From assembly GCA_947643415.1 (NCBI GenBank), contig CANRWA010000008.1, positions 1 through 64,000 on the forward strand: a stretch of 64,000 nt of DNA, read 5' to 3'. The translations under genes were made by a program, and so were the position numbers. The notes beneath the pieces were generated by a model. It saw nothing but the letters and a program-made list of their open reading frames with translations. It did no database searches and was not told the DNA's origin. Shown one piece after another: positions 1 to 64,000 of this stretch. Position 1 is the stretch's first letter. The number at the start of each line of letters is the position of its first letter. This DNA comes from an uncultured Clostridia bacterium. Its GTDB lineage: Bacteria > Bacillota > Clostridia > Lachnospirales > Lachnospiraceae.

Positions 1-75
1 GCCTGTTTCAAGGCTTGGCAATACTTTTTTCAATTTCAATGTGTTAAACTCCCGTCTCTTAATATAATTATCCAT
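1..75 (-). CDS. Start of an unidentified gene, runs off the window
   Basis: Only the first 25 codons are visible on the minus strand, starting from the ATG at 75. A TTG at 39 is a second start candidate: it has a GGGAG about nine bases upstream and gives a protein beginning MKLKKVLPS. An extended -10 (TGTTATAAT) lies directly in front of the ATG, so the ATG would give a leaderless message while the TTG would have a normal leader. This favours the TTG. Too little sequence is present to name a product. Confidence 0.3.
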   Translation of the reverse strand, partial: MDNYIKRREFNTLKLKKVLPSLETG

Positions 76-245
76 TGTGAATTATAACATTTTTGATCGA
101 GGATTTGTGCGAATGGCGTCAAATGCAGATATGCGGCGTAAATGGTAAAGAGCAGATATGCTGCTGGGCATAGCTCGGGATGTCTGCCGGCGTTTTTATG
201 CCAGTTCTGCAGCACATTTGTATCAGGAGATATGGATGCATTTTG

Positions 246-292
246 TTGCTTTCAGGTTATCTTCATGTTATAATATCATGTGTTTACAAACA
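246..292 (+). promoter_or_regulatory. Promoter of the GH2 gene with a palindrome at the start site
   Basis: TTGCTT (246-251), a 17-base spacer and TATAAT (269-274) form a sigma-A promoter; the -10 is also extended by an upstream TG. TGTTT-AC-AAACA (281-292) is a small inverted repeat where transcription should begin, in the position of a repressor operator. The rest of 76-245 holds no gene that I can see, only two GCAGATATGC repeats near 123 and 151. Confidence 0.55.
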
Positions 293-321
293 TGGGCTTT
301 TGAATAATGGGAGGGTATGAT

Positions 322-2118
322 ATGATCCGGAGAACAGAATATCCAAGACCGCAGCTTGTGCGTCGGAAGTGGATGAACTTAAATGGCAGATGGAGGTTTG
401 CCTATGATGATATGGACCATGGGATAAAGGAAAAATGGTATCAGGATAAGACAAGATATGACCAGATGATCGAGGTGCCTTTTGTATATCAGTCAGCTTT
501 GAGCGGGATCGGAGAGAGGAAATTCCATGATATTGTGTGGTATCAGAGGGATTTCGAGGTGGAAAGGACAGAAAGACAGAGAGTGCTCCTGCATTTTGGA
601 GCAGTGGATTATGAGACAGACATATACATAAATGCACGGCATGTATGCCATCATGTTGGCGGACACACTTCTTTTGAAACCGATATCACAGATTATCTGC
701 TGCCGGGAGGCAGGCAGACTGTCAGTGTGCGGGTATGGGACCCTGGTAAGGATGAGAGCATACCCAGGGGAAAACAGTTCTGGGAGGAGAGACCGAGAGG
801 GATTTGGTATACTGGTTCTACGGGTATCTGGCAGACGGTGTGGCTGGAGGTAGTGGACAGACATTATATCCGTGAACTGTATCTCACACCTTTGTATGAT
901 GAGGGGAAGATAAAAGCGGAACTGGAAATATCAGAGTTGTGTGAATCTCTTTCTCTGGACTATGAAATCTCATTTAGGAAAGAAGTGATAGCAGCCGGAA
1001 GGGTAGGGGGACTGACAAAGAGAGTGGTCTTTGTGGCGGATCTTTTTCAGGAACATATATTCCGCATGAATTATCATGGAGAGAGTTGGGCATGGACACC
1101 TGAGGCACCAAATCTTTTTGACCTGAGGCTGACATTAAGGGGCGAGAATGAAACCCTGGACGAGGTATCTTCTTATTTTGGCATGCGGAAGATCGAGACA
1201 AAAAATGGAATGGTCTACTTGAATAATATGCCTTATTACCAGAAACTGGTTCTGGATCAGGGATATTGGCAGGAAGGGCTTTTGACTGCCCCATCAGATA
1301 AGGACTATGAAAAAGATATCCGGCTGGCAAAAGAGATGGGTTTCAATGGATGCCGCAAACATCAGAAAACAGAAGATCCCCGCTTTTTGTATTGGGCAGA
1401 TATGCTGGGATATATTGTGTGGGGAGAATGTGCTGCTCCGGCAGTATTTAACCGTGATTCGGCAGAACGGCTGATGACAGAATGGAAGGACATCATACGG
1501 CGGGATTATAACCATCCCTGTATCGTGACATGGGTTCCTGTCAATGAGAGCTGGGGTGTGCCCAATATCGCTTTTGACCGACAGCAACAGCATTTCTCAC
1601 AGGCATTATATCATTATCTGCATACTCTTGATACTACCCGCCCTGTTATTTCTAATGATGGCTGGGCTGTTACAGAGACAGACCTTGTAGGGCTTCATAA
1701 TTATGCCCACGGAACGAAAGATGAGAGGAAAAAGCAGGAGTATTTTGCAGAGACATTAGCCACTCGGGAAAATCTCATTCACAGGCATTCCAGTCCATGG
1801 CCAGTGTTTGCGGAGGGATTTTCTTATGGGGGAGAACCCATCCTGCTGACGGAATTTGGCGGGATCGCTTATGATGTATCTGGGAAACCTGGCTGGGGGT
1901 ATACTTCCGTGGAGTCAGGCGAGGAGTTCCTGCAGGAGTACAGGCGGATTATGGAGGCGGTCTATGATTCCAAAGCACTGTGGGGTTACTGCTATACACA
2001 GTTTGCCGATGTGGAACAGGAGATCAATGGGCTTTTGACCTATGAGAGGAAACCAAAGTGTGATATGGCTGAGATAAAGAAGATCAATGATGGATATCAT
2101 ATCACTATGGTGGAGTGA
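322..2118 (+). CDS. Glycoside hydrolase family 2 (beta-galactosidase/glucuronidase/mannosidase type)
   Basis: This is a cytoplasmic retaining beta-glycosidase. The N-terminal half is the GH2 sugar-binding jelly roll (WMNLNGRWRF near the start, WYQRDFEV and TGIWQTVWLE further on), followed by the TIM barrel. The acid/base glutamate sits in VNESWG (about residue 409) and the nucleophile in LTEFGG (about residue 511). There is no signal peptide, so it acts on imported oligosaccharides or glycosides. An ATG at 307 is in frame, but its own bases form the ribosome binding site GGGAGGG for the ATG at 322, which I take as the start. Length (598 aa) suits a compact GH2 enzyme. The substrate cannot be read from the sequence, and there is no sugar transporter next to it. 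Confidence 0.88.
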   Translation: MIRRTEYPRPQLVRRKWMNLNGRWRFAYDDMDHGIKEKWYQDKTRYDQMIEVPFVYQSALSGIGERKFHDIVWYQRDFEVERTERQRVLLHFGAVDYETDIYINARHVCHHVGGHTSFETDITDYLLPGGRQTVSVRVWDPGKDESIPRGKQFWEERPRGIWYTGSTGIWQTVWLEVVDRHYIRELYLTPLYDEGKIKAELEISELCESLSLDYEISFRKEVIAAGRVGGLTKRVVFVADLFQEHIFRMNYHGESWAWTPEAPNLFDLRLTLRGENETLDEVSSYFGMRKIETKNGMVYLNNMPYYQKLVLDQGYWQEGLLTAPSDKDYEKDIRLAKEMGFNGCRKHQKTEDPRFLYWADMLGYIVWGECAAPAVFNRDSAERLMTEWKDIIRRDYNHPCIVTWVPVNESWGVPNIAFDRQQQHFSQALYHYLHTLDTTRPVISNDGWAVTETDLVGLHNYAHGTKDERKKQEYFAETLATRENLIHRHSSPWPVFAEGFSYGGEPILLTEFGGIAYDVSGKPGWGYTSVESGEEFLQEYRRIMEAVYDSKALWGYCYTQFADVEQEINGLLTYERKPKCDMAEIKKINDGYHITMVE

Positions 2119-2141
2119 GATAGAATAAATAGGGGGGGAAC

Positions 2142-3512
2142 ATGAAAAAAGTATCAGTATTGACAATATTTTTCTGTACCTTGATCTTTGTATGCATTGC
2201 TGCCAGTACAGGCAGAAACAGGGAGAGAGAAGAGTCTTTGCCAGCGAACCCTGCCAGAGGTATTTTCACTGGCGGAATAGTTGCGGTTAGTGGGGAAACC
2301 ATTATCCATATGACAGAACCTGTAACAGTTGTAGATTATGATGATAGGGTTCCAAAGAAAAATAGTAAGAAGGCTGAGAGGGTAATAGACGAGACAGGGC
2401 AAAAGAGAGAACTGAAATTGGGTCATGTAAATGCCGTAAATAAAGAGATATTGATACAGAAGCCGAATTCATTTGTGGAATATGCACAGGCAGCAGACGG
2501 TCATTATTATTATCTGAGGAAGGAGGGGGAAAATTGTTATACCCTTTATTGTGACAGAAGTATCCGGATAGGGAGTTTCAGAATTGAAAGTGGGTATTAT
2601 TTTCAGGGGTGCTGTAAATATAATGGGTGGTTTTATGTAATATTGTATCATTATACAGCAGGGTCTGACATTTATGATGGGTATTCTGTCCTCACTGCTG
2701 CAGATTTTACCACAGGGAAATTGCGGACGATAAGGAAGATCGAAAATGTGGAAGATTATGAAGCGTATTTCTACAAAGATAAAATAAGGCTATATTATTC
2801 TCCTGACTATGTGTGTGAAGATGTGGATGAAGAGGAGGATGATGGAAGGCAGCCGGTTTATCAATATGATATTATGGGAAGTGAAGAACCAGGTTCTGAC
2901 ATAGAATACAGGGATTTTATTATGGATGGATACCGTTATTATGCAAAGGGGAGGAAGGAAGTCCGTATTCTCCGAAAGTGCCTGGAGGGAAAGGGTGAGG
3001 AAGAGGAGGTTTTCAGATACCAGACAAAACGGGAGAAGAATCCGGGAGAGACGGTGGTTGTGTCCCTTGATATAGACAATACGGATATGTTTATCAAAGA
3101 GTGGGTTCTGGAAAGGGATGAAATGACAGAGAGAACTTTATTGTACGTTGTTCCGCGGGCAGGAGGCAAGATGAAAATGGTTACAGATGATCTGGGTTTT
3201 GGGGATTATGTGTATAACAGCCAATATATTTTTTGGGATGATGAGTCCTTTAAGCTCCATAAATGGAATCGGCGGACACAAAAAGAAGAGACGGTGATCA
3301 AACTGCCATCTGATGATTCAGACTATTACTGGAATGCGAATTGTACAGAAAGGGATCTTTATATATCAAGGGAAAATCTATATGGCAGCATTTACTGCTA
3401 TCCATGGTTATACTATATGGGAATAAATGATGGGACATTTCAGGTTATTTATGACACTGACAAGAGCCTTGGTGAAAGTTATGATGAAAGTTATGGAGAT
3501 GGCTATCGGTAG
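2142..3512 (+). CDS. Secreted protein of unknown function, probable beta-propeller
   Basis: The protein has 456 residues and begins with a hydrophobic signal segment (about residues 4-20). A cysteine at residue 18 (IFVC) is a poor lipobox, so anchoring is uncertain. The remainder is acidic, rich in Tyr, Asp and Trp, with repeated short beta-type stretches (for example YYLRKEG, YKDKIRLYYS, YVYNSQYIFW). These resemble the DUF5050-like propellers seen in many Lachnospiraceae surface proteins. I do not recognise a catalytic motif. It follows the GH2 gene by 23 bases behind a GGGGGG ribosome binding site, so the two are probably cotranscribed. Its stop codon lies in the left arm of a perfect 20-bp inverted repeat. 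Confidence 0.7.
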   Translation: MKKVSVLTIFFCTLIFVCIAASTGRNREREESLPANPARGIFTGGIVAVSGETIIHMTEPVTVVDYDDRVPKKNSKKAERVIDETGQKRELKLGHVNAVNKEILIQKPNSFVEYAQAADGHYYYLRKEGENCYTLYCDRSIRIGSFRIESGYYFQGCCKYNGWFYVILYHYTAGSDIYDGYSVLTAADFTTGKLRTIRKIENVEDYEAYFYKDKIRLYYSPDYVCEDVDEEEDDGRQPVYQYDIMGSEEPGSDIEYRDFIMDGYRYYAKGRKEVRILRKCLEGKGEEEEVFRYQTKREKNPGETVVVSLDIDNTDMFIKEWVLERDEMTERTLLYVVPRAGGKMKMVTDDLGFGDYVYNSQYIFWDDESFKLHKWNRRTQKEETVIKLPSDDSDYYWNANCTERDLYISRENLYGSIYCYPWLYYMGINDGTFQVIYDTDKSLGESYDESYGDGYR

Positions 3513-3559
3513 CTCAACAATGCCAATTTGAAATGAGATCAAATTGGCATTGTTGAGCT
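3511..3559. repeat. Perfect 20-bp inverted repeat, member of a dispersed family
   Basis: The arms 3511-3530 and 3540-3559 are exact complements around a nine-base loop and begin AGCTCAACAATGCCAATTTG. No T-run follows, so it is not a standard Rho-independent terminator, though it may still end or protect the upstream message. The arm sequence recurs with variations at 42472, 42600 and 50843. Confidence 0.8.
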
Positions 3560-3569
3560 GGGAAAACCA

Positions 3570-3632
3570 TTCGTGCACGACACAGACCGTTCGTGCACAT
3601 TTTTTCTTTTTCTACAGGAAATATGGTATATT
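3570..3632 (+). promoter_or_regulatory. Tandem TTCGTGCAC repeats upstream of the ABC exporter promoter
   Basis: TTCGTGCAC occurs at 3570-3578 and again at 3590-3598, exactly 20 bp apart (two helical turns), each containing the palindrome GTGCAC. Downstream is an extended -10 (TG-G-TATATT, 3624-3632) with only a weak -35. Repeats just upstream of a poor -35 are the usual arrangement for an activator. The regulator is not identified. Confidence 0.5.
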
Positions 3633-3680
3633 GTATCTGAAATTAGTAATCAACCGCAAAAGAAGATGAGGAGGGATATT

Positions 3681-5579
3681 TTGCAGACGGCCGAAGAGAA
3701 GTTTATACCAAAACATTATTCCATTATCAGTGATATCCTGTATTACATCCGGCATTACAGGAAGTATGAACCAATGGTACTGGTTTTTTCCGGGCTGGAG
3801 ATCTTATTGGGAGCACTGGTGCCACTGCTTGCCATCTGGCTGCCGAAGATCGCAGTGGATTTGGTGGTGCAGGGAACTACGATACCCAGGGCAGTGAAGG
3901 TGCTGGGCCTGTTTACACTCTTAATGATTCTGGTTCAGGCAGTCAATAACATTTCGTTGTCAGGGAAATATCATCTGTACAATATGCAGCGTGCGAATCA
4001 GGTGAGCCTGTTATTTTTAAAGAGTCTTCGGATCCCTTATTCCTATACAGAATCCGGAGAGATCAAAAAACTGTACTGGAAGGCATATAGTGCCTTTGAG
4101 ATGGGAGATTGGTCAGCGAGTTCCCGGATCGTCACAGGGACAGTGGGGATCGCAGTGAATATCTTATGTTTTGCCCTGTATTCCACTGTGATCGGGACAC
4201 TGAATGGCTGGATGCTGCTCTGCCTGATCGGACTTGCCTTCCTGAATTATATGGTGAATATGAGCAGGATCCGGTATGAGGAAAGCCTAAGGGAGGATAT
4301 GGCCCAGGCAAATAAACGGTATTATTGTGTCTCTAATTCCATGGGACATGTAAAAGGCGCCAAGGATATCAGGATCTATGGCATGAGCCGCTGGCTGATC
4401 AAGCTCCGTGACAGGGTGATCGGTGAGCAGCGTATCTTGAATTGGAAACTTTTCAGAAAGAGGTCTTTTTATGAGAAGATCGGATTTCTTTTGTCTTTTG
4501 GCAGGGATGTGGGGGCGTATGGCTTTTTATTGTATCAGGCATTGGAGGGCAGGGTGAGCGCCGGTGAATTTGTTCTATATTTTGGCGCCATCACGGGATT
4601 TTCTGAGTTTGTGCTCCGTATTATGAATTCTCTTTCTGATCTGCGGGCAGCGGCGAATGACACGGACTATCTGCGGGCGTATATGGAACTGCCAGAGGAG
4701 GATGTCAGTACAGGCGGCCGGCATATCCGGGAACTGATTATGCCGCTGGAGATCTCATTTGTGGATGTGAGCTTTTCTTATCCGGATGCCATGGAAGAAG
4801 GGGAAAAGGAGACAAAAACAGAGGCAGAGACAGGTAACCAGGGCAGGACCATTTTCGACCATCTGAATCTTACCATACATGCTGGAGAGAGGATCGCCCT
4901 GGTGGGCGTGAATGGAGCGGGTAAGACAACACTGGTGAAGCTGCTATGTGGGCTGTATGATCCGGATGAGGGTAAGATTCTCCTGAATGGCATAGACCGC
5001 AATGAATTTCCCAAAGAGGAATTTTACCAGCTCTTTTCTGTGGTCTTTCAGGAACCCTTGATCCTGCCGTTTACCGTGGGAGAAAATATAATTATGAATA
5101 AAGCAGACAGAGTGGACTGTGACCGTGCCTGGGAAGCGCTGGATAAGGCAGGGCTGAAAACTGTATTTGAGGAAAAGAAGATCCGGCTGGATACCTATAT
5201 GACAAAGACGTTGATGAAGAATGGGGTGGAGCTGTCCGGCGGGCAGCAGCAGAGGTTTCTCCTTGCCAGGGCGCTGTATAAGGATGCCCCGGTGCTGGTG
5301 CTGGATGAACCAACGGCGGCGCTGGATCCCATTGCTGAACGAGAATTATATGAAAATTATAATAAGTACAGCGGAGGAAAGACAGCCGTATTTATCTCTC
5401 ACAGGCTGGCGAGCACGAGATTTTCTGACCGCATCGTTATGCTGGAGGAGGGAAAGATCATTGAGACAGGGACACACGATGAATTACTGGAGCAGGATGG
5501 GGCGTATGCGAAGATGTTTCGGATCCAGAGCAACTACTATGAGAATGGGAAGGAGGCATCGGAATGGGAACAGATCTGA
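3681..5579 (+). CDS. ABC exporter half-transporter, subunit A (TMD-NBD)
   Basis: This is one half of a heterodimeric type I ABC exporter in the cytoplasmic membrane. The N-terminal 330 residues contain six hydrophobic segments; the C-terminal third is the nucleotide-binding domain with Walker A GVNGAGKTT (about residue 409), signature LSGGQQQ (about 517), Walker B VLVLDEP and H-loop ISHRL. I choose the TTG at 3681 because AGGAGGG lies five bases upstream; an in-frame ATG at 3666 has no comparable site, and longer frames would read through the promoter. The next gene overlaps by 16 bases and encodes the partner. The linker before the NBD carries a Glu/Lys-rich insertion. The substrate is unknown; peptides, lipids or drugs are all possible. 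Confidence 0.88.
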   Translation: MQTAEEKFIPKHYSIISDILYYIRHYRKYEPMVLVFSGLEILLGALVPLLAIWLPKIAVDLVVQGTTIPRAVKVLGLFTLLMILVQAVNNISLSGKYHLYNMQRANQVSLLFLKSLRIPYSYTESGEIKKLYWKAYSAFEMGDWSASSRIVTGTVGIAVNILCFALYSTVIGTLNGWMLLCLIGLAFLNYMVNMSRIRYEESLREDMAQANKRYYCVSNSMGHVKGAKDIRIYGMSRWLIKLRDRVIGEQRILNWKLFRKRSFYEKIGFLLSFGRDVGAYGFLLYQALEGRVSAGEFVLYFGAITGFSEFVLRIMNSLSDLRAAANDTDYLRAYMELPEEDVSTGGRHIRELIMPLEISFVDVSFSYPDAMEEGEKETKTEAETGNQGRTIFDHLNLTIHAGERIALVGVNGAGKTTLVKLLCGLYDPDEGKILLNGIDRNEFPKEEFYQLFSVVFQEPLILPFTVGENIIMNKADRVDCDRAWEALDKAGLKTVFEEKKIRLDTYMTKTLMKNGVELSGGQQQRFLLARALYKDAPVLVLDEPTAALDPIAERELYENYNKYSGGKTAVFISHRLASTRFSDRIVMLEEGKIIETGTHDELLEQDGAYAKMFRIQSNYYENGKEASEWEQI

Positions 5580-7432
5580 TGAGTAAGATTCCTCTCAGGG
5601 AGCATGTTAAAAATATAAAAAAGATAATGAGGGTGATTGCAGATATAGACAGATGGTATTTTTATCTTACATCCATCGTGCATATTATAAATGTCGTGAT
5701 ACCCTATATCCAGCTTATGCTGTCGGCGTATATCCTGGATTCCATTGTGGGGAGAAAGGGACTGAAAGAGGTGTTCTTTGTCACGGCACTGGTGCTGGCG
5801 GGAATCCTTATGTTGAACTTTATTGCCAGCTCTGTCTGGAACCGGATGGAGGTGAGAAGGGAGAGTATCTATTCCCTCTATTCATGCATGACCCAGACGA
5901 AGATGCTGAATATGGATTTTTCCCAGATCGACAGTCCGAAGGTAAAGGAGATACAGGACCGGATGTGGCGGGACAACAACTGGGGAGCCGGGATCAACAC
6001 CGTATTCTGGCAGTTTAATGGAATCCTATATGGCTTCTTTAATATCTTTGGCGCACTGGTGGTGGGGGCTCCTGTGGTGGGTTATATGCTGCAGTCAGGG
6101 CAGTTTTATCCGCTCCTTGTGCTGCTGGTTCTTATTATACTGGCTGCTGTTGGGATGAAGGCAGGGGTGTACTTCAAAAAGAAGGACAATGCTTATATGT
6201 TTACATGGCCGGAGGATGAGGAGAAGGAGGATCTGTGTAGTTTTGGCTGGGATTTTGCCAGCGGCAGGTCATTTCACTATAAGAATGGCAAGGATGCCCG
6301 GATCTACCAGAGCTATGATCTGTTGAAACGCTGGAGTACCGATGCTTACCAAAATAAAAAATACCGCAAGATACTGAAGAGTGGTGCCGTGGGGCTGGCT
6401 GGTTCCTGTACGGTTAAAGGGATGATTTACAATGCGATAGAAGGTGGTGCCTATCTGATGGTGGTCATGGTTGCCCTGGCCGGGACAGTAAGTGTAGGAA
6501 ATGTGGTGAGATTGGCGGGATGCCTCAAAAACCTTCTGTCAGCTATCTATGGACTGATCCAGGACACGGCAGAATTTGCCCTGGCAGCGAGTAAACAGGT
6601 GAGTACATTGGAGTTTCTGGAACTCTCTGATGAGATGTATAAGGGGAAACTTCCCGTGGAGAAACGGAGTGACAATGAGTACCAGATTGAGTTCCGGCAT
6701 GTATTTTTCCGTTATCCTGGCAATGAGCAGTATGCCCTGAAGGATTTCTCTATGAAGCTGAAGATCGGAGAGAAGCTTGCCATCGTCGGCATGAATGGTT
6801 CTGGAAAGACGACTATGATTAAGCTGCTCTGCCGCCTGTATGACCCGGAGGAGGGGGAGATCCTCCTGAACGGCGTCGATATCCGTAAATTTAAGATGGA
6901 CGAGTACAGCCGTCTGTTCTCGGTTGTCTTTCAGGATTATGTTCTGTTCCCCTATATGTTGGCACAGAATGTAGCAGTCGACGTGGACTATGACAGGAAG
7001 AAGGTGAGAAAATGCCTGATGGATGCCGGACTGGGAGACCGTCTGAGGGAGTGGGAAAGAGGAGAAGAGACCTATCTGAATAAGGATTTCGATGACAGTG
7101 GGATCGAGATATCCGGCGGGGAGGGACAGAAGATCGCCATAGCCAGGGCGGTATATAAGGATGCCCCCTTTATTCTGCTGGATGAGCCTACAGCGGCACT
7201 GGATCCATTGGCGGAATACGAGATTTACTCTAATTTTGACCAGATCGTGGGAACGAAGACGGCGATCTATATCTCCCACCGACTGTCCTCCTGCCGGTTC
7301 TGCAAGAGGATTGCCGTCTTTCACAAGGGAAGGCTGGTGCAGTATGGCAGCCATGAGGAGCTGGTGGCAGATAAAGAAGGGAAATACTATGAGATGTGGA
7401 ATGCACAGGCAGCTTATTATCAGACGGAGTGA
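5564..7432 (+). CDS. ABC exporter half-transporter, subunit B (TMD-NBD)
   Basis: This is the partner of the preceding half-transporter: same fold and size (622 aa), starting inside the end of the first gene behind AGGAGG at 5551-5556, which implies coupled translation. The membrane domain covers roughly residues 20-330. The NBD has Walker A GMNGSGKTT (about 409), an altered signature ISGGEGQ (about 515), Walker B FILLDEP and H-loop ISHRL. Both subunits share the phrase EPTAALDP, which points to an old duplication. Differences in the signature motif suggest two unequal ATP sites, but the catalytic residues were not aligned. No processing protease, lanthionine synthetase or peptide precursor is seen nearby. 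Confidence 0.88.
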   Translation: MGTDLMSKIPLREHVKNIKKIMRVIADIDRWYFYLTSIVHIINVVIPYIQLMLSAYILDSIVGRKGLKEVFFVTALVLAGILMLNFIASSVWNRMEVRRESIYSLYSCMTQTKMLNMDFSQIDSPKVKEIQDRMWRDNNWGAGINTVFWQFNGILYGFFNIFGALVVGAPVVGYMLQSGQFYPLLVLLVLIILAAVGMKAGVYFKKKDNAYMFTWPEDEEKEDLCSFGWDFASGRSFHYKNGKDARIYQSYDLLKRWSTDAYQNKKYRKILKSGAVGLAGSCTVKGMIYNAIEGGAYLMVVMVALAGTVSVGNVVRLAGCLKNLLSAIYGLIQDTAEFALAASKQVSTLEFLELSDEMYKGKLPVEKRSDNEYQIEFRHVFFRYPGNEQYALKDFSMKLKIGEKLAIVGMNGSGKTTMIKLLCRLYDPEEGEILLNGVDIRKFKMDEYSRLFSVVFQDYVLFPYMLAQNVAVDVDYDRKKVRKCLMDAGLGDRLREWERGEETYLNKDFDDSGIEISGGEGQKIAIARAVYKDAPFILLDEPTAALDPLAEYEIYSNFDQIVGTKTAIYISHRLSSCRFCKRIAVFHKGRLVQYGSHEELVADKEGKYYEMWNAQAAYYQTE

Positions 7433-7770
7433 GCAAATATTTCTGAAATATATCGGACACACAATGCGGAATGTGGAATTATATTTAATGGTTGATATAC
7501 TGTTTATGGGTTTCTGTCGTATATGTTTTGTTATTGGAAAATCTTATTGAGATGTGGAAGCAAACACTTAATATGGGATTGCGTAGTTTAGACGATTCTT
7601 AAAGAAGGAATAACTATTTTTTAGAGAGAAATCCGAACACATACTTTCGTTCTTATTTTCTAAAAGAAATGGAAATATATTGAATGATACGATATGCTCT
7701 TTGTATCGTCGATAATGACAATCCCAATTGGAACAAACAGAAAATAACCCCAATAGATTTTTTTAATCAC
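7433..7770. other. Non-coding gap after the ABC exporter
   Basis: This AT-rich stretch contains only short open frames without ribosome binding sites. I see no RNA gene or repeat in it. It ends at the terminator hairpin at 7771. Confidence 0.5.
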
Positions 7771-7807
7771 ATACCCCGCAGCAAGCTGGCGGGGTATAAT
7801 TTTTTTG
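7771..7807 (+). terminator. Rho-independent terminator
   Basis: ATACCCCGC (7771-7779) pairs with GCGGGGTAT (7789-7797) around a nine-base loop, and a run of seven T follows after AA. It probably ends the ABC exporter transcript, although it sits 340 bases downstream of it. Confidence 0.8.
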
Positions 7808-7901
7808 AAACCAAAAGGCATTATTTACCGTCTAATGAATGTAAAGTAAAATGAAAGACGCTTTATTCGCTTTATGATCATACGTGCGTAGGAGAAAGCT
7901 A

Positions 7902-8408
7902 ATGAAAAGTGATGAAACGAAATTTTTGGTAAAGGGAGCGCAAAGGCATGATAAAGACGCATTTACCGAACTAATGCAATTGTATATGAGAGATATGTAT
8001 AGAACTGCAATTGCAATTCTAAGAAATGAAGAAAATGCTGCGGATGCTCTTCAGGATACCATTCTCACCTGCTGGGAAAAGATATCTACCCTTAAGAAAG
8101 CAGAGTACTTTAAAACATGGATGACAAGAATACTCATTAACCATTGCTATGACATCATAAGGGACAATCCAATCTGCGAGAGTTTAGAGCTTTATGAAGA
8201 ACCGTCAGAGTGGGATGAATATAACCTTGAATTAAAGGAGGCATATGCATCTATAGATGAACGGTATCGATTGCCTATGGAATTGTATTACAGCCAGGGG
8301 TTCAAGGTAAGAGAGATTGCAGAAATATTGTCATTACCACAGAATACTGTTAAGACGTGGCTTTCAAGAGGAAGGGATCAACTGAAAGAGTATTATCGCG
8401 ATTGTTAG
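7902..8408 (+). CDS. ECF-type RNA polymerase sigma factor
   Basis: This 168-residue protein has the two domains of an ECF sigma factor. Region 2 covers about residues 15-90 (DAFTELMQLY, then DALQDTILTCWEKI). Region 4 forms the C-terminal third with a helix-turn-helix (VREIAEILSLPQNTVKTWL). The ATG at 7902 has AGGAG seven bases upstream; a GTG at 7884 is in frame but lacks a site. The next gene, ten bases downstream, encodes a single-pass protein of the DUF4179 type, the common anti-sigma partner of such factors. The four genes beyond (lipoprotein, two membrane proteins, ABC ATPase) are packed into the same operon and are likely targets of the sigma factor. The inducing signal is not evident. 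Confidence 0.92.
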   Translation: MKSDETKFLVKGAQRHDKDAFTELMQLYMRDMYRTAIAILRNEENAADALQDTILTCWEKISTLKKAEYFKTWMTRILINHCYDIIRDNPICESLELYEEPSEWDEYNLELKEAYASIDERYRLPMELYYSQGFKVREIAEILSLPQNTVKTWLSRGRDQLKEYYRDC

Positions 8409-8418
8409 GAGGAGAGAT

Positions 8419-9579
8419 ATGCCGAATAAAGAAAATATATTTCCAGAAGAAACGGAATTGTCAGAAATTGTGTTACAAAAAACCAATCAGGCCTTTGAGA
8501 TGATTAGACAGGAGGACACAGACCATGTGGACAAAACAGCTTTCAGGAGCAGGATATTTTTCAGGCAAAAGGCGGTTGCCATTGCGGTTGTTTGTATCTT
8601 AGCAGTTAGCAGTATAAGTGCGGCTGCGGCGATTCATCAGTATTGGGGAAGGGGGATGAAAGGAAATATTCAGGCATCGGATGCTCAGCAGCAAGAGCTC
8701 ACAGAGAGTGGTGCAGCAAAAGTGTACCGAGATGATCCGGATTATTCGTCGCTTGCCGTGACAGATAACGGTGTCACAATAGTACCTGATACAGTTATTG
8801 TGGATGACAGATTTGCATATATGTCATTTAGGATTTCTGGTTATAGTGTAGATGAGGGAGTAGAACCAGGGTTTGAAACGATAGAGGTTTATCAGGGAGA
8901 TAACCCGGAGGATAAAGATTCACGGGTTAATATGACAGGAACCATGTATGATGGAATTAAACCTGATAAAAAAGGAGCACCAGTGTATGAAGATGGTTCT
9001 TCCATAGAGAGTTATGAAGATGGAAACACGATCCGTCACTATAAGGATAGGGACGGAACTATGGAATATGTTATTCAGGCAAGCATTGTGAATGAAAGCG
9101 ATTCATTGCTTGGCAAGACGATGCATGTTAAATTCAAAAACTTGGGAAGTCATTTAAAGGCGGGATTTATTTCAGCAATGGAGGGGAACTGGAATTTTGA
9201 AATTACCCTCTCTGACGTAAACTTGACCAGGAACATTAAAGTGGGACAGGAAGTGGAAGGAACTGATTTCGTGATGGAGGATATCATCATCTCGCCTATT
9301 TCCATGAGAGTGAATTATTCTGTCAGCAAGGCACCGGAGACAAAAGAAGATGATATCGGTATTCCTGAAGTAAGGGGAGTTGTACTAAAAGACGGAACGA
9401 AAATTCCATACTTAACAAATGGTGGTGCGACTGGATATACAGACAGCACTATGTCTAATGCATATCAAATGGCAGGCTATACTCGCGTTATAGATGTTGA
9501 CGAGATAACCGCACTGATCGTATTAACTTCAAGTGGGAATAAAAAAGTGGAAATACCGATTTCAGAAAAGAAAGGGTAA
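8419..9579 (+). CDS. DUF4179-type membrane anti-sigma factor
   Basis: The 386-residue protein has a cytoplasmic N-terminus of about 50 residues, one transmembrane helix (about 51-71, VAIAVVCILAV) and a large extracellular C-terminal region. Just after the membrane lies a segment like that of DUF4179 proteins (YWGRGMKGNIQ, then a SGAAKVY stretch and VTIVPDTVIVDD). In this family the inner segment sequesters the cognate ECF sigma factor and the outer part is thought to sense or transmit a signal. The gene begins behind AGGAGAG, ten bases after the sigma gene. The name anti-sigma rests on topology, domain and gene order and has not been shown here. Confidence 0.82.
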   Translation: MPNKENIFPEETELSEIVLQKTNQAFEMIRQEDTDHVDKTAFRSRIFFRQKAVAIAVVCILAVSSISAAAAIHQYWGRGMKGNIQASDAQQQELTESGAAKVYRDDPDYSSLAVTDNGVTIVPDTVIVDDRFAYMSFRISGYSVDEGVEPGFETIEVYQGDNPEDKDSRVNMTGTMYDGIKPDKKGAPVYEDGSSIESYEDGNTIRHYKDRDGTMEYVIQASIVNESDSLLGKTMHVKFKNLGSHLKAGFISAMEGNWNFEITLSDVNLTRNIKVGQEVEGTDFVMEDIIISPISMRVNYSVSKAPETKEDDIGIPEVRGVVLKDGTKIPYLTNGGATGYTDSTMSNAYQMAGYTRVIDVDEITALIVLTSSGNKKVEIPISEKKG

Positions 9580-9584
9580 AAAAC

Positions 9585-10703
9585 ATGAAAAAATGGAGTT
9601 TATTTGGGGTTGTTTTCCTCGTCCTATGTATGGCTGGGTGTGCAGATGAACAGGCTGATCATGTGAAGAATAATGGTCTTGTAAATAGTGAGATTGCCTC
9701 AAATAGTGACAGTGTCCAAATTAGTGATAGTACTGCACTGCCTTCAGATACAAAAATTAATGAAAAATTAGATGATAATTTGTCAGTGGAGGCAGAATTT
9801 CAAATGCCGGAAGAAGAATTGTTCACTTGGTCATCCAAACTGAAACAGTTTGATTATGACAAGATACAGTCGATTCTTTGGCCGGATGCCTCTTCCAAAG
9901 AGATCACAACGGATGAATTTGGAATGAGGCATTATAAAAAGGCAAGTCTGGGGGTAGATAAGGGCTCTTTGATTTATACAGCAGATGATGAGATAAACTA
10001 TATTGACACTTTATGTTACTATGCCAAGGAAAAGAACATTATCCCTGAAAAGAATTTACAGTTTGAAACTAGAGATGAGGCAGCGGAGGAAGCAGAAACA
10101 TTGCTTTCTAAGCTTGATATTGGATGTGAACTGGGTGAGCCATATATTATCGCATTAAACAGTGGAGATTTGCGTAAAGTCCAGAAAGAAATTATGAATG
10201 ATATTGATTATAAAGATGTGTTAAGTGCAAAGAACTTAGGCAACAATGATTTTGAAAATGATATAGAGCTATATCGCCTGGAATATTCCTTTGTGATTGA
10301 CCGTATGCCTGTTTTTGGATATGATGATCCTACGGTTCAATACACCGGAGATCGTCCACTTCTTGCACAAAATATGAGAGCAGTTGTTACTCTGTCAAAA
10401 TCTGGAATACAACGAGTTGATTTACAGGGAGTACTGGATGTCCTGACCCAAAATCCGGATAAAGCAGACATAATAGACTATGAAGGAATTAAAAAGGCAT
10501 TAGATAAGAAATTCGGGGATGTGATTTTGTCAGATAAATATAAAGTAATCAGGATCTGGATGGAGTATTTTCCATTGATTGAATCAGGTTCATTTGAACA
10601 GGTAAGTGTTATTCCAGTGTGGTGCCTTGATTTTGAAATCAATGGAGAGATTAATAACTATACATTGCGGTTTAATGCGTGTTCAGGAGAAGAAATATCA
10701 TGA
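9585..10703 (+). CDS. Lipoprotein in the sigma/ABC operon
   Basis: This is a 372-residue lipoprotein with a clear signal and lipobox (VLCMAGC, cysteine at residue 19), followed by a Ser/Asn/Asp-rich linker to about residue 65 and then a globular acidic domain. It resembles the DUF6034-type lipoproteins that accompany ABC transporters in Firmicutes, but I cannot assign that family with certainty. The gene starts five bases after the anti-sigma gene. Its last codon overlaps the ATG of the following membrane protein (ATGA), so their translation is coupled. It may be the extracytoplasmic sensor or a partner of the ABC complex. Confidence 0.75.
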   Translation: MKKWSLFGVVFLVLCMAGCADEQADHVKNNGLVNSEIASNSDSVQISDSTALPSDTKINEKLDDNLSVEAEFQMPEEELFTWSSKLKQFDYDKIQSILWPDASSKEITTDEFGMRHYKKASLGVDKGSLIYTADDEINYIDTLCYYAKEKNIIPEKNLQFETRDEAAEEAETLLSKLDIGCELGEPYIIALNSGDLRKVQKEIMNDIDYKDVLSAKNLGNNDFENDIELYRLEYSFVIDRMPVFGYDDPTVQYTGDRPLLAQNMRAVVTLSKSGIQRVDLQGVLDVLTQNPDKADIIDYEGIKKALDKKFGDVILSDKYKVIRIWMEYFPLIESGSFEQVSVIPVWCLDFEINGEINNYTLRFNACSGEEIS

Positions 10704-11494
10704 TAAAAGTGTTTTTGTCCGAATACAGGCGAACTGTGAATATCTGGCTTGTTTTTGGAATTTTAGGAGTGGCTTTTTCTATCTGTTTTGATTCATGGAA
10801 TGATTTAATGGCGGGAATTGAAAACCATAGCGGATATGTCCATTATTATTTTTGGAATTCTGCTTTTGGTGGAATGTGCAGGGAGCATTTCCTGCCGATC
10901 TTTGCAGCCTTTCCTTTTGCAGCAAGTTTCTGTCATGAGAGAAAAAGTAAAGCAATAACCTATATTGTTTCAAGGGAAGGAAAAAAAAGATACTGTGTGG
11001 CTAAATATATTGTGAATGCCATTAGTGGGGGAATGGTGATTGTCATCGGTACAGCAGTTGTTTTGCTGTTTTTATCCACCATATTCCCCATGACCAATTC
11101 GGATTTGGCCGATGCTGTGCCTGGGGATTTGTTCCATGACTGGCTTGCCGTACATCATCCAATGGAATATGGCATGGTAGAGATATGCCTGGGATTTTTC
11201 AGAGGGATCATCTGGTCGAGTATAGCGCTTCTTATATCTGTTTATATAGATGATCCATTCGTTGTGACAATATCGCCATATGTGGGACATTATGCCTTTA
11301 CACAATTTTGCCGGTTACTGCAAATTGATAATGGGTATCGGCTGGATATGATCCTGATTGGAAGAACCGTCATACAATCCAGTTGGAATACGGTACGGAT
11401 TGCCTGTACCGCTGCTATGGTAATTACTGCAATGATTGGAATTGTGTTTGTAAGGAAGGTGGAAAGGGGGATGCAGAATGACATTCTTTATTAG
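10700..11494 (+). CDS. ABC-2 type permease-like membrane protein (first)
   Basis: The protein has about 265 residues and six predicted hydrophobic segments (for example WLVFGILGVAFSI, MVIVIGTAVVLLF, AAMVITAMIGIVF). The start at 10700 overlaps the lipoprotein stop by four bases and has AGGAG at 10685-10689. A second membrane protein and an ATPase follow with overlapping ends, the standard arrangement of an ABC-2 transporter made from two membrane subunits and one ATPase. No domain name beyond ABC-2-like permease can be given. Transport direction and substrate are unknown; systems of this type often export or protect against peptide antibiotics. Confidence 0.75.
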   Translation: MIKVFLSEYRRTVNIWLVFGILGVAFSICFDSWNDLMAGIENHSGYVHYYFWNSAFGGMCREHFLPIFAAFPFAASFCHERKSKAITYIVSREGKKRYCVAKYIVNAISGGMVIVIGTAVVLLFLSTIFPMTNSDLADAVPGDLFHDWLAVHHPMEYGMVEICLGFFRGIIWSSIALLISVYIDDPFVVTISPYVGHYAFTQFCRLLQIDNGYRLDMILIGRTVIQSSWNTVRIACTAAMVITAMIGIVFVRKVERGMQNDILY

Positions 11495-12377
11495 GGCAAA
11501 CCGGATTTCGAGACATAACATGAGAATGTTGACGGAAAACGCCAGAATATTGACAGTTATGCTTATTGTATTTTTGTTTATCGTGCAAAATTTTTCCTCT
11601 GTCCTTCTATTTAGTAAAGCAGTGAATATCCCCGTAACGCCTTATGCATTTGTTTTTTTAGTAAATGACTATATTTGTCAATTTATTATCATGGCAGGAG
11701 CTGTCATGTTATTTAGTAATGCTCCTTTCGAAGATGAAGGGTATATTTATATGCTTCCCCGCGCAGGACGGATATCATGGGCAGTGGGTCAGATGCTGTA
11801 CATCGTTAAATTGTCCCTGTTGTATATCGGTTTTCTTATGATTACAACAGTCCTGCCATTCATCGGTCATCTGCAGCTTGATACCGAGTGGGGAAAGATA
11901 TGGGGGACCCTTGCCAAGACAGATGCGGGTAGCCAGTATGGGGTGGGTTTTTCTATTTCTGAATTTATGGTTGGTAAGTACATGCCTGTAAATGCACTGC
12001 TTTTGAGCCTGTTATTAGAATGGGCATGTATCTTATGGCTTGGACTTCTGATTTATTTTGGCAATAAAGTTACGAATAAGCCGTTGGGAACGATGGCAGG
12101 AATCTTTTTTACACTTTTGGATATATGCATAGCAAATGATTGGATGGATTTTGCATATAAGGGTTCTCCAGTAAGTTTGGCGCAGCTTGAGACATATTCC
12201 GGATATGCCTTGAAGTGGGGGATAGATTTAAACTATGGAATTCATTTCTTTGCCATTGGCATAGTGCTCTTGCTGGTAATGTGTTTGATTTCTAATAATG
12301 AGAATAGAATGAAAAGGTACATATATTTGTTGGAAAAGATAATAAGGAGACCAGAATGGAAGAGAACGCAGCGATAA
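11478..12377 (+). CDS. ABC-2 type permease-like membrane protein (second)
   Basis: This 299-residue protein has six to seven hydrophobic segments (for example ILTVMLIVFLFIV, FIIMAGAVMLF, FAIGIVLLLVMCL). It begins 17 bases inside the end of the previous gene and itself overlaps the ATPase gene by 22 bases. Such long overlaps suggest that the three proteins are made in fixed ratio. It differs in sequence from the first permease, so the membrane part is probably a heterodimer. I do not see an ATPase domain or any periplasmic domain of size. Confidence 0.75.
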   Translation: MTFFIRANRISRHNMRMLTENARILTVMLIVFLFIVQNFSSVLLFSKAVNIPVTPYAFVFLVNDYICQFIIMAGAVMLFSNAPFEDEGYIYMLPRAGRISWAVGQMLYIVKLSLLYIGFLMITTVLPFIGHLQLDTEWGKIWGTLAKTDAGSQYGVGFSISEFMVGKYMPVNALLLSLLLEWACILWLGLLIYFGNKVTNKPLGTMAGIFFTLLDICIANDWMDFAYKGSPVSLAQLETYSGYALKWGIDLNYGIHFFAIGIVLLLVMCLISNNENRMKRYIYLLEKIIRRPEWKRTQR

Positions 12378-13024
12378 TCGTACAAAATGTAACAAGGGAA
12401 TTTAAAAAGCAGGTAGTCTTAAACGATGTAAGCATTGATTTTGATATGGGAAAAATATACGGAATTATTGGACGGAATGGCTCAGGAAAAACAGTTTTGT
12501 TAAAATGTATTTTGGGACTGCTCTCGCCATCTGACGGAACGGTTACAGTAAATGGAAAGGTGATTGGAAAGGATATTGATTTTCCAGAAAATGCAGGGTT
12601 TATTATTGAAACTCCCGGATTTTTACAGAATTATTCCGGATTGAAAAATCTGAAATATCTGGCATCTATCAAAAAGCAAATAGATGTTAAAACCATCAGA
12701 AAGTTTATGAAATTGGTTGGCTTAAACCCAGATGACCGGAAAACAGTGGGAAAATATTCGCTGGGAATGCGCCAGCGCTTGGGGATTGCACAGGCCCTCA
12801 TGGAAAATCCGGATATTATCATTTTAGATGAACCAATGAATGCATTGGACCATGTGGGGGTTGAAGAAATAAGGAATGTCATTTTGAAAATGAAGGAGCA
12901 GGGAAAACTTATTATCATTGCCAGTCATATACGAGAGGATATAGAGGTTCTTTGTGATGAAGTGTATGAAATGGATGGAGGTAAGTTGCGGCAATGTGAC
13001 TTTGTAGAGAAAAAAGATAAATAG
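12356..13024 (+). CDS. ABC transporter ATP-binding protein
   Basis: This 222-residue ATPase subunit energises the two membrane proteins encoded upstream. It has Walker A GRNGSGKT (residues 39-46), signature SLGMRQR (135-141), Walker B IIILDEP (154-160) and an H-loop in IASHIRED. The LGMRQR form of the signature is typical of ATPases of ABC-2 exporters such as the bacitracin/lantibiotic type. It is the last gene of the operon that starts with the ECF sigma factor. The 93 bases after it show no clear terminator; the next gene has its own ribosome binding site. Confidence 0.93.
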   Translation: MEENAAIIVQNVTREFKKQVVLNDVSIDFDMGKIYGIIGRNGSGKTVLLKCILGLLSPSDGTVTVNGKVIGKDIDFPENAGFIIETPGFLQNYSGLKNLKYLASIKKQIDVKTIRKFMKLVGLNPDDRKTVGKYSLGMRQRLGIAQALMENPDIIILDEPMNALDHVGVEEIRNVILKMKEQGKLIIIASHIREDIEVLCDEVYEMDGGKLRQCDFVEKKDK

Positions 13025-13117
13025 GGTTGAAGGCAGGGGGAGGATTGTGGTAATATGTCGTTAAGCCCGGCGGAATTGCCACTAGGCTGAATAATACTAA
13101 GAGGGGAGTTTGAAAAA

Positions 13118-14632
13118 ATGATCTTAAGACGATATCGGAAAGGAAATGGCATTGCCTTTGCCATTTCCATTGTCTTGTGCCTGGTGTTGTTTTTATCCAC
13201 AGGATTGGTTCTCCCCGGGGAGATAGTTCACGCCTATGTATATGAGGGGGCAGCTAAGAGGACTGAGTGGGACGGCGTTGTTTACTGGTACCGGGATGAT
13301 ATGGATGACGAGACGGGGATTCAGATTACGGCCATCCAGGTTCCGGAAGGGACCAAAGAGCTTATCCTGCCGGAAACCATTGATAAAAGGGTGGTGGTAT
13401 GCCTCCATCTGAGGGAAGCGGATGGTGCAAAGCCCTTGACAGGTGTTACAAGCCTGCGTCTGCCTTCTGGCATGTCTTGTCAGGGAAAAAACCACAATCC
13501 CACTTGTGTTACTCCAAATGATGATCTTTCGGGGAATTATCTGGTGCCAAGCCTGAGTGATTATTTTAAATCACTAGAGCAGATCCAGGTGGCAAAGGAT
13601 AATCCATATATGACAGTATATCAGGGAGTCCTGTTCAGCAAAGATGTTTCTGTAATGCTCTTTTATCCCTTTGAGAAAAAGGACACGGAGTATGTAGAGC
13701 CATCGACACAGGAATATGCAAGGGGAGACTATGATGGCAGAAAATATATAAAGAAGCTGACATATTCGAATAATAAGGCGTATACATATGCGGCAAGCTG
13801 CCAGGACACCAATATTGAAACTGTTGTGATTCCAAAGAATGTACAGACTCTCTGGGCAAGTTCTTTTGAAAATTGTACAAAGCTGAAGAAGGTACAGGGA
13901 GGGAAGGGACTGGAAGTGGTTGGTGAAAGGGCATTTTTTGGGTGTAGTTCATTGCTTTCTTTTCCTTTTTCTGCTTCCAGTAAGATGCAGGGAATGGAAT
14001 CAGAGGCATTCCGGGGCTGTTCCAGGCTGAAAAAGATTAAACTGCCGAAGAATCTGCGCTGGATGTCAAAATATGTTTTTTGGGGCACGTCATGCCGGAA
14101 TATCACTATCCCACCCACCGTTGAAAGCATAGGGAAGAATGCGTTTCCGAAAGGAGCGAAGATTAAGAAACCGAGTTATCTGAAGCCGGTCAGTTCCAAA
14201 TATGTGAAAAGTAAATATATGAAAAAGAACTATTCTTATGTAGCAATGACTGTGGTGACCGATCCGGATAACGGGGGGAAGAAATACTGTGCCATTGATG
14301 ATCTTGCCCAGATCTATCCGGAGGAGGGGAAGATACGGCTGAAGAAAAGAAAAAAAGTCAGGCTCCGGATACTGACAGAGGTCAGGCTTCTTATGAACCA
14401 GAGAGAGGAGGGGTATCTTAGTCCCGACATACTGAGTTATAAATCATCCAATCCGAAGGTAGTAAAGGTCTCAAAAAAAGGGGTGGTCAAAGTAGTAAAG
14501 AAAAAGGGAACCGCCACCATCCATGTAAAACTCCGTACTGACGGGCTGTATGAATGGGCGGGGGATTGTAAGGTAAAAGTGAAGGTGAAGAAGGGAAAGA
14601 TATGGTTTACAAGTGCTGAACCTCACTACTGA
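13118..14632 (+). CDS. Secreted BspA-type leucine-rich repeat protein with Ig-like C-terminus
   Basis: This is a 504-residue exported protein. Residues about 10-40 form a signal peptide (FAISIVLCLVLFLSTGLV). The middle carries BspA/LRR_5-type repeats, seen in NVQTLWASSFENCTKLKKV, GERAFFGCSSLL and SEAFRGCSRLKKI (about 240-350). The C-terminal 100 residues are very lysine-rich and resemble a Big_2-like Ig fold (SSNPKVVKVSKKGVVKVV). There is no LPXTG motif or SLH domain, so retention at the surface may rely on charge. Such proteins are surface adhesins or binding proteins; the ligand is unknown. A related fragment lies in the decayed region at 24.3-24.9 kb. Confidence 0.82.
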   Translation: MILRRYRKGNGIAFAISIVLCLVLFLSTGLVLPGEIVHAYVYEGAAKRTEWDGVVYWYRDDMDDETGIQITAIQVPEGTKELILPETIDKRVVVCLHLREADGAKPLTGVTSLRLPSGMSCQGKNHNPTCVTPNDDLSGNYLVPSLSDYFKSLEQIQVAKDNPYMTVYQGVLFSKDVSVMLFYPFEKKDTEYVEPSTQEYARGDYDGRKYIKKLTYSNNKAYTYAASCQDTNIETVVIPKNVQTLWASSFENCTKLKKVQGGKGLEVVGERAFFGCSSLLSFPFSASSKMQGMESEAFRGCSRLKKIKLPKNLRWMSKYVFWGTSCRNITIPPTVESIGKNAFPKGAKIKKPSYLKPVSSKYVKSKYMKKNYSYVAMTVVTDPDNGGKKYCAIDDLAQIYPEEGKIRLKKRKKVRLRILTEVRLLMNQREEGYLSPDILSYKSSNPKVVKVSKKGVVKVVKKKGTATIHVKLRTDGLYEWAGDCKVKVKVKKGKIWFTSAEPHY

Positions 14633-14668
14633 TTTTGACAGAAATATTTGACAGAAAGGAAGATTATA

Positions 14669-16609
14669 ATGAGTTCAGAAATATATGATAAGGTTTACCG
14701 TCTTGCGATGAAGGATTTCCGTAATAAGACATCAAAGGGGCAGTATCCCTATCTCCGGGTGCTGGATGAGATTTTATCCTATACCAATATCGTTTCAAAG
14801 GAAAATCTGGGGCTGGTGAATATACCACTGGATCAGATCGTGGGGACAAAGACGGCAGGGAGGACGAATGCTTTTGCCAGCAATTTTATGCCGCTCCTTA
14901 CCAGGGACTCGGAGTTTGCCATGAAGTGGTGTAAGCTCTATGAGGCGCATCTGGAAGAGGGGATCCGGGAGCCGGTAAAGGCATACGAATTTATGAACCG
15001 TTTTTATATTCTTGAAGGAAATAAGCGTGTCAGTGTGCTGAAATATTGTGACGCAGTTACGGCTTCCGCATTTGTGACCCGTCTTATCCCTGAGCCGGAT
15101 GATTCGGATGAAAGTAAAATTTATTATGAATTTTTGGACTTTTATGAAAAGACAGGGATCAATTACCTGAATTTCAGCCAGCCGGGCAGTTATACGAAGA
15201 TCACACAGCTTGCCGGTATTGAGCCGGAGCGTGTATGGACGGATCTGGAGAAAGAGCAGTTCCATTCCTCCTATATCCGCTTTACCAAAGTTTTTGAGAG
15301 GAAGGATGGAAATACACTGTCCCTGACATATGGCGATGCGTTCCTTATCTATCTGGATATCTGTGGATATGAAGATATGCCGGAGAAAGGTGAGGCCGAT
15401 ATTGAGGAAGAGATCACGAGGCTCTGGAACGATTTTGTGTTTTATCCGGAGAAACCGGAGCTTAGGCTATTGATGAATGCAGAGCCTGTTGTAGAAAGGA
15501 AGTCACTTGTAAAGCGTATCCTTCCCCTGAATCAGGAGCCGCTGAAGATAGCCTTTATCCATGCCAAGACGGTGGAGACTTCCAGTTGGACCTATGGGCA
15601 TGATCTGGGATGTGGCCATCTCGCAGAGGTTCTGGCGGATGAGGTGGAGATTCAGTCCTATTTTCAGGCAGACTCACCGGAGGAGGAGGTGGCATGTTTT
15701 GAACAGGCCATCGCAGACGGGAATACGGTGATCTTTTCCACATCCCCCAAACTCCTTGATACCAGCATCCGCTATGCTGTCAAATATCCAAAGCTTAAGA
15801 TACTGAACTGCTCCCTGAATACGAGCTGTAATCATCTGCGCACATACTACGGCAGGCTGTATGAGGCAAAATTCCTGATCGGCGCCATTGCAGGCATTAT
15901 GTCACAGTCAGACAAGATCGGTTATATCGCCGATTATCCGATCTATGGGATGATCGCGAATATCAATGCCTTTGCGCTGGGGGCACAGATGGTAAATCCT
16001 AAGATCAAGATCTATCTGAAATGGTCAAAGATGAAGTCCGAGTATTCGGAGAATACATTGGAGGATATCGATGTTTCCTTTATATCGGGAAGGGACTTTA
16101 TAAGACCAGAAGAAGATTCCACCCAGTTCGGGCTGTATGATGCAGATGGCGATGAACTTGTGAATCTTGCGATGCCAGTGTGGAACTGGGGTGTTTTTTA
16201 TGAACAGACTGTTAGGAGTATTTTAAATGGAGCATGGAAACAGGAGGTTCCAAAAGGAGAAAATCAGTCTATCAATTACTGGTGGGGAATGTCCTCTGGA
16301 ATGGTTGATGTGATCTGTTCCAACAGGATGCCATCCGGTACGGTGCGGCTGGTGGAACTTTTAAAGAAAAATATTAGTTCCGGTGAGTTTAAGCCTTTCT
16401 CCGGAATTATCAATTCTCAGGATGGACTGGTCCATAATGTAATGGAGGAAGGGATCACGGCGGAAGAGATCATTACCATGGATTGGCTTGCAGATAATAT
16501 CATTGGATCCATCCCTACTATGGATGAACTGATTGATGAGGCAATACCAATCGTAGAGGTACAGGGAGTTGCGAAAGTGAAAGAACCAGATGGAGAAAAT
16601 GACGCATGA
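14669..16609 (+). CDS. BMP-family (nucleoside-binding) protein without a signal peptide
   Basis: The 646-residue protein has no signal peptide and is therefore probably cytoplasmic. The first 280 residues are a domain with ILEGNKRVSVLKY (about 114-126), a pattern like the ParB/sulfiredoxin-type ENKRV motif. From about residue 290 (PLKIAFIHAK) to 590 it resembles Bmp/PnrA-type substrate-binding proteins, including a stretch KFLIGAIAGIMSQSDKIGYIAD. In that family the fold binds purine nucleosides outside the cell and feeds an ABC transporter, but here there is no transporter and no export signal. The start at 14669 has AAAGGAAG upstream; the TTG at 14648 is less likely. The stop overlaps the phosphoesterase start (ATGA), so the two products probably act together. 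Confidence 0.78.
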   Translation: MSSEIYDKVYRLAMKDFRNKTSKGQYPYLRVLDEILSYTNIVSKENLGLVNIPLDQIVGTKTAGRTNAFASNFMPLLTRDSEFAMKWCKLYEAHLEEGIREPVKAYEFMNRFYILEGNKRVSVLKYCDAVTASAFVTRLIPEPDDSDESKIYYEFLDFYEKTGINYLNFSQPGSYTKITQLAGIEPERVWTDLEKEQFHSSYIRFTKVFERKDGNTLSLTYGDAFLIYLDICGYEDMPEKGEADIEEEITRLWNDFVFYPEKPELRLLMNAEPVVERKSLVKRILPLNQEPLKIAFIHAKTVETSSWTYGHDLGCGHLAEVLADEVEIQSYFQADSPEEEVACFEQAIADGNTVIFSTSPKLLDTSIRYAVKYPKLKILNCSLNTSCNHLRTYYGRLYEAKFLIGAIAGIMSQSDKIGYIADYPIYGMIANINAFALGAQMVNPKIKIYLKWSKMKSEYSENTLEDIDVSFISGRDFIRPEEDSTQFGLYDADGDELVNLAMPVWNWGVFYEQTVRSILNGAWKQEVPKGENQSINYWWGMSSGMVDVICSNRMPSGTVRLVELLKKNISSGEFKPFSGIINSQDGLVHNVMEEGITAEEIITMDWLADNIIGSIPTMDELIDEAIPIVEVQGVAKVKEPDGENDA

Positions 16610-17211
16610 GAACGATAAAGATTCTTTTTTTATCAGATGAACCATCACCTGCCCTGTGGGATTATTTTGAACCATCCCGATTGGAGGGTATTGACCTGAT
16701 TATTTCCTGTGGGGATCTTCCCCCACAGTATCTGTCCTTCCTGGCAACCTTTTTTGTGGGGCCAGTACTGTATGTTCATGGCAACCATGATGAATGCTAT
16801 CTGGACACGCCTCCGGATGGGTGTACCTGTATCGACGGAAAGGTTTATGAATTCGAGGGAATCCGTATTGCCGGGCTTGGTGGTTCTATGAGATACCGTC
16901 AGGGCAATTTTCAGTATACAGAGAAGCAGATGCGCCGCCGTACCATAAAGCTGCAGCGCAAGATCCGCCGGCGGGGACTGGATATACTGATCTCGCATGC
17001 CCCGGCGTACGGCATCAATGATGCGGAGGATCTTCCGCATATGGGTTTCCGGTGTTTTCACCACTTATTAAAAAAATATCATCCTCAGTATTTCGTTCAC
17101 GGACATATGCATTTTTCGTATAATTCCAGGCAGAGGCGTGTATCAGTGCATGAAGATATCACCATTATCAATGCATGTGAACGGTATGTATTGGAGTATC
17201 CGCAGAAATAA
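16606..17211 (+). CDS. Calcineurin-like metallophosphoesterase
   Basis: This is a 201-residue cytoplasmic metal-dependent phosphoesterase. Visible motifs are CGDL (about residue 35), GNHDE (about 60), SHAP (about 128) and GHMHF (about 165). The first motif, normally D-x-H, reads SDEP here, so the usual first histidine is missing; some subfamilies of this superfamily tolerate this. The gene overlaps the BMP-like gene by four bases, which suggests that it acts on or with whatever that protein binds, possibly a nucleotide; this is inference. The stop codon lies inside a palindrome shared with the convergent marR gene. Confidence 0.88.
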   Translation: MRTIKILFLSDEPSPALWDYFEPSRLEGIDLIISCGDLPPQYLSFLATFFVGPVLYVHGNHDECYLDTPPDGCTCIDGKVYEFEGIRIAGLGGSMRYRQGNFQYTEKQMRRRTIKLQRKIRRRGLDILISHAPAYGINDAEDLPHMGFRCFHHLLKKYHPQYFVHGHMHFSYNSRQRRVSVHEDITIINACERYVLEYPQK

Positions 17212-17237
17212 AAAATATGGGATATTTTTTATTTCTG
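17203..17237. terminator. Bidirectional terminator containing both stop codons
   Basis: A 16-bp inverted repeat with a three-base loop (GGG) spans 17203-17237; its arm is CAGAAATAAAAAATAT. It gives an A-run/T-run hairpin on both strands. The stop codons of the phosphoesterase gene (17209-17211) and of the convergent marR gene (17229-17231) both lie within it. Confidence 0.75.
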
Positions 17238-17648
17238 AAGGTTTTGGAAGATCCTGTCCAGGTAGGTGAGACACTGCTCCTTCTCTTCATCGGAAAAACC
17301 TTGGAAACTGACCTGTTCCATTTCATCTACAATGCCTTTAACACCCTCTGCGATACGATGCCCTTTTTCAGTCAGGAAGATCTGTTGGATGCGGACGCCA
17401 TTTTCCTGTAACAGGGGTTCTTTGTATACCAGATCTTTTTCTGTCATTCTATTGAGCAGGCTGGTTACAGTGGCGGGTTCAATGGAACAGCTTCTGGCAA
17501 GCTCTTTCTGTGGGCAGCCTTCCTTATGGGAGAGGATCTCGATCATCTTAGGCTGTCCTTTGGACAGCCCTAATTCTCGGAAAACCATCTGGCTTTTCTT
17601 TTCATGTATGTGGAATATATTGATCAGGTATTGGTGAAATCGTTTCAT
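17229..17648 (-). CDS. MarR-family transcriptional regulator
   Basis: This 139-residue winged-helix regulator has LGLSKGQPKMIEIL, QKELARSCSIEPATVTSLLNRM (recognition helix, about residues 50-70) and the beta-wing region after ENGVRIQQIFLTEKG. It is the distal gene of a two-gene operon, 12 bases downstream of the secreted esterase gene. A 16-bp palindrome of the MarR operator type lies between the promoter and start codon of that operon, so the protein probably represses itself and the esterase. The ligand is unknown; phenolic acids are a reasonable guess given the esterase class, but this is inference. Confidence 0.9.
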   Translation of the reverse strand: MKRFHQYLINIFHIHEKKSQMVFRELGLSKGQPKMIEILSHKEGCPQKELARSCSIEPATVTSLLNRMTEKDLVYKEPLLQENGVRIQQIFLTEKGHRIAEGVKGIVDEMEQVSFQGFSDEEKEQCLTYLDRIFQNLQK

Positions 17649-17660
17649 GACAAATCCTTT

Positions 17661-19010
17661 CTAGAAGATCATCTGAGTAAAATTATAAAATCCATTTTTC
17701 CATACTGGCCAGTTATGCCCGCCTGGCATCCGGTAATAAATGTGGCTGGCGCCTCTTTGTGACAGTATCTTATCTGTATTAGCTGCCATCTGACCACTGG
17801 TAGAATCAGAAGTTCCCACAGACAGCCAGAGAACCTTTGGATAGAGTGTTTTGTCTGTTCCCATAAGGCTGGCATCGGTGGTAGGGGCAGGAGAGAAGAT
17901 GCCATAGTAGTTAAATAGTTCAAGATTTTTGAGTCCGATATTTACTGTCTGCATGCCGCCCATGGAGAGTCCTGCCATAGCAGTATGGTCTCTGCCGGTA
18001 TATACATAGTAGGTTTTCTGTATAAATGGCATAAGACACTGTTTTAGATCATTTTCAAAATTGGAAAAGGCAGCGATCGCTTCTGCTGAATAAACATTAG
18101 CAGGTATACTGTCATTTTTCATTGCCCGTCCATTTGGAAAGACAACGATCATATCGGCAAGTTTATTTTTAGCATACAGGTTATCAAGTATATTCAGAGG
18201 AGAACCATTGACAGCCCATTCCAAGTGGTCACCTCCAATGCCATGCATGCAGTACAGTACATTATATTTTTTTGATGCTGAGTATCCCGGTGGAGTGTAT
18301 ACCATGCACTTTCTGGTGCTTTGGGTTACACTGGAATAATAAGAGACCTCTGACAATTTGCCATGTGGGATCTTGTCATTGTAAGAATCAAAACCAAGGG
18401 GAGTATCATACTTATCTCGCATTACTTTTATGGTCATATAAACTGGCTCCTTTACACTATCTTTTATCTGAATGGATATCGATGAAATTCCTGCGCCTAC
18501 CGCCTGCAGCACTCCCTTTTTTGATACCTTTACAATGTTTTTATCATCACTTTTATAAGAGAGCGCATGGTTCGATACAGTAAGGTCTGAGAGTTTTACC
18601 TTATCTCCTTTATTTAATGTCAGGGAATCCTGTTTCAAAGAAACCTGTTTTAGCTGACGGACCACTTTTACTACACAGATTGCTTTGGTTTTACTTCCTT
18701 TTACATTGGCAGTGATCTTTGCTGTACCAGTTTTTTTGGCATACAATTTTCCCTTTTGAGTGATCTTTACAATTTTTGGGCGGGAAGATTTAAAAGATAT
18801 CTCTTTTTTTGGCACCTTTTTTGGTGAGATTTTTTTTACCTTTAAAGTGTATTTTTTCCCTTTTCCAAGCAGAAGCCTGGAATGATTCAATGTGATCTTT
18901 TTAACTTCTCTCTTTTTTGCTTCAATCTTTTCTGAACTGGATGAAAGCTGTCCCAAAGCCAGAATAGTCAGAAAACATAAGAGTAAGATCCCTTTTTTAC
19001 TTCGCTGCAT
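17661..19010 (-). CDS. Secreted Ig-like/carbohydrate esterase family 1-like esterase
   Basis: The 449-residue protein has a signal peptide (residues about 5-25, GILLLCFLTILALG), two lysine-rich Big_2-like Ig domains (about 35-200) and a C-terminal alpha/beta hydrolase of the esterase D/CE1 type. The hydrolase shows YCMHGIGG, the nucleophile elbow GLSMGG and the catalytic histidine in GGHNW; an Asp in the segment LWLSVGTSD could complete the triad. Enzymes of this type remove acetyl or feruloyl groups from xylan. The start at 19010 has GGGAGGG seven bases upstream; an ATG at 19055 would extend into the operator region. It is cotranscribed with marR. Confidence 0.85.
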   Translation of the reverse strand: MQRSKKGILLLCFLTILALGQLSSSSEKIEAKKREVKKITLNHSRLLLGKGKKYTLKVKKISPKKVPKKEISFKSSRPKIVKITQKGKLYAKKTGTAKITANVKGSKTKAICVVKVVRQLKQVSLKQDSLTLNKGDKVKLSDLTVSNHALSYKSDDKNIVKVSKKGVLQAVGAGISSISIQIKDSVKEPVYMTIKVMRDKYDTPLGFDSYNDKIPHGKLSEVSYYSSVTQSTRKCMVYTPPGYSASKKYNVLYCMHGIGGDHLEWAVNGSPLNILDNLYAKNKLADMIVVFPNGRAMKNDSIPANVYSAEAIAAFSNFENDLKQCLMPFIQKTYYVYTGRDHTAMAGLSMGGMQTVNIGLKNLELFNYYGIFSPAPTTDASLMGTDKTLYPKVLWLSVGTSDSTSGQMAANTDKILSQRGASHIYYRMPGGHNWPVWKNGFYNFTQMIF

Positions 19011-19028
19011 TGTTGTTCCCTCCCTCTG

Positions 19029-19085
19029 AATTAGAAGTCTAATTAATATATACAATCATTATACATCATTATAAGAGTTTGTCAA
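19029..19085 (-). promoter_or_regulatory. Promoter and MarR-type operator of the esterase-marR operon
   Basis: On the minus strand TTGACA (19080-19085) and TATAAT (19058-19063) are separated by 16 bases. Downstream of the -10 lies the palindrome AATTAGA-AG-TCTAATT (19029-19044), close to known MarR-family operators of the TTAGANNTCTAA type. Binding there would block transcription of the esterase and of marR itself. Confidence 0.72.
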
Positions 19086-19208
19086 GTGGACGACCTTTTA
19101 AAAAAAGTGTGAGGAGGTGGCGGCTTCTTCTGAGACAAGCCTTGATATTATAAAGAACAGTATGAAGCCAGTGGATACACTGGTTGGTAAAAAGATCGGG
19201 AAGAGAGT

Positions 19209-19252
19209 AAAAAGAGGGTCAGATCCCTTTTCTAGAATCTGTCCCTCTTTTT
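19209..19252. terminator. Bidirectional terminator-like hairpin
   Basis: AAAAAGAGGGTCAGAT (19209-19224) pairs with ATCTGTCCCTCTTTTT (19237-19252), with one mismatch. It has an A-run on one side and a T-run on the other. It probably ends the but transcript, whose stop lies at 19308 on the minus strand. Confidence 0.75.
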
Positions 19253-19307
19253 GTTGATCGTTTATGTCTTGTCTATATTTGATTCGGGGAAACTATTTGC
19301 TGTTTTT

Positions 19308-20648
19308 TTACTTGTTGCTTCTTCTCCAGATATTCATCTTCTCAGCCTCCTTGATCAGTTCATCACGGAAATCCGGGTGTGCGATGCCGATCAGTGCCTC
19401 TGCACGCTGCCATCCGGACAATCCTTTTAGGTTAACCATGCCATATTCAGTTACAACATGGTGGGTATTGGCACGGGTATCTGTTACAATAGAACCATTT
19501 GCCAGAGTTGGGCGGATACGGGATTGCAGTTCACCCTTTTTATTCTTAAAGGTAGAGGACAGGCAGATGAAACTCTTGCCGCCCTTTGATTTATAAGCAC
19601 CCAGAACGAAATCGAGCTGTCCACCCGCGCCACTGATATTTCTTGTTCCGGCAGACTCTGCATTGACCTGTCCGAAGAGGTCGATATCAACTGCATTATT
19701 AATAGAAATGAAATTATCATGGGCAGAGATAACATCAATATCATTTGCATAATCAACAGGAACACTCATGACTTCCGGATTGTCATCCAGAAAATCATAC
19801 AGTTTCTGTGTGCCGGCCCCAAAGGCAAATACCTGGCGTCCTTTATTGATATTTTTCTTTGATCCATTGATCTTGCCTGCTCTGGTGATATCGACAAAAG
19901 CATCTACATACATTTCTGTATGTACCCCCAGATCCTTAAGGTCAGATTCAGCAATGAGAGAGCCAACCGCATTTGGCATACCGCCGATGCCAAGCTGGAG
20001 GCAGGCACCATCCGGGATTTGCGCAACAATCTGTTTTGCGACAGCTTGATCTACTTCAGTAGCTGCTCCACCGCCGCCAAGTTCTGCCATGGCAGGATTG
20101 TCTCCTTCAATGATCATGTCTACTTTTGAAATATGGATTCCATTGTCATAACCGCCAAGACAACGGGGCATATTTTCATTGACCTCAACAATGACACATT
20201 TGCTCTTTTCACATGCTGCCATCAGATGGGAAGCGCTTGGTCCGAAATTGAAATATCCGTGCTTGTCCATGGGAGCTACCTGCATGACTGCTACATTCAC
20301 CGGATCTGGCAGGTCACGGTAGTAACGTGGCAGTTCGGAGTAACGGATGGGAGCATAGAAAGAAAAACCTTCTGCGATCGCTTTTCTCTCGATACCACCC
20401 ATATGCCAGGAATTCCATGTAAAGTGGTCAGCGGGATTTTCAACTTTGAAGATTTCCGGCACCCACATCAGAATACCGCCATGAAATGTTACATCATGAA
20501 GTTCTGTGATGCGTTTTGCCATTTCACGGTCAAAAGCGACAGGCGTGGTGGCAGTCCAGCCATAATCAACCCAGTCGCCGGATTTGACAATCCCAGCAGC
20601 TTTCTCTGCTGTTGTCAGTTTGTTCTTATATAATGCTTCGTAATCCAT
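19308..20648 (-). CDS. but: Butyryl-CoA:acetate CoA-transferase
   Basis: This 446-residue enzyme belongs to the family of acetyl-CoA hydrolases/transferases that includes But and 4-hydroxybutyrate CoA-transferase. It moves CoA from butyryl-CoA to acetate, releasing butyrate and regenerating acetyl-CoA in the cytoplasm. Landmarks are GDWVDYGW near the N-terminus, [14 protein letters not shown], the catalytic glutamate in [11 protein letters not shown] (Glu245), GQVNAESAG and the C-terminal HPDFRDEL. The start has a strong AGGAGGTAATT in front. Since the butyryl-CoA genes lie 6 kb away, the But role is preferred over a 4-hydroxybutyrate role, although the two are hard to separate by eye. Its promoter carries a Rex-type operator. 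Confidence 0.85.
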
Positions 20649-20682
20649 AATTACCTCCTAAATATAAAATATTCAATAAACT

Positions 20683-20719
20683 TTGTTATAATTTTAACAT
20701 TATGGTCTTTTGTGGTCAA
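20683..20719 (-). promoter_or_regulatory. but promoter with a candidate Rex operator
   Basis: On the minus strand TTGACC (20714-20719) and TAAAAT (20691-20696) are 17 bases apart. The sequence TTGTTATAATTTTAACAT (20683-20700, plus-strand reading) matches the clostridial Rex site TTGTTAA-N4-TTAACAA at 12 of 14 fixed positions and covers the -10. Rex bound here would block expression of but when NADH is low. Confidence 0.72.
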
Positions 20720-20854
20720 GGGTGTTTTGGAAGATTTCGGGAAAGGAATAGCGTGATATTGGCAATGGCAGGTTTTTGTGAGAAAAAATGGGAAAGAGAA
20801 ATTAAAGTGGGTATGTTACAATAAAGTCAATATTAATTATGGGAGGTAATTAGA

Positions 20855-21400
20855 TTGAAAAAGAAAACTTATTTGATTTTGCAAATATTTGCAATGATAG
20901 CGATCGCCTGCAGTTGTTCAAATAACCAGGAAATTGTTGAGGAAAAAAAGGAGTATAGTGATGTCGCAACAAGTGGAGCAATGGATTGGGTGAGTGAATC
21001 TGCATATGGTACTTCTGTGTTTGGAGAAGATACAGATGAATGGTGCCCTTATGTTGATAGTGATAAATTTTATCGGGAAGAATTAAAAAAAGGGAATAAT
21101 TATTCTTTATATATATCAAATTATCCTGAAATCCATTCCAGAAAAGATGTTAAGGGGAAAATTAACATTGGAGAAGAAGAATTGTATTATACTATTTTAG
21201 ATATAGGAAAATCTGAGGTGACTTATTATGAAGACGATGCAAAAAAACGAGAGAAAACAATTGTTTACAACACGGGTTATTACAGAATCTATAAACGGGT
21301 AGGAAATCGGTTTTACACATTATGGATTGATCAAGAACTGGATGAAGAGAGCATAAGGAAAAAGGCAAAGAAAATCTTTGATAAATATTGTACGTTGTAA
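20855..21400 (+). CDS. Small lipoprotein of unknown function
   Basis: The 181-residue protein begins with a signal segment and the lipobox-like AIACSC; residue 19 or 21 could carry the lipid. The body is acidic with many Glu, Asp and Lys and no domain that I recognise. The start is TTG at 20855, supported by GGGAGG eight bases upstream. A lysophospholipid acyltransferase gene follows after a 34-base gap, so the two may be cotranscribed. Codon use is noticeably more AT-rich than in the butyrate genes. Confidence 0.65.
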   Translation: MKKKTYLILQIFAMIAIACSCSNNQEIVEEKKEYSDVATSGAMDWVSESAYGTSVFGEDTDEWCPYVDSDKFYREELKKGNNYSLYISNYPEIHSRKDVKGKINIGEEELYYTILDIGKSEVTYYEDDAKKREKTIVYNTGYYRIYKRVGNRFYTLWIDQELDEESIRKKAKKIFDKYCTL

Positions 21401-21434
21401 ATTTTTAAAATATCCGGAAAGAGGGGATACCAAG

Positions 21435-22124
21435 ATGATAATTGATAGCTTTACTAAGTTGGGAAATAAAACAGTACTTTCTTATCCTTTAGAACGAACA
21501 TATAAAGATATTAAAAGGATGAGATATCTGATCAAAATTCTGGATAGTATTTGCAAAGTAGAATATATAGGGCTAGAAAATCTTTCGGATAATCCATGTA
21601 TACTTACCCCAAATCACAGTAGCCATTTGGACATAGTCTGTATATATAAGGCTCTGATGGAATGTTTTGGATACGATAAATTGTACAAGATGTGTTGTTT
21701 AGCAGCAAAAGAATTAGAAGTCAGGGAAAAAGGAATGGGCAAAATATTTCGTTCTATTGGTGCAATTCCCTTTGATCGGAATGGAAATAATGTTGCACAC
21801 CTTAAAATGTTACATACATGCATAAATAAGGGTTTTAGTACAGTTATATTTCCAGAAGGAACCAGAACAAGAAGTGGGGAAATAGGCGCTTTTATGGGGG
21901 GGGCGGCAGCGATTGCTATTAAGACTGCTACGGTGGTCATACCTGTTGGTATTATCGGAACTTTTGACATATGGCCGGCAAGTCAAAAGAAACCATGTTT
22001 TTCTCTGAAGAGAAAAACAGTGAAAGTCTTATTTGGGCAACCAATTCTTCCAAAAGATTCAACTGTATCAGAACTGACCGGGCAAATCGAGTCAAACGTA
22101 AAAGAATTATGCAAGGAGATGTAA
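21435..22124 (+). CDS. Lysophospholipid/1-acylglycerol-3-phosphate acyltransferase (PlsC-like)
   Basis: This is a 229-residue membrane-associated acyltransferase. It carries the catalytic HX4D motif in NHSSHLD (about residue 56) and the glycerol-phosphate binding motif FPEGTRTR (about 140), followed by AIKTATVVIPVGI. It would transfer an acyl chain to a lysophospholipid or lysophosphatidic acid. The start at 21435 has GAGGGG upstream; the ATG at 21378 lies within the previous gene. A HAD-type protein gene starts two bases after its stop, so the two are translated from one message. The housekeeping plsC may lie elsewhere, and the exact acceptor is not known. Confidence 0.85.
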   Translation: MIIDSFTKLGNKTVLSYPLERTYKDIKRMRYLIKILDSICKVEYIGLENLSDNPCILTPNHSSHLDIVCIYKALMECFGYDKLYKMCCLAAKELEVREKGMGKIFRSIGAIPFDRNGNNVAHLKMLHTCINKGFSTVIFPEGTRTRSGEIGAFMGGAAAIAIKTATVVIPVGIIGTFDIWPASQKKPCFSLKRKTVKVLFGQPILPKDSTVSELTGQIESNVKELCKEM

Positions 22125-22126
22125 AA

Positions 22127-22732
22127 ATGGTTATCGGAGTGGATGCTGACGGAGTGCTTACTGATATGCAGAAATTTAATTTCATATTTGGACAGAGATT
22201 TTTTAATAAAAGAATTATAAATCCAAGCGGGTATACAGCAAGAGAAATATTTGAAGTAAGTAAGATAAAAGAAATTTTATATGGAATAAAATATTTTCCA
22301 CAATATTGCAAAAACTGGCCTCCAAGGAAAGATGCAAGTGTTATACTTAATAAATTGATGGCAGAGGGACATGATTTGCATGAAATTACAGCAAGAAAGT
22401 TTGTGACTTCGAACAGCATACTGGGGAAATATAGTAGGAAATGGTTTCTGCAATGGTGTGAAAATAATGAATTCTCTTTTTCAAGTGTTACGTTTTGTTC
22501 AGAAAAAAATGGAATGATTGATAAATCTGAGGCTTGCTTAAGATTAAATATAGATATTATGATTGATGACCGACCTGAAATTGTCCTAGCTCTTGCAAAA
22601 AAGGGAATTATGGTTTTGATGATGGATGCACCCTATAACCAGTATATCCGGCATGAAAAGGCAAAGCGTGTTTTTGATTGGCTTGATGTTTATGAAAAAA
22701 TTTCAGAAATGTCAGGAGTTAGCGGAAATTAA
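22127..22732 (+). CDS. HAD-superfamily nucleotidase-like phosphatase
   Basis: The 201-residue protein begins with the HAD motif I GVDADGVLTD (nucleophile Asp and the second Asp two residues on) and ends with a motif IV-like IDDRPEIVLAL. Between them is EITARKF in the position of motif II. It resembles the NT5C-like putative 5'-nucleotidases. Its start at 22127 has AAGGAG six bases upstream and directly follows the acyltransferase gene. A lipid-phosphate or nucleotide substrate is possible; the sequence does not decide. Its stop lies in a tandem 13-bp repeat at the left edge of the decayed region. Confidence 0.78.
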   Translation: MVIGVDADGVLTDMQKFNFIFGQRFFNKRIINPSGYTAREIFEVSKIKEILYGIKYFPQYCKNWPPRKDASVILNKLMAEGHDLHEITARKFVTSNSILGKYSRKWFLQWCENNEFSFSSVTFCSEKNGMIDKSEACLRLNIDIMIDDRPEIVLALAKKGIMVLMMDAPYNQYIRHEKAKRVFDWLDVYEKISEMSGVSGN

Positions 22733-22755
22733 GAAATTCTGGATTAAGAAATTCT
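22728..22755. repeat. Tandem repeat ATTAAGAAATTCT at the edge of the decayed region
   Basis: ATTAAGAAATTCT occurs at 22728-22740 and again at 22743-22755. The stop codon of the HAD gene is part of the first copy. Confidence 0.7.
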
Positions 22756-22770
22756 CAAGATTTTTTTATT

Positions 22771-22821
22771 CCAACTTTATTCCCAATGTGTTACAATTAA
22801 AAAAATTGGAAATAAAGTTGG
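22771..22821. repeat. Inverted repeat flanking a 19-base loop
   Basis: CCAACTTTATTCCCAA (22771-22786) and TTGGAAATAAAGTTGG (22806-22821) are complementary with one mismatch. It could terminate the acyltransferase/HAD transcript or be an operator or end-sequence of the decayed gene that follows. Confidence 0.55.
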
Positions 22822-22827
22822 GAATAA

Positions 22828-23402
22828 ATCCGTATCGAGGAGATTGATGCTTATTTTATATGGGGAATTGAGGATGAGAATCATAAAATAGCTGGGACGA
22901 CATTCAACCAATATTGCGACTACAATAAAGAACCATATCAAAATTATCTGGCGAGAAATCTTTCTCCGAGCCTGAATTTTTCTTTTGAGGAAATTGAACT
23001 TTTTAAGATACTTGATGGGAGAACAGAAACCATAGAAACAATTCTGGCAAAATATCAGGAACTTACTTTCCAAAAATTGTTTGGATATTGTGGGTCAAAA
23101 GGAATTGTTTTAAATGATAAAACCTTTATAAAAAATTTAGGGCTACGCAACGAAGAAGGACAATTTAATTTATTGGCGCAGATGTTTTTGGATGATTCTC
23201 ATTTGCATATCAGTGGGAAATCAGGGCGGGGAGTTCCAGAAATAACGGAAATTTATGGTAAAAAGGCGTTTGCATTTCGAGAGAATCGCAAATTTTAGGC
23301 GTTAGCAAAACGGCTGTAGATAACAATATTTCATTTCTGCGTGAAAATAGCTATATTGAGAGAGTAGGGTCAAAAAAAGCGGGATATTGGAATGGGTTAT
23401 AG
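22828..23402 (+). pseudogene. Remnant of an AlbA_2/Schlafen-like ATP-binding regulator
   Basis: The frame from 22828 to 23298 encodes AYFIWGIEDENHKIAGT and LARNLSPSLNF, as in the AlbA_2 domain proteins (COG2865 type). It jumps directly to a later segment (KGIVLNDKTFIKNLGLRNE, then GVPEITEIYGKKA). After the stop at 23296-23298 another frame (to 23402) carries the winged-helix end of the same family: ILGVSKTAVDNNISFL and YIERVGSKKAGYW. The N-terminus is missing, internal pieces have been deleted and the frame is shifted, so the gene is dead. Intact relatives are about 450-500 residues and occur in mobile and defence-associated regions. Confidence 0.75.
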
Positions 23403-23475
23403 AGTATCATATAAGAAGATTAAAGTAAGATTTCTGTCGAAAAGAATATAAATAAAAGTAGGAAGGATTGATTGT

Positions 23476-23648
23476 ATGGCTGTGGCATAAAAAGAAGATT
23501 ACCAGAGAGCGTTAGATGAACAGAAAAAGAAGTTCGAGAGCTTGTAATGGCTGGATTGGAACAGATAAAAGAGGGAAAGACAAAGGACTTTAATACTGTA
23601 TGTGACAGATTGGAGAAGAAATACAGAGATGAGGCAATATCAAATTAG
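23476..23648 (+). pseudogene. Remnant of an antitoxin gene
   Basis: The ATG at 23476 gives MAVA and then a stop; beyond it the same frame continues as KEDYQRALDEQKK. A shifted frame follows with EVRELVMAGLEQIKEG and FNTVCDRLEKKY up to the stop at 23646. Length, charge and position in front of the ParE-like remnant fit a small antitoxin. One stop codon and one frameshift disable it. Confidence 0.6.
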
Positions 23649-23751
23649 GATTACGGAGTTGGCAGAGGAGAATTTAGAAAATGCTGGTGATTACATTGCC
23701 TATGAATTGAAAAATATGTTGAAAAAATTGCTTGTTGCCAATATAATATAA
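23629..23751 (+). pseudogene. Truncated RelE/ParE-family toxin
   Basis: Forty codons from the ATG at 23629 read MRQYQIRITELAEENLENA followed by GDYIAYELKN, the N-terminus of a ParE/RelE toxin; the expected continuation (about 60 more residues with the catalytic part) is absent. The start overlaps the end of the antitoxin remnant, as in intact modules. It is probably non-functional. Confidence 0.7.
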
Positions 23752-23766
23752 AAAGGATGAAGGCAA

Positions 23767-23988
23767 ATGCTTAACGATGTTACGGTCTTTAACATTCATG
23801 ATTACCTGTCAGCTAAAGACGATAAAGAACTCGGAGAGGAGGAATTACTGGGATTCCTCTCCGAGTTTTCATGTGACAAGAACATATATGTGGAAAGATT
23901 TTTAAAAGGACAATCTGTTGAATTCACTAAAAAGAATCAGTCTGTTACTTATAGGAAACAGTGCCTGCCCTCGCAGAAAAGGGTATAG
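23767..23988 (+). pseudogene. N-terminal fragment of a GNAT-type acetyltransferase
   Basis: The 73 codons include GFLSEFSCDKNIYVERFL, then SVEFTKKNQSVTY. This is like the N-terminal region of a group of GNAT proteins often found near toxin-antitoxin genes. After TY the similarity stops and the frame enters a different gene remnant (DUF1016). The acetyl-CoA binding part is missing. A perfect 13-bp hairpin lies within the coding part (23828-23867). Confidence 0.55.
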
Positions 23989-24240
23989 AAATGGCGATGC
24001 CGCTTGACATGATAAAAGACACTTATATGTGCAGCAGTGGATTACCCTCAATAATACGAACTACTATGTGGATGTGGTTTTCTACAATAAAATTCTCCGG
24101 GCGTATGTGCTGGTTGAATTAAAAACGACAAAGCTCACACTGGACAGCTCAATATGTATCTGAATTACTATGCCAAAGAGGTAAATGGCGAATACGATAA
24201 CCCGCCAATCGGGATTATCCCTTGTATGGATAGCAAGTAG
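23967..24240 (+). pseudogene. Remnant of a DUF1016 (YhcG-type PDDEXK) nuclease
   Basis: Three frames must be joined. The first gives ALAEKGIEMAMPLDMIKD. The second gives WITLNNTNYYVDVVFYNK then VLVELKTTKL, which contains the D-x-V/ELK core of a PDDEXK nuclease. The third gives GQLNMYLNYYAKEV and NPPIGIIPCMDSK. These are the conserved C-terminal blocks of DUF1016 proteins, in the right order. Two frameshifts and an internal deletion (the part between IKD and WIT) destroy it. Confidence 0.75.
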
Positions 24241-24291
24241 AAGCTGTTTTGAATGAATGGCATAACAAAGAGAAGAAATAGGCAAAAAAGA

Positions 24292-24330
24292 ACAGGACGC
24301 GGTAGCTAGCCAATGACTTCCGCGCCCTGT
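24292..24330. repeat. GC-rich inverted repeat
   Basis: ACAGGACGCGG (24292-24302) and CCGCGCCCTGT (24320-24330) are complementary with one mismatch. It stands between the DUF1016 remnant and the LRR fragment; no T-run follows. Confidence 0.5.
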
Positions 24331-24337
24331 CTGTTGA

Positions 24338-24925
24338 GGAAGTAATGAAATTGCTGCACCAGGGCAGTCTGCCCCCACCCCGACAATCCCTGCAACAACC
24401 CAGACTCCGTCTCCTGCGCCAACACAACATTCAGACACCAATTATGCATCCGATATGCCAGCACAGGAAGAAGTGGAAGCAACACAGTTATCCGTGGGAA
24501 CCAGGCTGAGTGATGGGACAGGAGAAGTTTACACTATTACGAAATCTGGCGCATCCAAAGGGGAAGTATCCTATACAGCTCCGAAAGACAGGAAGATAAC
24601 TTCCGTTGTGGTACCTGCTGTTGTGAAGCTGAAAGGGATCACCTATAAAGTCATATCTATCCGGAAAGATGCTTTCAAAAACTGTAAAAAACTGAAGAAG
24701 GCGACGATCGGAAAGAATATAAAGAGTATTGGAAAGAATGCTTTTTATGGTTGTGAAAGGTTAAAGAATATCGCAGTGAAGACAACAAAGCTGACCGCAA
24801 AGGGTATTGGCAGCAAGGCATTTGCAAAACTGCACAAAAAGTTAAAGATCAAAGTGCCTAAGAAAAAGTTATCTTCTTATAAAAAATATTCAGGGAAAAG
24901 GGTGTGGCAGGAAAGAAGCAGTTAA
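24338..24925 (+). pseudogene. Truncated BspA-type leucine-rich repeat protein
   Basis: The frame is open from 24338 to 24925. It begins with a Pro/Thr-rich linker (PTPTIPATTQTPSPAP) and continues through LSVGTRLSDGTG into an LRR_5 block (FKNCKKLKKATIGKN, AFYGCERLKNIAV). No signal peptide, ribosome binding site or proper start precedes it; the first ATG (24455) is inside the linker region. This looks like the C-terminal part of a larger surface protein whose start has been lost. The ATG-to-stop part would encode 156 residues. It resembles the intact gene at 13118-14632 in type only. Confidence 0.65.
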
Positions 24926-24944
24926 TAAAAAAATAATGTAAATA

Positions 24945-24984
24945 AAGGGTCGTCTGACGCTGAAAACAGTGCCGAACGACCCTT
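24945..24984 (+). terminator. Terminator-like hairpin
   Basis: AAGGGTCGT (24945-24953) pairs exactly with ACGACCCTT (24976-24984); GGTTTT follows. It closes the LRR fragment. Confidence 0.6.
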
Positions 24985-24998
24985 GGTTTTGCCATCAG

Positions 24999-25040
24999 AA
25001 AAGTTTTAGTTGCATATTGGGCTGGCGATGGATTATAATA
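24999..25040 (+). promoter_or_regulatory. Promoter copy 1 (of two), upstream of the VapBC-like module
   Basis: This 42-bp segment carries TTGCAT (25010-25015) and TATAAT (25034-25039), 18 bases apart. It is repeated with three differences at 25750-25791. It lies 41 bases before the antitoxin start. Confidence 0.65.
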
Positions 25041-25080
25041 ACAGTAAGATGTGCCTGTCAGGAGAATGGAGGTGCTTGGT

Positions 25081-25317
25081 ATGCTGGCATTGCAGGGGTA
25101 TTACGATGGACAGAAGATACAGACATTAGAGGTGATTCAGGCGAAGAAGAACCAAAAGGTAATTATTACTGTGCTGGATGAGTTTGTTGAGGAAATGCCT
25201 GTCAGGAAAGAACATTCTGCCAGAGGTCTGCTTTCTGAGTATGCAGATACTGGATTGTGGGAAAAAGAAAAGACGGCATGGGAAAAGGCGGTGGCAGAGA
25301 AATATGCAGATGCTTGA
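25081..25317 (+). CDS. Antitoxin of a VapBC-like module
   Basis: This is a 78-residue protein starting MLALQGYYDGQKIQTLE and ending WEKAVAEKYADA. The N-terminal half looks like a short beta-type VapB DNA-binding element and the C-terminal half is charged and helical, suited to bind a toxin. The ATG at 25081 has GGAGG eight bases upstream; the earlier in-frame ATG at 25051 lies ahead of that site. The toxin gene overlaps the last eight bases, the usual arrangement for coupled synthesis. The assignment rests mainly on size and on the PIN-domain neighbour. Confidence 0.72.
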   Translation: MLALQGYYDGQKIQTLEVIQAKKNQKVIITVLDEFVEEMPVRKEHSARGLLSEYADTGLWEKEKTAWEKAVAEKYADA

Positions 25318-25675
25318 TACAAACATGGTTCTGCGTTATCTTCTGAATGATAACAAGGAGATGGCGGACGAGGCAGAGAGAATTGTAAAAGATGGCGCTG
25401 TTTTGCTGACAACAGAGGTAATTGCAGAAGTAGTTTATGTTTTGAAAGGGGTATATTCTATAGAACGTGGACAGATTGCATCCTGTCTGTTAGAATTTTT
25501 ATCAGAAGTCAATATCCCTGAAGAACAGGTAGTAAGGTTGGGGCTGGAAACATATGCAGAACAAAATCTGGATTTTGTGGATTGTATATTATATGCTTAT
25601 AATCGAGTAAAGGGGTATGAGGTTAAGACATTTGATAAGAAGCTTCAAAAACTGCTTGGGGTATCAAATAAGTAA
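25310..25675 (+). CDS. PIN-domain toxin (VapC-like ribonuclease)
   Basis: This 121-residue PIN protein starts MLDTNMVLRYLL, with the first acidic metal ligand in LDTN. Further acidic residues are Glu in TEVIAEVVYVL and Asp in LDFVDCILYAYN and KTFDKKL, giving a complete-looking active site. VapC toxins cleave tRNA or rRNA and are held inactive by the antitoxin. The ATG at 25310 overlaps the antitoxin; an ATG at 25304 is two codons earlier. No stop or frameshift is seen, so this is the one toxin-antitoxin pair in the region that seems intact. Confidence 0.85.
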   Translation: MLDTNMVLRYLLNDNKEMADEAERIVKDGAVLLTTEVIAEVVYVLKGVYSIERGQIASCLLEFLSEVNIPEEQVVRLGLETYAEQNLDFVDCILYAYNRVKGYEVKTFDKKLQKLLGVSNK

Positions 25676-25680
25676 GAATG

Positions 25681-25726
25681 AAAAAAGAACCTGATTCTGG
25701 GGGTATTCAGAGCCAGATTCTTTTTT
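25681..25726 (+). terminator. Probable terminator after the VapBC-like module
   Basis: AAAAAAGAA...TCTGG pairs imperfectly with CCAGATTCTTTTTT; the T-run is at 25721-25726. It lies just after the toxin stop. Confidence 0.55.
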
Positions 25727-25749
25727 GTTGTTCTGGGGGATTTTAAGCA

Positions 25750-25791
25750 AAAAGTTTTAATTGCATAGCGGGCTGGCGATGGATTATAATA
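25750..25791 (+). promoter_or_regulatory. Promoter copy 2, followed by a broken gene
   Basis: This is the second copy of the 42-bp promoter segment, with TTGCAT (25761-25766), an 18-base spacer and TATAAT (25785-25790). It now drives a short remnant and the truncated SWIM gene. Confidence 0.65.
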
Positions 25792-25815
25792 TAGGCAGTG
25801 GAAGGAGTTATATTA

Positions 25816-25887
25816 ATGGATTTAGAAAGAATGAACTTATTTGCTGCAGTTGAACATACTGATGATAACGTACGGGTGCCGTGGTAG
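25816..25887 (+). pseudogene. Start of a lost gene (23 codons)
   Basis: The ATG at 25816 has GGAAGGAG upstream and encodes MDLERMNLFAAVEHTDD before joining the SWIM gene out of frame and stopping at 25885-25887. By position behind promoter copy 2 it may be the beginning of a second antitoxin-like gene whose remainder was deleted. Confidence 0.45.
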
Positions 25888-26456
25888 ATCTGAAGATCCG
25901 GAAGGGAAAGGTGCAGGCGAGGGTACAGGGAAGGAGGAAGGTTCCTTATAAGGTTGAGGTCAGGATTAGCCCCCTCTCAGAAGAACGATGTCAGTATGCC
26001 ATCAGTCGGTGTGGGAAGAAGATTGAAAATCTGGAGCGTCTTCTGCAGGGAGAATTTCCAGAAGAATTGAAAGAACTTTTTTTGGGCAGCCAGGGCTTGT
26101 TTCCCTCCCCGAAAGAGATCAGTTTCAACTGTAGCTGCCCGGACTGGGCGCTTATATGTAAGCATGTGGCGGCGGTATTATATGGAATCGGTGCGAGATT
26201 CGATGAAAACCCGCTTTTGTTTTTTAAATTAAGGGGGATTGAAGTGGATCGTTTTATCGATGTTGCCTTGGAAAATCGGATTGATAGCATGTTGAAAAAT
26301 GCAGATAAGCCAAGTGAGAGGATTAGTTCTTCAGACCGCGGCAGGGATTGTTTGGATTGTGACAACCGGCGCACCACAACATCTGTCAATGGCAGGATAA
26401 ACGTTCTCAAGATTTTGTGCCCGAATCATGAAAAAAATAAGAAAAAACTTTGTTAA
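25869..26456 (+). pseudogene. 5'-truncated SWIM zinc-finger protein
   Basis: The frame opens right after a TAA and reads RTGAVVDLKIRKGKVQARV, a segment that normally lies about 60-80 residues into SWIM proteins. The zinc ligands C-x-C...C-x-H appear in FNCSCPDWALICKHVAAVL. The C-terminus is present to 26456, including a Ser/Arg/Asp-rich tail. The first candidate start (GTG at 25881) has no ribosome binding site, so I regard the gene as a 5'-deleted remnant joined to the promoter region of another gene. Intact relatives act with SNF2 helicases. Confidence 0.7.
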
Positions 26457-26489
26457 ATTCTTGACGATATCCTTTCTTTATGTTATGAT
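26450..26489 (+). promoter_or_regulatory. Promoter of coaD (and probably the butyrate genes) with a candidate Rex operator
   Basis: TTGACG (26461-26466) and TATGAT (26484-26489) are separated by 17 bases. TTGTTAA-ATTC-TTGACGA (26450-26467) fits the Rex site TTGTTAA-N4-TTAACAA at 12 of 14 positions and covers the -35. The left half-site overlaps the stop codon of the SWIM remnant. Confidence 0.65.
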
Positions 26490-26556
26490 AGAACCGTGGT
26501 GGAAAATCTGTGAAAACAGGCATATTTGCCATGCCTGTGGAATGGAAGGTGGCATG

Positions 26557-27042
26557 ATGAAAGCGATTTATCCTGGCAGTTTCGATCCGGTTACAAACGG
26601 GCATCTGGACATTATCCAGCGCGCTGCCAGAGTAGTGGACGAGCTGGTTATTGCTGTGCTTGTAAACAGTGACAAGAAACCATTGTTTACGATGGACGAA
26701 CGAATGGATATGATTCGGGAGGCAACAAAAGAGATTCCCAATATCAGTGTGCAGTCCTTTACCGGCCTTACCGTTGATTTTGCGAGAGAGAATGGGGCTA
26801 AGGTGATGGTCCGGGGGCTTCGTGCTGTGACGGATTTTGAGTCAGAAATGCAGATCGCACAGACCAACCACAGCATAGAACCGGGGATTGAGACGATATT
26901 TTTTACAACAAGCCTGGAGTATTCTTTTCTCAGTTCAACCATCGTCAAAGAGATCGCACATTATGGCTCCGATGTGTCAAAACTTGTTCCATCGGTTGTA
27001 GAAGAAGCATTTCACCGTAAGTTTGGTCATTCACTGCATTGA
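26557..27042 (+). CDS. coaD: Phosphopantetheine adenylyltransferase
   Basis: CoaD transfers AMP from ATP to 4'-phosphopantetheine, the penultimate step of coenzyme A synthesis. The 161-residue protein shows YPGSFDPVTNGHLDII with the T-x-G-H adenylyl transfer motif at residues 13-16, the conserved VRGLRAVTDFE and the C-terminal SSTIVKE. Length is normal for the family. The start at 26557 has AAGG seven bases upstream; frames starting further upstream are not conserved. It stands 55 bases before thl with no obvious separate promoter, so CoA synthesis may be cotranscribed with the CoA-using butyrate pathway. Confidence 0.96.
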   Translation: MKAIYPGSFDPVTNGHLDIIQRAARVVDELVIAVLVNSDKKPLFTMDERMDMIREATKEIPNISVQSFTGLTVDFARENGAKVMVRGLRAVTDFESEMQIAQTNHSIEPGIETIFFTTSLEYSFLSSTIVKEIAHYGSDVSKLVPSVVEEAFHRKFGHSLH

Positions 27043-27097
27043 TCCACGGTGCAGTATTGATAGAGGTAACAGATAAAAATAAAGGAGGATATATTTC

Positions 27098-28282
27098 ATG
27101 TCAAAGAAAGTTGTATTAGCTGGCGCTTGCCGTACTGCCATTGGTAAAATGGGTGGTGCTCTGAGTACTGTGCCAGCAGCAAAGCTGGGTTCCATTGTTA
27201 TTGAAGAAGCACTGAAAAGAGCAGGTGTTGCCAAGGATGCCGTAGACCATGTATATATGGGCTGTGTTATCCAGGCAGGTCTGGGACAGAACGTTGCCCG
27301 TCAGGCGTCCATAGGGGCAGGCCTTCCAATCGAGACTCCGGCTGTAACAGTAAACGTTGTATGTGGATCCGGCCTGAACTGTGTGAACATGGCTGCACAG
27401 ATGATCCAGGCAGGAGATGCTGATATTGTTGTGGCAGGTGGTATGGAGAACATGTCCCTGGCTCCATATGCAGCTATGAACGGTCGTTTCGGTTATAGAA
27501 TGAACAATGGCACATTGGTTGATACCATGGTGAATGACGCACTGTGGGATGCATTCAATCAGTATCATATGATGGTTACTGCTGAGAATGTAGCAGAGCA
27601 GTATGGCCTTACCCGTGAGGAACTGGATGAGTTTGCTGCCAACAGCCAGCAGAAATGCGAGAAGGCGATGGCAGAAGGCAGATTCAAGGATGAGATCGTT
27701 CCAGTAGAAGTAAAACAGCGTAAGAAGACTATCGTTGTTGATACTGACGAGGGACCTCGTGCCGGCACAACGGCAGACAGCCTTAGTGCACTGAAATGCT
27801 GCAGTGGTGTTGACGGTGGTGTTGTTACTGCTGGTAATGCTTCTGGTATCAATGATGGTGCTGCAGCGATCGTTGTTATGAGCGAGGAGAAAGCAAAAGA
27901 GCTTGGGGTTACTCCGATGGCAAGCTTCGTAGCTGGTGCCCTGGGCGGTGTGGATCCGAAGATCATGGGCGTTGGTCCGGTTGCTTCTACAAAGAAGGTA
28001 CTGGCAAAGACAGGCATGACGATTGATGAATTTGATCTGATTGAGGCAAATGAAGCATTTGCAGCACAGTCTGTAGCAGTAGGAAAAGATCTTGGATTTG
28101 ATCTGAGCAAGCTTAATGTAAACGGTGGTGCTATCGCTCTTGGTCATCCGGTAGGGGCAAGTGGATGCCGTATCCTTGTTACACTGCTTCATGAGATGCA
28201 GAAGCGCGACGCAAAGAAAGGTCTGGCAACACTCTGTATCGGTGGTGGAATGGGCTGCTCCACGATCGTAGAGAGAGACTGA
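27098..28282 (+). CDS. thl: Acetyl-CoA acetyltransferase (thiolase)
   Basis: Thl condenses two acetyl-CoA to acetoacetyl-CoA, the first step of butyrate formation. The 394-residue sequence contains the nucleophile Cys89 (VCGSGLN), His350 (LGHPVGASG) and Cys380 (CIGGGMG), as well as NEAFAAQ. Length and motifs match biosynthetic type II thiolases. A strong AAAGGAGG lies before the ATG. The genes crt, hbd, bcd, etfB and etfA follow on the same strand in pathway order with gaps of 11-72 bases. Codon use (GTT, GCT-rich) suggests high expression. Confidence 0.96.
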
Positions 28283-28354
28283 TTATATCGCAGGCTGGCC
28301 GGTCAGGAGACCGGTCAGTTCCTTGCGTGATAAAATAAATGGAGGGTAATCGTT

Positions 28355-29146
28355 ATGGAATTCATAACATATGAAGTAGAAGACAAGGTTGGTATCATTA
28401 CCATTAACCGTCCCAAAGCATTGAATGCGCTGAACAGTGCTGTGCTGGATGAACTGGATGCCACACTGGATGCAGTTGACCAGAATGAGATCCGCTGCCT
28501 GATTCTGACAGGAGCAGGAGAGAAATCTTTTGTTGCCGGTGCTGATATTGGAGAGATGAGCACACTGACTAAGGCAGAGGGCGAGGCATTTGGAAAGAAG
28601 GGAAATGATGTATTCCGCAAGCTGGAGACATTTCCGCTTCCTGTCATTGCTGCCATCAATGGATTTGCTTTGGGAGGCGGCTGTGAGATTTCCATGAGCT
28701 GTGATATCCGTATCTGTTCTGAGAACGCTGTATTTGGACAGCCGGAGGCTGGTCTTGGTATTACACCGGGATTTGGCGGCACACAGAGACTTGCCCGTCT
28801 GGTAAGCCCTGGCATGGCAAAACAGTTGATCTATACAGCAAGAAATATCAAGGCAGATGAGGCATACCGCATCGGTCTTGTAAATGCGGTTTATCCACTG
28901 GAAGAGCTGCTCCCACAGGCAAAGAAGATGGCTGCCGGTATCGCAGCACAGGCCCCGATCGCTGTACGCAACTGCAAGAAAGCGATCAATGACGGGCTTC
29001 AGGTAAATATGGATGAGGCCATCGTGATTGAAGAAAAGCTCTTTGGCGATTGCTTTGAGACAGAAGACCAGAAAGCTGGTATGGGCAACTTCTTAGAGAA
29101 GGATAAAGAAAAGAAATTGAAAGTAGTTCCATTTAAGAACAAATAA
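28355..29146 (+). CDS. crt: 3-hydroxybutyryl-CoA dehydratase (crotonase)
   Basis: Crt removes water from 3-hydroxybutyryl-CoA to form crotonyl-CoA. The 263-residue protein has the enoyl-CoA hydratase fold with NRPKALNALNS, the oxyanion-hole segment VAGADIGEM, and the two catalytic glutamates in GGGCEISMS (Glu111) and QPEAGLGI (Glu131). Length is normal. The 72-base gap after thl contains a small hairpin (GGCCGGTC-AGGA-GACCGGTC) without a T-run, which may adjust the relative amounts of Thl and downstream enzymes. Confidence 0.96.
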   Translation: MEFITYEVEDKVGIITINRPKALNALNSAVLDELDATLDAVDQNEIRCLILTGAGEKSFVAGADIGEMSTLTKAEGEAFGKKGNDVFRKLETFPLPVIAAINGFALGGGCEISMSCDIRICSENAVFGQPEAGLGITPGFGGTQRLARLVSPGMAKQLIYTARNIKADEAYRIGLVNAVYPLEELLPQAKKMAAGIAAQAPIAVRNCKKAINDGLQVNMDEAIVIEEKLFGDCFETEDQKAGMGNFLEKDKEKKLKVVPFKNK

Positions 29147-29169
29147 AAAATATATGGAGGTAAAAGTTC

Positions 29170-30012
29170 ATGAAAGTTGGTGTTATTGGTGCAGGAACCA
29201 TGGGTTCCGGTATTGCGCAGGCATTTGCGCAGACAGAGGGTTATGAAGTATATTTGTGCGATATCAATGAAGAGTTCGCAGCAAATGGCAAGAAAAAGAT
29301 CGCCAAGGGATTCGAGAAGAGAATCGCTAAGGGAAAGATGGATCAGGCTGCTGCAGATGCAATCCTGAACAAGATCACAACAGGTGTGAAAGATATCTGT
29401 ACAGATTGTGATCTGATCGTAGAGGCTGCCCTTGAGGTTATGGATGTCAAGAAACAGACATTCAAAGAGCTGCAGGATATTGTAACGAAGGATGACTGTA
29501 TCTTTGCTACAAACACATCCTCTCTTTCTATCACAGAGATCGGACAGGGTATCTCCCATCCGGTGATCGGTATGCACTTCTTTAACCCGGCACCTGTTAT
29601 GAAGCTGGTTGAAGTAATCCGTGGAGAGAACACAACAGATGAAGTAAACGAAAAAGTTGTTAATATCGCAAAAGAGATCGGCAAAACTCCTGTTGAGGTA
29701 AAAGAGGCTGCTGGATTCGTTGTAAACAGAATCCTGATTCCGATGATCAATGAAGCAGTTGGTATCTATGCTGATGGTGTTGCTTCTGTAGAAGGTATCG
29801 ACGCTGCCATGAAACTTGGTGCAAATCATCCAATGGGACCGCTGGCTCTGGGTGATCTGGTTGGTCTGGATATCTGCCTTGCTATCATGGAAGTACTGCA
29901 GGCTGAGACAGGTGATCCGAAGTACCGTCCTCATCCACTGCTGAGAAAGATGGTACGTGCCGGCAAGCTTGGCATGAAGACAGGCGTAGGATTCTACGAT
30001 TATTCTAAATAA
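29170..30012 (+). CDS. hbd: 3-hydroxybutyryl-CoA dehydrogenase
   Basis: Hbd reduces acetoacetyl-CoA to 3-hydroxybutyryl-CoA with NAD(P)H. The 280-residue protein begins with the Rossmann motif [13 protein letters not shown], has the catalytic His136 in GMHFFNPAP and the C-terminal helical domain with [11 protein letters not shown] and [17 protein letters not shown]. The start ATG lies 23 bases after crt behind GGAGG. Together with Thl and Crt it supplies crotonyl-CoA to Bcd-EtfAB. Confidence 0.96.
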
Positions 30013-30042
30013 ATAGTTCCAAAGAAAGGAGTTATATCGATC

Positions 30043-31194
30043 ATGGATTTTAAATTAGACAAACAGCATGAGATGGCGAGACAGTTGTTCCAGGATTTTG
30101 CCCAGAACGAAGTAAAGCCACTTGCGCAGGAAGTTGATGAGACAGAAGTTTTCCCACGTGAGACTGTAACTAAGATGCAGAAACTCGGTTTCATGGGAAT
30201 CGCCATTCCGAAAGAATATGGCGGACAGGGCTGTGATCCTCTTACATATACAATGTGTGTAGAGGAGCTTTCCAAGGTATGTGGTACCACTGGTGTTATT
30301 GTATCTGCACATTCTTCCCTTGGTGCAGACCCCATCTATATGTACGGAACAGAAGAGCAGAAAAAGAAATATCTGGTACCTCTTGCCAATGGCGAGAAAC
30401 TGGGTGCTTTCGGCCTGACAGAACCGGGTGCTGGTACGGATGCCCAGGGACAGCAGACAAAAGCTGTTCTGGATGGAGATGAGTGGGTACTGAATGGTTC
30501 CAAATGTTTTATCACAAACGGTAAGGAAGCAGATATTTATATTATCATCGCTGTTACCGGCATTATTGAGAAACGTGGCAGAAAGATCAAAGAGATTTCT
30601 GCATTTATCGTAGAGAAGGGCACTCCGGGATTCTCCTTTGGAACAAAAGAGAAGAAGATGGGTATCCGCGGATCCTCAACCTATGAGCTGATCTTTGAAG
30701 ACTGCCGTATTCCAAAAGAGAATTTGTTGGGACAGCAGGGTAAAGGTTTTGGAATTGCCATGCATACACTGGATGGTGGACGTATTGGTATCGCTGCCCA
30801 GGCTCTTGGTCTTGCGGAGGGCGCTCTGGAAGCAACCATCGAATATGTAAAAGAGAGAAAACAGTTCGGACGTTCCATCGCACAGTTCCAGAATACACAG
30901 TTCCAGCTTGCTAATATGGCAACAAAGGTAGAGGCCGCTAAACTTCTTGTATACAAAGCAGCAAAAGCAAAAGAGACTCAGAAAGTCTACAGCGTAGAAG
31001 CTGCTATGGCAAAATTATTTGCTGCAGAGGTTGCCATGGAAGTGACAACCAAGGCGGTTCAGTTACACGGTGGTTATGGTTACATTAGAGAATATGACGT
31101 TGAGCGTATGATGCGTGATGCTAAGATCACAGAGATCTACGAAGGAACTTCAGAAGTTCAGCGTATGGTTATCTCTGGTAGCTTATTGAAATAG
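30043..31194 (+). CDS. bcd: Butyryl-CoA dehydrogenase
   Basis: Bcd is the flavoprotein that reduces crotonyl-CoA to butyryl-CoA; with EtfAB it can couple this to ferredoxin reduction by NADH (electron bifurcation). The 383 residues form an acyl-CoA dehydrogenase with FGLTEPGAGTDAQG (FAD/substrate loop), FITNGKEAD and the catalytic Glu367 in IYEGTSEVQRM. Length is exactly that of clostridial Bcd. It starts 30 bases after hbd and is followed by etfB after 11 bases. Confidence 0.96.
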   Translation: MDFKLDKQHEMARQLFQDFAQNEVKPLAQEVDETEVFPRETVTKMQKLGFMGIAIPKEYGGQGCDPLTYTMCVEELSKVCGTTGVIVSAHSSLGADPIYMYGTEEQKKKYLVPLANGEKLGAFGLTEPGAGTDAQGQQTKAVLDGDEWVLNGSKCFITNGKEADIYIIIAVTGIIEKRGRKIKEISAFIVEKGTPGFSFGTKEKKMGIRGSSTYELIFEDCRIPKENLLGQQGKGFGIAMHTLDGGRIGIAAQALGLAEGALEATIEYVKERKQFGRSIAQFQNTQFQLANMATKVEAAKLLVYKAAKAKETQKVYSVEAAMAKLFAAEVAMEVTTKAVQLHGGYGYIREYDVERMMRDAKITEIYEGTSEVQRMVISGSLLK

Positions 31195-31205
31195 GAGGTG
31201 CTCTT

Positions 31206-31988
31206 GTGAAAATTGTAGTTTGTATAAAACAGGTACCGGATACTAAGGGCGGTGTTGTATTTAACCCAGACGGTACATTGAATAGAGGTGCAATGCTTAC
31301 CATCATGAATCCGGATGACAAAGCTGGTCTGGAAGCTGCACTGAGAATTAAAGATGAAACTGGTGCAGAAGTTACAGTACTTACCATGGGTCTTCCAAAG
31401 GCAGAAGAGGTTCTCCGTGAGGCTATGGCTATGGGTGCTGACAATGGTATCCTGGTTACTGACCGTGTTCTGGGTGGTGCTGACACATGGGCTACTTCTA
31501 CTACCATCGCTGGTGCACTGAGAAATATCGATTATGATCTGATCATCACTGGGCGTCAGGCGATTGATGGTGATACTGCACAGGTTGGTCCTCAGATTGC
31601 TGAGCATCTGGATCTCCCGGTTATCTCTTATGCACAGAATATTAAGATTGAAGGAAACAGTGTGATCGTTGAACGCCAGTATGAGGACAGATATCATGTA
31701 ATCAAGGCTCAGATGCCTTGCCTTATAACAGCTCTTTCTGAGTTGAATGAGCCTCGTTATATGACTCCGGGCGGGATTAATGAAGCGTTTGAGAAGGAAG
31801 TTACTGTATGGGGCAGGGCAGACCTGAAGGATGTAGATGATGCTAACCTTGGTCTGAAAGGATCCCCAACAAAGATTGCCAAAGCTTCGGATAAGGTCCG
31901 TAAGGGTGCCGGTGAAGTGGTAACTCTGGATCCAGCAGAAGCTGCAGCCTATATCGTTGACAAATTCAAAGAGAAACATGTAATCTAA
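31206..31988 (+). CDS. etfB: Electron transfer flavoprotein, beta subunit
   Basis: EtfB binds NADH and the flavins with EtfA and passes electrons to Bcd. The 260-residue sequence starts VKIVVCIKQVPDTKG and contains the ETF-beta signature region (LPVISYAQNIKIEGN, then LITALSELNEPRYM). The start codon is GTG with GGAGG about seven bases ahead, only 11 bases after the bcd stop. The order bcd-etfB-etfA is that of the bifurcating butyryl-CoA dehydrogenase complex. Confidence 0.95.
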   Translation: MKIVVCIKQVPDTKGGVVFNPDGTLNRGAMLTIMNPDDKAGLEAALRIKDETGAEVTVLTMGLPKAEEVLREAMAMGADNGILVTDRVLGGADTWATSTTIAGALRNIDYDLIITGRQAIDGDTAQVGPQIAEHLDLPVISYAQNIKIEGNSVIVERQYEDRYHVIKAQMPCLITALSELNEPRYMTPGGINEAFEKEVTVWGRADLKDVDDANLGLKGSPTKIAKASDKVRKGAGEVVTLDPAEAAAYIVDKFKEKHVI

Positions 31989-32027
31989 TTGGGTGTGAAT
32001 GTCGCACACGCAAGAATGGAGGTTAAA

Positions 32028-33065
32028 ATGAGTTTAGAAGAATATAAAGGTGTATATGTCTTTGCTCAGCAGGTTGACGGTGAGGTCAGCAGCATCGCAT
32101 ACGAACTGCTTGGTAAAGCAAAGGATCTTGCAAAAGATCTGGATACAGATGTAACTGCTGTACTGCTTGGCAGTGGTGTTATGGGACTGGCAGACAGTCT
32201 TGCTGAGTACGGCGCAGATAAAGTGATCGTAGTAGACGACAAGGAACTTGAAGTATACAGAACAGAGCCATATGCACATGCTCTGTCATCTGTTATCAAT
32301 GAGTATAAACCAGAGATTATGCTGGTAGGTGCAACTGCCATCGGCCGTGACCTTGGTCCCCGTGTATCTGCACGTGTGGCAACTGGTCTGACCGCTGACT
32401 GTACAGTACTGGAGATTGGTGATTTCACAGACATGGCGACAAAGGAAGTATTGCCAAAGCAGCTTCTTATGACACGTCCTGCCTTTGGCGGCAATACCAT
32501 TGCTACGATTGCCTGCCCATATAACCGTCCTCAGATGGCTACGGTACGTCCTGGCGTTATGCAGAAGATTGCTCCGATCGCAGGGGCAAAGGCAAATGTC
32601 ATTGAGTACAATCCTGGTTTCACACCAGACAACAAGTATGTTGAGATTCTGGAAGTTGTGAAATCCGTTGCCGATACTGTTGATATCCAGGATGCTAAGA
32701 TCCTTGTATCCGGTGGACGTGGCGTAGGAAGTGAAGAGAATTTCAAGCTTCTTCAGGACCTTGCCGATGTACTTGGCGGTACCGTAAGCTGCTCCCGTGC
32801 TGTTGTTGAGAATGGCTGGATGCCTCAGGAGCGTCAGGTTGGACAGACTGGTAAGACGGTTCGTCCTAATGTATATTTTGCTATTGGTATCTCTGGTGCG
32901 ATCCAGCACGTAGCCGGTATGGAAGAGGCTGACATCATTGTTGCCATCAACAAAGATGAGACAGCTCCGATCTTCGATGTAGCAGATTATGGTCTGGTTG
33001 GTGATCTGAATAAGATCGTTCCTCAGTTGACTGAAATGCTGAAAGCTGAAGTAGCAGGGAAATAA
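32028..33065 (+). CDS. etfA: Electron transfer flavoprotein, alpha subunit
   Basis: EtfA has 345 residues. The C-terminal FAD domain is recognisable by [31 protein letters not shown] and [16 protein letters not shown]. The start at 32028 has GGAGG five bases upstream; the frame is open back to 31989 but that part lies outside the conserved protein. It is the last gene of the pathway cluster and is followed by a terminator at 33092. Confidence 0.95.
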
Positions 33066-33091
33066 TCGGAACAGGTATGACGAATACTAAA

Positions 33092-33124
33092 TGGACTCCG
33101 CTGATCTGGCGGGGTTCATTTTTT
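33092..33124 (+). terminator. Terminator of the butyrate operon
   Basis: TGGACTCCGC (33092-33101) pairs with GCGGGGTTCA (33109-33118), two of the pairs being G-U in RNA; six T follow. Confidence 0.8.
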
Positions 33125-33178
33125 GTGGATTTTGCGGTTTGTGTGTGATAGAATGAATCTGTTTAGAGGTGAGTATTA

Positions 33179-33355
33179 TTGAATAACAAAAAAGGGCGTG
33201 AAAATTTATACTTGAAGACAGATTTGATCTTGAAAAGACCTTGGAAACCATATTTGATTCCGGGACTTTTACCGATATATAGATATAGAGAACTGAAAAT
33301 GCCCGCAGGGATGCTCGAAAGGGTGAAAAAGAGACAAGGAAGTGAAGGATTATGA
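33179..33355 (+). CDS. Small basic protein (58 aa), coupled to the next gene
   Basis: A TTG start at 33179 preceded by GAGGTGA gives a 58-residue protein with a strongly basic composition; it includes LKRPWKPYLIPGLLPIYRY and ends RVKKRQGSEGL. The stop overlaps the ATG of the following gene (ATGA), which supports real translation. An extended -10 (TG-A-TAGAAT, 33146-33154) stands before it. It has no transmembrane segment or known motif. Its position suggests it belongs with the coiled-coil protein and glycosyltransferase downstream. Confidence 0.6.
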   Translation: MNNKKGRENLYLKTDLILKRPWKPYLIPGLLPIYRYRELKMPAGMLERVKKRQGSEGL

Positions 33356-33957
33356 AGATAGGAGAGGCAAGACAATTATATTCAGGTAAGATCCACGAAT
33401 ATCAGAATCAAAAACGGTCGCTGTCAATGCAGAAAAAAGAATTGGAAGAGAAGATCAAGCTGACGGAGAATGGCAAAGAAGTGTATGCAGATGAAGCAGT
33501 TTCGCTGGAACTGTCCTATGAAGCTGTCTCCAAGAAGTACGATGAATATCATAATTACATGGAACAGCTTATGGAGATGCACTCCGCTTATGCAAATCTT
33601 GAGTCAACGAAACAGCAGACAGAGGCGATGAAGGAAGAAGCGCAGGATCTGGCGAAGATTATGGAAGTAGCACGGCGGATCGCCAAGGGGGCAAAAGTGC
33701 CTGGCAAGGATGAGCAGAAGCTCATGGAATATAGTATGGAGATGTATCAGGCGGCGAAGAGTATGGCGATGATGAATGAACAGAAGGAAAAATACAAATC
33801 TCTGTGGAAGGATGATGAGGCACCGAAGGAAAATCCGGATCCAAGAGAGGTAGCGGATGGCCATGAAGCGCCAGCAGGTGAGCCGGAGGTCCAGAATGTG
33901 TCCGATACGATGGCTGCCGCTGCCGCAAGTGCAGGAGTGACGGCAGAACAGGGCTGA
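33352..33957 (+). CDS. Coiled-coil protein of unknown function
   Basis: This is a 201-residue soluble protein dominated by heptad-type helices from about residue 10 to 150 (for example SLSMQKKELEEKIKLTENG, YNLESTKQQ-like stretches with Glu, Lys and Gln) with a disordered Pro/Glu/Ala-rich tail ending AAAAASAGVTAEQG. It has no signal peptide. It overlaps the small protein gene by four bases and precedes a glycosyltransferase gene by 54 bases. I do not recognise the family. A scaffold or regulatory role is possible, but nothing in the sequence shows it. Confidence 0.7.
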   Translation: MKIGEARQLYSGKIHEYQNQKRSLSMQKKELEEKIKLTENGKEVYADEAVSLELSYEAVSKKYDEYHNYMEQLMEMHSAYANLESTKQQTEAMKEEAQDLAKIMEVARRIAKGAKVPGKDEQKLMEYSMEMYQAAKSMAMMNEQKEKYKSLWKDDEAPKENPDPREVADGHEAPAGEPEVQNVSDTMAAAAASAGVTAEQG

Positions 33958-34011
33958 CGGCCGGACCGAAAGGCAGCTTGCGCAAATATGTATGGAATAA
34001 GGAGAGCATAG

Positions 34012-35298
34012 ATGAATCCAATTGGAATTGTAATCTGTAATTATAATAAGAGAGACTTTGTTGTAGACTGTATCCGCAGCGTACAGGAAAGTAAGGTACA
34101 GAATTTTGATATCTATATGGTGGACAACGCCTCTGCTGATGACAGTGTAGAGGCTGTGAGGAAAGAATTTGGCGATTCTGTCACAATCCTGCAGAATAAA
34201 GAAAATCTGGGTGGCTCTGGTGGTTTTAATACAGGGCTTCGTGTCGTGAAAGAAAAGGGATACCAATATTTTGTCTGTCTGGATAATGATGTATTGGTGG
34301 ATGAAAATGCTATCCATGCCATGTATGAATATATGGAGGCAAATCCGGATGTGGGTATGGCAGGTTCGCGGGTGTATCATATGCAGATGCCGGACTATAT
34401 CCAGCAGTGTGGCCTTACGATTGATTTTGATCATTGTACGGCTCAGACACTATATGCAGATCAGCTTGAGGATGGGACGCTGCCAGAGGTGGTCGAATGT
34501 GACACTGTGGCTACCTGTTCGGTTATGATCCGGGGATCTTTGATCCGTGATACGGATGTTGGCATTATGCCAGAGGATAATTTTATTTATTGGGATGATA
34601 TGGAATGGGGACACCGGATGCACCTTGCCGGATACCGGACCGTCACACTGGCAGCGTCACAGGTTCTTCACCAGATGGGCGCCAATGTAAGACATGCCAA
34701 TACATTTATCAATTACTATATGTGGCGCAACCGCACGAATTTTTTTATGCGCTATGCGCCAGAGGAGAAGATGGATCAGATGAGTGTCCAGCTTCTGTCT
34801 GCCTTCTTTGATGCCATGTATGAGAGCCTGTTTCGGGAAGAGCACAATATCCGGCAGTCTTTATCCTATGCGCTGTTTGACGCTATGAGTGGGGTGCGGG
34901 GAAAAGCAGATGATTACAAGATACTGGAAAACGATGCCAATGATGATAAGCTGACAGCTTATGTGAAGGATAAAAAGAGTTACTGCATTATCCCGGATGG
35001 CCAGGAGGAAGATGCACTATATTTGAGAAATTTTCTTGTAAGTGTGAATCCGGCTATCCAAGAAGCGGCAAAGGAAGAGGCAGAGGTTATTCTTCATCTG
35101 TGCCCATATATTTTCAAAGTAAAAGATCTGTCAAGAAAAGAAATTTATATTGATCCGGACCGGAGCTGTATCATCACAGAAGAGGATGTGGAGATGGTCA
35201 GAAACTATGAGTATAGTAAGATGCTGTTTCTCTATATGAATCAGGGTATCTTTCTGGCGGCAGCGAAGAAATTGAGAGGGGAGAATTCAGGTGAATAA
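34012..35298 (+). CDS. Glycosyltransferase family 2 (rhamnosyltransferase-like)
   Basis: The first 250 residues form a GT-A glycosyltransferase: IVICNYNKRDF at the N-terminus, VDNASADDSV, the linker NLGGSGGFNTGL and the metal-binding D-x-D in CLDNDVLVD, followed by EDNFIYWDDMEWGHRM. This is the WbbL/rhamnosyltransferase-like branch. The C-terminal 130 residues are an acidic extension without a known domain. The enzyme would add a sugar to a lipid-linked or cell-wall polysaccharide. It has AAGGAG before the ATG, and the GH5 gene starts within its last eight bases. Confidence 0.88.
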   Translation: MNPIGIVICNYNKRDFVVDCIRSVQESKVQNFDIYMVDNASADDSVEAVRKEFGDSVTILQNKENLGGSGGFNTGLRVVKEKGYQYFVCLDNDVLVDENAIHAMYEYMEANPDVGMAGSRVYHMQMPDYIQQCGLTIDFDHCTAQTLYADQLEDGTLPEVVECDTVATCSVMIRGSLIRDTDVGIMPEDNFIYWDDMEWGHRMHLAGYRTVTLAASQVLHQMGANVRHANTFINYYMWRNRTNFFMRYAPEEKMDQMSVQLLSAFFDAMYESLFREEHNIRQSLSYALFDAMSGVRGKADDYKILENDANDDKLTAYVKDKKSYCIIPDGQEEDALYLRNFLVSVNPAIQEAAKEEAEVILHLCPYIFKVKDLSRKEIYIDPDRSCIITEEDVEMVRNYEYSKMLFLYMNQGIFLAAAKKLRGENSGE

Positions 35299-36259
35299 GT
35301 TTAGGATTATTCTGTTTTTTCTGGTGGTAATGGGAATGGCTTTTTGCACGAATACAGCCAGGGCGGCGACACCTGTGGAGAAATGGGGGCAGTTGTCTGT
35401 CAAAGGTACAAATATTGTGAATAAAAATGGGAAGAAGGTTCAGTTAAAGGGGGTCAGTACCCATGGCATTGCCTGGTTTCCCCAGTATGTAAATAAGTCA
35501 TGTTTTAAAAGTTTTAAGAAGATGGGAGTAAATACGATCCGTATTGCTTTCTATAGTGATCCGGGTTCTGGTTATACGACAGATCTGTATGGGAAAATAG
35601 ATGAGGGAGTAAAGTATGCCGATGAACTTGGTATGTATGTGATTCTTGACTGGCATATTCTGAATGATGGAAATCCCAAAACACATCAGACAGAGGCCCT
35701 AAAGTTTTTTACCCGTTTTGCGAAGAAATATAAGAATCGGAAAAATATCCTGTATGAAATATGCAATGAGCCAAATGGTGATGTGACCTGGGAGAGGGAT
35801 ATCCGCCCCTATGCCAATAAGGTGATTAAGAGAATCCGGAAATATGACAAAAAGAATATTATCATTGTAGGAACTCCTACATGGTCCCAGGATGTGGATG
35901 TGGCGGCGCAGAAACCACTGACCCAGAAAAATATTGCCTATTCCCTGCATTTTTATGCTGCGACACATACCGACTGGATCAGAGATAAGCTAAAGAAGGC
36001 GTATAAAATGGGGCTTCCAGTGCTTGTGACAGAGTTTAGTATCTGTGATGCTTCCGGCAATGGCGGCATTGATAAAAACAGTGCAAAAAAGTGGATGAAA
36101 CTGCTGAACCAGTACAAGATTGGTTATGTGGCATGGAATATATCCAATAAAAACGAGACTTCTGCCCTGATTAAATCCAACTGCCAGAAGACAGGGGATT
36201 TAACAAAAGGAAATCTGTCAGCATCTGGGAAATGGATTGCGGCGTGGTGGAAGAAATGA
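35291..36259 (+). CDS. Secreted glycoside hydrolase family 5 (cellulase-like)
   Basis: The 322-residue protein has a signal peptide (cleavage likely after TARA, about residue 25) and a complete GH5 barrel. Key parts are GVSTHGIAWFPQY, NTIRIAFY, YVILDWHI, the acid/base Glu160 in ICNEPNG and the nucleophile Glu248 in VTEFSIC. It would act outside the cell on beta-1,4-glucan or mannan; the exact substrate is not clear. The start codon is GTG, with GAGGGGAG upstream, overlapping the glycosyltransferase gene by eight bases. No carbohydrate-binding module or anchor is attached. Confidence 0.9.
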   Translation: MNKFRIILFFLVVMGMAFCTNTARAATPVEKWGQLSVKGTNIVNKNGKKVQLKGVSTHGIAWFPQYVNKSCFKSFKKMGVNTIRIAFYSDPGSGYTTDLYGKIDEGVKYADELGMYVILDWHILNDGNPKTHQTEALKFFTRFAKKYKNRKNILYEICNEPNGDVTWERDIRPYANKVIKRIRKYDKKNIIIVGTPTWSQDVDVAAQKPLTQKNIAYSLHFYAATHTDWIRDKLKKAYKMGLPVLVTEFSICDASGNGGIDKNSAKKWMKLLNQYKIGYVAWNISNKNETSALIKSNCQKTGDLTKGNLSASGKWIAAWWKK

Positions 36260-36269
36260 GAGGGTGTAT

Positions 36270-37130
36270 ATGAAAAGAATTATTGTTTTTCTGATAATAA
36301 TTTTCGTGATATTCAGTCTTATTTCGTGTGGGGAGACCATAAAGGATGATTCGGGGAAGACAGTTACTTCAGGTTATGCTGTGACAGAAATGTTGGTCAG
36401 CGGCAGTTCTTCTGATTCGGGACTGGATGCTTTGAAAAAAGATCAGAATAAGTACAAGTTTAATGATTACGAATCAGTCAGGTACGAAGATGTTGTCTGG
36501 ACCGCTATGAGTGAGAAAATGCCAAAGAGAGAATATAAGGAATTCTCTGAATATTTACCTGCCCTGACGGGAGAGATTGCTGTTCACTGGCAGGCTGAGG
36601 CTGATGGGGATGACGCATATAAAGAAGATGGGGTTCAGGGTCATGATCTGACGGTCCAGCAGATGTTTGATATAGTGAGAGAAGATTTTGAGATGGAAGA
36701 TCCCTCTTATGGTGAAGTGAGTTCGATTCTCTTTTGGGATATGACAGGAGATGGCGTGAAGGAGCTTGTGATGGAGACGCCATATGGTGCATACAGCCAT
36801 TTAATCATACATAGACAGGGAAATGAATTTTATGGAACAGCTTTCGTGCGCCGATGGTTTCAGATGCCGCAGAGAAGTGGATATTTCTGGGTAGGAAAGG
36901 GAGTTGGATACTGGTGTTATCTGACTTTTAAGGATGAAAAATATGATATAATATCTGTGGCTGGGATTCAACAGGGGACAAAAGGGAATAGCGCTGATAT
37001 TCTGGAAGAATATTATATTCAGGATAAAAGAGTGAATGAGAAAGAATATAAAGAGTGGGAAAAAGAGAATCTGACCGGGGAGATCAAAGAGTACGAGCTG
37101 CCTGTGAAAGAGGAAGTGAAATATGAATAA
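36270..37130 (+). CDS. Lipoprotein of unknown function
   Basis: This is a 286-residue lipoprotein with a long hydrophobic signal and the lipobox LISCG (cysteine at residue 20). A Ser/Asp/Gly-rich linker is followed by an acidic domain including a segment FWDMTGDGVKELVMETPYG, which looks like an FG-GAP/EF-hand-like acidic loop, and WVGKGVGYWCYLTF. The start at 36270 follows the GH5 stop by ten bases. No domain name can be given with certainty. It closes the cluster that begins at 33179. Confidence 0.7.
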   Translation: MKRIIVFLIIIFVIFSLISCGETIKDDSGKTVTSGYAVTEMLVSGSSSDSGLDALKKDQNKYKFNDYESVRYEDVVWTAMSEKMPKREYKEFSEYLPALTGEIAVHWQAEADGDDAYKEDGVQGHDLTVQQMFDIVREDFEMEDPSYGEVSSILFWDMTGDGVKELVMETPYGAYSHLIIHRQGNEFYGTAFVRRWFQMPQRSGYFWVGKGVGYWCYLTFKDEKYDIISVAGIQQGTKGNSADILEEYYIQDKRVNEKEYKEWEKENLTGEIKEYELPVKEEVKYE

Positions 37131-37145
37131 TAATGAAATAAACAG

Positions 37146-37176
37146 AGTGGCAATGGTACAGTCTGCCATTGCCACT
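37146..37176. terminator. Hairpin between convergent genes
   Basis: AGTGGCAATGG (37146-37156) and CCATTGCCACT (37166-37176) are perfect complements with a nine-base loop. It lies between the lipoprotein stop and the glmS stop. T-runs are weak on both sides. Confidence 0.55.
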
Positions 37177-37184
37177 ATCAATAA

Positions 37185-39005
37185 CTATTCTACTGTCACA
37201 CTCTTAGCCAAGTTTCTCGGCTGGTCTACATTCAGCCCTTTTTCTACTGCTACATAATAAGCAAGATACTGCAGGATCACTACACTTACAAATGGCGTGA
37301 AGAGGGGATCTGTATCAGGAAGTACCACCTGATGGTCACACAGGGCGGCATCCACCGATGCATCCGGTCCAGTGACAAGAATGACTTTTGCCCCACGGGA
37401 ACGGACTTCCTGTACATTAGAGATCATCTTGGCGAAGACATCCGGCTGTGTGGCTACCGCAATGACAGGAACATTGTCTGTGATGAGGGATATCGTTCCA
37501 TGCTTTAACTCTCCAGCGGCATATGCTTCTGAGTGGATATAGCTGATCTCCTTTAATTTCAGGGAACCCTCACAGGAGAGGGCATAGTCGAGTCCTCTTC
37601 CCAGAAAGAAAATATCATCGTTTCGGGCGATCCGTTTTGCTATATTTTCTAATTGGGTATCATATCCCAGCGCTTCCTCTACTTTATCTACGGTTTCCAT
37701 GAGTTTTGTCATATAATCGGATGCTTCTGCCTCTGTTATCTTTTTGATGACAAGGGCAAGGCGGAGAGCGATCAGATACATAACAGAGAGCTGTACACTA
37801 TAGGCCTTTGTGCTGGCAACAGCAATCTCCGGACCAGCATGTGTATAGAGGACATAATCACTTTCCCTTGCGATGGAAGAACCTTTTACATTTACGACAG
37901 AGAGAGTTTTGGCACCCCGTTCTTTTGCCAGCCGCAGGGCAGCAAGGGTATCCGCAGTTTCTCCTGACTGGGATATTGTGATAAATAAAGTGTGTTCATC
38001 CATAATGGGATCCTGATAGCGGAATTCAGAAGCAATCTCCACTGTAACAGGAATGCGGCAGAGGCGTTCGATCATATTTCTCCCGATGAGGCCGGCATGC
38101 ATCGCTGTGCCACATGCTGTGATGAGGATGCGGTTAATATTTTCAAAAATATCATCCCCGACTTCATCTGCGCTGAAATCTGGAAGTCCATCTACCATGC
38201 GGGGGCGGATCGTATTCAGGAGTGCTGTGGGCTGGTCGTGGATCTCTTTCATCATAAAGTAGTCATAACCGCCTTTTTTGGCAGCCGCCATATCCCATCC
38301 GATGTGATGGATATGGGGACTGTAGATCTCACCTGTCTCATCTTTTACGATGATCTCATCCCTGGTCATTTTTGCAATATGGCCTTCTTTTAATACAAAG
38401 TAATGTTTTGTATGGCTTACCAGTGCTACCATATCAGAGGCAACAAGAGAACCCTTATCCGTATGGGCCGCCACCAATGGGCTGCCGTTCCGTATGGCAT
38501 AGATGGTTTCCGGAATATCCGAGAACATAATACAGAACCCATAGGCGCCTTCCAGTTTGGAGACCGCCATTCGGATGGCGGCTTCCGGATCTCCTTTGTA
38601 GCAGTCATCAATCACCATGGCAGCGATCTCAGAGTCCGTCTGGGAAATTGGTTTCTTTCCCTTTTCTTCCAGTTCATCCTGAAGTTCCTTATAATTTTCA
38701 ATAATACCGTTGTGGATCAGGGTAACACGTCCTGCCGTATGGGGATGGGAATTCGTATCAGATACCCCCCCATGGGTTGCCCAACGGGTATGGCCGATGC
38801 CGCAGGTGGCTTCCTCCTTGCCGGCTGCTGATACTTTTTCACGGAGGCAGGAAACCTTTCCTACTGTTTTGATCGTTTTTATCATATTGCTGGCAAAATA
38901 AGAGATGCCAGCACTGTCATAGCCCCGGTACTCCAGAGCCTGTAATCCATTGATCAGAGTTTTTTTTGCGTTTTTGTGTCCAACACATCCAATAATTCCA
39001 CACAT
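37185..39005 (-). CDS. glmS: Glutamine-fructose-6-phosphate aminotransferase (isomerizing)
   Basis: GlmS makes glucosamine-6-phosphate from fructose-6-phosphate and glutamine, feeding peptidoglycan synthesis. The 606 residues comprise an N-terminal glutaminase beginning MCGIIG (Cys2 nucleophile), GHTRWATHGGVSD and two SIS domains (ITISQSGETADTL; VASTKAYSVQ), ending in the typical NLAKSVTVE. The start at 39005 is fixed by Cys2 and an AAAGGAGA eight bases upstream. The promoter at 39035-39063 leaves a leader of only about 20-25 bases. Confidence 0.97.
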   Translation of the reverse strand: MCGIIGCVGHKNAKKTLINGLQALEYRGYDSAGISYFASNMIKTIKTVGKVSCLREKVSAAGKEEATCGIGHTRWATHGGVSDTNSHPHTAGRVTLIHNGIIENYKELQDELEEKGKKPISQTDSEIAAMVIDDCYKGDPEAAIRMAVSKLEGAYGFCIMFSDIPETIYAIRNGSPLVAAHTDKGSLVASDMVALVSHTKHYFVLKEGHIAKMTRDEIIVKDETGEIYSPHIHHIGWDMAAAKKGGYDYFMMKEIHDQPTALLNTIRPRMVDGLPDFSADEVGDDIFENINRILITACGTAMHAGLIGRNMIERLCRIPVTVEIASEFRYQDPIMDEHTLFITISQSGETADTLAALRLAKERGAKTLSVVNVKGSSIARESDYVLYTHAGPEIAVASTKAYSVQLSVMYLIALRLALVIKKITEAEASDYMTKLMETVDKVEEALGYDTQLENIAKRIARNDDIFFLGRGLDYALSCEGSLKLKEISYIHSEAYAAGELKHGTISLITDNVPVIAVATQPDVFAKMISNVQEVRSRGAKVILVTGPDASVDAALCDHQVVLPDTDPLFTPFVSVVILQYLAYYVAVEKGLNVDQPRNLAKSVTVE

Positions 39006-39034
39006 ATTCAAATCTCCTTTCTATATACTATGAA

Positions 39035-39063
39035 ATCCTAGCATTGCTGGTGAATAAAGTCAA
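39035..39063 (-). promoter_or_regulatory. glmS promoter
   Basis: On the minus strand TTGACT (39058-39063), a 17-base spacer and TAGGAT (39035-39040). The resulting short leader has no room for a glmS ribozyme. Confidence 0.65.
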
Positions 39064-39128
39064 GCAAAATATATAAGACAAAAAATTGACAAATTTTTTG
39101 AAATTCTATAGCCTGTCATGAAAAAATA

Positions 39129-39249
39129 TGTTATACTATATATAAAATTTTTAGAAGATATGGATTTAGTAACTGTCAACTGTTTTTACCGCGAAGCTGG
39201 CGGGAAGTTAAGGCTATTTATATAGCAATCTGATATCAGAAAAGCTTTT
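39129..39249 (+). promoter_or_regulatory. Extended -10 promoter and structured leader of the sugar-binding protein gene
   Basis: An extended -10 (TG-T-TATACT, 39129-39137) starts a leader of about 110 bases with four successive hairpin or palindrome elements: CCGC/GCGG (39189-39203), GCTAT/ATAGC (39213-39226), CTGATATCAG (39230-39239) and AAAAGCTTTT (39240-39249). No known riboswitch core was recognised. Confidence 0.45.
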
Positions 39250-39254
39250 GGGAT

Positions 39255-40364
39255 ATGAAAAAGAAATTTTTACCGTTGCTGTTGATCGCAGCTCTTTCAT
39301 TGACTGGCTGTGCTGCCGGGACACAGGAGTCCTATTCAACCAAGGTTAAGACAAGTGAAGAACAGATCCTTGTTTCTTCGCAGTTTGGTTCAGGTGATGT
39401 GGTGGCAGATGCTGGAGGGGCTTCCAAAGAGGATAAAAAGGATCAGGAGTCTAAGTCTGAAGACAGTAAGGAACCCTCATCATCTTCTGGTGATGCTCCG
39501 AATGTTTGGTTCATCAATAATGCAAATGGCATTGGGTGGTCGGCAGCCCTTACCACAAGCATGAATGGAACCTTTGATACCGATGCGTATGATTATACTT
39601 TTGTAGATGGTCAGGGAAAGTTTGAAGTTCAGATTGATGCAATGAAGAATGCGATTGCAGATAAAGCAGATGTCATCTGTCTTGATCCGATCCAGGAGGA
39701 TGGATTTGATGATGTCTTAAAGGAAGCAAAGGAAGCCGGCTGTAAAGTGTTCCTTGTAGACAGAATGGTATCTGCAGATAAGAGCCTGTATGAGGGATGG
39801 CTTGGTTCCAATTTTGACCTTGAGGGTGAGAATGCGGGTAAATGGCTGGTAGAGAAGGCAGACGGAAAGAAGATGAATATTGTGGTGCTTCAGGGCGGAA
39901 AGGGAGCATCTGCCCAGATTGGACGGCATGACGGATTTAACAGGATCATTAAGAAGAATAAGAATTTTAAAATTCTTGCAGAAGAGCTGGCTGACTTCGA
40001 TAAGGCAAAGGCAAAGACTCTTATGTCAAAATATCTGGATAAATATGGAGATAAGATTGATGTTATCGTGACGCATAACGATACGATGTGTTATGGAGTA
40101 ATAGAAACCTTAAAAGAAAAGAATATTGATCCAAATAAATACATAATCATTTCTTTTGATGGAGAGGCAGAGGTATTTAAGCTGATGGTAGATAATGCAA
40201 AGGTGGATCTCTGTGTGGAATGTAATCCTCTTCTTGGCCCTGCTACAGAAAAGTTAGTTGCCAAAATGGTTGCCGGTGAGAAGATAGATAAAACGAATTA
40301 TGTAGACGAAGGAGTGTTCACTGCTGATATGGCAGCGGCAGAGCTTCCAAACCGTCAGTACTAA
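39255..40364 (+). CDS. Sugar-binding lipoprotein (galactose/ribose-type), chemotaxis partner
   Basis: This 369-residue lipoprotein has a clear lipobox (SLTGC, Cys19), a Ser/Lys/Glu-rich linker to about residue 85 and a type I periplasmic-binding fold: NNANGIGWSAALTTSM, CLDPIQEDGFDDVL, VFLVDRMVSADK, VVLQGGKGAS, VTHNDTMCYGVIE and IISFDGEAEVFKLM. These features match galactose/glucose and ribose-binding proteins. No permease or ATPase gene is adjacent. Instead a methyl-accepting chemotaxis protein follows after 53 bases with a hairpin between, so the protein probably delivers a bound sugar to the chemoreceptor. Confidence 0.85.
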   Translation: MKKKFLPLLLIAALSLTGCAAGTQESYSTKVKTSEEQILVSSQFGSGDVVADAGGASKEDKKDQESKSEDSKEPSSSSGDAPNVWFINNANGIGWSAALTTSMNGTFDTDAYDYTFVDGQGKFEVQIDAMKNAIADKADVICLDPIQEDGFDDVLKEAKEAGCKVFLVDRMVSADKSLYEGWLGSNFDLEGENAGKWLVEKADGKKMNIVVLQGGKGASAQIGRHDGFNRIIKKNKNFKILAEELADFDKAKAKTLMSKYLDKYGDKIDVIVTHNDTMCYGVIETLKEKNIDPNKYIIISFDGEAEVFKLMVDNAKVDLCVECNPLLGPATEKLVAKMVAGEKIDKTNYVDEGVFTADMAAAELPNRQY

Positions 40365-40370
40365 ATGAAA

Positions 40371-40390
40371 ATGCCTGTGAGTTCAGGCAT
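40371..40390 (+). other. Intercistronic hairpin between binding protein and chemoreceptor
   Basis: ATGCCTG and CAGGCAT pair around a six-base loop immediately after the stop. Without a T-run it may protect the upstream message or lower readthrough, giving more binding protein than receptor. Confidence 0.55.
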
Positions 40391-40417
40391 CCTCAGACAT
40401 GAAAGTAGGTGTATTTA

Positions 40418-42472
40418 TTGCGTAATAAAGAAAAGATGATGGATTCTCCCCGGAAGGCAGGCAAAGGTTCCTTTACTTTCCTGAATCCTGTTAAGAGTGT
40501 GATTGCCCGCGGATATTATACTGCGCTGCTGTCTATTATCGTTATACTGGTAGCTTCTTATTTGACTACAATTCCTGGTTCCCGGAGTTCCCTGTCAGAC
40601 CAGGCAGAAAATAACATGCTGGACCTGTCTCAGTCATATATTAAGATTTTAGAGGCCAGAATCAGCGCGATCAATAACACAGCAGAATATATGAATACAG
40701 ATGGTGATTTTTATAGCTGTCTGATACAGGGAGGAGAACCATCCCTGATCACAGCGAACCTGAAGTCTTTCATTAAGGACAATCCAAGTTATTTGTCTGC
40801 GGCAGTCTATGATAAGGATGGCAAATTTGTCACTGCATCAGAGGACAGCTTTTCAAAGGACAGTAATCCGTATTATGTGAATGCTGCCTTATCTCTGAAA
40901 CAGCCAATGCAGAGTGATTATCTTAAGGTGGGGGATGAAAACTGTATTGTATGTGCGGTACCATTGATCAATGCGGATACATTATTTGGATGTGTTGCTA
41001 TTGTTGTTCCGGTACAGAGTTTTACATCTGAGCTTGCCTCAGTTAAATTGCAGAATACAGAATCCAGTTTTGCATATCTGCTGACTCCTCTTGGCCATTT
41101 TATATATCATCCTGAAAGTGAGTATATAGGCAAGATCACAGGGGAAGATGTCATACGTGATCTGATTGCGCAGGGAAATGTTGTATCAGCAGTGGTGCAT
41201 TTTAACTATGAAGGAGAGAAAATTGCAGGTCTGGCAACCTCTACAACAAATGGCTGGACACTGATTATTCAGGCAGATAAGAGTGAGCTTTTGAAGCCTG
41301 TCAATAATACAGCAGTTAAATCCATTATTATCTGTATTATTATTGCTATCATTGTATCGGTTTTTGCATATCTTGCTATATATATATTCCTGCGTCCGAT
41401 TGCCCTGATGACAAAGGAGATCACAAGTATATCTTCTCTGGATTTTACATCAACCAAATCAATTGATAAACTTACTAAGGAGCAGACTGAGATTGGTACA
41501 ATGGCACGGGAGATCCGGAAGATGCATGACAATATTAAAAATGTGATCAGCGATCTGAATGATGTCACAGAAAAAATCAGTTCTGGCAGTACAACACTGA
41601 GCGATATTGCTGCCAGCCTTACCGATTGCTCCTCGGAAAATTCTGCAGTATCCGAACAGCTTGCATCGGGAATGGAACAGACGACAAATACAGTCAGTGC
41701 TATTAAGGGACAGGTGGATACCATTAAGAGCCGTACTGTGGAGATTAACAGACAATCACATAGCACAATCCAGCTTTCGGATACGATCATGGACCGTGCT
41801 ACCAATGCCAGGCAGTCTGCGATGCAGGCAGCAGACAGTACACGTGATATGTACAGTAAAGTTAATGTGGAAGCCCGTGCTGCCCTGGAGCAGTCAAAGG
41901 CGGTAGCAAAGATCAATGACCTGACAGAGAATATTCTTGATATTGCTGAGCAGACCTCCCTTCTTGCCCTGAACGCAAATATCGAGGCGGCGAAATCAGG
42001 TAAATATGGGAAGGGTTTTGCTGTTGTGGCAAAAGAGATCAGTAAACTTGCAGAGCAGTCATCTGAGACAGCTACTAATATCAGCGCTATCATTATTGAA
42101 GTGACTACGGCTGTGAATAATATTGATGCCTGTCTGACTAAGACTCTTGAATTTATGGATGTATCTGTTATGAAGGATTATGATAATTTTACAGAGATCA
42201 GCAATACCTATCATCAGGATGCCAAATCTTTTCAGTCCACTCTGACGGAGATTACACACTCCCTGAAGAGCCTTGAGACGGCAACCAATGATATTGCCAT
42301 GGCGGTTTCCGGAATGACAGAAACGATTAATGAATCTTCGGAGGGGATTGTGACAATTGCCAGCAGGTCTGGTGAAGTTGTGAATTTGTCTGATAATACA
42401 TATAATCAGGTTAAGTTAAATGGTGAGATGTCGGATATCCTACAAGGAATCGTGGATAAATTCAAGTTATAG
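40418..42472 (+). CDS. Methyl-accepting chemotaxis protein
   Basis: This is a transmembrane chemoreceptor of 684 residues. TM1 covers about residues 33-52 and TM2 about 297-325; the outer region between them (about 245 residues) looks like a dCache-type sensor (AAVYDKDGKFVTA, GWTLIIQADKSELL). HAMP follows TM2, and the signalling hairpin contains the conserved EQTSLLALNANIEAAKSG and KGFAVVAKEISKLAEQ (about 506-548). TTG at 40418 is chosen because AGGTG lies seven bases ahead; ATG at 40436 is an alternative. The paired sugar-binding lipoprotein suggests an indirect sugar sensor. No che genes are in the window. Confidence 0.92.
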   Translation: MRNKEKMMDSPRKAGKGSFTFLNPVKSVIARGYYTALLSIIVILVASYLTTIPGSRSSLSDQAENNMLDLSQSYIKILEARISAINNTAEYMNTDGDFYSCLIQGGEPSLITANLKSFIKDNPSYLSAAVYDKDGKFVTASEDSFSKDSNPYYVNAALSLKQPMQSDYLKVGDENCIVCAVPLINADTLFGCVAIVVPVQSFTSELASVKLQNTESSFAYLLTPLGHFIYHPESEYIGKITGEDVIRDLIAQGNVVSAVVHFNYEGEKIAGLATSTTNGWTLIIQADKSELLKPVNNTAVKSIIICIIIAIIVSVFAYLAIYIFLRPIALMTKEITSISSLDFTSTKSIDKLTKEQTEIGTMAREIRKMHDNIKNVISDLNDVTEKISSGSTTLSDIAASLTDCSSENSAVSEQLASGMEQTTNTVSAIKGQVDTIKSRTVEINRQSHSTIQLSDTIMDRATNARQSAMQAADSTRDMYSKVNVEARAALEQSKAVAKINDLTENILDIAEQTSLLALNANIEAAKSGKYGKGFAVVAKEISKLAEQSSETATNISAIIIEVTTAVNNIDACLTKTLEFMDVSVMKDYDNFTEISNTYHQDAKSFQSTLTEITHSLKSLETATNDIAMAVSGMTETINESSEGIVTIASRSGEVVNLSDNTYNQVKLNGEMSDILQGIVDKFKL

Positions 42473-42533
42473 ATTGGCGCCATTAAGCTAAATTGGTGAG
42501 AATAGTGATATTTTATAGATGACAAGTTATGGG

Positions 42534-42578
42534 AAATCTCCTTTTCTGCATAATAGTAGGTGGCAGAAAAGGGGATTT
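42534..42578 (+). terminator. Terminator of the chemoreceptor gene
   Basis: AAATCTCCTTTTCTGC (42534-42549) pairs with GCAGAAAAGGGGATTT (42563-42578), one mismatch, 13-base loop, followed by TCTGATA. Confidence 0.65.
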
Positions 42579-42580
42579 TC

Positions 42581-42589
42581 TGATATAAT
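42581..42589 (+). promoter_or_regulatory. Extended -10 promoter for aroB
   Basis: TG-A-TATAAT lies directly after the terminator hairpin and 67 bases before the aroB start. The -35 region is poor, as is common with an extended -10. Confidence 0.5.
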
Positions 42590-42656
42590 ACTTTTCATGA
42601 ATTAGCTTAACGGCGGGTTCATATTAACACTGTTGAGCTGGGAAGGGATTTCAGAG

Positions 42657-43769
42657 ATGAGTAATTTTCGGGTAGAATTAAAAAAAGTAGTGGATGATTC
42701 TTATGATGTACAGATCGGACAGGATCTGATCCCGGTACTGCTGGATGATATAAAAGATGGACTGGCGGGCAGGATTAAGAAATTTGCCGTGATCACTGAT
42801 TCCATAGTGGAACCACTTTATGGTGGATCTGTTCTTTCAGCGTTGAGGGCGTCGGGTTATGAGGCAGATCTTTTTGTGTTTCCGGCGGGTGAGAGGAGTA
42901 AAGTCCGTGCCACAAAAGAAATGTTAGAGGATGCTATGCTGGCGAAAGAATACCGCCGGGATTGCTGTGTCATCGCTGTGGGAGGTGGTGTTGTGACAGA
43001 CCTTGCCGGATTTCTGGCAGGAACATTCGGGCGGGGCGTGCCATTTATCAATTATGCCACGACGCTGCTCTCAGCAGCGGATGCTTCCATCGGTGGCAAA
43101 ACAGCGGTGGATACCGATCTGGCAACGAACCTTATTGGACTGATCTATCAGCCTCTTAAAGTCTATGTGGATATTGATACATGGAAGACGCTGCCGGAGA
43201 AGCAGATGGTGAATGGACTGGCAGAGACAGTGAAACACGCCTGTCTGGCTGATATGGAGTTATTCCGGTATCTGGAAGACCACAGCCAGGAGATCCTTGC
43301 CTGTGATGCAGCGGCATGTACTTATATATCAGAACATAACTGTGCTGTGAAATATAAGGTTGTGATGAAGGATGAGAAGGAAAAGAACCTGAGAGAGATA
43401 CTGAACCTCGGTCATACTGTAGGGCGTGCTATTGAGACGGTCAGCGGATACAGGCTTCTCCATGGGGAGGCAGTTGCCATTGGCATGGCAGCACAGGTTT
43501 TGCTTGGCTGTGAGTGTGGCTATCTGACGAAAGAAGAATGTGACAGGGTGATCGCCCTGATGAAGAAGGTCGGTCTGCCGGTAGCGGTTCCGGAGTATAT
43601 TGATAGAGAGAATCTGGTTCGGAAACTATATACAGACAAGAAGGTCAGAGACGGGAAATTGCGCTTTGTATTCCAGAAAGGAATTGGGGAAGTCATGACC
43701 TTTGGAGATGAGGTGTATGCAAGAGAAGTGGCAGAGGAGGAGATTCGTGCCATTATCCAGAAGATGTAG
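42657..43769 (+). CDS. aroB: 3-dehydroquinate synthase
   Basis: AroB converts DAHP to 3-dehydroquinate, the second step of the shikimate pathway, using NAD and zinc. The 370-residue protein shows FPAGERSKVRATKE, GGGVVTDLAGFLAGTF, the loop TTLLSAADASIGGKTAVD, the zinc-ligand region LGHTVGRAIE and HGEAVAIGM. The ATG at 42657 follows GGAAGGG; a TTG at 42633 lies in the repeat element and is less likely. It stands apart from other shikimate genes here, followed by lemA, which is unrelated in function. Confidence 0.95.
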   Translation: MSNFRVELKKVVDDSYDVQIGQDLIPVLLDDIKDGLAGRIKKFAVITDSIVEPLYGGSVLSALRASGYEADLFVFPAGERSKVRATKEMLEDAMLAKEYRRDCCVIAVGGGVVTDLAGFLAGTFGRGVPFINYATTLLSAADASIGGKTAVDTDLATNLIGLIYQPLKVYVDIDTWKTLPEKQMVNGLAETVKHACLADMELFRYLEDHSQEILACDAAACTYISEHNCAVKYKVVMKDEKEKNLREILNLGHTVGRAIETVSGYRLLHGEAVAIGMAAQVLLGCECGYLTKEECDRVIALMKKVGLPVAVPEYIDRENLVRKLYTDKKVRDGKLRFVFQKGIGEVMTFGDEVYAREVAEEEIRAIIQKM

Positions 43770-43786
43770 GAAGGAAGAGTGAAAAA

Positions 43787-44341
43787 ATGATACCAATAAT
43801 AATTATCATTGCCATTGCAGCGATCCTTATCTTAATTGTGATCGGTTGTTACAATAAGCTTGTGAAACAGAAGATAACAGTAGAGGAAGCATTTTCTACT
43901 ATGGATGTGTACTTGAAAAAGAGGTTTGACCTGATCCCCAATCTGGTGGAGACTGTGAAAGGATATGCGAAACATGAAGAGGGTACGTTATCCAAAGTTG
44001 TCTCTCTCAGGAATCAGAATTACAGCAGCATGTCTCAGGAAGAAAAACTTGCGAACAGTGCCGCCGTCTCACAGGCGATACCGAAGATTATGGCTCTGGC
44101 TGAGAGTTATCCGGATCTGAAAGCGAACCAGAACTTTATGGAACTGAGTATCCAGTTGGAAACGGTGGAAAATGATATTGCCAGCGCGAGGAAATATTAT
44201 AATGGTGCTGTAAAGCGGTACAATATGACAGTACAGACAGTTCCTACTAATATGATCGCCGGGATGTTCCACTTTGAGGTCAAACCAATGTTTGAGGTGG
44301 ATAGTGTGGAAGAGCGGCAGAATGTGAAGGTGAAGTTTTAA
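43787..44341 (+). CDS. lemA: LemA family protein
   Basis: LemA has 184 residues with an N-terminal membrane anchor (about residues 2-20, IIIIIAIAAILILIVIGC) and a helical bundle with the family signature VYLKKRFDLIPNLVETVKGY and ARKYYNGAVKRYN. The molecular role of LemA is not established. Its stop overlaps the start of the next gene by one base (TAATG). The partner is a DUF2207 membrane protein with a glycine-rich tail, a pairing found in many Firmicutes, so the two products likely form one membrane complex. Confidence 0.92.
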   Translation: MIPIIIIIAIAAILILIVIGCYNKLVKQKITVEEAFSTMDVYLKKRFDLIPNLVETVKGYAKHEEGTLSKVVSLRNQNYSSMSQEEKLANSAAVSQAIPKIMALAESYPDLKANQNFMELSIQLETVENDIASARKYYNGAVKRYNMTVQTVPTNMIAGMFHFEVKPMFEVDSVEERQNVKVKF

Positions 44342-46191
44342 TGAAAAAATACATTATTCTTGCTCTCTCTATCTGTTTTCTATCTTTTTTTGCTGCACCT
44401 TCCATTAAGGCAAGTGTAAGTGACTTTACGATTGAGAGTTATCATGTAAACATGAAAGTGACAGTGCAGAATACATATCAGATCGAGGAAACCATCAAAG
44501 TTAAGTTTCCGGGGGAGCGTCACGGGATCTATCGGGATATTCCATTGGTGAATCTTGTGGAACGTTCCGATGGCGGTAAGGACAGAATTGTTGCCAGAGT
44601 GGAGAATATCCGCTGTGGGGATAAGTATTCGACCTCCAGAGAAGGTGACGACTGCCGGATTCAGATCGGTGATAAGGATGTGCTTCTTACTGGGGAGAAA
44701 GTGTACCACATTTCCTATGATTATGTGATGGGAAATGATGTGCTGAAAGGAAACGATGAATTATATTATAATATCATCGGCCAGGGCTGGGAGACAACGA
44801 TAAAAAATGTGACATTTACGATTGAGATGCCAAAAGAGTTTGAGGAAAAAAACCTTGGCATGTCCTGGGGAAGATATGGTTCTGAGCAGCATAGGGAACT
44901 GTATTATACGCTGGAGGGCAATACGATCCATGGAAAGTTGTCTGAGGATGTTGTTCTGGGGTATGGGCAGGGAGTGACTGTGCGCCTGCTGCTGCCAGAA
45001 GGATATTTTGAGAGGTCAGGGAGGATACCATGGTTTGCTTATAGTGCCATATTTCTAGCAGTTCTTGGAATGGGGCTGGCATATCTGCTGTGGTGGCTGT
45101 ATGGACGGGATGATCCTGTGGTAGAGACAGTGGAATTTCATGCACCAGATGGCCTGAACAGCGTGGATCTTGCTTTTGTTTATAATGGCAGGCTGTCAAC
45201 GACAGACGTGACTTCACTGGTCGTATATCTTGCCCAGAAAGGATACATTGAGATCCAGGAGGGGACAGGACGGAAGAAAAAGGATTTTACATTGGTGCGC
45301 AGGAGGTCATATGATGGTACAAATGAGGTCGAGCGTGTGTTTATGAATGGATTATTCCGTTCTGGGGATATTGTGCGCAAGAAGGACCTGGAAAATAAAT
45401 TCTACAAGACAGTTAATAGTATCGTTTCCATGGTAGATAATAAAAAGAACCGTCAGAGGATATTTTATGCCAATTCTTTGAATAAGGGCTGGATCTTATG
45501 GCTCTTTACCCTGACTGGATTTCTTTTGGCTGGTTTCTTGCCTGTATATCAGTATGAATACAGTTTTATCTATGGAATTGCTGCTGCGGGGGGAGTAGGG
45601 CTTCTTTTTACCTTTGGTTTTTCTGCCTTATTTACGCCGGGAAAAATGTTGGGAAGAGTCATTTTGTTCCTGATCTTGTCTGGGGCAGGGCTCGTCACCT
45701 ATTTTATATTTCTTTTTGAACCATTGGCACATGCCAGTGTCTGGTACCAGATTGCTTATTATACTGCCATCGCTGCCAGCGGTGTCAATATGTTCTTTTG
45801 TGCCTATATGTCGAAACGGACAGAATATGGAACGGTTATGCTGGGAAGGATTCGGGGCTTTAAGAATTTCCTTGAGACAGCAGAGAAAGACCGTCTGGAG
45901 ATGCTGGTAACAGAAAATCCGCAATATTTTTATGAGATTCTTCCATACACATATGTGCTTGAGATCTCAGACAAATGGATGAAGAAATTTGAATCCATCG
46001 CAATGGAACCACCGACATGGTATTATAGTACGAACCATTCGGCTTTTAATATGGTTGTATTTCACCATTTTATGAATTCCACTATGGCGTCTGCTGCCAG
46101 TGCCATGGTCTCTTCGCCGAGTTCCAGCAGTAGCAGCGGCGGTGGCTTTTCAGGCGGCGGAAGCGGCGGTGGCGGCGGTGGAAGCTGGTAA
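44341..46191 (+). CDS. DUF2207 membrane protein with a glycine-rich C-terminus
   Basis: The 616-residue protein has a signal peptide (about residues 1-24), an extracellular DUF2207 domain (FTIESYHVNMKV, then ERHGIYRDIPL), a transmembrane helix near residue 225-245, a cytoplasmic segment, and further hydrophobic helices near 380-480. It ends in Ser/Gly repeats with a final GGGGGGSW, a tail shared by many proteins encoded beside LemA. Function is unknown; a membrane or envelope role with LemA is inferred from gene pairing. Translation is coupled to lemA by the one-base overlap. Confidence 0.9.
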   Translation: MKKYIILALSICFLSFFAAPSIKASVSDFTIESYHVNMKVTVQNTYQIEETIKVKFPGERHGIYRDIPLVNLVERSDGGKDRIVARVENIRCGDKYSTSREGDDCRIQIGDKDVLLTGEKVYHISYDYVMGNDVLKGNDELYYNIIGQGWETTIKNVTFTIEMPKEFEEKNLGMSWGRYGSEQHRELYYTLEGNTIHGKLSEDVVLGYGQGVTVRLLLPEGYFERSGRIPWFAYSAIFLAVLGMGLAYLLWWLYGRDDPVVETVEFHAPDGLNSVDLAFVYNGRLSTTDVTSLVVYLAQKGYIEIQEGTGRKKKDFTLVRRRSYDGTNEVERVFMNGLFRSGDIVRKKDLENKFYKTVNSIVSMVDNKKNRQRIFYANSLNKGWILWLFTLTGFLLAGFLPVYQYEYSFIYGIAAAGGVGLLFTFGFSALFTPGKMLGRVILFLILSGAGLVTYFIFLFEPLAHASVWYQIAYYTAIAASGVNMFFCAYMSKRTEYGTVMLGRIRGFKNFLETAEKDRLEMLVTENPQYFYEILPYTYVLEISDKWMKKFESIAMEPPTWYYSTNHSAFNMVVFHHFMNSTMASAASAMVSSPSSSSSSGGGFSGGGSGGGGGGSW

Positions 46192-46239
46192 CACTATGGC
46201 ACCAGATGTGGCAGAAACAGTACACTAGAAAGGATTACG

Positions 46240-47370
46240 ATGAAATTTGCACATTTATCAGACCTGCATCTTGGCAAGCATTTGAATCAGTATTCGCTGC
46301 TTGAGGATCAGGAGTATATTTTGAATCAGATCATTACTATAATCCGGGAACAGAGTGTGGAAGCCGTGCTGATTTCCGGTGATATATATGACAGGCCGGT
46401 TCCTCCAGGAGAGGCGGTGTCATTATTTGATGATTTTCTGGCAGAGCTGGCAGCGGATAAGCTGCCAGTCTGTATTATCAGCGGAAATCATGATTCACCG
46501 GAACGGATTGCCTTTGCTTCGCGGCTTATCGCTGCCAGTGGGGTATATCTCGCCCCGGTATATCAGGGAGAGATTCAGCCAGTCCGGCTGACGGACCAAT
46601 ATGGGCCAGTGAACTTTTATATGCTGCCCTTTATCAAGCCAGTGCATATCAGGCATTTCTTTCCCGAAGAAGAGGCTGGTACATATACGGATGCCATACG
46701 GTCTGCCATTGCCCACATGAATGTGGACTGGAAGGAGAGGAATATCTTACTGGCACATCAGTTTGTCACAGGTGCATCGCGTTCTGATTCGGAAGATATC
46801 TCGGTGGGAGGGCTGGATAATGTGGACGCAGATGTATTTGATGGTTTTGACTATGTGGCGCTGGGACATCTGCACAGGGCACAGAATGTGGGACATGGGA
46901 AGATCCGTTATTGCGGTACGCCGCTGAAATATTCTTTTAGTGAGGTGAAGGATGAGAAAAGCGTTACCATTGTGAATGTAGAGGAAAAGGGAACTATTTC
47001 AATGAATACCATTCCGATCGTACCTCTTCGGGATATGGTCTGTCTGGAGGGAGAATTCAGGGAAGTGATGGATGCGTCATTTTATGAAAATGTGGATACA
47101 GATGCCTATATCCGGATGACTCTTACGGATGAGATGGAAGTGTTGGATGCCTTTTCGCGCCTGCGGGCGGTCTATCCGAATCTTATGCGGATGGATTATA
47201 AAAAACGCTCTCGGAATCTGGAATCGGGAATGGGAGAGATGGAAACAGCAGCCTCTCTTTTGCCATCTGAACTTTTTGAACGGTTTTATCAGGAAATGAA
47301 TCATCAGCCAATGAATGAAGAACAGATGGAATACATGCAGGAAAAAATTCAGAAGATATGGGGAGTTTGA
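46240..47370 (+). CDS. sbcD: Exonuclease SbcCD, subunit D
   Basis: SbcD is the Mre11-type nuclease of the SbcCD complex, which opens DNA hairpins and degrades blocked ends. Its 376 residues contain the metallophosphoesterase motifs FAHLSDLHLGK (D-x-H), SGDIYDRP, SGNHDSP, LAHQF and GHLH. Length is normal. sbcC begins five bases after the stop, as usual for the two-gene operon. The hairpins and palindromes noted elsewhere in the window are the type of structure this complex attacks when they extrude. Confidence 0.96.
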   Translation: MKFAHLSDLHLGKHLNQYSLLEDQEYILNQIITIIREQSVEAVLISGDIYDRPVPPGEAVSLFDDFLAELAADKLPVCIISGNHDSPERIAFASRLIAASGVYLAPVYQGEIQPVRLTDQYGPVNFYMLPFIKPVHIRHFFPEEEAGTYTDAIRSAIAHMNVDWKERNILLAHQFVTGASRSDSEDISVGGLDNVDADVFDGFDYVALGHLHRAQNVGHGKIRYCGTPLKYSFSEVKDEKSVTIVNVEEKGTISMNTIPIVPLRDMVCLEGEFREVMDASFYENVDTDAYIRMTLTDEMEVLDAFSRLRAVYPNLMRMDYKKRSRNLESGMGEMETAASLLPSELFERFYQEMNHQPMNEEQMEYMQEKIQKIWGV

Positions 47371-47375
47371 AGAAG

Positions 47376-50135
47376 ATGAGACCATTAAACCTTACTATGT
47401 CAGCCTTTGGGCCATATGCAGGGGAGATTACGATTGATTTTACGATACTTGGGACACGGGGGCTTTATCTTATCACAGGGGATACCGGAGCGGGAAAGAC
47501 CACGATCTTCGATGCCATTACCTTTGCCCTTTATGGAGAACCCAGTGGCGACCACAGAACTTCTGCCATGCTCCGCAGTAAATATGCAGCAGAGAATACG
47601 AGAACCTTTGTGCAGTTACAATTTTCATATCATGGAAAAGAATATACGGTAAAGCGGAATCCGGAATATATGCGCCCAAAGGCGCATGGTGAGGGAATGA
47701 CAAAGGAGACGGCATATGCAGAGCTGACCTGTGGTGATGAGATCTATTCAAAGGTCAGGGAGGTAAATAATAAGATCTGTGAGATCATAGGACTTGACCG
47801 GGCGCAATTCACCCAGGTGGCAATGATTGCCCAAGGCGATTTCCTGAAATTATTACTTGCGTCTACAGAGGACAGGATAAAGATTTTTCGCCAGATTTTC
47901 GATACAGGACGATATGAAAAACTACAGTCCGAGATTCAACAGGATTTTAGAAAGATCTATGGAGAATGCCGGGATCTGCAGAAAAGTATTGAGCAGTATA
48001 TAGAGGGAGCCGAATATCCATCAGACGGTATTGGGCCAGGCAAGGCGGCTATGGATCAGGAGATGTGGAACCGGGTGCTGGAACATCGTATTGCGGATGA
48101 GGCAATCCCTGTACTGGAGAGAATGATTGAAAGAGATAAGTTACAGCTGGAGGAATGGGAGAGCCTGTCACAGAGATACAGGGAACAGGCAGAGGAAGCC
48201 GGCAAAAGGATAACAAAGGGAGAGGAGCATCAGAGAAGGCAGAGTTCTTTGAGGGAAAAAGAGCAGCAGAGGAGGGAGAATGAAGAGCGGCTGGCTGTGC
48301 TAGAGAAAGAGTGGAAAGAGAGGCAGGAGTCCCTGCCACAGGTTGAGGTTCTTACAGGAAAGATTGCCAGATATAGAGGGGAACTTCCCCGGTATAAAGA
48401 ATTGGAAGAGATTCAGAAGGATTTAACAGAGACTGGGAAACAGAAGGATGAATGGGAGAAGGAATGCCAGGCCTGTGAAAGAGAGCTGGAGGAGAGAAGG
48501 AAGGCGATTCAGGCATATAGAGAAGAAAGAGATTCTCTTCTTTCAGTGGAAAGGGAGGCGGCAGAAGCCCGGTATGAGTGGGAGGCTGCCAGTGAGGAAA
48601 AGAAAGAGCTTGCCCGCCTGCTGAAGGAACAAAAGAAGCTGGAGGAATTAAAAAGGGAATATCACGATGCGGTGGAGGATTATCTGTCAGCGAAAGACAA
48701 AGCCTTCCGGCAGCGTCAGAAATATGAAGAGCTGCAGGAGGCATATCTGGATGGGCAGGCGGGAGTCCTGGCAGAGACCCTTGAATCAGGGAAACCATGT
48801 CCGGTCTGTGGCTCGGTGGAACATCCGGCCCCGGCAGTACAAAGCAGCGGGGCACCAGATAAAGAAGCGGTAGAGGCTGCCGAGAATCTCACCAGGCAGG
48901 CGGAAGAGGAAAGAAATGAGAGAAGCAGCAGGGCAGCGGCATTGAAAGCCACCTGTGAGGAAAAGGATAAACAGCTTTCTGATGCACTGGGATCGGAAGA
49001 ATATGGAGAGGTGCTGGCGAACAGAAAGAAAATAAATACAGTTAGGCTGAAAGAACTTGCCACACGGAAGAAAGATTTGGAACAAAAAAATAAACGCTAT
49101 GAAGAGCTTATGAAGAAACTTCCAGAGGAAGAGGCAGAGCGGGATAAACAGGATGAGGTCCTGCAGAAACTGCGGAATGATATTGCTGGTATCCGGTCAA
49201 GGCGGGACGCGCTGGCAGAACAGCAGGAGAACCTGGCGGATCAGCTTACCTTTGGCAGCGTGAAGGCTTTAGAGAAAGAGATCCAAGGTATGGAGAAGGA
49301 AAAAGAAAAGCTGGAGAAGGAAAGGAAGGAAGTGGATCAGTCTTATCAGAGGGCCAGGGAGATTCAGCATACCCTGAATGGCGAGATCCAGTCACTCAGG
49401 GAGCAGCAGAGATCGGATGAAAGAGTTGACCTTGATATGGAAAGGGAACGAAGGGATAGACTGCTGCAGCAGGAGAATGAAAATAAGGGACGTTGTGAGA
49501 TATGCCGCAGAAGACTGGATAAAAATGAGTCTGCCTTATCTGGCATTCGGAAAAGGTATCGGGAGCTTGTGGCAAAGGAAGAGCGGTGCCAGTGGCTGAA
49601 GGCACTGAACGATACGGCGAATGGACAGCAGGGAGAAAACGGAAAAATCCGGCTGGAAACCTATGTACAGATGACGTATTTTGACCGGATCCTGATTCAG
49701 GCAAATCTCCGGTTTGAGACAATGACCAGTGGGCAATACACCTTAGTCCGCCGGAAGGATGCCGGCAACAGAAAGTCTCAGATGGGGCTTGACCTGGATA
49801 TCATGGATCATTATAATGGATCTGTCCGCAGTGTGAATTCACTTTCTGGCGGGGAAGCATTTAAGGCATCCCTTTCTCTGGCACTGGGAATGGCAGATGA
49901 GATCCAGGCGTCTTCCGGTGGCATCCAGTTGGACACAATGTTTATTGATGAAGGTTTTGGATCGCTGGATGAGGAATCATTGCAGCAGGCGGTCCGCGTC
50001 CTTGCTGAACTCGGCGAGGGCAGACGGCTGGTGGGGATCATCTCCCATGTCCAGGAGCTGAAAAACCGGATCGACAGGCAGATTGTAGTGACAAAGGGCA
50101 AGAGTGGGCACAGTTCAGTGAAAATAATGAATTAA
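47376..50135 (+). CDS. sbcC: Exonuclease SbcCD, subunit C
   Basis: SbcC is the SMC-like ATPase of SbcCD. The 919-residue protein has Walker A GDTGAGKTT (residues 35-43), long coiled coils (about 170-460 and 490-740), the zinc hook CPVCG (Cys475 and Cys478) at their apex, and the C-terminal signature LSGGEAFKASLSLAL with Walker B TMFIDEGFG. I start at ATG 47376 (MRPLNLTMSAFGPY), which fits the family; ATG 47358 overlaps sbcD. All essential elements are present. Confidence 0.95.
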   Translation: MRPLNLTMSAFGPYAGEITIDFTILGTRGLYLITGDTGAGKTTIFDAITFALYGEPSGDHRTSAMLRSKYAAENTRTFVQLQFSYHGKEYTVKRNPEYMRPKAHGEGMTKETAYAELTCGDEIYSKVREVNNKICEIIGLDRAQFTQVAMIAQGDFLKLLLASTEDRIKIFRQIFDTGRYEKLQSEIQQDFRKIYGECRDLQKSIEQYIEGAEYPSDGIGPGKAAMDQEMWNRVLEHRIADEAIPVLERMIERDKLQLEEWESLSQRYREQAEEAGKRITKGEEHQRRQSSLREKEQQRRENEERLAVLEKEWKERQESLPQVEVLTGKIARYRGELPRYKELEEIQKDLTETGKQKDEWEKECQACERELEERRKAIQAYREERDSLLSVEREAAEARYEWEAASEEKKELARLLKEQKKLEELKREYHDAVEDYLSAKDKAFRQRQKYEELQEAYLDGQAGVLAETLESGKPCPVCGSVEHPAPAVQSSGAPDKEAVEAAENLTRQAEEERNERSSRAAALKATCEEKDKQLSDALGSEEYGEVLANRKKINTVRLKELATRKKDLEQKNKRYEELMKKLPEEEAERDKQDEVLQKLRNDIAGIRSRRDALAEQQENLADQLTFGSVKALEKEIQGMEKEKEKLEKERKEVDQSYQRAREIQHTLNGEIQSLREQQRSDERVDLDMERERRDRLLQQENENKGRCEICRRRLDKNESALSGIRKRYRELVAKEERCQWLKALNDTANGQQGENGKIRLETYVQMTYFDRILIQANLRFETMTSGQYTLVRRKDAGNRKSQMGLDLDIMDHYNGSVRSVNSLSGGEAFKASLSLALGMADEIQASSGGIQLDTMFIDEGFGSLDEESLQQAVRVLAELGEGRRLVGIISHVQELKNRIDRQIVVTKGKSGHSSVKIMN

Positions 50136-50147
50136 TGGAGGGTCAAA

Positions 50148-50813
50148 ATGCAGGAGATTGAGATTCGGAATCTATTTGATTTAACTAAAACAATAGCAGC
50201 AGATATTTTTGGGGGTAAGACATATCCATATGAGGTTCTGCCCCTGATCAGTGATTTTATCATGGAACTTGGGAAGAATCTACCAGAGGAGAAGTTTGAG
50301 AGACGGGAGGGCAATATCTGGATCGCCAAAAGTGCTTCGGTGTCACCAACCGCTTATATTCATGGTCCTGTGATCATAGATGAAGAGGCAGAGATCCGCC
50401 ATTGTGCCTTTATCCGTGGCAGTGCCATTGTAGGAAAGCATGCCGTAGTAGGAAATTCCACAGAACTGAAAAATGTCATTCTGTTCGATAATGTACAGGT
50501 GCCCCACTATAATTATGTGGGAGATTCGATCCTTGGGTATAAGTCCCACATGGGGGCAGGGTCTATAACATCAAATGTAAAGTCAGACAAAACTCTGGTG
50601 GAAGTGAAGGTCAATGGTGAACCAGTGAAGACAGGCCTGAAGAAAATGGGGGCTGTTCTCGGGGATGAAGTGGAAGTGGGATGTGGGAGTATTCTGAACC
50701 CAGGTTCCGTTATTGGGCCGAATACAAATATATATCCCCTGTCCAGTGTCCGCGGCTATGTGCCTGGCGGAAGCATCTATAAGAAGCAGGGAGAAGTGGC
50801 TGAGAAGAATTGA
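50148..50813 (+). CDS. Left-handed beta-helix (hexapeptide repeat) protein, UDP-GlcNAc pyrophosphorylase-like
   Basis: The 221-residue protein consists of an N-terminal helical part (ADIFGGKTYPYEVLPLI) and hexapeptide repeats from about residue 60 (ASVSPTAYIHGPVIIDEEA, RGSAIVGKHAVVGN, GAGSITSNVKSDKTLVE, GPNTNIYPLSSVRG). This matches the C-terminal acyltransferase/trimerisation half of GlmU-like enzymes, but the pyrophosphorylase half is missing. Proteins of this form are common in Clostridia as single-domain versions; acetyl transfer to an amino sugar is possible. GGAGG precedes the ATG. Its stop overlaps the -35 of the following promoter. Confidence 0.8.
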   Translation: MQEIEIRNLFDLTKTIAADIFGGKTYPYEVLPLISDFIMELGKNLPEEKFERREGNIWIAKSASVSPTAYIHGPVIIDEEAEIRHCAFIRGSAIVGKHAVVGNSTELKNVILFDNVQVPHYNYVGDSILGYKSHMGAGSITSNVKSDKTLVEVKVNGEPVKTGLKKMGAVLGDEVEVGCGSILNPGSVIGPNTNIYPLSSVRGYVPGGSIYKKQGEVAEKN

Positions 50814-50862
50814 CAAATATGTCAAAATATTGTATGATTTTCTTAGCTCAACGGCGCCAATC
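50810..50862 (+). promoter_or_regulatory. Promoter of the NifU-like/GGGtGRT operon, with dispersed repeat in the leader
   Basis: TTGACA (50810-50815), a 17-base spacer and TATGAT (50833-50838) form a good sigma-A promoter, whose -35 contains the upstream stop codon. The leader begins with TTAGCTCAACGGCGCCAATC (50843-50862), a copy of the repeat also found at 42472 and, in part, at 3511. Confidence 0.7.
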
Positions 50863-50924
50863 AAGCACTGTTTCCCAGACGGCTGTTAAGGTTGGTTGAA
50901 CAATAATTTGAAAGGAGTTATGAC

Positions 50925-51635
50925 ATGATTTATTCACAGGAAGTAGAAAACATGTGCCCAGTTGCCCAGGGTGTCAGCCATGGCTGTGCCCCGATTCCAG
51001 AAGAAGCAAAATGGGTAAAAGCAAAAGAAGTAAAAGATATCTCCGGTCTGACACATGGTGTAGGCTGGTGTGCACCACAGCAAGGTGCCTGCAAGCTTAC
51101 ACTGAATGTAAAAGAGGGTATTATACAGGAGGCACTGGTAGAGACGATCGGATGTTCCGGTATGACACATTCCGCAGCTATGGCTTCTGAGATCCTTCCA
51201 GGAAGAACTGTTATGGAAGCATTGAATACGGACCTTGTCTGTGATGCCATCAATACAGCGATGAGAGAATTGTTCTTACAGATCGTATATGGCAGGACAC
51301 AGAGTGCTTTCTCAGAAGATGGGCTTCCTATTGGTGCGGGTCTTGAGGATCTTGGAAAGGGGCTTCGTTCCCAGGTAGGTACTATGTATGGTACTCTCAA
51401 GAAAGGTCCCCGTTATCTGGAGATGGCAGAGGGATATGTAACTGGTATCGCCCTGGATGCAGAGGATATGATTATTGGTTACAAGTTTGTGAGTCTTGGA
51501 AAGATGACAGACTTTATCAAGAAGGGTGACGATCCAAACACTGCATATGAAAAAGCATGTGGGCAGTATGGACGTGTGGATGATGCAGTTAAGATCATTG
51601 ATCCGCGGACAGACGAAGTATTGGAAAGCAAATAA
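50925..51635 (+). CDS. NifU-like iron-sulfur cluster scaffold homologue
   Basis: The 236-residue protein resembles the IscU/NifU N-terminal scaffold fold, with cysteines in GVGWCAPQQGACKL, ETIGCSGMTHSA and NTDLVCDAINTAM, which may hold an Fe-S cluster. A C-terminal extension (GRVDDAVKIIDPRTDEVL) distinguishes it from housekeeping NifU. It is followed 19 bases later by the GGGtGRT protein, a pairing that is recurrent in anaerobes although neither function is known. Codon use suggests high expression. Whether it builds clusters or carries one permanently cannot be read from the sequence. Confidence 0.8.
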   Translation: MIYSQEVENMCPVAQGVSHGCAPIPEEAKWVKAKEVKDISGLTHGVGWCAPQQGACKLTLNVKEGIIQEALVETIGCSGMTHSAAMASEILPGRTVMEALNTDLVCDAINTAMRELFLQIVYGRTQSAFSEDGLPIGAGLEDLGKGLRSQVGTMYGTLKKGPRYLEMAEGYVTGIALDAEDMIIGYKFVSLGKMTDFIKKGDDPNTAYEKACGQYGRVDDAVKIIDPRTDEVLESK

Positions 51636-51654
51636 ATAGAGGAGGAAAACAATA

Positions 51655-52665
51655 ATGGCATTATTTGAATCATATGAAAGAAGAATTGATAAGATCAATG
51701 GCGTTTTAGCTGAGTATGGTATCTCCTCTATCGAAGAAGCAGAGAAGATCACCAAGGATGCTGGTCTGAATGTATATGATCAGATCAAAGGCATTCAGCC
51801 AATCTGTTTTGAAAATGCCTGCTGGGCATACATAGTAGGTGCAGCTATCGCTATTAAGAAAGACTGCAGAAGGGCAGCAGATGCAGCGGCAGCAATCGGT
51901 GAAGGGCTTCAGGCTTTCTGTATCCCTGGTTCTGTGGCAGACACCCGTAAAGTAGGTCTTGGACACGGAAATCTCGGTAAAATGCTTCTGGAAGAAGAGA
52001 CAGAGTGTTTCTGTTTCCTTGCCGGACATGAATCCTTCGCAGCAGCAGAGGGAGCCATCGGTATCGCTGAGAAGGCAAATAAGGTACGTAATAAACCACT
52101 TCGTGTTATCCTGAACGGACTTGGCAAAGATGCAGCTCAGATCATTTCACGAATCAATGGATTTACTTTTGTTGAGACTGAATATGATCCATACAAAAAT
52201 GAAGTAAAAGAAGTGTTCAGAAAATCCTATTCAGACGGACTCCGTGCCAAAGTAAACTGTTATGGCGCCAATGATGTACAGGAAGGTGTTGCCATCATGC
52301 ATAAGGAGGGTGTGGATGTTTCCATTACCGGTAACTCTACTAATCCAACACGTTTCCAGCATCCGGTAGCAGGTACATATAAGAAAGAATGTATCGAGCA
52401 GGGCAAGAAGTATTTCTCTGTAGCATCTGGTGGCGGTACCGGACGTACGCTTCATCCGGATAATATGGCGGCAGGTCCTGCTTCTTATGGTATGACAGAT
52501 ACTCTGGGACGTATGCACAGCGATGCGCAGTTCGCAGGTTCTTCTTCTGTTCCGGCTCATGTGGAGATGATGGGCCTTATCGGTGCAGGAAATAACCCAA
52601 TGGTGGGTATGACTGTTGCAGTGGCTGTTGCCGTGCAGGAGGCAGCGGACGCAAATCGTTTCTAA
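51655..52665 (+). CDS. GGGtGRT family protein
   Basis: This 336-residue protein carries the motif that names its family, SGGGTGRTLHPDN (about residues 260-272), together with HGNLGKMLLEEET, GHESFAAAEGA and SITGNSTNPTRFQHPVAGTYK. The family is highly conserved among anaerobes, contains several cysteines, and is encoded next to a NifU-like protein, as here. No biochemical role has been established to my knowledge. The gene has AGGAGG before the ATG, and its stop lies in the loop of a perfect hairpin (52655-52674). Confidence 0.85.
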   Translation: MALFESYERRIDKINGVLAEYGISSIEEAEKITKDAGLNVYDQIKGIQPICFENACWAYIVGAAIAIKKDCRRAADAAAAIGEGLQAFCIPGSVADTRKVGLGHGNLGKMLLEEETECFCFLAGHESFAAAEGAIGIAEKANKVRNKPLRVILNGLGKDAAQIISRINGFTFVETEYDPYKNEVKEVFRKSYSDGLRAKVNCYGANDVQEGVAIMHKEGVDVSITGNSTNPTRFQHPVAGTYKKECIEQGKKYFSVASGGGTGRTLHPDNMAAGPASYGMTDTLGRMHSDAQFAGSSSVPAHVEMMGLIGAGNNPMVGMTVAVAVAVQEAADANRF

Positions 52666-52674
52666 AGAAACGAT
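52655..52674. other. Hairpin around the GGGtGRT stop codon
   Basis: ATCGTTTCT and AGAAACGAT pair around AA; the stop TAA lies in the loop. It may protect the 3' end of the message or be incidental. Confidence 0.45.
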
Positions 52675-52706
52675 AGGAAATTCTAAAAACATTGTTTAAA
52701 AGTGAT

Positions 52707-52742
52707 TAGGAGTGGCTAAATGCAGGTCACTCCTATACTATT
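52707..52742 (+). terminator. Terminator of the NifU-like/GGGtGRT operon
   Basis: TAGGAGTG (52707-52714) pairs with CACTCCTA (52728-52735), followed by TACTATTTTTAC. Confidence 0.65.
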
Positions 52743-52770
52743 TTTACACTTGGATTGAAAGAGGACAAAA

Positions 52771-53847
52771 ATGAAAAAAACAATTTTAGCGGCAGCCTGG
52801 TCTGTACTGCTGTATGCCGGGTGTCTATCTATTTCCTGTTCTATGATGGAATCAGAGGCTAAGGTGAAAGAAGGAGAGAAGGACACTATGGTCACTATCA
52901 GTGCAGCGGGGGATTGTACCTTTGGTTCTGACCGAAGTTCTCCCTCATCTGTAAATTTTTATTCTGTATATAATAAGAAAAAGGATCCGGCATATTTTTT
53001 CCAAAAAGTAAATAGTATCTTTGGAAAGGATGATATGACACTGGTTAATTTTGAGGGGACACTGACAAAGCGCAGCACAAGAGCTCCTAAGAGGTTTGCA
53101 TTTAAGGGAAGTCCTGGTTATGTCAGAATATTAAAGAAAGGATCCATTGAGGCAGTAGGTTTTGCCAATAACCATTGTCGGGATTTTGGCAATGGCAGTT
53201 ATACGGATACTGTCAATTGTTTTAAGAAAGCGGATGTGGCCTATTCTTCTTATTCCAAGATCGGAATCTACCATGTAAAGGGAAAGAAGATCGGAATGAT
53301 ATCTGTGAATGGCCTGGAAAATATTAGTTCTGTCAAAAGTCTGATCCAGAGCGGGATGAAGAAGCTAAAGAAGAAGAAAGCAGATATCCGGATTGTAAGT
53401 ATGCATGCGGGAATGGAACATAATTATAATGTTTCTGGAACGCAGAAGAATATTGCACGATATGCGGTGGATAAGGGGGCAGATCTTGTGTTGGGACACC
53501 ATCCACACAATTTGCAGGGGATAGAGAAGTACAAGGGAGTATATATTGTATATAGCCTCGGAAATTTCTGCTTTGGTGGTAATACGAATCCATCCGATAA
53601 GGATACCATGATCTTCCAGCAGACATTTGTATTCCATAAGGATAAAATGAAAAAGAAGAAAGGCACAGTAAAGATCATTCCCTGTTCGGTCTCCTCAGTT
53701 AGCGGCATTAACAATTATCAGCCAACACCTGTGAAAGGGAAAACAAAGGCGCGGATTTTAAGAAAGCTGGATAATATGTGCCGTCCTCTGGGACTTACTC
53801 TGAGAGATAAGAGAGGAAAACTGACCTCTACCCTGTATAAAAAGTAA
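52771..53847 (+). CDS. CapA family protein
   Basis: This is a 358-residue secreted or membrane-anchored protein. The N-terminal signal ends near SCSMMESEA, and two cysteines (CLSISC) could serve a lipobox. The body is the CapA/PgsA metallophosphoesterase-like fold with SAAGDCTFG, NFEGTLT, ANNHCRDFG, VSMHAGMEH and GHHPHNLQGIE. CapA proteins take part in capsular poly-gamma-glutamate synthesis or attachment, but the other capB/C genes are not here, so the actual substrate is open. The C-terminus is basic and lysine-rich like the other surface proteins of this window. Confidence 0.85.
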   Translation: MKKTILAAAWSVLLYAGCLSISCSMMESEAKVKEGEKDTMVTISAAGDCTFGSDRSSPSSVNFYSVYNKKKDPAYFFQKVNSIFGKDDMTLVNFEGTLTKRSTRAPKRFAFKGSPGYVRILKKGSIEAVGFANNHCRDFGNGSYTDTVNCFKKADVAYSSYSKIGIYHVKGKKIGMISVNGLENISSVKSLIQSGMKKLKKKKADIRIVSMHAGMEHNYNVSGTQKNIARYAVDKGADLVLGHHPHNLQGIEKYKGVYIVYSLGNFCFGGNTNPSDKDTMIFQQTFVFHKDKMKKKKGTVKIIPCSVSSVSGINNYQPTPVKGKTKARILRKLDNMCRPLGLTLRDKRGKLTSTLYKK

Positions 53848-53859
53848 ATTTGGGCATTT

Positions 53860-53902
53860 AAAAGGACACACCATAGAAACTATATTCTAGGTGTGTCCTT
53901 TT
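53860..53902 (+). terminator. Terminator of the CapA gene
   Basis: AAAAGGACACACC (53860-53872) and GGTGTGTCCTTTT (53890-53902) are perfect complements with T and A tails on either side, so it may work in both directions. Confidence 0.88.
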
Positions 53903-53923
53903 CTGTGATGTAAGGAACTGTTA

Positions 53924-53994
53924 GTCAGATACCTCGCGGGCGCGCTCGGATGATGCAAGCTTGCTTGCACATCCTCACTTTGCCTTCGCGCGAA
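53924..53994. repeat. Dispersed 71-bp repeat, copy A
   Basis: It runs from GTCAGATACC to TTCGCGCGAA and is about three-quarters identical to 62663-62734; the last 25 bases or so are identical. It contains a hairpin around TGCAAGC/GCTTGCA and the palindrome TTCGCGCGAA. Translated on the minus strand it gives a frame starting FARRQSEDVQASL, which I take to be a spurious product of the repeat. Confidence 0.75.
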
Positions 53995-54010
53995 GAAGCA
54001 GACAGTTTTA

Positions 54011-55222
54011 TCAGAAATCTACCTCTGTATCATAATAGCAGCATTTCAACAGTTTTTCCATCTCTTCCTGGGATGGCTGTCTTGGATTAGAACCTGTGCA
54101 GGCATCCAGCAGGGCATTGGCAGCGATATCGGATAATTTGCTGAGGAAGACATCTTCTGGAACGAATCCGGTCTCAGCAGGAAGTCCATCTGCCCCGTAG
54201 TGGTTAATACTGTGAGGGATATTCAGGTCATCATTCATTCCCCGCAGATAAGAGATGAGCAGATCAACCTTTTCTTCCTGGGTGGAGCCGCCAAGGTTCA
54301 TAAAGTCAGCAATTTCTGCATAGCGTTCTGCTGCCTCCGGATTTTTGCTGTTAAATTTGATTACCTTTGGCAGGTACATTGCATTAGCAGCACCGTGTAT
54401 GATGTGACCGCCCTCGAAGGCAGCTCCGGTTTTATGTGCCATGGAGTGAACGATCCCCAGCAGTGCATTGGAGAATGCCATGCCGGCAAGGCATTGCGCA
54501 TTGTGCATGCTGTGGCGTTTTTCCATGTCTCCATTATAAGATTTTACCAGGTCATGTTGGATCATTTTAATGGAATGCAGTGCTAATGGGTCTGTGTAAT
54601 CGCAGTGTGCGGTGGAAACATATGCCTCAATGGAGTGTGTCATAGCGTCCATACCTGTATGGGCAACCAGTTTCTGCGGCATTGTCTCAGCCAGTTCTGG
54701 ATCTACGATGGCAACATCTGGTGTGATCTCAAAGTCAGCGATGGGATACTTGATGCCCTTTTCATAGTCTGTAATGATAGAAAATGCAGTTACTTCCGTT
54801 GCTGTCCCTGATGTGGAAGATATGGCGCAGAAGTGGGCTTTTGTGCGGAGCTTCGGCAGTCCGAATACCTTGCACATATCTTCAAATGTTGTCTCTGGAT
54901 ATTCGTATTTGATCCACATTGCCTTGGCGGCATCAATGGGAGAGCCGCCACCCATGGCAATGATCCAGTCAGGCTGGAATTCCTGCATGACAGCAGCTCC
55001 CTTCATTACCGTCTCAACAGAGGGATCTGGTTCAATTCCCTCGAAAACAGTTACTTCCATTCCTGCCTCTTTGAGATAATCCATTGCTTTGCCGAGAAAG
55101 CCGTTCCGTTTCATGGAACCACCGCCTACACAGATGATTGCACGCTTTCCATCAAATGTCTTGAGTGCTTCCAATGCCCCTTTTCCGTGGTACAGATCAC
55201 GTGGTAAAGTAAAACGTGTCAT
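54011..55222 (-). CDS. Iron-containing alcohol dehydrogenase
   Basis: This cytoplasmic NAD(P)H-dependent alcohol dehydrogenase of group III has 403 residues. It has GGGSPIDAAKAMWIKYE (cofactor loop), SSTSGTATEVTAFS and the metal ligands in MDAMTHSIEAYVS and the C-terminal HSMAHKTGAAFEGGHIIHG. The latter is like the alcohol dehydrogenase domain of AdhE and like butanol dehydrogenases. It would interconvert aldehydes and alcohols, probably as a route for excess reducing power. AGGAGG lies ahead of the ATG. No clear Rex site was found upstream of it. Confidence 0.92.
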   Translation of the reverse strand: MTRFTLPRDLYHGKGALEALKTFDGKRAIICVGGGSMKRNGFLGKAMDYLKEAGMEVTVFEGIEPDPSVETVMKGAAVMQEFQPDWIIAMGGGSPIDAAKAMWIKYEYPETTFEDMCKVFGLPKLRTKAHFCAISSTSGTATEVTAFSIITDYEKGIKYPIADFEITPDVAIVDPELAETMPQKLVAHTGMDAMTHSIEAYVSTAHCDYTDPLALHSIKMIQHDLVKSYNGDMEKRHSMHNAQCLAGMAFSNALLGIVHSMAHKTGAAFEGGHIIHGAANAMYLPKVIKFNSKNPEAAERYAEIADFMNLGGSTQEEKVDLLISYLRGMNDDLNIPHSINHYGADGLPAETGFVPEDVFLSKLSDIAANALLDACTGSNPRQPSQEEMEKLLKCCYYDTEVDF

Positions 55223-55261
55223 TGAATACCTACCTCCTTAAAAATATGTTTAATATTTATA

Positions 55262-55301
55262 ATTGCAGCCATGATGAAGAACATGCACATCAGGCTGCAA
55301 T
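55262..55301 (-). terminator. Terminator-like hairpin between the Ig-like gene and adh
   Basis: ATTGCAGCC and GGCTGCAAT pair, with further pairing (GATG/CATC) inside the loop. On the minus strand an AT-rich tail follows. It separates the gene at 55324-56106 from adh. Confidence 0.6.
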
Positions 55302-55323
55302 TGATATCTTTGTATATTTGGTT

Positions 55324-56106
55324 TTATCTGGCGGTAGTGAACCAGGTAAGGTCATTTGTACCAGAACCTGTCTGGACGCAATATGTAATAGGGGAATATC
55401 CTTTATTAACGAGTATTGCTTTGCTGCAGATTATCTTATTGCCCGGGGAAAGGATGGTTGTTCCCAGATCATCCACAGCCTCAAAGAAGAATCCCCAATC
55501 CAGGTTTTTTAACTGTTTGGTAGAATTTGCCCCATAGATATTGTAATAATAGTTAAATACATCTCTTGCGTTTACCGTCTGTTCTCCAGAATGGTACTGA
55601 ATCTGGAACTTAAAGTAGATATATTCTTCATTCCCATCAGGTACCGGATTGGTCGAATTGCCTTTTGCCAGCTCGGCGGCAGCGTCACCGGATTCGAAAC
55701 GGAGCAGCTTTAAGGTGAAGCGGCCTCGTTTTTTTCCTTCCTCGTAGTAGGTAAAGGTGTTTGCTGAATAGGCAGATAATGGGTTTTGTATCGTTCCCCT
55801 GGCAGGTGCTTTTACTTTCACCTTACAGGTGAGTTTTTTACCTTTCACTTGGGCTGTGATCTTGGCAGAACCTGTTTTTTTGGCAGTTACTTTACCCTTT
55901 GAGGATATGGAAACAACGGATTTTTTGCTTGATTTCCATTTCACTTTGCCAGAGGCTTTCTTAACCTTTAAAGTATAAGTGTTCCCCACTGCCAGGGTAA
56001 GGTTCTTTTTATTTAATTTCATTGTGGCTGCTTCTGCAGACACGGTGGATGTTCCCAAACTTCCAATAAGACTGAAAGTGAGGAACAATGAAAATAGTTT
56101 CTTCAT
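55324..56106 (-). CDS. Secreted Ig-like domain protein
   Basis: The 260-residue protein has a signal peptide (about residues 1-27, cleavage near TVSAEAA), a Big_2-like Ig domain with many lysines (about 29-105; TLAVGNTYTLKVKK, KKTGSAKITAQVKG) and a C-terminal domain (about 110-260) that resembles DUF4352/telomeric-repeat-binding-factor-like extracellular domains (YIYFKFQIQYHS, FFFEAVDDLGTT). It lacks an anchor motif. The Ig domain is close to those in the esterase at 17661 and the LRR protein at 13118, so these surface proteins share a common module. Confidence 0.78.
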   Translation of the reverse strand: MKKLFSLFLTFSLIGSLGTSTVSAEAATMKLNKKNLTLAVGNTYTLKVKKASGKVKWKSSKKSVVSISSKGKVTAKKTGSAKITAQVKGKKLTCKVKVKAPARGTIQNPLSAYSANTFTYYEEGKKRGRFTLKLLRFESGDAAAELAKGNSTNPVPDGNEEYIYFKFQIQYHSGEQTVNARDVFNYYYNIYGANSTKQLKNLDWGFFFEAVDDLGTTILSPGNKIICSKAILVNKGYSPITYCVQTGSGTNDLTWFTTAR

Positions 56107-56155
56107 GATGGGTTCCTCCTGTGTTCATACTATATATAGTTCCTTTGTTAATGCT

Positions 56156-56184
56156 ATTCTACAATAAAAATGTGTAAATTACAA
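56156..56184 (-). promoter_or_regulatory. Promoter of the Ig-like protein gene
   Basis: On the minus strand TTGTAA (56179-56184), a 17-base spacer and TAGAAT (56156-56161). Confidence 0.55.
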
Positions 56185-56273
56185 GGCAGTATGGAATTTT
56201 TTGTGGTAAAAATATTAGATATGTGCTAAGATAGGATATATTTGGACTATAATTGAAAGGAAACATTACACAA

Positions 56274-58091
56274 ATGGCAGTGATAAGAAAGGATCATATA
56301 AGAAATTTTTGCATTATTGCACATATTGATCATGGTAAATCCACTCTGGCTGACCGGATCATCGAGAAGACAGGGCTTCTTACAAGCCGGGAGATGCAGG
56401 CACAGGTTCTGGACAATATGGAACTGGAACGTGAGAGGGGCATTACCATTAAGTCTCAGGCGGTGCGTATTGCCTATACAGCGAAAAACGGTGAGGAGTA
56501 TCTCTTTAATCTTATAGATACACCTGGACATGTTGACTTTAATTATGAAGTTTCCCGCAGTCTTGCAGCATGCGAGGGGGCCATTCTCATTGTAGATGCG
56601 GCACAGGGGATTGAGGCGCAGACACTGGCGAACTGTTATCTTGCCATTGACCATGACCTGGAGATCATGCCGGTGATCAATAAGATCGATCTTCCCAGTG
56701 CAGAACCGGATCGGGTAAAGAACGAGATTGAAGATGTCATTGGCATTGAGGCGCAGGATGCACCACTGATCTCGGCAAAAATGGGGACGAATATCGAAGA
56801 AGTCCTGGAGCAGATCGTTGCGAAGATCCCGGCACCACAGGGAGAGGAGAAGGCCCCGTTGAAAGCACTTGTCTTTGATTCTGTATATGATGCTTACAAG
56901 GGAGTTATTATTTTTTGCCGTATTTTTGAGGGAACTGTGAAAAAGGGAACACGGATCCATATGATGGCTACCGGGCTGGAGGAAGACGTGGTAGAGGTAG
57001 GAACTTTTGGAGCCGGGCAGTTTATTCCCTGTGACGAGCTGAGTGCCGGCATGGTGGGATATATTACAGCCAGCCTGAAAAATGTTGAGGGAACCCGTGT
57101 GGGGGATACCGTGACAGATGTGGCGGATCCCTGTGATGAGGCGCTGCCGGGTTATAAGAAAGTGATGCCTATGGTCTACTGTGGGTTGTATCCGGCGGAT
57201 GGGGCGAAATATCAGGATCTCAGGGATGCGCTGGAGAAGCTGCAGCTCAATGATGCATCGCTCCAGTTCGAGGCAGAGACTTCAGTTGCGTTGGGGTTTG
57301 GTTTCCGGTGTGGTTTCCTTGGACTCCTGCATCTTGAGGTGATACAGGAGCGTCTGGAAAGGGAATATAATCTTGATCTTGTGACGACAGCGCCGGGAGT
57401 TGTCTATCATGTATACAAGACCAATGGCGAGATGGTGGAGGTAACGAACCCTTCGAATCTGCCGGATCCTTCTGTCATTGAGCATATGGAAGAACCTGTG
57501 GTGGATGCTGAGATCATGGTGACGACAGAATTTGTTGGTGCTATCATGAAACTCTGTCAGGAACGGCGCGGGGTATATGTAGGAATGGAGTACATGGAGG
57601 AGACAAGGGCATTACTCCGCTATGTTCTTCCGCTGAATGAGATCATATATGATTTTTTTGATTCCCTGAAATCACGCTCCCGCGGATATGCTTCTTTTGA
57701 TTATGAAATGAAGGGGTATGAGCCGGCAAGCCTTGTGAAACTGAATATCCTCATCAATAAGGAAGAGGTGGATGCCCTGTCATTTATCGTACATGAAAGT
57801 TCTGCTTATGAGAGGGGCAGGAAGATGTGCCAGAAACTAAAGAATGAAATACCAAGGCATCTGTTTGAGGTTCCCATTCAGGCTGCCATCGGCAATAAGG
57901 TGATAGCAAGGGAGACGGTAAAGGCAGTCCGCAAGGATGTACTTGCCAAGTGCTATGGCGGTGACATCTCCCGTAAACGTAAGCTGTTGGAGAAACAGAA
58001 AGAAGGAAAGAAACGTATGCGCCAGATTGGAAATGTTGAAATTCCGCAGAAGGCATTTATGAGTGTGCTGAAGTTAGATGATGAAGAATAA
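56274..58091 (+). CDS. lepA: Elongation factor 4 (back-translocating GTPase)
   Basis: LepA acts on the ribosome during translation, promoting back-translocation or initiation-related steps. The 605-residue protein shows the GTPase motifs [13 protein letters not shown] (G1), RGITI (G2), DTPGHVDF (G3), NKIDLPSA (G4) and the LepA C-terminal domain ([20 protein letters not shown]). The start at 56274 ([12 protein letters not shown]) fits the family, with AAAGG upstream; the TTG at 56253 is unlikely. hemW begins 14 bases before its stop. Confidence 0.97.
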
Positions 58092-59223
58092 TAATGGGAA
58101 GAAATTAGGTTTGTATGTGCACATCCCCTTCTGTATCCGAAAATGTAATTACTGTGATTTCCTTTCCTTTCCGGGAAATGAAGCGGTGCAGGGTCAATAT
58201 GTGCAGACACTGGTTCAGGAAATGGAGGGCTGGCGGGAGAAGGTGCGTTCCTTTGATGTGGATACGGTTTTTATAGGAGGCGGAACGCCTTCCATACTCT
58301 CTGTCAGTAACATGGACAAGATCTTTCAGGAAATCGCAGATTGTTTTTCTATGCCAGCCTTAACAGAATTTACCATAGAGTGCAATCCGGGAACAGTCAC
58401 ATGTGAGAAACTTGGGTTATATTACAGGGCAGGCGTCAATAGGATCAGTATCGGGATGCAGTCAGCAACGGATGGTGAACTGAAGAAGCTGGGAAGGATT
58501 CATACGTGTGATGAATTTACCAGGTGTTACGAAATGGTGCGGAAAGTGGGATTTGACAATGTAAATATTGATGTTATGGCTGCAATACCGGGGCAGACTA
58601 TCCAGAGTTATGAAGACACATTACAGTGTGTTCTGAAATCAGAACCAGAACATATTTCTTCTTATAGCCTGATTATAGAAGAGGGAACTCCCTTTTATGA
58701 ACAGTATGCGGATGTGCCTCCTGTGGATGAGGAAACAGATCGGCAGATGTATGAGCTGACAGGAGAAGTGCTGGAAAAGGCCGGGTATAGGCGGTATGAG
58801 ATATCCAATTACGCAAAGCCTGGAAAAGAATGCCGGCATAACCTGAAATACTGGCAGAGAAAACAGTATCTTGGGCTTGGGCTTGGGGCATCATCTTTTA
58901 TAGAACATAACCGGTTTGCCAATACAAGGGATCTGGCGGAGTATCAGGATCGGATCCGTAATGGGAGGCATGCGGTATGCGAGACAGATCATCTCAGCGA
59001 GAGAGATGAAAAGGCAGAATTTATGTATCTGGGGCTGCGGTGTATGCAGGGAATTTCCGTCAGGGAATTTTATGTGTGTTTTGGAGAAGAACTTGATGGC
59101 TGCTTTGGAGAAGAGATCAGGCAGTGTGTGGAACAAGGGCTTCTTGTTTATGAGAATGACCGTATTTATTTAACAAAACGGGGAATTGATGTAAGCAACC
59201 GCGTTTTTGGATTATTTATATAA
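58078..59223 (+). CDS. hemW: Radical SAM heme chaperone HemW
   Basis: HemW is a radical SAM protein related to oxygen-independent coproporphyrinogen III oxidase and acts as a heme chaperone in other bacteria. The 381 residues contain the cluster motif CIRKCNYC (C-x3-C-x2-C) preceded by [15 protein letters not shown], and [17 protein letters not shown] and [10 protein letters not shown] of the barrel. The start overlaps lepA; a clear ribosome binding site is missing, so reinitiation after lepA is likely. lepA-hemW is a widespread gene pair. Confidence 0.95.
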
Positions 59224-59258
59224 ATACAGGATAAAGTGGAAAGAGGAGGAGTATTAAG

Positions 59259-60665
59259 ATGAAAAAAGAGAAGAGCAGGAGTTCCTTTTCCGGGTCAATC
59301 GGTTTTGTACTTGCTGCAGCAGGGAGTGCTGTGGGATTGGGAAATATATGGAGGTTTCCCTATCTGACTGCGAAGAACGGAGGAGGATTGTTCCTGGTGG
59401 TCTATCTCATTCTGGCACTTACTTTTGGGTTCACGCTTTTGACAACAGAGGTTGCCATTGGGAGAAAGACGAAACAGAGTCCGTTGACAGCTTATTCCAA
59501 ATTAAAGGATAAATGGGGATTTCTGGGAGTGATCGCCTGTCTTGTACCAGTGATCATTATGCCATATTATTGTGTGATAGGAGGCTGGGTAGTAAAGTAC
59601 TTTATTGCCTATCTCACTGGGGATGGTGCAGCAGCGGCACAAGATGGATATTTTTCTGGGTTTATATCTGCGGATGTCCAGCCGATGGTATTGATGTTTA
59701 TTTTTCTGTTTGTTGTGGCATTTATCATATTCCGGGGAGTAAATAAAGGTATCGAATCTTTTTCCAAGGTTCTGATGCCAATCCTTCTCCTTCTGGTGCT
59801 GGGTATCGCCATATTTGCCCTGACCATCCGTCATACCGATGATACAGGAGTGACAAGGACAGGACTGGAAGGGTTTAGGGCTTATGTGATTCCCAACTTT
59901 GATGGAATGACAGTCAAGGGATTTTTCACTGTCATCGTAGATGCCATGGGCCAGCTTTTCTTCAGCCTTAGTGTGGCGATGGGAATTATGGTGGCATATG
60001 GCTCCTATGTAAGGGATGATGCCAATTTGGTGAAGTCTATTAACCAGATTGAGATCTTTGATACAGTAGTTGCTTTTCTGGCAGGTGTTATGATCATACC
60101 GGCAGTGTTTACTTTTATGGGACGGGAAGGAATGGATTCTTTTGGACCAGGGCTGATGTTCGTATCTCTGCCGCAGGTATTTGCCGCTATGGGACGGGTG
60201 GGAAACCTTGTGGGCTGCCTGTTCTTTGCCATGGTTCTCTTTGCTGCCCTGACCAGTGCTGTTTCGGTGATGGAAGCGGTGGTATCCAGTTTTATGGATA
60301 AGTTTCATATATCTAGGACAAGGGCGGCAGTTTATGAGACAGTGATCGCCCTTGTGGGTGGTATCGTAGTCTGTCTGGGATATAATAAATGGTATTTTGA
60401 GATAAAGCTGCCAAATGGATCAAAAGCGCAGATCTTGGATATCATGGATTATATCAGCAATAACTGCCTTATGCCTGTGGTGGCAATCGGAACCTGTATC
60501 CTCATTGGCTGGATCGTGAAACCAAAGACAGTGATCGATGAGGCAGAAAAGACAGGATGTAAATTCGGCAGAAAGAGACTTTATATCGTGATGGTCCGGT
60601 TCGTAGCACCCATCCTTTTATTAGTCGTGCTGCTGAAGTCGCTGGGGATTCTTACGATTATATAA
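59259..60665 (+). CDS. Neurotransmitter:sodium symporter family transporter
   Basis: This 468-residue membrane protein has eleven or twelve hydrophobic helices in the LeuT fold. The first helix has the family signature AAAGSAVGLGNIWRFPYL, which binds sodium and substrate backbone. FSLSVAMGIMVAYGSY marks helix 6. Bacterial members import amino acids (tryptophan, leucine, tyrosine and others) with Na+; the substrate of this one is unknown. It has AGAGGAGG in front of the ATG and stands alone, 35 bases after hemW. Confidence 0.93.
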   Translation: MKKEKSRSSFSGSIGFVLAAAGSAVGLGNIWRFPYLTAKNGGGLFLVVYLILALTFGFTLLTTEVAIGRKTKQSPLTAYSKLKDKWGFLGVIACLVPVIIMPYYCVIGGWVVKYFIAYLTGDGAAAAQDGYFSGFISADVQPMVLMFIFLFVVAFIIFRGVNKGIESFSKVLMPILLLLVLGIAIFALTIRHTDDTGVTRTGLEGFRAYVIPNFDGMTVKGFFTVIVDAMGQLFFSLSVAMGIMVAYGSYVRDDANLVKSINQIEIFDTVVAFLAGVMIIPAVFTFMGREGMDSFGPGLMFVSLPQVFAAMGRVGNLVGCLFFAMVLFAALTSAVSVMEAVVSSFMDKFHISRTRAAVYETVIALVGGIVVCLGYNKWYFEIKLPNGSKAQILDIMDYISNNCLMPVVAIGTCILIGWIVKPKTVIDEAEKTGCKFGRKRLYIVMVRFVAPILLLVVLLKSLGILTII

Positions 60666-60669
60666 GGAA

Positions 60670-60692
60670 GGGCTGGCTGAGAGGCGCAGCCC
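60670..60692. terminator. Hairpin between convergent symporter and ABC-F genes
   Basis: GGGCTG (60670-60675) pairs with CAGCCC (60687-60692). It lies in the 34-base gap between the two stops. T-runs are absent, so termination is not certain. Confidence 0.45.
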
Positions 60693-60699
60693 CTATGAA

Positions 60700-62637
60700 C
60701 TATTCCAGTTCTTCCGCCAGGCGTTCCCATTCTTCCATTGCCTCTGAGAGGGCAGTTTCTTTTTCCTCTCTGGCAGAACTGAGTTCAGCAAGCTTATTGG
60801 CATTCGTGGCATTCTCAGGGAGAGAGAATTCTTTATCCAGGGCAGCGATCTCACTTTCCAGTGATTCGATCTGCTGCTCTATTTTATTAAACTGGTTCTC
60901 CAGCTTCCGGCGGGCTGCCGCCTGTGCTTTCTGTTCTTTCCAGTCCAGCCTGGCATCGTTCTTTGTTTCCTGCTCTTGATATGTTCCGGAAGAAGAGGCA
61001 GCATCGCTCCCAGAAATGTAAATTTGTTCTACCGTTTCTTTTTTCTCCAGATAATAAGAATAATTTCCATCATAGGAGAGGAGTTTATGGCCAGTCAGGT
61101 CAAGGATCTTCGTGGCGGTTTTATTGATAAAGTAGCGGTCGTGGGATACGTATAGCACGGTACCGGTATAATTATTCAGTGCTGTCTCCAGTATCTCCTT
61201 AGAGATAATATCAAGGTGGTTGGTAGGCTCGTCCAAAAGCAGGAAATTTGCTTTGGACAGCATTAGCTTGGCGAGTGAGACGCGCCCCCGTTCGCCTCCG
61301 CTCAGCATCTGTATTGGTTTAAATACATCCGATCCGGTAAAAAGAAACGCAGCCAGTACATTTCGTATCATGGTGTGGTTCAGATCGGGATAGTCGTCCT
61401 GGATCTCCTCAAAGATCGTTTTGTCATCGTGGAGGACCTGATGCTCCTGATCATAGTATCCAATCTCTACATTGGTGCCGGTTATGGAGACTCCGGCATC
61501 GACTGGTTCCATGCCCTGGATCATTTTCAGGAGGGTTGTCTTTCCGGTTCCATTTTGCCCCAGGATAGCAATCTTTTCCCCGCGCCTGACATCAAAAGAG
61601 ATATCTTCAAAAAGGTGGTTGTCACCAAAGCTTTTAGCAAAATTCTCTACATGGAGTACATCATTCCCACTTACACAGGATGGCGTCAGTGAGAATGACA
61701 TGGTTTTCTCATATTCAACGGGCTTTTCGATGCGTTCCATCTTATCCAGCATCTTTTCACGGCTTTCCGCACGTTTAATAGACTTCTCACGGTTAAAAGA
61801 CCGGAGTTTCTCGATGACTGCTTCCTGATGCCGGATCTCCTGCTGCTGATTATAGTATTGCTTGATCAGCGCCTCACGCAGAGCTGCTTTTTTCTCAGAA
61901 TAGCTGCTATAATTTCCGGTAAATGAAGTGACTTTTCCATGATCGACTTCTATGATCTTATCGGCGATGCGGTCGATGAAATAACGGTCGTGGGATACAA
62001 CAAGTACACTTCCTTTATAATTCAGCAGATAGCTTTCCAGCCATCGGATGGACTCAAGGTCAAGATGGTTAGTGGGCTCATCAAGAAGAAGGAGATCTGG
62101 CTCCATAAGAAGAAGCCTGCCCAGGGCAACCCGTGTTTTTTGCCCGCCGGAAAGGCGGTTAATAGCTTGATGCATGGCATCCCCTCCAAACCCAAGTCCA
62201 TTGATGACTCCAAGAACTTTACTTTTATATGAGTATCCCTCCCCGGTCTCAAAGGTGGTCTGAAGACGGTGATAGCGGTCCAGGAGTTTCTCCAGTTCAT
62301 TTCCCGTGGTGTGGGAAATTTCCTGTTCCAGTTTCCTGAGCTGATGATCCATCTCAATGACATCTGCCTTGACCGCGAGAAGTTCTTCATATATCGTATT
62401 TTGAGAATGATATCCCTGTTGCTGCGGCAGGTAGCCGATGGAAGTGTCTTTGGCACATACTACTTCACCTTCGTCAGCATCCAGTTCTCCGGTAATGATC
62501 CGGAGCAGGGTGGTCTTTCCGGCTCCATTGATGCCAACGATAGCGGCACGTTCCTGTTCATTTATGTGAAAAGTGGCATCTGCCAGGATGATCTCATCGG
62601 CAAATGCTTTTTTGATCTGATTGCATGCTAATATCAT
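60700..62637 (-). CDS. ABC-F family ATPase
   Basis: This 645-residue soluble protein has two ABC ATPase domains and no membrane part. Domain 1 has Walker A GINGAGKTT and LSGGQKTR; domain 2 has GQNGTGKTT and LSGGERGR. A linker of charged helix (about residues 235-310) joins them, and a coiled-coil tail (about 560-645) follows. ABC-F proteins act on the ribosome: some regulate translation, others protect against antibiotics. The start at 62637 (MILACNQIKKAF) is preceded by GAGGA; longer frames run into the repeat at 62663. A 145-base leader separates it from the promoter, which would allow attenuation. Confidence 0.93.
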   Translation of the reverse strand: MILACNQIKKAFADEIILADATFHINEQERAAIVGINGAGKTTLLRIITGELDADEGEVVCAKDTSIGYLPQQQGYHSQNTIYEELLAVKADVIEMDHQLRKLEQEISHTTGNELEKLLDRYHRLQTTFETGEGYSYKSKVLGVINGLGFGGDAMHQAINRLSGGQKTRVALGRLLLMEPDLLLLDEPTNHLDLESIRWLESYLLNYKGSVLVVSHDRYFIDRIADKIIEVDHGKVTSFTGNYSSYSEKKAALREALIKQYYNQQQEIRHQEAVIEKLRSFNREKSIKRAESREKMLDKMERIEKPVEYEKTMSFSLTPSCVSGNDVLHVENFAKSFGDNHLFEDISFDVRRGEKIAILGQNGTGKTTLLKMIQGMEPVDAGVSITGTNVEIGYYDQEHQVLHDDKTIFEEIQDDYPDLNHTMIRNVLAAFLFTGSDVFKPIQMLSGGERGRVSLAKLMLSKANFLLLDEPTNHLDIISKEILETALNNYTGTVLYVSHDRYFINKTATKILDLTGHKLLSYDGNYSYYLEKKETVEQIYISGSDAASSSGTYQEQETKNDARLDWKEQKAQAAARRKLENQFNKIEQQIESLESEIAALDKEFSLPENATNANKLAELSSAREEKETALSEAMEEWERLAEELE

Positions 62638-62662
62638 AGGTTCCTCATTTCCAGACTTCCCA

Positions 62663-62734
62663 GTCAAATATCCTGCGGGTACGCTTAGATGGTGCAAATA
62701 AATCTGCACCATCCTCACTTTGCCTTCGCGCGAA
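62663..62734. repeat. Dispersed 71-bp repeat, copy B
   Basis: This second copy lies in the leader of the ABC-F gene, with the hairpin GATGGTGCA/TGCACCATC and the same end CATCCTCACTTTGCC...TTCGCGCGAA as copy A. An in-frame extension of the ABC-F gene through it is translatable but is not expected in the protein. Confidence 0.75.
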
Positions 62735-62787
62735 TAAATAGATGGAAGCACTCTGATCGTGATTAACGTTACTGCTTTACTTCCGCA

Positions 62788-62816
62788 AGTATAACATAAT
62801 GGATGGAGATTGACAA
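62788..62816 (-). promoter_or_regulatory. Promoter of the ABC-F gene
   Basis: On the minus strand TTGTCA (62811-62816), a 17-base spacer and TATACT (62788-62793). Its -35 shares five bases with the -35 of the divergent rex promoter. Confidence 0.7.
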
Positions 62817-62838
62817 GATTTTCACATTTGGATATAAT
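62810..62838 (+). promoter_or_regulatory. Promoter of rex
   Basis: TTGACA (62810-62815), a 17-base spacer and TATAAT (62833-62838) form a consensus promoter. A leader of about 95 bases follows with a hairpin CTGCT...AGCAG near 62850-62880. No Rex-type site was seen over it. Confidence 0.85.
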
Positions 62839-62936
62839 AATATGTAAAAAGAGACTGCTGGCGGGGAGTGATCAGCAGCATGAACAGTAGCAGATGTCCG
62901 GTGTATCTTATGCCGGAATGGAGGAATTGACAGAAT

Positions 62937-63569
62937 ATGGACAAGAAAATATCTTCTGCGGTCATCAAGAGATTGCCGCGGTATTATAGATATCTGAGCG
63001 AACTGCTTGATCAGGAAATTGACCGCATATCATCCCAGGAATTAAGCAAACAGATGAATGTGACGGCATCTCAGATCCGGCAGGATCTCAATAATTTTGG
63101 TGGTTTTGGCCAGCAGGGGTATGGTTATAATGTAGAGATATTAAAAGGCGAGATCGGAAAGATCTTGGGGCTGGACCGGCAATATCAGGTTATCATTCTG
63201 GGGGCGGGTAATCTTGGGCAGGCATTGGCAAACTATGTTGGGTTTGAGAGACGGGGATTTATCGTCTCTGCTATTTTTGATATTGATAAAAAGAAGATTG
63301 GCCAGCCTGTTGGGAACCTGAAAGTGTATGATATGGCGGAACTTCCACAATATGTAGAAGAAAACAGTGTTGATATTGCGGCATTAACACTTCCGAAAGC
63401 AAAGGCGCCGGAGGTAGCGAAGGAACTAGATAAGATGGGGGTTCATGCTTTTTGGAATTTTGCGGCGACGGATCTGGATCTTCCATCCGAGGCAGTAGTA
63501 GAGAATGTGCATCTGGCAGAGAGTCTGATGCGTTTGTCATATAACATTGCAAATCCTGTTAAGAAATAG
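62937..63569 (+). CDS. rex: Redox-sensing transcriptional repressor Rex
   Basis: Rex senses the NADH/NAD+ ratio and leaves its operators when NADH is high. The 210-residue protein has the N-terminal winged helix (VIKRLPRYYRYLSELL, SSQELSKQMNVTASQIRQD, GGFGQQGYGYNV) and the Rossmann domain with GAGNLGQAL (from about residue 89) and FNFAATDLDLP-like C-terminal contacts (WNFAATDLDL). Length is normal. GGAGG lies about ten bases before the ATG. Candidate operators for it lie at the but promoter (20683-20700) and at the coaD/thl promoter (26450-26467). Confidence 0.96.
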   Translation: MDKKISSAVIKRLPRYYRYLSELLDQEIDRISSQELSKQMNVTASQIRQDLNNFGGFGQQGYGYNVEILKGEIGKILGLDRQYQVIILGAGNLGQALANYVGFERRGFIVSAIFDIDKKKIGQPVGNLKVYDMAELPQYVEENSVDIAALTLPKAKAPEVAKELDKMGVHAFWNFAATDLDLPSEAVVENVHLAESLMRLSYNIANPVKK

Positions 63570-63605
63570 TATTGGATATGCAGGCAGAGGGGGGTATGAT
63601 GAATA

Positions 63606-64000
63606 GTGAGAAAACAACAGGATAACAGTTTTGAAATGGCTGTCCGGAAAGCATTAAAAGGACGGGAGATTCCAATTCTTGTGTTGGATACCCGGTGGCA
63701 CAGATTATTTCCCCAGGGGGAAAAACCAGCGGATATTGAGGCGCTGGAGGAACGGTTGAATGAACTTCTTAAAAAGCAGGGGCGTCTTGTGAATGAGATC
63801 AAAGACCTGAAGAAGGCAAAGAAGAAATTGATGGACAGTATCGTGGCGGGAATGGAAGGCTCATCGGAGCGGGACAATCGGAAGAAAGAGAATCAGCAGA
63901 GACTCCTTTTAGAGACGAAAGACAGGATCCAGCAGGATTCGGATGAATTGATGGAGATTCCATATGGTATTAAGGATATCAATGAGAAATTGATGATCAT
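63606..64000 (+). CDS. Coiled-coil protein downstream of rex, cut by the window end
   Basis: A GTG at 63606 with AGAGGGGGG upstream starts a frame that is open to the end of the window (131 codons seen). The N-terminal 45 residues look globular (SFEMAVRKALKGREIPILV, then DTRWHRLFP), and the rest is a highly charged coiled coil (LEERLNELLKKQGRLV, NEIKDLKKAKKKLM). No signal peptide or membrane segment is present in the visible part. I do not recognise the family. It lies 36 bases after rex and may share its transcript. Confidence 0.7.
   Translation, partial: MRKQQDNSFEMAVRKALKGREIPILVLDTRWHRLFPQGEKPADIEALEERLNELLKKQGRLVNEIKDLKKAKKKLMDSIVAGMEGSSERDNRKKENQQRLLLETKDRIQQDSDELMEIPYGIKDINEKLMI

Follow-up and report, generated by a model that had tools for sequence, protein, structure and literature searches.

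The but locus and its surroundings

The window, which is the whole stretch of 64,000 nucleotides that we analysed, contains the gene for butyryl-CoA:acetate CoA-transferase (but), a coaD-thl operon and the gene for the redox-sensing repressor Rex (Table 1). The but route is one of the main sources of gut butyrate. The CoA-transferase itself uses no NADH, so NADH control at this gene would amount to co-regulation with the NADH-using steps.

Table 1. Genes, promoter elements and Rex-type sites in the window
Feature	Position	Strand	Evidence or remark
but, butyryl-CoA:acetate CoA-transferase	19308..20648	-	TIGR03948, 888 bits (cut-off 675)
Candidate Rex operator	20683..20700	-	TTGTTATAATTTTAACAT, ATGTTAAAATTATAACAA on the but coding strand; over the -10
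but -10 hexamer TAAAAT, TG at 20698-20699	20691..20696	-	promoter scan
but -35 hexamer TTGACC	20714..20719	-	promoter scan; invariant in nine aligned promoters
5707-bp insert between the but and coaD-thl promoters	20734..26440	.	blastn; absent from G021 and G037
Second, stronger Rex-type operator	26450..26467	+	TTGTTAAATTCTTGACGA; over the -35 of the coaD-thl operon; 17.4 bits
coaD-thl promoter, TTGACG, 17 nt, TATGAT	26461..26489	+	read by eye
coaD, first gene of the operon	26554..27042	+	TIGR01510, PF01467
thl, acetyl-CoA acetyltransferase	27098..28282	+	TIGR01930, E 5.7e-141
crt, hbd, bcd	28355..31194	+	PF00378, PF02737/PF00725, PF00441/PF02771; names by position and domain
Two ORFs, probably etfB and etfA	31206..33065	+	position only
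rex, redox-sensing transcriptional repressor	62937..63569	+	NF003990, 310 bits (cut-off 233); intact

A preliminary description of this DNA had reported rex in the same window as but, and we recovered it there above the NF003990 cut-off, as the only PF06971 match in the 4.6-Mb draft genome. Its product has the N-terminal winged helix and the NAD(H)-binding Rossmann domain of the Rex family, as seen from the NF003990 and PF06971 matches and from the closest solved chain, 3wg9, whose match spans residues 5-204 of 210 and includes GAGNLGQA. The stretch ASQIRQDLNNFGGFGQQGYGYNVE is identical in the two proteins. This identity, together with the near-full-length match to solved Rex chains, fits with a similar DNA preference.

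Upstream of but, a promoter scan found the hexamers TTGACC (20719-20714) and TAAAAT (20696-20691) separated by 17 nt, a 10/12 match with a preceding TG, in agreement with the minus-strand promoter proposed earlier. Since the scan returned 2 such sites in comparison with 1.4 in shuffles, the main support for this promoter comes from relatives, in which it is conserved: AATGnTA(A/G)AAT is present throughout the nine aligned but promoters. A second but paralogue, 48-50% identical, was observed in 11 of 39 genomes of the genus (e.g. G001, G005, G007, G026), one of the 11 copies having an internal stop.

The but and coaD-thl promoters are parted by the insert. In blastn, the matches to the window that end at 20733 and those that begin at 26441 lie directly next to each other in loci L271 and L272 of the two closest relatives, and each side of the insert retains its own promoter and its own Rex-type site. 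The ORFs of the insert encode acyltransferase, NT5C, BspA-type LRR, PIN and SWIM domains. coaD encodes pantetheine-phosphate adenylyltransferase, an enzyme of coenzyme A synthesis; besides preceding thl in the window, it lies beside but in 19 of 30 but loci of the genus (14 as a divergent neighbour, 5 in the same direction), and outside the locus in the other 11. CoA supply may thus also be Rex-controlled.

The candidate operator on the -10 of the but promoter

The 18-mer TTGTTATAATTTTAACAT occurs once in the window, at 20683-20700. It had been described as agreeing with the clostridial Rex consensus TTGTTAAN4TTAACAA at 12 of 14 fixed positions and as sitting on the -10 of but. Our recount gave the same two mismatches, and the site spans the entire -10 hexamer and its TG, a large part of one half-site being the extended -10 itself.

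We then asked how often such a match arises by chance. Counted with the bare consensus at up to three mismatches, the window holds 8 places against 4.5 expected, a number that 6 of 100 shuffles reach and that is not significant; at up to two mismatches, the whole genome holds 21 places against 44 for the reversed control pattern, and the motif is not enriched. Judged by reading, 12 of the 21 fall within likely genes and the other 9 probably between genes; three of the latter are the sites of but, gapA and the coaD-thl operon. This division is a matter of judgement, since doubtful ORFs also overlap three of the 9, including the sites at gapA and coaD-thl. Matches to TTGTTAN6TAACAA with one mismatch were discarded as a description of the regulon in this genome: of 16 places 15 were read, and 13 of these lie inside an ORF of at least 90 aa. 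Separately, a Rex-type match, TTGTCAAAAAATTAACAT, lies at the start of an ORF that by eye resembles pyrE (L143, ~1501-1518; C33:23160-23177 of the same genome).

To score sites more finely, we built a symmetrised matrix from 22 distinct, hand-picked thl and gapA sites, with no but site included. Its training sites score 14.4-22.5 bits when each is left out in turn, and the but site scores 12.3 bits, below all 22. The preliminary description had suggested a scan with a matrix from related genomes; with ours, the but site is outscored in the 64 kb only by the thl-side site at 26450-26467. That description did not mention this thl-side site, which has the top score of the window while being itself a training site. 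Near the rex gene of the window the best sites score just 9.4 and 8.2 bits. When the 206-bp intergenic region 20649-20854 was shuffled with its dinucleotides preserved, 31 of 5000 shuffles reached the matrix score of the but site and 49 of 5000 contained a site within two mismatches of the consensus, which sets the shuffle-only chance at ~0.006-0.01. By sequence match alone the but site is moderately unusual and amounts to modest evidence.

These numbers bear on one alternative, in which an AT-rich extended -10 promoter (ATGnTAAAATTAT) yields the palindrome as a by-product, Rex being inactive at but in the species of the window. The 31 shuffles that reach the score speak in its favour, as does the retention of AATGnTAAAAT in relatives that lack a Rex-like score (e.g. 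loci L033, L034, L036 and L037). Against it, when the promoter letters ATGNTAAAATTAT are kept constant, the fraction of random completions that score as high as the but site is only 0.0011; with ATGNTAAAAT kept constant it is 0.0017. The comparison with relatives, presented below, also weighs on this alternative.

Rex-type sites at the coaD-thl operon and gapA across the genus

A further Rex-type site lies just downstream of the gapA -10. Most gapA sites combine a strict TTTAACAA half with a freer other half. To determine whether sites of this class accompany rex, we used 39 genomes of the genus, in which protein search and the family model over its cut-off found rex in the same 31, and we scored the thl and gapA promoters with the literature consensus instead of our own matrix.

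A site with at most two mismatches was found within 330 bp upstream of coaD or thl in all 27 testable genomes with rex and in 1 of 8 without it; four genomes with rex (G007, G010, G012 and G018) had no thl/coaD locus and were left out. Similarly, a site with at most three mismatches within 160 bp of gapA was present in 25 of 27 genomes with rex (24 of them at two or fewer) and in none of 4 without; this count leaves out, for want of a usable gapA start, G018, G019, G025 and G037 (with rex) and G004, G006, G009 and G029 (without). The Fisher values are 1e-6 for thl and 5e-4 for gapA and, like all Fisher values given here, were computed on related genomes with kinship uncorrected. The lone genome without rex that has a thl-side site, G029, has a completeness of 81%, and rex is present in G033, a sister nearly identical to it. 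In the tree, genomes without rex occupy two or more separate positions: G030 stands by itself next to G016, whereas G017, G006, G004, G009, G008 and G024 form a group around G005, G001 and G026 whose internal support is weak. The presence of Rex-type sites thus goes with that of rex at both promoters, and does so in two lineages or more.

In seven genomes (G004, G006, G008, G009, G017, G024 and G030) rex was absent from both searches, G004 being 61% and G009 69% complete, and the thl operators, as well as the gapA operators where examined, are decayed or absent. These are candidate natural rex-minus butyrate producers.

We considered other promoters too. Bifunctional adhE was rejected as a training promoter, as no match exceeded the cut-off in any of the 39 genomes; nor does any of 30 alcohol dehydrogenase loci have a site within two mismatches. 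Autoregulation of rex was dismissed as a general feature, as only 1 of 30 rex loci (L112, of genome G035) has a site at that threshold. The match in L112, TTGTTAAAATCTTGTCAA at 2191-2208, lies 73 bp upstream of rex, and this predicted site suggests that rex may be autoregulated in the G035 species.

The but site in the genus and in other genera

Conservation upstream of but, which the preliminary description had made a touchstone for the site, was borne out in part. G021 and G037, the two closest relatives, carry the 18 bp unchanged, and a similar site is present in four more genomes; on the other side, 27 of 34 genomes of the genus lack one, and this weighs most against a general rule. In total, 7 of the 34 have a but-proximal site, at 10.8-15.0 bits and no further than 100 bp from the start; the best score among the others is 8.2. 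Left out of this count were G025 and G019, whose start or upstream region is missing, and G012, G018 and G038, which have no close but. All seven sites are in the 26 genomes with rex and none in the 8 without (Fisher 0.16, not significant alone). The identity with G021 and G037 is by itself weak evidence, because the 85-bp but promoter differs from that of G021 at just 12 bases and a 4-nt gap.

The site lies on the -10 in G000, G021 and G037 and just downstream of it in G002, G020, G034 and G035. Regarding the origin of the overlap, point changes suit one relative and a 16-nt deletion another. A 16-bp deletion with an ATG repeat on either side, which we considered as the explanation, suits G002, which aligns with one 16-nt gap, but not G034, which aligns without an inner gap.

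We next looked beyond the genus, at named but loci. A site of at least 11 bits within 100 bp of the start was found in 14 of 80 but promoters, versus 1 of 509 other upstream regions (150 bp each) of the same loci. The 14 comprise six Pseudobutyrivibrio, one Anaerostipes, one [Clostridium] polysaccharolyticum, one Faecalibacterium and five other records, one of which is G034. The difference gives a Fisher value of 3e-12, or 4e-7 when the six Pseudobutyrivibrio are removed, neither corrected for kinship. The single control match, in Anaerostipes butyraticus (L255, at ~7744, 19.1 bits), may be a genuine Rex site of the neighbouring gene. For 50 of the 80 loci, made up of 13 that have a but site and do not belong to the known genus genomes and of 37 others, we also searched for rex: the but site occurs in 13 of 40 genomes with rex over the cut-off and in 0 of 10 without (Fisher 0.05; 0.09 without L231, which by coordinates is the genus member G008). 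One of the ten, L243, has a split rex match just below the cut-off. L256, with no rex over the cut-off, has a 12.4-bit site at -135, a point against the Rex reading.

Taken back to the by-product explanation, the 27 genomes without a but site agree with it, whereas the recurrence of Rex-type but sites in other genera at other positions relative to the -10, and the four relatives within the genus that carry the site beside the -10 and not on it, count against it. We regard this explanation as unlikely.

The comparison also bears on a different regulator with equal half-site spacing, for example a protein of the Crp/Fnr family. The Crp/Fnr operator is TGTGA-N6-TCACA and shares the half-site spacing of the Rex-type site, and HTH_Crp_2 exceeds its cut-off in the genome of the window and has matches with E <=0.001 in all 39 genomes. 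Nevertheless, it exceeds the cut-off in only 12 of the 39 and fails to do so in four of the seven genomes with a but site (G002, G020, G021 and G035), and the thl and gapA sites follow rex, whereas Crp/Fnr helix proteins over the cut-off do not follow the sites. Such a regulator is very improbable here. We give scarcely more than a token chance to the idea that only the thl-side operator works and that the but site is a remnant of a shared divergent region predating the 5.7-kb insert, with but now constitutive, since against the separation of but from the stronger site by the insert and the lower score of the but site stand its identity in the insert-free G021 and G037, with no visible decay, and the absence or decay of the thl and gapA operators in genomes without rex, except G029.

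Discussion

Our results support the Rex operator proposed for the but promoter as a computational prediction. What turns a match that is modest evidence alone into a likely operator is its context: the thl and gapA sites, the way in which these track rex, the rank of the but site under the matrix, and its presence in relatives and in other genera. We consider it likely that 20683-20700 is a real Rex operator of moderate affinity, which would gate but by NADH together with coaD-thl-crt-hbd-bcd and gapA. Binding of Rex at but, repression and the response to NADH would follow by analogy with the family.

The mechanism could be as follows. At low NADH, Rex on 20683-20700 would cover the extended -10 of but and exclude RNA polymerase; as the NADH/NAD+ ratio rises, Rex would leave and but would be transcribed, derepressed jointly with coaD-thl-crt-hbd-bcd, whose operator lies over the -35 at 26450, and with gapA. 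Of the three sites, that of but has the lowest matrix score; as a guess from these scores, it would perhaps be released first, at lower NADH than the thl and gapA sites. The entire butyrate route and gapA, a key gene of sugar breakdown, are probably tuned together to the redox state of the cell.

Some of this is already known: Rex sites have been predicted at thl/crt genes and at one CoA-transferase gene in Caproicibacterium. The clostridial Rex regulon (Ravcheev 2012, as cited in PMC5367854 and PMC9600882) uses an 18-bp operator of the TTGTTAAN4TTAACAA type, and its predicted targets include thl and crt-bcd-etfBA-hbd in C. pasteurianum (PMC5367854) and thl-crt-hbd in Caproicibacterium (PMC9600882). 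The type of operator and the thl/crt-hbd-bcd genes as targets are thus shared with our genus. The differences are that we deal with a butyrate producer of the CoA-transferase type in which but has its own predicted operator on the -10, and that most gapA sites have one strict and one freer half. In Caproicibacterium, a Rex site, TAGTTACTTTATTAACAA, is predicted at -77 before the butyryl-CoA:acetate CoA-transferase gene (PMC9600882, Table 1), that is, a Rex-type site before a gene of the same enzyme name, by prediction in both cases. Nonetheless, that is another organism with its own cat gene, which we liken to but by enzyme name alone, and the accessible portion of PMC9600882 mentions neither an overlap with the -10 nor a comparison with genomes lacking rex. 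Finally, ptb-buk is described in PMC5367854 as being under Rex in some clostridia, and no ptb-buk Rex site was found in C. pasteurianum according to the same source; Rex at the terminal butyrate step is common to that system and the one described here, which differ in their route, phosphotransbutyrylase and kinase there and CoA-transferase here. Among the matches listed in our literature search, judged by titles and the beginnings of abstracts, we found no work on the control of but transcription in Lachnospiraceae. What is new here is the comparative test of the site class with and without rex, together with the unusual placement on the but -10.

A broader picture can be drawn more tentatively, with slightly less than even confidence. 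In gut Lachnospiraceae, Rex may join glycolysis (gapA), the butyryl-CoA operon and the terminal CoA-transferase under common NADH control, with graded operators, strong at gapA and thl and weak at but. The but operators would have been repeatedly gained, moved and lost in the family and, in the lineage of the window, merged with the -10; both halves of the shared divergent region split by the insert would have kept a Rex site, and lineages without rex would have lost their operators.

If this is true, lineages without rex should make butyrate free of redox gating, and the candidate natural rex-minus genomes in the genus allow genomes with and without rex to be compared. If the Rex operator is real, hydrogen removal, acetate supply and electron sinks that shift NADH/NAD+ would change the expression of butyrate genes where a lineage has rex, and leave it unchanged where rex is missing.
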